This document shows positions 1-14,204 of a stretch of DNA of 14,204 nucleotides, one piece after another; within the stretch, counting starts at the first letter, position 1; every line of letters begins with the position of its first letter. The notes beneath the pieces were generated by a model. The model was given only the letters and a program-made list of their open reading frames with translations, made no database searches and had not been told where the DNA came from. The DNA comes from Stomatobaculum sp. (GTDB taxonomy: Bacteria > Bacillota_A > Clostridia > Lachnospirales > Lachnospiraceae): NCBI GenBank assembly GCA_017449925.1, contig JAFSYO010000089.1, positions 1-14,204 on the forward strand. The letters are read 5' to 3'. Position numbers and translations under genes: made by a program.

Positions 1-659
1 ACTTTGTCTTTGAGGATGAGAAGACAAAATGCAGCGAAAAGGATAAAGAGAAGCTGGCTGCTTTGCCGCCGCAGTATTCTCATCTGTATCTGGCCATCGG
101 CGGCCGGCTTGCGGCGGTGATCTGCATTGAGGATTCCCTGCGTCCGGAGGCGCCGGAGGTGCTGAAGGAACTGCGGAAGCTGGGCATAAGCCGCGTGGTT
201 ATGATGACCGGCGACAATGAACGGACCGCTGAGGCAGTTGCTTCTATGGTCGGTGTGGATGAATTTCGGGCCGGCGTGCTTCCGGAAGACAAGGCAGACT
301 TTGTGCGCCGGGAACGGGAAGCGGGCCATCAGGTGATCATGGTGGGAGACGGTGTCAATGACAGTCCTGCGCTGTCGGAATCCGACGCCGGCATCGCCAT
401 CAGCGAGGGGGCGGCCATCGCCCGGGAGATCGCGGACATCACCATTTCCGAGAACGACCTGCACCAGCTGGTGGTTCTGAGAAAGATCAGCGCCGGTCTG
501 ATGCGCCGCATCGACTCGAACTACCGCTCCATCATTTCCTTCAACCTGCTCCTGATCCTGCTGGGCGTGGGGGGCTTCATCGACCCGTCTCTCTCCGCGC
601 TCCTGCACAACATGTCCACGCTGGCTATCGGCGTGCACAGCATGACGGACTTGATCTGA
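1..659 (+). CDS. Heavy-metal P-type ATPase, C-terminal part (5' end outside window)
   Basis: This is the end of a membrane cation pump driven by ATP. The reading frame is open from base 3, so the gene begins before the window and the first ATG-like codons here are not its start. Visible are the P-domain hinge motifs MTGDNERTAEAVA and VGDGVNDSPAL (HAD-type Mg-binding aspartates), then two hydrophobic segments: one around FNLLLILLGVGGF and a last one carrying HNMSTLAIGVHSM. The phosphorylated DKTGT aspartate, the actuator domain and the ion-binding membrane helices lie upstream, so the transported metal cannot be named. The order hinge, two helices, stop is typical of the P1B group. The frame ends at TGA 657-659, 26 bases before a hairpin. 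Family assignment is firm; substrate is unknown. Confidence 0.93.
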   Translation, partial: FVFEDEKTKCSEKDKEKLAALPPQYSHLYLAIGGRLAAVICIEDSLRPEAPEVLKELRKLGISRVVMMTGDNERTAEAVASMVGVDEFRAGVLPEDKADFVRREREAGHQVIMVGDGVNDSPALSESDAGIAISEGAAIAREIADITISENDLHQLVVLRKISAGLMRRIDSNYRSIISFNLLLILLGVGGFIDPSLSALLHNMSTLAIGVHSMTDLI

Positions 660-685
660 AATACGAGAATATATATTAACTGAGA

Positions 686-724
686 ATGGGCTGCCGCATC
701 CAAATGATGCAGCAGCCCATGTTT
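686..724 (+). terminator. Hairpin terminator after the P-type ATPase gene
   Basis: Bases 686-694 (ATGGGCTGC) pair with 712-720, and after one mismatch 696-700 pair with 706-710 around a 5-base loop. A short GTTTT tail follows on the plus strand. It lies between the convergent ATPase and DUF2442 genes and could stop transcripts from both sides, although the reverse-strand tail is only AT-rich, without a U-run. Confidence 0.65.
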
Positions 725-967
725 TCATAAGGGTTTGCTGTTATAGTATAGCTCATCAGGGCAGAGATCCTGTCCGTTTTTCCATTCTACGGTATAGCCA
801 TTGGCGAAAACTGTATTGAAAAGGTCTGGATCCTTTAGTTCCCCATACCAGCTTCCTGATATATATGGTTTTACATCAAAGATTTTTTTTTCGCCATTAT
901 CAAATTCAAGCTGAAGATGATAATCGGACAAAGGAAAAACTGATATGACAGTTGGCCTTAAACGCAT
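725..967 (-). CDS. DUF2442 domain protein
   Basis: An 80-residue protein matching the DUF2442 pattern: an N-terminal strand RPTVISVFPL, then YHLQLEFDNGEKKIFDVKPYI, and the end VEWKNGQDLCPDELYY, which resembles the family's tryptophan-Asp-Pro-Asp-x-Leu-Tyr ending. Its molecular function is not established. It follows the DUF4160 gene by 12 bases on the same strand, with an AGGAG site only 2 bases before the ATG, so the two are probably translated together. Such adjacent DUF4160/DUF2442 genes recur in bacteria and are sometimes regarded as toxin-antitoxin-like; that is inference here. The pair looks clearly more AT-rich than its neighbours and may have been acquired by transfer. Confidence 0.85.
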   Translation of the reverse strand: MRLRPTVISVFPLSDYHLQLEFDNGEKKIFDVKPYISGSWYGELKDPDLFNTVFANGYTVEWKNGQDLCPDELYYNSKPL

Positions 968-979
968 AACTCCTCTGCT

Positions 980-1246
980 TTACTGAAGAGGATTAATGCG
1001 GAAGTGTTTTTCGCCATGATTCAGTAATTCCCAATTGGCGTACAACTCTTCCCGATGAAGCTCAATCCATGCGGCTACAAGCTTCATTTTGGATTGAGGC
1101 AGTTCTCCTTCCAGTACATTACCGTAAAAATCGACAGTGGCTTCGTATTCACTGTAAACGCAGTGAATGTGAGGAATTTTATGACGTTCTCCGGATTCGT
1201 TGTACATACGAATGATAATACCGAAAAACATTGATAAAACTGGCAT
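980..1246 (-). CDS. DUF4160 domain protein
   Basis: An 88-residue protein with DUF4160 landmarks: MPVLSMFFGIIIRMY at the N-terminus, HKIPHIHCVYSEYEATVDF (the family's PPHxHxxY-like patch), a leucine-glutamate-glycine-x-leucine-proline segment, and HREELYANWELL near the end. Its function is unknown. I chose the ATG at 1246 because family members typically begin MPxIS. An ATG three codons upstream at 1255 is possible, but its AAAGG site would sit only 3 bases away, whereas from 1246 the gap is about 12. It is the first gene of a two-gene reverse unit with the DUF2442 gene. Local composition is more AT-rich than the surrounding genes. Confidence 0.85.
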   Translation of the reverse strand: MPVLSMFFGIIIRMYNESGERHKIPHIHCVYSEYEATVDFYGNVLEGELPQSKMKLVAAWIELHREELYANWELLNHGEKHFRINPLQ

Positions 1247-1269
1247 GAACGACATATTCCTTTCTCAAA

Positions 1270-1299
1270 AGTTTACTGCAGGCTGGGAACTTCCGTCAA
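1270..1299 (-). promoter_or_regulatory. Likely promoter of the DUF4160-DUF2442 pair
   Basis: On the reverse strand TTGACG (1299-1294) is followed after 18 bases by TAAACT (1275-1270), close to sigma-A consensus. It lies 15-24 bases upstream of the two possible ATGs, giving a very short 5' leader. It is divergent from the ior promoter about 90 bases away. Confidence 0.5.
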
Positions 1300-1387
1300 T
1301 GTTTCATCTCGTTTATTTCACAAATCTTTTCCGGAAGACTGGGGCAGAAAGCAGACCGAAACCGGACAAGAAGTTGATTAATCAGTA

Positions 1388-1416
1388 TTGACAATGTTTA
1401 AAAGGAATTATATACT
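1388..1416 (+). promoter_or_regulatory. Consensus sigma-A promoter of the leader-iorAB-paaK operon
   Basis: TTGACA (1388-1393) is a perfect -35 box, and TATACT (1411-1416) matches the -10 consensus at 5 of 6 bases, separated by the ideal 17 bases. Transcription should begin near 1422-1425. This places about 50 untranslated bases before the leader peptide ATG at 1473 and about 200 before the terminator hairpin. The 5' part of that leader can form a small hairpin (1435-1439 with 1448-1452). Confidence 0.8.
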
Positions 1417-1472
1417 GCATAAAAATCACAGCGGCCGGGGGAAGGTTCCCGGACCTGGAAAGGAGAACGGCG

Positions 1473-1577
1473 ATGAGAGCAGCAGACAGACAGAGCGGAC
1501 GCTTTTTCGGCTTTACGTTTTTTGGCGGCTTTTACTTTAGCCGCTTCTTTCCCGTGTCCCGGAAAACGTGCCCGTAA
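1473..1577 (+). CDS. Phenylalanine-rich leader peptide (putative attenuator peptide)
   Basis: A 34-codon reading frame starting with ATG 1473, preceded by AGGAG (1461-1465) at a 7-base gap, and ending at TAA 1575-1577. Codons 11-26 read FFGFTFFGGFYFSRFF: nine Phe codons and one Tyr codon in 16, with seven of the nine Phe codons being TTT. The peptide is otherwise rich in Arg, Ser and Gly and resembles no enzyme. The setting (strong promoter just upstream, U-tailed hairpin 46 bases downstream, then an operon for arylpyruvate/arylacetate metabolism) matches the design of enterobacterial pheL and pheM leader peptides, where ribosome pausing at Phe codons sets whether transcription continues. The residues and ribosome site are seen directly; the sensing role is inferred. 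The reverse strand is also open here for 75 codons, but that is a shadow. Confidence 0.75.
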   Translation: MRAADRQSGRFFGFTFFGGFYFSRFFPVSRKTCP

Positions 1578-1653
1578 TGGAACAGCGCCGCTGATATCAG
1601 ATGCTGAAGGAAACTGAAACAGCAACGGCCTCGTCCAGATGGGCGGGGCCGTT
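1522..1653 (+). promoter_or_regulatory. Putative ribosome-mediated phe attenuator (alternative RNA pairings)
   Basis: Three competing pairings can be drawn. 1:2 joins 1522-1529 (inside the Phe codons) to 1587-1594, 8 pairs including two G-U. 2:3 joins 1587-1590 to 1626-1629 and 1602-1606 to 1620-1624. 3:4 is the 13-pair terminator, 1624-1636 with 1641-1653. Segment 1525-1529 can also pair locally with 1540-1544. A ribosome held on the Phe codons would mask segment 1, free segment 2 and favour 2:3, which uses up the terminator's 5' arm. The 2:3 pairing is weak by eye (4 plus 5 pairs), so a folding calculation is needed. The architecture is inference; the pairings are read from the sequence. 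Confidence 0.55.
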
Positions 1654-1664
1654 TATATTTTCCT
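1624..1664 (+). terminator. Intrinsic terminator / attenuator hairpin before iorA
   Basis: AACGGCCTCGTCC (1624-1636) pairs with 1641-1653 over 13 positions, including two G-U wobbles, around an AGAT loop. A U-rich tail (TTATATTTTCCTTT) follows. It lies 46 bases after the leader peptide stop and about 127 bases before the iorA start, with no gene of its own to terminate other than the leader. Confidence 0.8.
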
Positions 1665-1692
1665 TTGCTTTAAAGCGCGAAAGTGATATACT
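1665..1692 (+). promoter_or_regulatory. Possible second promoter downstream of the attenuator
   Basis: TTGCTT (1665-1670), 16 bases, then TATACT (1687-1692) preceded by TG at 1684-1685 (an extended -10). It would start transcripts near 1700 and let iorA be made at a base level without passing the attenuator. Its -35 box touches the terminator's U-rich tail. Evidence is motif-only. Confidence 0.35.
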
Positions 1693-1790
1693 GGATTCCA
1701 AGTGTACCGTGCCCGGCCGGGATCTTCCGGATGCGGGGCGGACAGCAAGTTTCAGCACTGAATAAATATACAACAAAGGAGCGCGACATT

Positions 1791-3530
1791 ATGAGACAGC
1801 TGATGCTGGGCAACAAGGCGGTTGCCCGCGGTCTCTTCGAAGCGGGATGCTGCTTTATCTCCAGTTATCCCGGAACTCCGAGTACGGAGATCACGGAAGA
1901 AGCCGTAAAGTACGATGAGATATACTGCGAATGGGCACCGAACGAGAAAGTGGCCATGGAGGCGGCTTTCGGCGCCTGCCTGGCAGGAAAACGTTCTTTC
2001 TGCGGGATGAAGCATGTGGGACTGAATGTGGCGGCGGACCCGCTGTACACCATGTCCTATACCGGCGTCAACGCAGGCATGGTGGTCGGCGTCGCGGATG
2101 ATGCAGGCATGCACTCCTCCCAGAACGAGCAGGACAGCCGTCATCACGCCATCGCGGCGAAGCTTCCCATGCTGGAGCCGTCGGATTCCGCCGAAGCGAT
2201 GGAGTTCACGAAGCTGGCCTATGAGATTTCCGAGAAGTTCGACACGCCGGTCCTTTTGAAGATGTGCACCAGAGTGGCTCATTCCCAGTCTGTGGTGGAG
2301 ACCGGAGAGCGCGTTGTCCCGGAGAAGGCTTACGAGAAGAACATCGGAAAGTACGTCATGATGCCGGGCAATGCCATCAAGCGCCATCCAATCGTCGAGG
2401 CCAGGACCAAAGCCCTGGAGGAGTACGCTGAGACGGCCCCGGTGAACCGGGTGGAAATGGGAGGAACGGAGCTTGGCATCATCACCCACTCCACTTCCTA
2501 CCAGTATGTCAAGGAAGTGTTCGGAGACAGCGTTTCCGTGCTGAAGATCGGCATGGCGAACCCACTGCCGGAGAAGCTGATCCGCGATTTCGCGTCGAAG
2601 GTTCAGAAGCTGGTGGTGGTTGAGGAGCTGGATCCCATCATCGAGAACTTCGTGAAGCAGCTGGGCATCGAGGTTTCCGGCAAGGACCTGCTTCCCATCG
2701 AGGGTGAGTTCTCCCAGAACCTGGTGGCGAAGGCCCTGGGCAGGGAAGTGCCCCAGGGAAGAAAGCTGGAGGATGCTATTCCGCCGCGGCCGCCGGTCAT
2801 GTGCGCGGGATGTCCCCACAGAGGCCTGTTCCACACCCTGAAGAAAAATAAGTGCACGGTGCTGGGCGATATCGGCTGCTATACCCTGGGTGCGGTCCAG
2901 CCGCTGGGCGCTATCGAGATGACGCTCTGCATGGGCGCTTCCATCAGCGCGACCCACGGTTTCAACAAGGCTCTGGGCAAGGAGAGCGAGGGGAAGACCG
3001 TCGCAGTGATCGGCGATTCCACCTTTATGCACTCCGGAATGACCGGCCTCGCGAACATCGCTTACAACCAGTCGAATTCCACGGTAATTATCCTGGACAA
3101 CTCCATCACCGGCATGACGGGACACCAGCAGAATCCCACCACCGGCTACAACATCAAGGGTGATCCGGCAGGAAAGATCGACCTCGAGGCCCTGTGCCGC
3201 GCCATGGGATTCAAGCGCGTCCGCGTGGTGGACCCCTACGACCTGGCGGAGTGCGACAAGGTCCTGAAGGAAGAGCTGGCAGCGGACGAAGCTTCCGTGA
3301 TCATCTCCCGCAGGCCTTGTGCCCTTCTGAAGTATGTGAAGCACAAAGCGCCGCTGGCGGTGGATCCGGATAAGTGCAGAAGCTGCAGAGCCTGCATGAG
3401 CATCGGATGCCCGGCCATCTCCTTCAAGGGAGGCAAGGCCCATGTGGACAATACGCTCTGTGTCGGCTGCGGCGTCTGTGAGCAGCTCTGCAAGTTTGAT
3501 GCTTTCAAGAGCACCGGAAAGGAGGCCTGA
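1791..3530 (+). CDS. iorA: Indolepyruvate ferredoxin oxidoreductase, alpha subunit
   Basis: IorA is the catalytic subunit of the TPP-dependent enzyme that converts arylpyruvates (indole-, phenyl-, hydroxyphenylpyruvate) plus CoA to aryl-acetyl-CoA, CO2 and reduced ferredoxin; the reaction is reversible in principle. The 579-residue length is normal. The N-terminus has SYPGTPSTEI (about 25-34) and EWAPNEKVAMEAA. The middle has MCAGCPHRGLFHTL. The TPP/Mg region has GDIGCYTLG and GDSTFMHSGM followed by ILDNSITGMTG (about 407-445). The C-terminus has two 4Fe-4S motifs, CRSCRACMSIGCP (about 529-541) and CVGCGVCEQLCK (about 557-568). I chose ATG 1791 because AAGGAG precedes it and MRQLMLGNKAVARG aligns with family starts; the frame runs open to 1683 but that extension looks unrelated. 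iorB begins three bases after the stop. Confidence 0.96.
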   Translation: MRQLMLGNKAVARGLFEAGCCFISSYPGTPSTEITEEAVKYDEIYCEWAPNEKVAMEAAFGACLAGKRSFCGMKHVGLNVAADPLYTMSYTGVNAGMVVGVADDAGMHSSQNEQDSRHHAIAAKLPMLEPSDSAEAMEFTKLAYEISEKFDTPVLLKMCTRVAHSQSVVETGERVVPEKAYEKNIGKYVMMPGNAIKRHPIVEARTKALEEYAETAPVNRVEMGGTELGIITHSTSYQYVKEVFGDSVSVLKIGMANPLPEKLIRDFASKVQKLVVVEELDPIIENFVKQLGIEVSGKDLLPIEGEFSQNLVAKALGREVPQGRKLEDAIPPRPPVMCAGCPHRGLFHTLKKNKCTVLGDIGCYTLGAVQPLGAIEMTLCMGASISATHGFNKALGKESEGKTVAVIGDSTFMHSGMTGLANIAYNQSNSTVIILDNSITGMTGHQQNPTTGYNIKGDPAGKIDLEALCRAMGFKRVRVVDPYDLAECDKVLKEELAADEASVIISRRPCALLKYVKHKAPLAVDPDKCRSCRACMSIGCPAISFKGGKAHVDNTLCVGCGVCEQLCKFDAFKSTGKEA

Positions 3531-3533
3531 GCC

Positions 3534-4112
3534 ATGGCAGCATTGACTAAGAACATTATGATCGTCGGCGTCGGCGGGCAGGGAAGCCTTCTGGCCAGCA
3601 AGCTCCTGGGCCATCTCCTTCTTTCCCAGGGCCTGGATGTAAAGGTCTCTGAAGTACACGGCATGTCCCAGCGCGGCGGCAGCGTTGTCACCTATGTGCG
3701 CTGCGGCGAGAGGGTGAATTCCCCGGTCATCGACCAGGGCGAGGCGGATTTCATTGTCTCCTTTGAGCTTCTGGAGGCGGCGCGCTGGCTTTCCTTCTTG
3801 AAGAAGGACGGTCAGATCGTCACTAACACGCAGCAGATCGACCCGATGCCGGTCATCACCGGCGCGGCTCAGTATCCGGAGGGCCTGGTGGAGAAGATGA
3901 AGGCCGCCGGCGCGAAGGTGGACGCCATGGACTGCCTGAAGCTCGCGGAGGAGGCCGGCTCCTCCAGAGCGGTGAACCTGGTTCTGATGGGACGCCTGTC
4001 CCATTACTTTGATCTCCCGGAGGAGGCCTGGATGAAGTCCCTGGAGGCGAACGTCCCGGCGAAATTCCTGGAGATGAACAAGAAAGCGTTCCTTCTCGGA
4101 AAGAACGCGTAA
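3534..4112 (+). CDS. iorB: Indolepyruvate ferredoxin oxidoreductase, beta subunit
   Basis: The smaller subunit (192 residues) of the arylpyruvate:ferredoxin oxidoreductase, equivalent to the gamma domain of related 2-oxoacid oxidoreductases. Visible landmarks are the glycine-rich loop VGVGGQG (residues 11-17), EVHGMSQRGGSVVTYVR (40-56), which is a family signature, and ADFIVSFELLEAARWL further on. The length is normal. The ATG follows the iorA stop by only 3 bases and sits just after AAAGGAGG in the end of iorA, so the two subunits are translationally coupled and made in equal amounts. The cofactors of the complex lie in IorA. A roughly 120-base gap with a stem-loop separates it from the ligase gene. 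Confidence 0.95.
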   Translation: MAALTKNIMIVGVGGQGSLLASKLLGHLLLSQGLDVKVSEVHGMSQRGGSVVTYVRCGERVNSPVIDQGEADFIVSFELLEAARWLSFLKKDGQIVTNTQQIDPMPVITGAAQYPEGLVEKMKAAGAKVDAMDCLKLAEEAGSSRAVNLVLMGRLSHYFDLPEEAWMKSLEANVPAKFLEMNKKAFLLGKNA

Positions 4113-4155
4113 AGATTTAATCAGTTCAGTACGGGCCCTGCTGACGCGCGACGGC

Positions 4156-4199
4156 AGTCCCCGGAGAAACATGCGGCATGAGTTTCTAAATCAGGGACT
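4156..4199 (+). repeat. Stem-loop between iorB and the ligase gene
   Basis: AGTCCC (4156-4161) pairs with 4194-4199, and inside it AGAAAC plus ATG (4165-4173) pair with CAT and GTTTCT (4177-4187) around a CGG loop with a two-base bulge. No U-run follows, so it is unlikely to terminate. It may protect or separate mRNA segments within the operon. An alternative pairing of 4162-4166 with 4198-4202 exists. Confidence 0.45.
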
Positions 4200-4234
4200 C
4201 CGTAAACGTATTCAGCAAAGAAAGGGTATCAGCT

Positions 4235-5536
4235 ATGGAACGTTACTATCAGCAGGAAATCGAGTGCGCTTCACGGGAGAAGATCATTGAGATCCAGAAT
4301 GAAAAACTGGTGAAGCAGGTGAAGCATGTGTGGGACAATGTCCCCTACTACCGCAAAAAAATGGAAGAGAAGGGCGTGACGCCGGAGGATATCAAGACCA
4401 TCGACGATCTGAAGAAGCTTCCCTTCCTTTCCAAGGCGGATCTGAGGGACGCGTATCCCTACGGCCTGATGGGCAAGCCCCTGGAGGACTGCGTACGCAT
4501 CCAGTCCACTTCCGGCACCACGGGAAAGCGCGTCGTGGCGTTCTACACTCAGCATGACATTGATCTCTGGGAAGAGTGCTGCGCCCGCGCCATCGTGGCG
4601 GCAGGCGGCACCAAGGAGGACGTGTGCCAGGTGTCCTACGGCTACGGACTCTTCACCGGAGGACCGGGCCTGAACGGCGGAAGCCACAAGGTCGGCTGCC
4701 TCACCATCCCCACCAGCTCCGGCAATACCGAGCGCCAGATCATGTTCATCATGGACCTGCAGGCGACGATCCTGTGCTGCACCCCCAGCTACGCCGCGTT
4801 CCTCGGAGAAAAAATGAAGGAACTGGGTCTTGGCCCGGACGACATCCCGCTGAAGGCAGGCATCTTCGGCGCGGAAGCCTGGAGCGAAGAGATGCGCCAT
4901 GACATCGAGAAGACCTTGGGCATCAAGGCCTACGATATCTACGGCCTCACCGAGCTGTCCGGCCCCGGCGTCTCCTTCGAGTGCTCCGCCCAGCAGGGCA
5001 TGCACGTCAACGAGGACCACTTCATCGCCGAGATCATCGACCCCGACACCGGCGAAGTGCTTCCCGACGGGACCCAGGGCGAGCTGGTGTTCACCTCCCT
5101 CGACAAGGAGGCGTTCCCGCTGCTCCGCTACCGCACGAGAGACATCTGCACCCTGACCCGGGAGAAATGCTCCTGCGGACGCACCCATGTCCGCATGGCG
5201 AAGCCGAAGGGACGTTCCGACGACATGCTCATCATCCGCGGCGTCAACGTATTCCCGTCCCAGATCGAGACGGTGCTCCTGAAGCACGGCTACGCTGCGA
5301 ACTACCTGATCATCGTGGACCGCGTCAACAACACGGATACCCTGGAGGTCCAGGTGGAGATGACGCCTGAGATGTTCACCGACAACCTGGGCGAGATCTC
5401 CGCCCGCCAGAAGGCGCTGGTGGAGGGCATGAAGTCCATGCTCGGAATCAAGGCAAAGGTCACCCTGGTGGCGCCGCGCACCATCGCGAGAAGCGAAGGA
5501 AAGGCAGTCCGCGTCATCGACAAGAGAAAGATCTGA
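4235..5536 (+). CDS. paaK: Phenylacetate-CoA ligase (AMP-forming)
   Basis: A 433-residue member of the adenylate-forming PaaK family, which activates phenylacetate (or related aryl acids) with ATP and CoA to the CoA thioester; in fermenters it is also proposed to handle products of IorAB. Motifs: the phosphate-binding loop STSGTTGK (91-98), YGLTE (236-240), RYRTRD (298-303), a cysteine pair KCSCGRTH (about 311-318), and the hinge GRSDDMLIIRGVNVFPSQIE (326-345). The C-terminal domain ends RSEGKAVRVIDKR with a lysine near the expected catalytic position. Length and start are usual for the family; AAAGAAAGGG precedes the ATG. It is co-directional with iorAB and followed 18 bases later by an ACT-domain gene, a frequent grouping in anaerobes. 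The exact aryl substrate cannot be read from sequence. Confidence 0.93.
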   Translation: MERYYQQEIECASREKIIEIQNEKLVKQVKHVWDNVPYYRKKMEEKGVTPEDIKTIDDLKKLPFLSKADLRDAYPYGLMGKPLEDCVRIQSTSGTTGKRVVAFYTQHDIDLWEECCARAIVAAGGTKEDVCQVSYGYGLFTGGPGLNGGSHKVGCLTIPTSSGNTERQIMFIMDLQATILCCTPSYAAFLGEKMKELGLGPDDIPLKAGIFGAEAWSEEMRHDIEKTLGIKAYDIYGLTELSGPGVSFECSAQQGMHVNEDHFIAEIIDPDTGEVLPDGTQGELVFTSLDKEAFPLLRYRTRDICTLTREKCSCGRTHVRMAKPKGRSDDMLIIRGVNVFPSQIETVLLKHGYAANYLIIVDRVNNTDTLEVQVEMTPEMFTDNLGEISARQKALVEGMKSMLGIKAKVTLVAPRTIARSEGKAVRVIDKRKI

Positions 5537-5554
5537 AAGAAGGAGGAGAAGCAG

Positions 5555-5989
5555 ATGAGTGTCAAGCAGATTTCCGTATTTCTTGAGAACAGACCCGGAA
5601 CCCTGAATGAGATGACAAAGGTCCTTGCCGACAACAAGATCGACATGCGCGCGCTGTCCGTGTCCGAGACCAAGGACTTCGGCATTGCCCGCGTCATCGT
5701 GGACGATGTTATCCGCGCCGTGAACGTCCTGAAGAAGGAGGGCTATGTGGCCAGCCTCACGACAGTGCTTGCCTACGCGGTGCCGGACGAGCCCGGCGGG
5801 CTGAACACCCTGCTGTCCGTCTTCGCGGAGGAGAACATCAACCTCGAATACATGTACGCGATCCTCGGCGGAAAGAGCAGCGAGCACGCCTACATGATCT
5901 TCAACGTCGCCGACACCGTGAAGGCGGAAGCCGCCATGCGCGGCCGGGGCTACACCTCCGTCAGCCAGGAAGATATCAGTGTGATCTAA
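5555..5989 (+). CDS. Tandem ACT-domain protein
   Basis: A 144-residue soluble protein made of two ACT domains with no enzyme attached. The first starts VKQISVFLENRPGTLNEMTKVLADNKIDMRALSV (about 3-36), the second around residues 70-144 with DEPGGLNTLLSVFAEENINLEYMY. The two glycine-containing turns (RPGTL and PGGLN) are where ACT domains bind amino acids. Its perfect AGGAGG site (5541-5546) lies 8 bases before the ATG, and it is the last gene before the operon terminator. ACT proteins next to paaK and ior genes are common. A role in sensing aromatic amino acids or tuning the ligase or IorAB is plausible, but its partner and ligand are not shown by the sequence. Confidence 0.9.
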   Translation: MSVKQISVFLENRPGTLNEMTKVLADNKIDMRALSVSETKDFGIARVIVDDVIRAVNVLKKEGYVASLTTVLAYAVPDEPGGLNTLLSVFAEENINLEYMYAILGGKSSEHAYMIFNVADTVKAEAAMRGRGYTSVSQEDISVI

Positions 5990-6006
5990 AAGGAACTGAA
6001 GGGCTG

Positions 6007-6021
6007 TCTACGCTCCGTAGA
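6007..6021 (+). repeat. Small perfect hairpin after the ACT gene
   Basis: TCTACG (6007-6012) pairs perfectly with CGTAGA (6016-6021) around a 3-base loop, 18 bases after the ACT stop codon. The tail TCTTTC is weak, so this may be a poor first terminator ahead of the strong one at 6050. Confidence 0.35.
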
Positions 6022-6041
6022 TCTTTCATGAGTAAATAGTC

Positions 6042-6070
6042 TTCAGATGCAGCCGCCTGTTCGCTATAAT
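6042..6070 (+). promoter_or_regulatory. Possible promoter embedded in the operon terminator
   Basis: A perfect TATAAT (6065-6070) lies in the loop of the terminator hairpin. TTCAGA (6042-6047), 4 of 6 matches to -35, stands 17 bases upstream. Transcription would start near 6077, inside the 3' arm, so the new RNA carries only half the hairpin and would not terminate. It would serve the hydrolase gene at 6138. Confidence 0.45.
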
Positions 6071-6098
6071 AGGATGCGAATGGGCGGCTGTTTTTTTT
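6050..6098 (+). terminator. Strong intrinsic terminator of the iorAB-paaK-ACT operon
   Basis: CAGCCGCC (6050-6057) pairs with 6083-6090 and TTCGC (6060-6064) with GCGAA (6076-6080), giving 13 pairs with a small internal loop and an 11-base apical loop. Eight T residues follow at 6091-6098. Confidence 0.92.
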
Positions 6099-6137
6099 GC
6101 TTTAGTGCTTTTGACATCTGAGGACCCGGATGAGTAT

Positions 6138-6884
6138 ATGTGCACAAGTATTGCTGTAAATAAGAAAAAGACCATCATCGGCTGGAATCTGGATATTCTG
6201 GATATGGAGTACCGGGTCCGGCCTTCGGAGAGCGGCGTTTTCATTGAGATCAACGACCCGAAGGAGGGATGGCTCCCGCTGTTCGGGGCGAACGCCAGGG
6301 GCGATTTTGTGGGAATGCCGACTTGCTGGCCCTTCGACGCGAGGAGCGACCCGCCGGCATTATTTGCAGGAGATGCGGCAAAAGACGGGGCGGGAAACGG
6401 CTCAGGTGGGGCCGCGGGAAGCGGCACGAACATCATCATGCTGGATATCGACCTGCTGCTGCAGAAGAAGACCCTGCAGGAGATCCGGGACATTGCGGAC
6501 AAGGGCCCGGTGTACAGCATCCCCGGCGTCACCTTTATGGGTTCCCTTTCTGACGCGGAGGGGAATGTGCTCCATATCATACCGGGACAGGGCTGCCTGT
6601 ATTATGAAAGACCGGAATACAAGATCATGACGAATTTCTCTCCCTTCAAGCAGGATTCGGAGCAGCATCCCTGGATGGGCTGGGACAGGTACCAGAAGGC
6701 AGATGTCATGCTGCGGAACGCGGCGGAAGATTTCGACGTGAAGGACTGCTTCGCCGTCCTTAAGGAAGTGGCGCAGGAAGTCTGTCCCACCGTAGTCTCC
6801 ATGGTGTACGATGTGCAGGAGAGGACAGTATACTGGTGCGAAAACCGGGAGTGGGATATAATACAAATGTGGAAGTTTGATTAA
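6138..6884 (+). CDS. Short choloylglycine-hydrolase-like Ntn hydrolase
   Basis: A 248-residue protein whose start MCTSIAVNKKKTIIGWNLD matches the Cys2-nucleophile start of the choloylglycine (bile salt) hydrolase / penicillin V acylase group, where Met1 is removed and Cys2 attacks an amide bond. Asp19 (NLD) and Asn166 (IMTNFSPF) fit the expected active-site positions, and Arg184 (GWDRY) may match the later arginine. The arginine usually before NxD is tryptophan here, and the protein is shorter than the roughly 315-340 residues of bile salt hydrolases, so the substrate may differ. A Gly/Ala/Ser-rich stretch at about 77-97 looks like an inserted linker. I chose ATG 6138, not the in-frame GTG at 6105, because only 6138 exposes Cys2. 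No signal peptide is seen. The DUF3795 gene follows 18 bases later. Confidence 0.75.
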   Translation: MCTSIAVNKKKTIIGWNLDILDMEYRVRPSESGVFIEINDPKEGWLPLFGANARGDFVGMPTCWPFDARSDPPALFAGDAAKDGAGNGSGGAAGSGTNIIMLDIDLLLQKKTLQEIRDIADKGPVYSIPGVTFMGSLSDAEGNVLHIIPGQGCLYYERPEYKIMTNFSPFKQDSEQHPWMGWDRYQKADVMLRNAAEDFDVKDCFAVLKEVAQEVCPTVVSMVYDVQERTVYWCENREWDIIQMWKFD

Positions 6885-6902
6885 GACGGGAGGAATATAG
6901 AG

Positions 6903-7235
6903 ATGAAAGATTTAATTGGATACTGCGGACTGGATTGTGAGGCCTGCGATGCCCGCATCGCAACGGTGAATAACGACGATGAACTGCGAAAGAAGGTCGC
7001 AGAGCTCTGGTCAGACCTGAACGGCATTGATATCGCGCCTGAAATGATCAATTGCCTCGGCTGCCGTGTCGACGGCGTGAAAACGGTCTACTGCGATTCT
7101 CTGTGCCAGATCCGGCAGTGCGCCCTGGGCAGAAAGGTCGAGACCTGCGGAAGCTGCGGGGAGATGGGAACCTGCGAAAAGCTCGCCATGGTCACCAGCA
7201 ACAGCGAAGAGGCGCTGAAGAATCTGAAGGGTTGA
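6903..7235 (+). CDS. DUF3795 cysteine-rich protein
   Basis: A 110-residue protein starting MKDLIGYCGLDCEACDA, the recognisable DUF3795 opening. It has 11 cysteines (8, 12, 15, 51, 54, 64, 68, 73, 82, 85, 91), several in CxxC spacing, suggesting zinc or iron-sulfur binding. The family has no established function and is common in anaerobes. A GGGAGGA site lies about 10 bases before the ATG, and the gene follows the hydrolase by 18 bases, so they probably form one unit ended by the terminator at 7263. The 3' third (TSNSEEALKNLKG) lacks cysteines and is likely helical. Confidence 0.87.
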   Translation: MKDLIGYCGLDCEACDARIATVNNDDELRKKVAELWSDLNGIDIAPEMINCLGCRVDGVKTVYCDSLCQIRQCALGRKVETCGSCGEMGTCEKLAMVTSNSEEALKNLKG

Positions 7236-7262
7236 ATAACAATTGTTCGCAGAACTGAAAGA

Positions 7263-7311
7263 GGGCATCGCCCCAGTTAAGTAAGATCAACTGGGGCGAC
7301 GCCCTTTTTTT
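7263..7311 (+). terminator. Strong terminator between convergent genes
   Basis: Bases 7263-7278 pair with 7289-7304 over 16 positions with a single mismatch, around a 10-base loop, and seven T residues follow (7305-7311). It ends the hydrolase-DUF3795 unit and lies just beyond the end of the convergent asparaginase gene. The hairpin would also form in the reverse transcript, though without a good U-tail. Confidence 0.93.
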
Positions 7312-7340
7312 GTATTTTACGGTCTGATGGGGCAGGCCTG

Positions 7341-8354
7341 TCAAGTCTCCGCCTCGCCGCACAGAATATCGTGATTGATCTGATGGTAAAAACCGCGGCG
7401 GATGCTTTCATAGTCCCCGGGGTATTTCTTCAGCAGCCACATCAGCTTGGTAAGCGTTGCCTCCAGCGTCATGTCATAGGCTTCGATGATCTTGAAATCC
7501 TCCTTTACACGCTTCCCCACCTGGTAGATTTCCATCCCTGAGCCTTCATTCACCACCTGGGTCGCCATGACCGTGAACTTCCCCTGCTGAGCCCATTTCT
7601 TCATCTCTTTGTAGAACTGTCCGGAAAGTTGTTCAGGCAGGCCTCCCACGCCGAAGCTTTCAATGACGATGCAGTCATAATTTTCAAACAGGTAAGAGAG
7701 CATTTCCGGACGGGATCCGGGGATCAGTTTCATGACACAGATCGAGCTGCTTAATTCCTCCGAAAAACGCACGCGGCTCCTCATCGGCTCCTCCGGAATA
7801 TACCGGATAATACGCCCGTCCTGCAGCCGGGCCAGAACGGGGAAATTGATGCTGTGGAATGCGTTGAAATTCCGGGACATCATTTTCTTTGCCCTCGTTC
7901 CCGCAATGACGTTTCCGTCAAATACCAGGACTACATTCTGCGAATCCTCGTCGCAGGCGTAGAGAATACTGTCCCGCAGGTTCCGCCGGGCATCTGATTC
8001 TTCTCTTTCGATCGGTTTCTGGGATCCGGTCAGGACGATGGGTTTCCTGGAATTCTGCACCATGTAGGACAGGGCCGCCGCGGTATAGGCCATGGTGTCC
8101 GTTCCGTGGGTGATGACAAAACCGTCGTACCGGTCGTAGTTTTTCCGGATCGTCCCTGCGATTTCCGACCAGACAGCCGGCGTCATATTGCTGCTGTCAA
8201 TATTGCAGACCTGAAGGAAATCAATATCGCAGAACGCTTTCACGTCCGGCACAAAGGACAGGATATCCTGCGCCGTAAGGATCGGCTTCAGGCCCTGTTC
8301 TGTTTTCCCTGAAGCGATGGTGCCGCCGGTTCCGATCAGCAGGATTTTTTTCAT
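7341..8354 (-). CDS. ansA: Type I (cytoplasmic) L-asparaginase
   Basis: Hydrolyses asparagine to aspartate and ammonia. The 337 residues carry the two asparaginase signatures: IGTGGTIAS at 7-15 (Thr12 is the expected nucleophile) and ITHGTDTMAY at 81-90 (Thr85-Asp86 of the catalytic group). Supporting residues are Ser54-Ser55 in NIDSSNMTP and the lysines at 156-157 after AGTRA. No signal peptide is present, so it acts in the cytoplasm, as expected of the AnsA type. AAGGAG lies 9 bases before the ATG. The gene starts 20 bases after the AEC permease stop, so the two form a reverse-strand operon. Some family members act on other amides or as part of glutamyl-tRNA amidotransferases (GatD), but the extra GatD N-terminal domain is absent. 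Confidence 0.93.
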   Translation of the reverse strand: MKKILLIGTGGTIASGKTEQGLKPILTAQDILSFVPDVKAFCDIDFLQVCNIDSSNMTPAVWSEIAGTIRKNYDRYDGFVITHGTDTMAYTAAALSYMVQNSRKPIVLTGSQKPIEREESDARRNLRDSILYACDEDSQNVVLVFDGNVIAGTRAKKMMSRNFNAFHSINFPVLARLQDGRIIRYIPEEPMRSRVRFSEELSSSICVMKLIPGSRPEMLSYLFENYDCIVIESFGVGGLPEQLSGQFYKEMKKWAQQGKFTVMATQVVNEGSGMEIYQVGKRVKEDFKIIEAYDMTLEATLTKLMWLLKKYPGDYESIRRGFYHQINHDILCGEAET

Positions 8355-8374
8355 AAACTGTTACTCCTTAGTGT

Positions 8375-9313
8375 TCAAAGAAGCATGCAGATGAGAGGGA
8401 TGGTCAGCATGCACAGCAGATTCTGCATGAACAGAAGCTTTGCGCCAAGCTCCGTGTTTCCATGGTACATTTCCGTGAGCATAGCCGTGACGCCAGGCGC
8501 GGGCATGGCGAAGAGCAGTGTCGCGACCGGGGTGATCAGCGGATTCTGGATCGGCAGGAGCCGCAGCACGAACAGGATCAGTATAGGCCACACCAGGAGG
8601 CGGATAAAGGAAGAGGAATAGACGTCGCAGTCTGTGAACAGCGAGCGGCCGGAGCTCTTTCCCAGGGCCATGCCGGCGACGATCATGGAGAGAGGCGTCG
8701 TGATGCCGGAGAGATGCTGAAGCGGGATGATCAGGAGATTCGGCACCTTGAGGCGGCAGAAATAGAATATCAGGCTGAGGACCAGCGCCAGGTTGATGTT
8801 CGAGAAGAGAACCGAACGCATATCCAGAGGCTGTGCTTTCTCACCGCTGTCTTTGCTGATCTCCATCGCCCCGTAGGAATAGGTATATACGTTCAGAGTC
8901 ATGTTGATCATGACGGCAAGGGCCAGGCCCTCCGGGCCGAAGAGATTCAACACTACGGGAAAGCCCATGAAGCCGGTATTGCAGAAGGCTGCGCAGTAGG
9001 ACCAGACTCCCCGGCGGCCTTCCGGAATCTTCAGAAGTATGGAGAGCCGGTCGGAGGCAAAGAGCATGAACGGAAAGTAAATCAGGCCGATGGCGGTGAC
9101 GATCAGGCAGTCGCGGAGGAACGTGGGGTCATATTCCCGCAGCGCCAGGGAAACAAAGATGGTGCAGGGCAGAGTCACCTTCAGGAGAAGGGCAGAGAAG
9201 GGCGCCGAGGCCTCGGGCTTCAGGATCCCGGTCCGGACCGTGAGCCAGCCCACGCCGATCAGAAGAAACAGACCGAAAAGATTTGTTAAAACAACGTTGA
9301 AATCCAAATTCAA
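8375..9313 (-). CDS. AEC (auxin efflux carrier) family permease
   Basis: A 312-residue integral membrane protein with about ten hydrophobic segments. Recognisable AEC features are the N-terminal LFLLIGVGWLTVRTGIL, LLLKVTLPCTIFVSL, FCNTGFMGFPVVLNLFG (the conserved N-T-G-F/N-x-G-x-P stretch) and PLSMIVAGMALG, with the tail TLLFAMPAPGVTAMLTEMY. Family members move organic acids such as malate or other anions; the substrate is unknown. I chose a TTG start at 9313 because a perfect GGAGGTG lies 6 bases upstream and the reading frame's earlier ATGs (9346, 9334) have no ribosome site and would place that site inside the gene. It is followed 20 bases later by L-asparaginase, suggesting a link to amino acid or dicarboxylate exchange, though that is inference. 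Confidence 0.88.
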   Translation of the reverse strand: MNLDFNVVLTNLFGLFLLIGVGWLTVRTGILKPEASAPFSALLLKVTLPCTIFVSLALREYDPTFLRDCLIVTAIGLIYFPFMLFASDRLSILLKIPEGRRGVWSYCAAFCNTGFMGFPVVLNLFGPEGLALAVMINMTLNVYTYSYGAMEISKDSGEKAQPLDMRSVLFSNINLALVLSLIFYFCRLKVPNLLIIPLQHLSGITTPLSMIVAGMALGKSSGRSLFTDCDVYSSSFIRLLVWPILILFVLRLLPIQNPLITPVATLLFAMPAPGVTAMLTEMYHGNTELGAKLLFMQNLLCMLTIPLICMLL

Positions 9314-9319
9314 GTGAAA

Positions 9320-9326
9320 CACCTCC
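9320..9326 (-). promoter_or_regulatory. Strong ribosome site fixing a TTG start
   Basis: GGAGGTG on the reverse strand, 6 bases before TTG 9313-9311. It decides the start of the AEC permease against two upstream in-frame ATGs at 9346 and 9334. Confidence 0.7.
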
Positions 9327-9416
9327 AAAAACATTCCGGACAACAAATGTCAGTTCAACTTGTATGTTAACAGCTGTACAGAGAAGATGCAATTCCAGAG
9401 CAAAAACTCAAAAAAT

Positions 9417-9429
9417 ACTGTTTTACAGT
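9417..9429. promoter_or_regulatory. Dyad ACTGT-TTT-ACAGT overlapping a promoter (possible operator)
   Basis: A perfect 5-base inverted repeat with a 3-base centre, in the divergent region between the AEC permease and the truncated ilvD. It covers the -35 box of the forward promoter (9422-9427), so a repressor bound here could control that unit and possibly the reverse one. Too short to name a regulator. Confidence 0.4.
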
Positions 9430-9450
9430 TGTTGTCGAAAGCCATATGAT
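9422..9450 (+). promoter_or_regulatory. Promoter of the ilvD-fragment / chorismate mutase unit
   Basis: TTTACA (9422-9427), 17 bases, then TATGAT (9445-9450), each matching consensus at 5 of 6 positions. Transcription would begin near 9457, about 50 bases before the ATG of the ilvD fragment. Confidence 0.6.
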
Positions 9451-9508
9451 AAGAATACAGACAGCAGAGTCCGAAAAACTGAGGAACCGCCAGGGACAGG
9501 AAATACTT

Positions 9509-9754
9509 ATGGAGAAAAATTATCCGGAGATGCATTTTAAAGATTACAGGAGCGGTATTCTGACCAACGGGATCGAGCGTTCTGCCCACCGTGCATTGCT
9601 TTACAGCACAGGGCTTGACACAGATGACCTGAAAAAACCGCTGATCGCGGTGGTCGACTCCTTTACGGAAATGGTTCCGGGACATATTCACCTCCGCAGC
9701 GTCGCGGACAAGGGCGCTGTGCTGAAGCGCCCGGAGGAGATGGAAAAGGCCTGA
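9509..9754 (+). pseudogene. ilvD: Truncated dihydroxy-acid dehydratase (N-terminal fragment only)
   Basis: The 81-residue frame begins MEKNYPEMHFKDYRSGILTNGIERSAHRALLYSTGLD and continues KPLIAVVDSFTEMVPGHIHLRSVADKG, matching the first 60-70 residues of dihydroxy-acid dehydratase (about 550-620 residues when whole; final-but-one step of valine/isoleucine synthesis). After VADKG the similarity stops and 13 unrelated residues lead to a TGA. The cluster-binding cysteines and the rest of the enzyme are absent, so it cannot be active. ATG 9509 has an ACAGGA site 7 bases upstream; the frame is open to 9446 without one. The stop lies just before the chorismate mutase gene. I read it as a deletion remnant that still supplies promoter and translation to the downstream genes. 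A retained small protein is possible but less likely. Confidence 0.75.
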
Positions 9755-9791
9755 AATGGCAGAACATGACATAAAAACAGGAAGAACTGAT

Positions 9792-10079
9792 ATGGATCTG
9801 AAGGAAGCGAGAAAAGAAATCGACCGTATCGACCGGCAGATGGTGGAACTCCTCCGGGAGCGGCTCGGCGTGTGCGATGAGATTGCGAAATATAAAGGGG
9901 AACACGGTCTTCCGCTGACGGACGCGGCGCGGGAGAGGGAAAAACTGTGCGAGGTCTCCGAACTGATTGGGGAGGAACTGAGCAGCTATGCGGTGGAACT
10001 CTATTCCGTAATCTTTGAGATATGCAAGAAAAGACAGGCCGATTACTGCACGGGAGACTCGAAAGAAACATGTATTTGA
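9792..10079 (+). CDS. Chorismate mutase (AroQ type)
   Basis: A small all-helical enzyme converting chorismate to prephenate, the first committed step to Phe and Tyr. The 95 residues start MDLKEARKEIDRIDRQMVELLRERLGVCDEIAKYKG and go on to LTDAAREREKL; the spaced Arg, Lys, Asp, Arg and Glu residues match the AroQ active-site pattern (R-x-x-I-D-x-x-D, R, K-x-x-x, D-x-x-R-E). It stands alone, without a prephenate dehydratase or dehydrogenase domain. I prefer ATG 9792, which has AGGAAG 7 bases upstream and fits family starts; ATG 9756, two bases after the ilvD fragment's stop with AAAAGG before it, would add 12 residues. Its end overlaps the next gene by 10 bases. Confidence 0.88.
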   Translation: MDLKEARKEIDRIDRQMVELLRERLGVCDEIAKYKGEHGLPLTDAAREREKLCEVSELIGEELSSYAVELYSVIFEICKKRQADYCTGDSKETCI

Positions 10080-10651
10080 AAAAAGAACAGCGGAAGCAGG
10101 CAATAGCCGCGCGGCGCGCCCTGACTTCCGAAAAAAGAGCAGAAAAGAGCCGCATCATCTGCAGCCGGTTTGCTGAATATATAGAAGAACTGGCAGCAGA
10201 GCGAAAAGAGGCCGGCCTTCCTCCAATTAAAACCATCTTCTCCTATGCAGCAGCCTGGGATGAGGTCGATCTTACAGAGTTCCACCAGTGGGCAGAGACC
10301 CGGGGAATACGGATCGCGTATCCTTTGTGTCATGGCAAGGGGATCATGGAAGCGGTCCTGCCGGGAAACGCCTGGCGGACCGGCGCTTACGGTATTCTTG
10401 AGCCGGTGCCGGAATATGCGCTGCCGGTAAAGCTGGAGGAAATAGACCTGTGCATCATCCCCTGCGTGGCCTTTGACGGTCACGGAGGGCGGCTTGGTCA
10501 CGGCGCAGGATATTACGACAGATACCTGCCGAAGCTTCGGAAGGACGCGGCCCTGGTCCTGGCGGCATTTGAGGAGCAGCGGCTGGAAGATGTGCAGATG
10601 GATGAGAATGATGTTGCCATCCCGGTCAGTATTTCAGATGGAGACTTGTGA
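10070..10651 (+). CDS. 5-formyltetrahydrofolate cyclo-ligase
   Basis: Converts 5-formyl-THF to 5,10-methenyl-THF using ATP, returning stored folate to the one-carbon pool; cytoplasmic. The 193 residues show a basic N-terminus MYLKKEQRKQAIAARRALT (substrate/ATP-binding region in the family), FSYAAAWDEVDL, RIAYPLCHGKGIM, LCIIPCVAFDGHGGRLGHGAGYYDRYL (the family signature G-x-R-L-G-x-G-x-G-Y-Y-D-R) and the tail EENDVAIPVS-like EDVQMDENDVAIPVS. ATG 10070 overlaps the end of the chorismate mutase gene; the frame is open further to 10022 but those residues do not look like the family. Translation is probably coupled to the gene upstream. The ribosome site is weak (GAAAG). Confidence 0.92.
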   Translation: MYLKKEQRKQAIAARRALTSEKRAEKSRIICSRFAEYIEELAAERKEAGLPPIKTIFSYAAAWDEVDLTEFHQWAETRGIRIAYPLCHGKGIMEAVLPGNAWRTGAYGILEPVPEYALPVKLEEIDLCIIPCVAFDGHGGRLGHGAGYYDRYLPKLRKDAALVLAAFEEQRLEDVQMDENDVAIPVSISDGDL

Positions 10652-10674
10652 AAAATCGAAAACCGTTGTATAAA
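10646..10674 (+). promoter_or_regulatory. Promoter of the tctCBA transporter operon
   Basis: TTGTGA (10646-10651), 17 bases, then TATAAA (10669-10674). The -35 box lies in the last codons of the cyclo-ligase gene. No terminator is seen between the two units, so read-through is possible as well. Confidence 0.55.
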
Positions 10675-10721
10675 TAGCTGTAATTATCCGAAATAAAAAG
10701 TTGTAAAAAGGCAGAAAACAT

Positions 10722-11849
10722 ATGATACGAATCAATAGAAGGAATGTGATAAAGCTGCTGCTGGCGGCTGGAATGACGGCGCTTCTCGCGTCCTGCGGAG
10801 GCTCCGGAGCAGCAGGCACCACGGCAGGCAGCACAGAGACAACTGCCGCTGCGCAGACTGGCGGCTCCGAAACAGCAGCGGAGAGCGCCGCACCGGCAGC
10901 TGCGGCGGTGGATTATCCCAAGAAGAGCATCACAATGATCATCCCCTACGGCGCCGGCGGGACCACGGACCTTGTGGGCAGGCAGCTGGCCATTGCCCTG
11001 GAGAAGCAGCTGAAGCAGTCCATCGTGGTGGAGAATGTGCCGGGGGCTTCAGGTTCCGTGGGAACGGAGACTGCCCTGCAGGCGGAGCCGGATGGCTACA
11101 CTTTGCTTCTCACGGCAGACAGCCTGGGGACCCAGCGAGTGATGGGCATCAGCGAAATGAGCTACAACGATTTCTCGCCCATCCTGCCCATTGCCAACGA
11201 TCCGAAGGTCATGGTGGTCGCGAAGGATTCCGAATATGAAACAATCCAGGATCTGCTGGACGCGATGAAGGAGAAGCCCGGGAAGATCAAGATGAGTTAC
11301 ACAGGCCCCGGCGGTTCCGGCCATATCCAGGCACTGCTCCTGAACCGGTACGGTTATGAGCCCTCCATGACCGCCTACAACAGCGGCGCGGAAGGCATTA
11401 CCGCGGTGCTGGGACATCAGGTGGACTTCACGAACTCCAACTACTCCACGGTCGCTTCCTATATTGAAAGCGGCGATCTGAGGCTTCTGGCGGTCTGTTC
11501 CGTGGATCCGCTCCCGGCGCACCCGGAGGCGGTCACGCTGGCTTCCGTGATGGAGGGCAGCGAGGAAATGATGAGCATGCCCTACACGCCCCTCAGCCTC
11601 ATCGTGAACAAGGATGTGCCGGAAGACGTGAAGGAAGTGCTTCGCACCGCGGCAAAGGCGGCGGTGAAGGATCCTGAGTTTGAGAAATACATGGATGACA
11701 ACTGCATTGAGAAACTGTACGAAAAGTACGAGACGGTGGAAGATGCGGAAAAATTCTTCGCAGAGTGGGAATCCGAGATTTCCTGGATGCTTTACGATGC
11801 CGGCGCGGCAGTGAAGAGTCCGGAGGAGTTCGGGATCCCGAAGCCGTGA
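10722..11849 (+). CDS. tctC: Tripartite tricarboxylate transporter substrate-binding lipoprotein (TctC/Bug family)
   Basis: The extracellular binding protein of a TTT transporter. The 375 residues begin with a positively charged stretch, a hydrophobic core and the lipobox LLASC, making Cys25 the lipid anchor. A Ser/Thr/Ala/Gly-rich linker follows (about 26-63), then the TctC fold: PKKSITMIIPYGAGGTTDLVGRQLA, VVENVPGASGSVGTETAL, DGYTLLLT and SYTGPGGSGHIQALLL. These are standard Bug-family landmarks; ligands are usually carboxylates such as citrate or other dicarboxylic and aromatic acids, not decidable here. The start NRRNVIK also resembles a weak twin-arginine motif. The stop overlaps the GTG start of tctB by GTGA. 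A promoter precedes it at 10646. Confidence 0.93.
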   Translation: MIRINRRNVIKLLLAAGMTALLASCGGSGAAGTTAGSTETTAAAQTGGSETAAESAAPAAAAVDYPKKSITMIIPYGAGGTTDLVGRQLAIALEKQLKQSIVVENVPGASGSVGTETALQAEPDGYTLLLTADSLGTQRVMGISEMSYNDFSPILPIANDPKVMVVAKDSEYETIQDLLDAMKEKPGKIKMSYTGPGGSGHIQALLLNRYGYEPSMTAYNSGAEGITAVLGHQVDFTNSNYSTVASYIESGDLRLLAVCSVDPLPAHPEAVTLASVMEGSEEMMSMPYTPLSLIVNKDVPEDVKEVLRTAAKAAVKDPEFEKYMDDNCIEKLYEKYETVEDAEKFFAEWESEISWMLYDAGAAVKSPEEFGIPKP

Positions 11850-12322
11850 CCGCGAAAAAAAGCGCCCGGGAGGCACTGTTCATCGGTGCCTGTTCTGCGG
11901 CGCTTCTTGCCTATTCGCTCTATCATCACCATTTCGACCGTAACGTGACGGAGTGGAAGACGTCCCCGTTCCTCTTCCCGACGCTGATCTCAGTGTTCGG
12001 CCTGCTGCTGATGTTCCTGCTCCTTGCGGAAGCAAAGCGTGAAACAGAAAAAGCCGGAGAGGAAACAGAACTAAAAGCCGGGGAGGCGGCAAAACCTGCT
12101 TTCCTGAAAGGGAACGTCGTGCCGGCCTTCATCGCGGTTTCCGTGGCCTATGACCTTCTGATGCCGCATCTGCACTTTATCCCGTCCACTGTTCTTTATC
12201 TTTCCGGCCTGCTACTTCTTTTGGGAGAGCGAAAGCCGAGGAACATCCTCCTTCTGTCTTGTATTGCGACGGGAGCGGTGTGGTTCCTGTTCGGTATGCT
12301 GCTGCATGTGCGGCTGCCGTGA
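11846..12322 (+). CDS. tctB: Tripartite tricarboxylate transporter small membrane subunit (TctB)
   Basis: A 158-residue membrane protein with about four hydrophobic segments: ALFIGACSAALLAYSLY, FPTLISVFGLLLMFLLL, VPAFIAVSVAYDLLM and TVLYLSGLLLLLG / ILLLSCIATGAVWFLFGMLL. A charged loop (AKRETEKAGEETELKAGEAAK) separates the first and second pairs. Size, topology and position between tctC and tctA identify it, as sequence conservation in TctB is low. I chose GTG 11846, whose GTGA overlaps the tctC stop, a typical coupling arrangement; the frame is open further upstream inside tctC (to 11765), but that part is a shadow. tctA follows 30 bases later. Confidence 0.85.
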   Translation: MTAKKSAREALFIGACSAALLAYSLYHHHFDRNVTEWKTSPFLFPTLISVFGLLLMFLLLAEAKRETEKAGEETELKAGEAAKPAFLKGNVVPAFIAVSVAYDLLMPHLHFIPSTVLYLSGLLLLLGERKPRNILLLSCIATGAVWFLFGMLLHVRLP

Positions 12323-12352
12323 TTTTAAGACTGCATTAATAAGAGAGAGCTT

Positions 12353-13837
12353 ATGCATGCGTTGATTGAAAGTCTGAAATATTTCCTGGATCCACGATTT
12401 GTACTGCTCTGCGGCGCGGGAAGCGCTGCAGGGCTTTTTGTGGGTTCCATTCCCGGACTTTCCGTCTCCATGGCGACAGCGCTGCTGGTCTCCATCACCT
12501 ATACCTGGTCCGCGGGCGATGCCCTGGCGGCTATCATGGGAGTCTATGTGGTCGGGGTGTTTTCCGGAGCATTGTCCGCGATCCTCCTGAATATCCCCGG
12601 GGCTCCGTCTTCAGTGGTTACCACCTTGGACGGCTACCCCATGGCAAAGCGCGGCGAAGCCTTTAAGGCGCTTAAGTACGCCACGGTCTATTCCTTTGTC
12701 GGTTCCGTGTTCGGCCTCCTCATGCTGGCGCTGCTGGCGGAGCCGATCACCGCGATGGCGCTGAAATTCCAGCCCATGGACTATTTCCTGCTGGCACTTT
12801 TCGGCCTGGCCACAGTTGGCGGTTTAAGCTACGGAAGCTTTTCCAAGGGACTGGTCAGTGTGGTCTTTGGTCTCTTCTTTTCCATGATAGGGATGGTTTC
12901 TGTCCTGGGAACGCCGCGGCTTACCTTCGGCATCCGGGCTCTGAACGCAGGCGTCCCGACGGTGCCTGCCCTGGTGGGGCTTTTCGGCTTTGCCGAGGTG
13001 CTTTGCGTGGTCAACGAGGGCCATATGGAGGCCGAGGTAAATGAGATCACACACCAGACGGTGCGGATGAAGGAAATCCTGAAGGAATTCGGGCGCAGCA
13101 TGTACTACAGCCTGATCGGTACCGTGGTGGGGGCTCTGCCCGGGGCCGGTGGCCCGGTGGCTGCATTTCTCGCCTATTCCCAGGCAAAAAACATCGTAAA
13201 AAATCCCTCCAGGCTCTTTGGGGAAGGAGCGGTGGAAGGAATCGTAGCATCCGAAAGTGCGAACAATGCCTGCATCGGCGGAGCGCTGATCCCGATGCTG
13301 ACCCTGGCGGTGCCGGGGGACGCGGTGACAGCCATCATTCTTTCTGTTTTTTACGTCCACGGCCTGCAGCCAGGCCCCATGTTCTTGAGTAAAAGCCCGG
13401 AAAGCTTTCACGCGATCCTGGGCGGCGGACTGATCAGCTGCGTATTCCTCCTGCTGCTGGGGCTCCTCATCGCGCCCCACCTTGCGGGGATCATCAACGT
13501 GCCGAAGACCTTTCTGATGCCGGTGGTGTCGCTGCTCTGCGTGATCGGGGCCTACGCCTGCCGGGGGCGGATGTTCGATGTGGGACTGATGTTCTTTTTC
13601 GGAATCCTGGGATTTGTCATGCGCTCCCGCGGCTACTCCGTGGCGCCCATGACCCTGGCCCTCGTGCTCGGCGGCATGATGGATTCCAACTTCCGCCGCG
13701 CCGTGTCGCTGGCTTCCTCCGAGGATCACATGCTGGCAGCCATGTTCGGGCGGCCCATCACCATCGTGCTTCTGCTCCTCACCATCATTTCCCTCGCCGC
13801 GAACCTGACGGGGGCGGGGAGGAGAATAGGCAAGTAA
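12353..13837 (+). CDS. tctA: Tripartite tricarboxylate transporter large membrane subunit (TctA)
   Basis: The 494-residue transport channel of the TTT system, using an ion gradient to take up the carboxylate delivered by TctC. Roughly twelve hydrophobic segments are present. The two related half-motifs are visible: GLFVGSIPGLSVSMATALL near residues 27-45 and GTVVGALPGAGGPVAAFLAY near 256-275. Other TctA landmarks are NIPGAPSSVVTTLDGYPMAKRGEAFKAL, SYGSFSKGLVSVVFGL, TPRLTFG and EGIVASESANNACIGGALIPMLTLAVPGD, plus LALVLGGMMDSNFRRAVS at the C-terminus. Length is normal. GAGAGAG precedes the ATG. All three components sit together, so the transporter should be complete; no two-component regulator (tctDE) lies in the window. 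Confidence 0.96.
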   Translation: MHALIESLKYFLDPRFVLLCGAGSAAGLFVGSIPGLSVSMATALLVSITYTWSAGDALAAIMGVYVVGVFSGALSAILLNIPGAPSSVVTTLDGYPMAKRGEAFKALKYATVYSFVGSVFGLLMLALLAEPITAMALKFQPMDYFLLALFGLATVGGLSYGSFSKGLVSVVFGLFFSMIGMVSVLGTPRLTFGIRALNAGVPTVPALVGLFGFAEVLCVVNEGHMEAEVNEITHQTVRMKEILKEFGRSMYYSLIGTVVGALPGAGGPVAAFLAYSQAKNIVKNPSRLFGEGAVEGIVASESANNACIGGALIPMLTLAVPGDAVTAIILSVFYVHGLQPGPMFLSKSPESFHAILGGGLISCVFLLLLGLLIAPHLAGIINVPKTFLMPVVSLLCVIGAYACRGRMFDVGLMFFFGILGFVMRSRGYSVAPMTLALVLGGMMDSNFRRAVSLASSEDHMLAAMFGRPITIVLLLLTIISLAANLTGAGRRIGK

Positions 13838-13967
13838 GATATTGGCTTTTTTCGTGCTGGAAGCAGAAGGGCAGAAGAGTGCATGAGCGGAAGTACGGAT
13901 GTGCGTGAGGGTATTCTATGAAGTCCCAAGTTGCACTTCCTTGTCGGAACCTGTTTTTTCTCTGCTT

Positions 13968-13988
13968 TGCTTGATTTCAAGCATTTTT
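13968..13988 (+). terminator. Probable terminator downstream of tctA
   Basis: TGCTTG (13968-13973) pairs with CAAGCA (13978-13983) around an ATTT loop, followed by five T residues and CCC. The stem has only six pairs and lies about 130 bases beyond the tctA stop. Confidence 0.45.
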
Positions 13989-14026
13989 CCCGCTTGGTTG
14001 GGGATATGCAGGTATGTGCTGAAATG

Positions 14027-14059
14027 CACTCCCTTGTTACCGAAGGATACAAGGGAGTG
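14027..14059. repeat. 11-bp perfect inverted repeat
   Basis: CACTCCCTTGT (14027-14037) pairs perfectly with 14049-14059; the 11-base centre can add two more C-G pairs (14040-14041 with 14045-14046). No U-tail follows. Confidence 0.7.
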
Positions 14060-14062
14060 AAG

Positions 14063-14123
14063 CAGAGGACTTAGGCTCTATAGCCCCACGACTCTCATAA
14101 TTCAGTCTTTATTAAGTCCTCTG
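14063..14123. repeat. 11-bp inverted repeat enclosing two smaller hairpins
   Basis: CAGAGGACTTA (14063-14073) pairs perfectly with TAAGTCCTCTG (14113-14123). Inside, GGCT-CTAT-AGCC (14074-14085) and GACT...AGTC (14090-14107) can each form a small stem, giving a possible three-way junction. It starts three bases after the preceding inverted repeat. Confidence 0.55.
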
Positions 14124-14204
14124 AGCAGGGGACGAGGGAGTGCGGACTGGAAGTTTCGTATATAGCCCCAATTTTTGAGCTCATTTTGATGGGACGAGAT
14201 GATC

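Follow-up and report, generated by a model that had tools for sequence, protein, structure and literature searches.

A probable phenylalanine leader-peptide attenuator upstream of an iorAB-paaK-ACT operon in Stomatobaculum sp.

The window analysed here (the whole stretch of 14,204 nucleotides of a Stomatobaculum sp. contig) carries four operon genes on its plus strand: iorA (1791-3530), coding for the alpha subunit of indolepyruvate:ferredoxin oxidoreductase and scoring 715 bits against TIGR03336 (above the cut-off of 650.9), iorB (3534-4112; NF005325, 265 bits), a gene for an AMP-forming phenylacetate-CoA ligase (4235-5536), and a gene for an ACT-domain pair protein (5555-5989; ACT_8, PF19571). 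The ligase is referred to as PaaK-like since its score against TIGR02155 (519.1) is below the cut-off of 646.3. The gap before its gene measures 122 nt, with no plus-strand terminator listed within it. Between a P-type ATPase gene and the leader region described below lies a DUF4160 gene (PF13711; 980-1255) on the minus strand, directed away from iorA, and a second small minus-strand frame (about 736-969) is found downstream of the DUF4160 gene. Beyond the operon, the protein encoded at 6105-6884 had no match in Pfam or NCBIfam at E 0.001 and returned 1634 matches in a protein search, the best at 76% identity among the matches listed, its own record aside. A 102-aa frame at 9446-9754 ends just before a chorismate mutase gene (9756-10079); it has no Pfam match and presumably resembles the N-terminus of dihydroxy-acid dehydratase.

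The region preceding iorA begins with promoter P1 (TTGACA-17-TATACT, 1388-1416, plus strand), which agrees with the consensus at 11 of 12 positions and has the top score among the 13 promoter sites listed for the window. It is followed by a ribosome site read from the sequence (AAGGAG, 1460-1465), 7 nt upstream of the ATG at 1473, and by the leader frame MRAADRQSGRFFGFTFFGGFYFSRFFPVSRKTCP (1473-1577, plus strand), which consists of 34 codons and a stop codon at 1575-1577 and holds nine Phe codons (7 TTT, 2 TTC) and one Tyr codon among the 16 codons of 1503-1550. An intrinsic terminator (1624-1663, plus strand), supported by both the terminator scan and the fold statistics (z -6.3; none of 200 shuffles equally stable), begins 46 nt downstream of the leader stop with a stem at 1624-1653 of 13 pairs, nine of them G-C. 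The original prediction had named this promoter, the Phe-rich frame with its ribosome site and a U-tailed hairpin at this distance, and each was recovered, with the reservation that the tail TATATTTTCC departs from a clean U-run. Two of the elements by which an attenuator is recognised are present in the window: a short frame that has a ribosome site and a stretch of regulatory codons, and an intrinsic terminator between that frame and the first gene. Between terminator and iorA lies a candidate second promoter, P2 (TTTGCT-17-TATACT with an extended -10, TGA; 1664-1692, plus strand), which was picked out by eye, is absent from the promoter site list and could possibly bypass an attenuator. An Rfam search of the window returned nothing relevant, with no leader family at E 1 or better, and the T-box covariance model (RF00230) likewise gave no match at this threshold.

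Folding of the nascent RNA places a predicted antiterminator, a three-way junction of -15.6 kcal/mol, at 1578-1637 on the plus strand, its 5' edge adjoining the stop codon. In the fold of lowest energy obtained when 1578-1641 is free, 1578-1581 pairs with 1634-1637, 1587-1590 with 1626-1629, and 1602-1606 with 1620-1624; this fold accounts for 4% of the ensemble, and the inner arms of the centroid are arranged otherwise. Before masking, the 5' arm of the terminator is paired upstream with a mean probability of 0.70, and computed masking of 1578-1589 lowers this sequestration to 0.01. The response is not smooth, with values of 0.46 for masking at 1582, 0.29 at 1586, 0.01 at 1590 and 0.18 at 1594, and of 0.10 to 0.18 from 1594 onward. 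Compared with shuffled sequences the window antiterminator is weak (z -1.2 for the structure of -15.6 kcal/mol; z -1.6 with 13 of 200 equally stable in the fold statistics), and sequestration of the terminator arm equal to that of the unmasked window is reached by 59 of 300 shuffles. In all folds that contain the full hairpin the terminator wins, so the choice between the two structures must be kinetic. Without translation, the predicted folds before emergence of the 3' arm are antiterminator and not termination. From the classical 1:2, 2:3, 3:4 plan that had been drawn for this region, the pairings 1587-1590/1626-1629 and 1602-1606/1620-1624 and the hairpin 1624-1653 stand, and the 1:2 pairing falls: 1522-1529/1587-1594 can be drawn but had a probability of 0.00 in ten folds to 1661 containing both strands. 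No protective 1:2 helix is predicted in the window, which we regard as a feature of the trp/phe type and not as a requirement.

We interpret 1388-1790 as a ribosome-mediated transcription attenuator that is on when Phe-tRNA is short, and assign this reading a probability of roughly 0.8. The sequence itself shows the promoter, the frame with its Phe run and stop position, the terminator and the gene order, and the loss of the antiterminator on masking comes from the folding model. The transcript from P1 would carry the 34-codon frame, to be translated behind RNA polymerase. A ribosome footprint covers about 15 nt. With charged Phe-tRNA available, the ribosome would reach the stop codon at 1575-1577 and cover about 1578-1590, blocking the antiterminator, whereupon the hairpin 1624-1653 would form and transcription would end near 1655-1663. 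With Phe-tRNA in short supply, the ribosome would stall within 1503-1550 and leave 1578-1637 free to fold into the antiterminator, which would hold the terminator's 5' arm and permit read-through into iorAB-paaK-ACT. Translation of the leader, stalling of the ribosome and read-through are the steps that we infer.

For comparison with related loci, distinct iorA upstream stretches were assembled from a scan of genome contigs (the best 80 of 595 relatives) and from whole-genome searches in which genomes were drawn evenly from the larger groups. Listed matches lacking a locus were mostly fetched by place, and the 50-56% class was omitted beyond the first 30 loci of one search. Identical upstream ends, upstream stretches shorter than 200 nt and cases in which the iorA start could not be located (10 in one count, 1 in the count of 294 regions) were removed before counting; the loci L081-L104 and L358-L367 had been retrieved on account of other genes or of T-boxes. 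To pass the screen, a region needed a frame with a ribosome site and at least 6 aromatic codons in 16, and a terminator no more than 180 nt past the stop. Since both ribosome site and terminator are demanded, the three regions found to carry the device among 294 (the window, L064 and L298) are a lower bound. The remaining 291 showed no such device by this screen. The genus with the closest iorA has four iorA loci, three with enough upstream sequence (G1626 has only 176 nt); G428 and G1627 (each with iorA 86% identical) and G1631 (83%) had no leader by the same screen, and the two regions that this genus adds to the count bring the total to 296. Lack of the small frame in related genomes was among the conditions that the original prediction named as refuting it, and the leaders of L064 and L298 are only a partial offset. 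The best identity was 51% for the window asparaginase among 24 genomes and 65% for the window ACT protein in one family of 19 genomes, and ACT relatives with 81-86% identity (P0122-P0126) were found as proteins only.

Several other candidates were discarded during the survey. The Phe-high frames of L055, L005, L008 and L013 were not listed as aromatic frames with a ribosome site; no terminator was found for L055 and L008, and in L005 and L013 the terminator overlaps or precedes the start. Detector matches in L005, L039, L180 and L203 had low aromatic counts and were lost at 6 aromatic codons in 16. The sequence TTTACTTT, considered as a common operator, occurred in only 9 of 261 regions.

L064 belongs to a metagenome-assembled genome labelled sheep ileum and L298 to another species of the same genus, which is not that of the window. 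Their leaders (MIRNSVDYAYAYYFDFYFKN in L064 and MNIYSVKTADAYYFGFYFINQE in L298) each follow a TTGACA promoter and, like that of the window, both devices stand before iorAB-paaK-ACT. Their terminators are almost the same, and their antiterminators, which match as well, have 9 to 10 pairs, in L064 formed by AAGGTATTTG pairing with CAAATACCTT (z -4.8; 0/200 shuffles equally stable). The core AYYF[D/G]FYF is common to both, with one silent codon change and one Asp to Gly replacement, and the N-terminal codons diverge more than the core, a pattern of conservation seen between these two leaders. Shuffles matching the observed sequestration of the terminator arm numbered 1 in 300 for L064 and 0 in 300 for L298. 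Masking of 12 nt after the stop lowered sequestration in L298 from 0.75 to 0.25; in L064 it fell only to 0.41 at 16 nt past the stop and to 0.23 at 20 nt. The window leader shares with L298 the residues GFYF and a 14-nt stretch in the same frame. No likeness was seen between the RNA elements of the window and those of L064 and L298, and we therefore consider the devices to be separate or very diverged.

The combination of frame and terminator exceeds chance. By the screen described above, whose thresholds were fixed after seeing the three positive cases, 3 of 258 real iorA upstream regions passed compared with none of 7740 dinucleotide shuffles. When the 450 nt taken from the window were shuffled 2000 times, no shuffle combined a terminator with a frame of at least 6 aromatic codons in 16, and one gave a ribosome-site frame with at least 9 aromatic codons. 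All six T-runs of three or more in the leader tract begin in register with the codons of the frame (phase 0). T-richness accounts for only a part of the aromatic count, since shuffling the T-rich segment 1503-1550 yields 10 aromatic codons in the fixed frame in 74 of 20000 cases. The preference of the leader for TTT (7 TTT and 2 TTC versus 6 and 33 across the four genes of the operon; Fisher p 0.0006) could also be caused by T-richness.

Other sensors precede the same operon in related genomes. T-boxes were found before iorA, or before a TrpR-like gene and iorA, in nine regions, seven of them above the Rfam cut-off; L166 scored 82 bits and L017 was recognised by motif only. The specifier position reads UUC in L167, L173, L181 (with a changed flank), L244 and L254, while L001, L017, L040 and L166 show GAAAUUUCA or a near variant there. 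By the usual specifier-reading rule, the nine are presumably of the Phe type (UUC or UUU). Phe-type T-boxes and leader-peptide attenuators both switch on when tRNA-Phe is uncharged. That Phe-tRNA supply governs read-through into iorAB-paaK, as the original prediction held, gains credibility because both the Tyr/Phe leaders of L064 and L298 and these Phe-type T-boxes precede this operon. The genomes bearing the L064 and L298 leaders have 2 and 3 T-box matches, none above the cut-off, compared with 10 and 11 in G428 and G001; all of these are draft genomes. Just upstream of iorA, L188, L192, L243 and L248 have a terminator of the T-box type without a T-box core; pieces of the 5' part of a T-box persist in L188 and L192, no Rfam T-box match was obtained for L188 and L243, and the four terminators are perhaps decayed Phe T-boxes.

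TrpR-like genes, recognised by a short motif, lie upstream of iorA in 50 of the 294 regions, and all three tested match YerC/YecD (TIGR02531). A promoter/operator-like motif, TTTACYTTNNCGCTTTNNNGTGNTA, was noticed before iorA or the TrpR-like gene (e.g., in L001, L017, L041, L136, L166, L171 and L269) and is possibly the operator of the TrpR-like protein; it occurs with at most 3 mismatches in 19 in 30 of 264 regions and in none of five shuffles per region, the motif having been drawn from some of these same regions. These observations, together with the P2-like site and the weakness of the window antiterminator, give some substance to the strongest alternative, in which the leader terminator is real but constitutive or protein-controlled, the T-rich frame is not a sensor, and the operon is fed mainly by P2 or regulated by a TrpR-like repressor. 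We consider it improbable, as a search of the 800 nt preceding iorA in the window gave no TrpR-like motif, the window is outside the set of regions with at most 4 mismatches to the operator-like motif (a hand count at P2 gives 5), and such a terminator leaves aside the T-runs in phase, the shuffles without a single pass and the Tyr/Phe leaders of two relatives. Less probable still is a gene for a small Phe-rich membrane or secreted peptide unconnected to iorA control: the hydrophobic aromatic stretch with basic ends, as read from the sequence, and a promoter and terminator of its own would suit it, but the frame sits directly before iorA, and L064 and L298 repeat the arrangement with a different peptide, preserving between them the Tyr/Phe core and the RNA elements but with differing N-terminal codons. 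A chance T-rich tract beside a terminator belonging elsewhere, for which the many regions without the device by the screen (closest relatives included) and the tract shuffles reaching the aromatic count can be cited, is just as improbable given that no plus-strand frame of at least 100 aa ends between 660 and 1624 and that the combination of features is absent from shuffles.

A ribosome-mediated attenuator responding to Phe-tRNA has well-known counterparts in the enterobacterial Phe attenuators of pheL/pheA and pheM/pheST. These resemble the window in having a Phe-rich short frame, a terminator and an antiterminator freed by stalling; their targets are Phe biosynthesis and a tRNA synthetase, whereas the window target is an operon for an arylpyruvate oxidoreductase and an arylacetate-CoA ligase, the relatives of the window contig are Bacillota, and the window lacks a predicted 1:2 helix. 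The title of PMC5794164 names a leucine-rich attenuator peptide in S. aureus. The Phe T-box (RF00230) resembles the window device in preceding iorA or the TrpR-like gene and iorA in the nine related regions, and differs in binding tRNA directly without a peptide. Phe attenuators and pheST are named in PMC1262725. According to PMC2965389 and PMC9413887, leader-peptide attenuators are already documented in Bacillota for his genes, where they alternate with T-boxes and with a TrpR-family repressor on the same operon, as in the iorA regions; the amino acid and the operon are other than in the window. The general statement that Bacillota mostly use T-boxes for amino acid control is qualified by these his leaders. 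The upstream frame uORFC-13-1 before aroF of Acholeplasma, described in PMC8632094, is likewise a frame with a Phe codon, a terminator and a link to the aromatic pathway, and differs in having at least one Phe only, in its aroF target, and in lineage and structure. In a literature searched mostly without subscription papers, we found no report of Phe leader-peptide attenuation on an indolepyruvate oxidoreductase operon, in agreement with the original prediction, and none linking T-box, indolepyruvate and phenylalanine.

The sign of the control bears on metabolic direction, since genes that are on under Phe shortage should make Phe. If the operon is on when Phe is short, IorAB and PaaK would therefore work in the direction of Phe in this organism, with phenylacetate being activated and then carboxylated to phenylpyruvate; this step lies outside the probability given above for the attenuator. 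In PMC13285125, Ior is cited in Phe breakdown in B. thetaiotaomicron and an AMP-forming ligase beside Ior is taken to suggest synthesis in Bacteroides; with Ior linked to breakdown and, by proposal, to synthesis, a Phe-starvation switch makes the direction testable. Formation of Phe from phenylacetate in the rumen is mentioned, citing work of 1965, in PMC7356843. More broadly, and on a view that we hold to be evenly poised, charging of tRNA-Phe may in general control iorAB-paaK-ACT in anaerobic gut Bacillota, as a biosynthetic operon that makes Phe (and Tyr) by arylacetate carboxylation, with leader attenuators having arisen on two or more occasions in the place taken in other lineages by a Phe T-box or a TrpR-like repressor. 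The known leader-peptide attenuators of Bacillota would gain Phe and Tyr/Phe cases, and the swapping of sensors on one operon would be shown. If true, it points to iorAB-paaK as candidate genes for the synthesis of Phe from phenylacetate long known in rumen bacteria.
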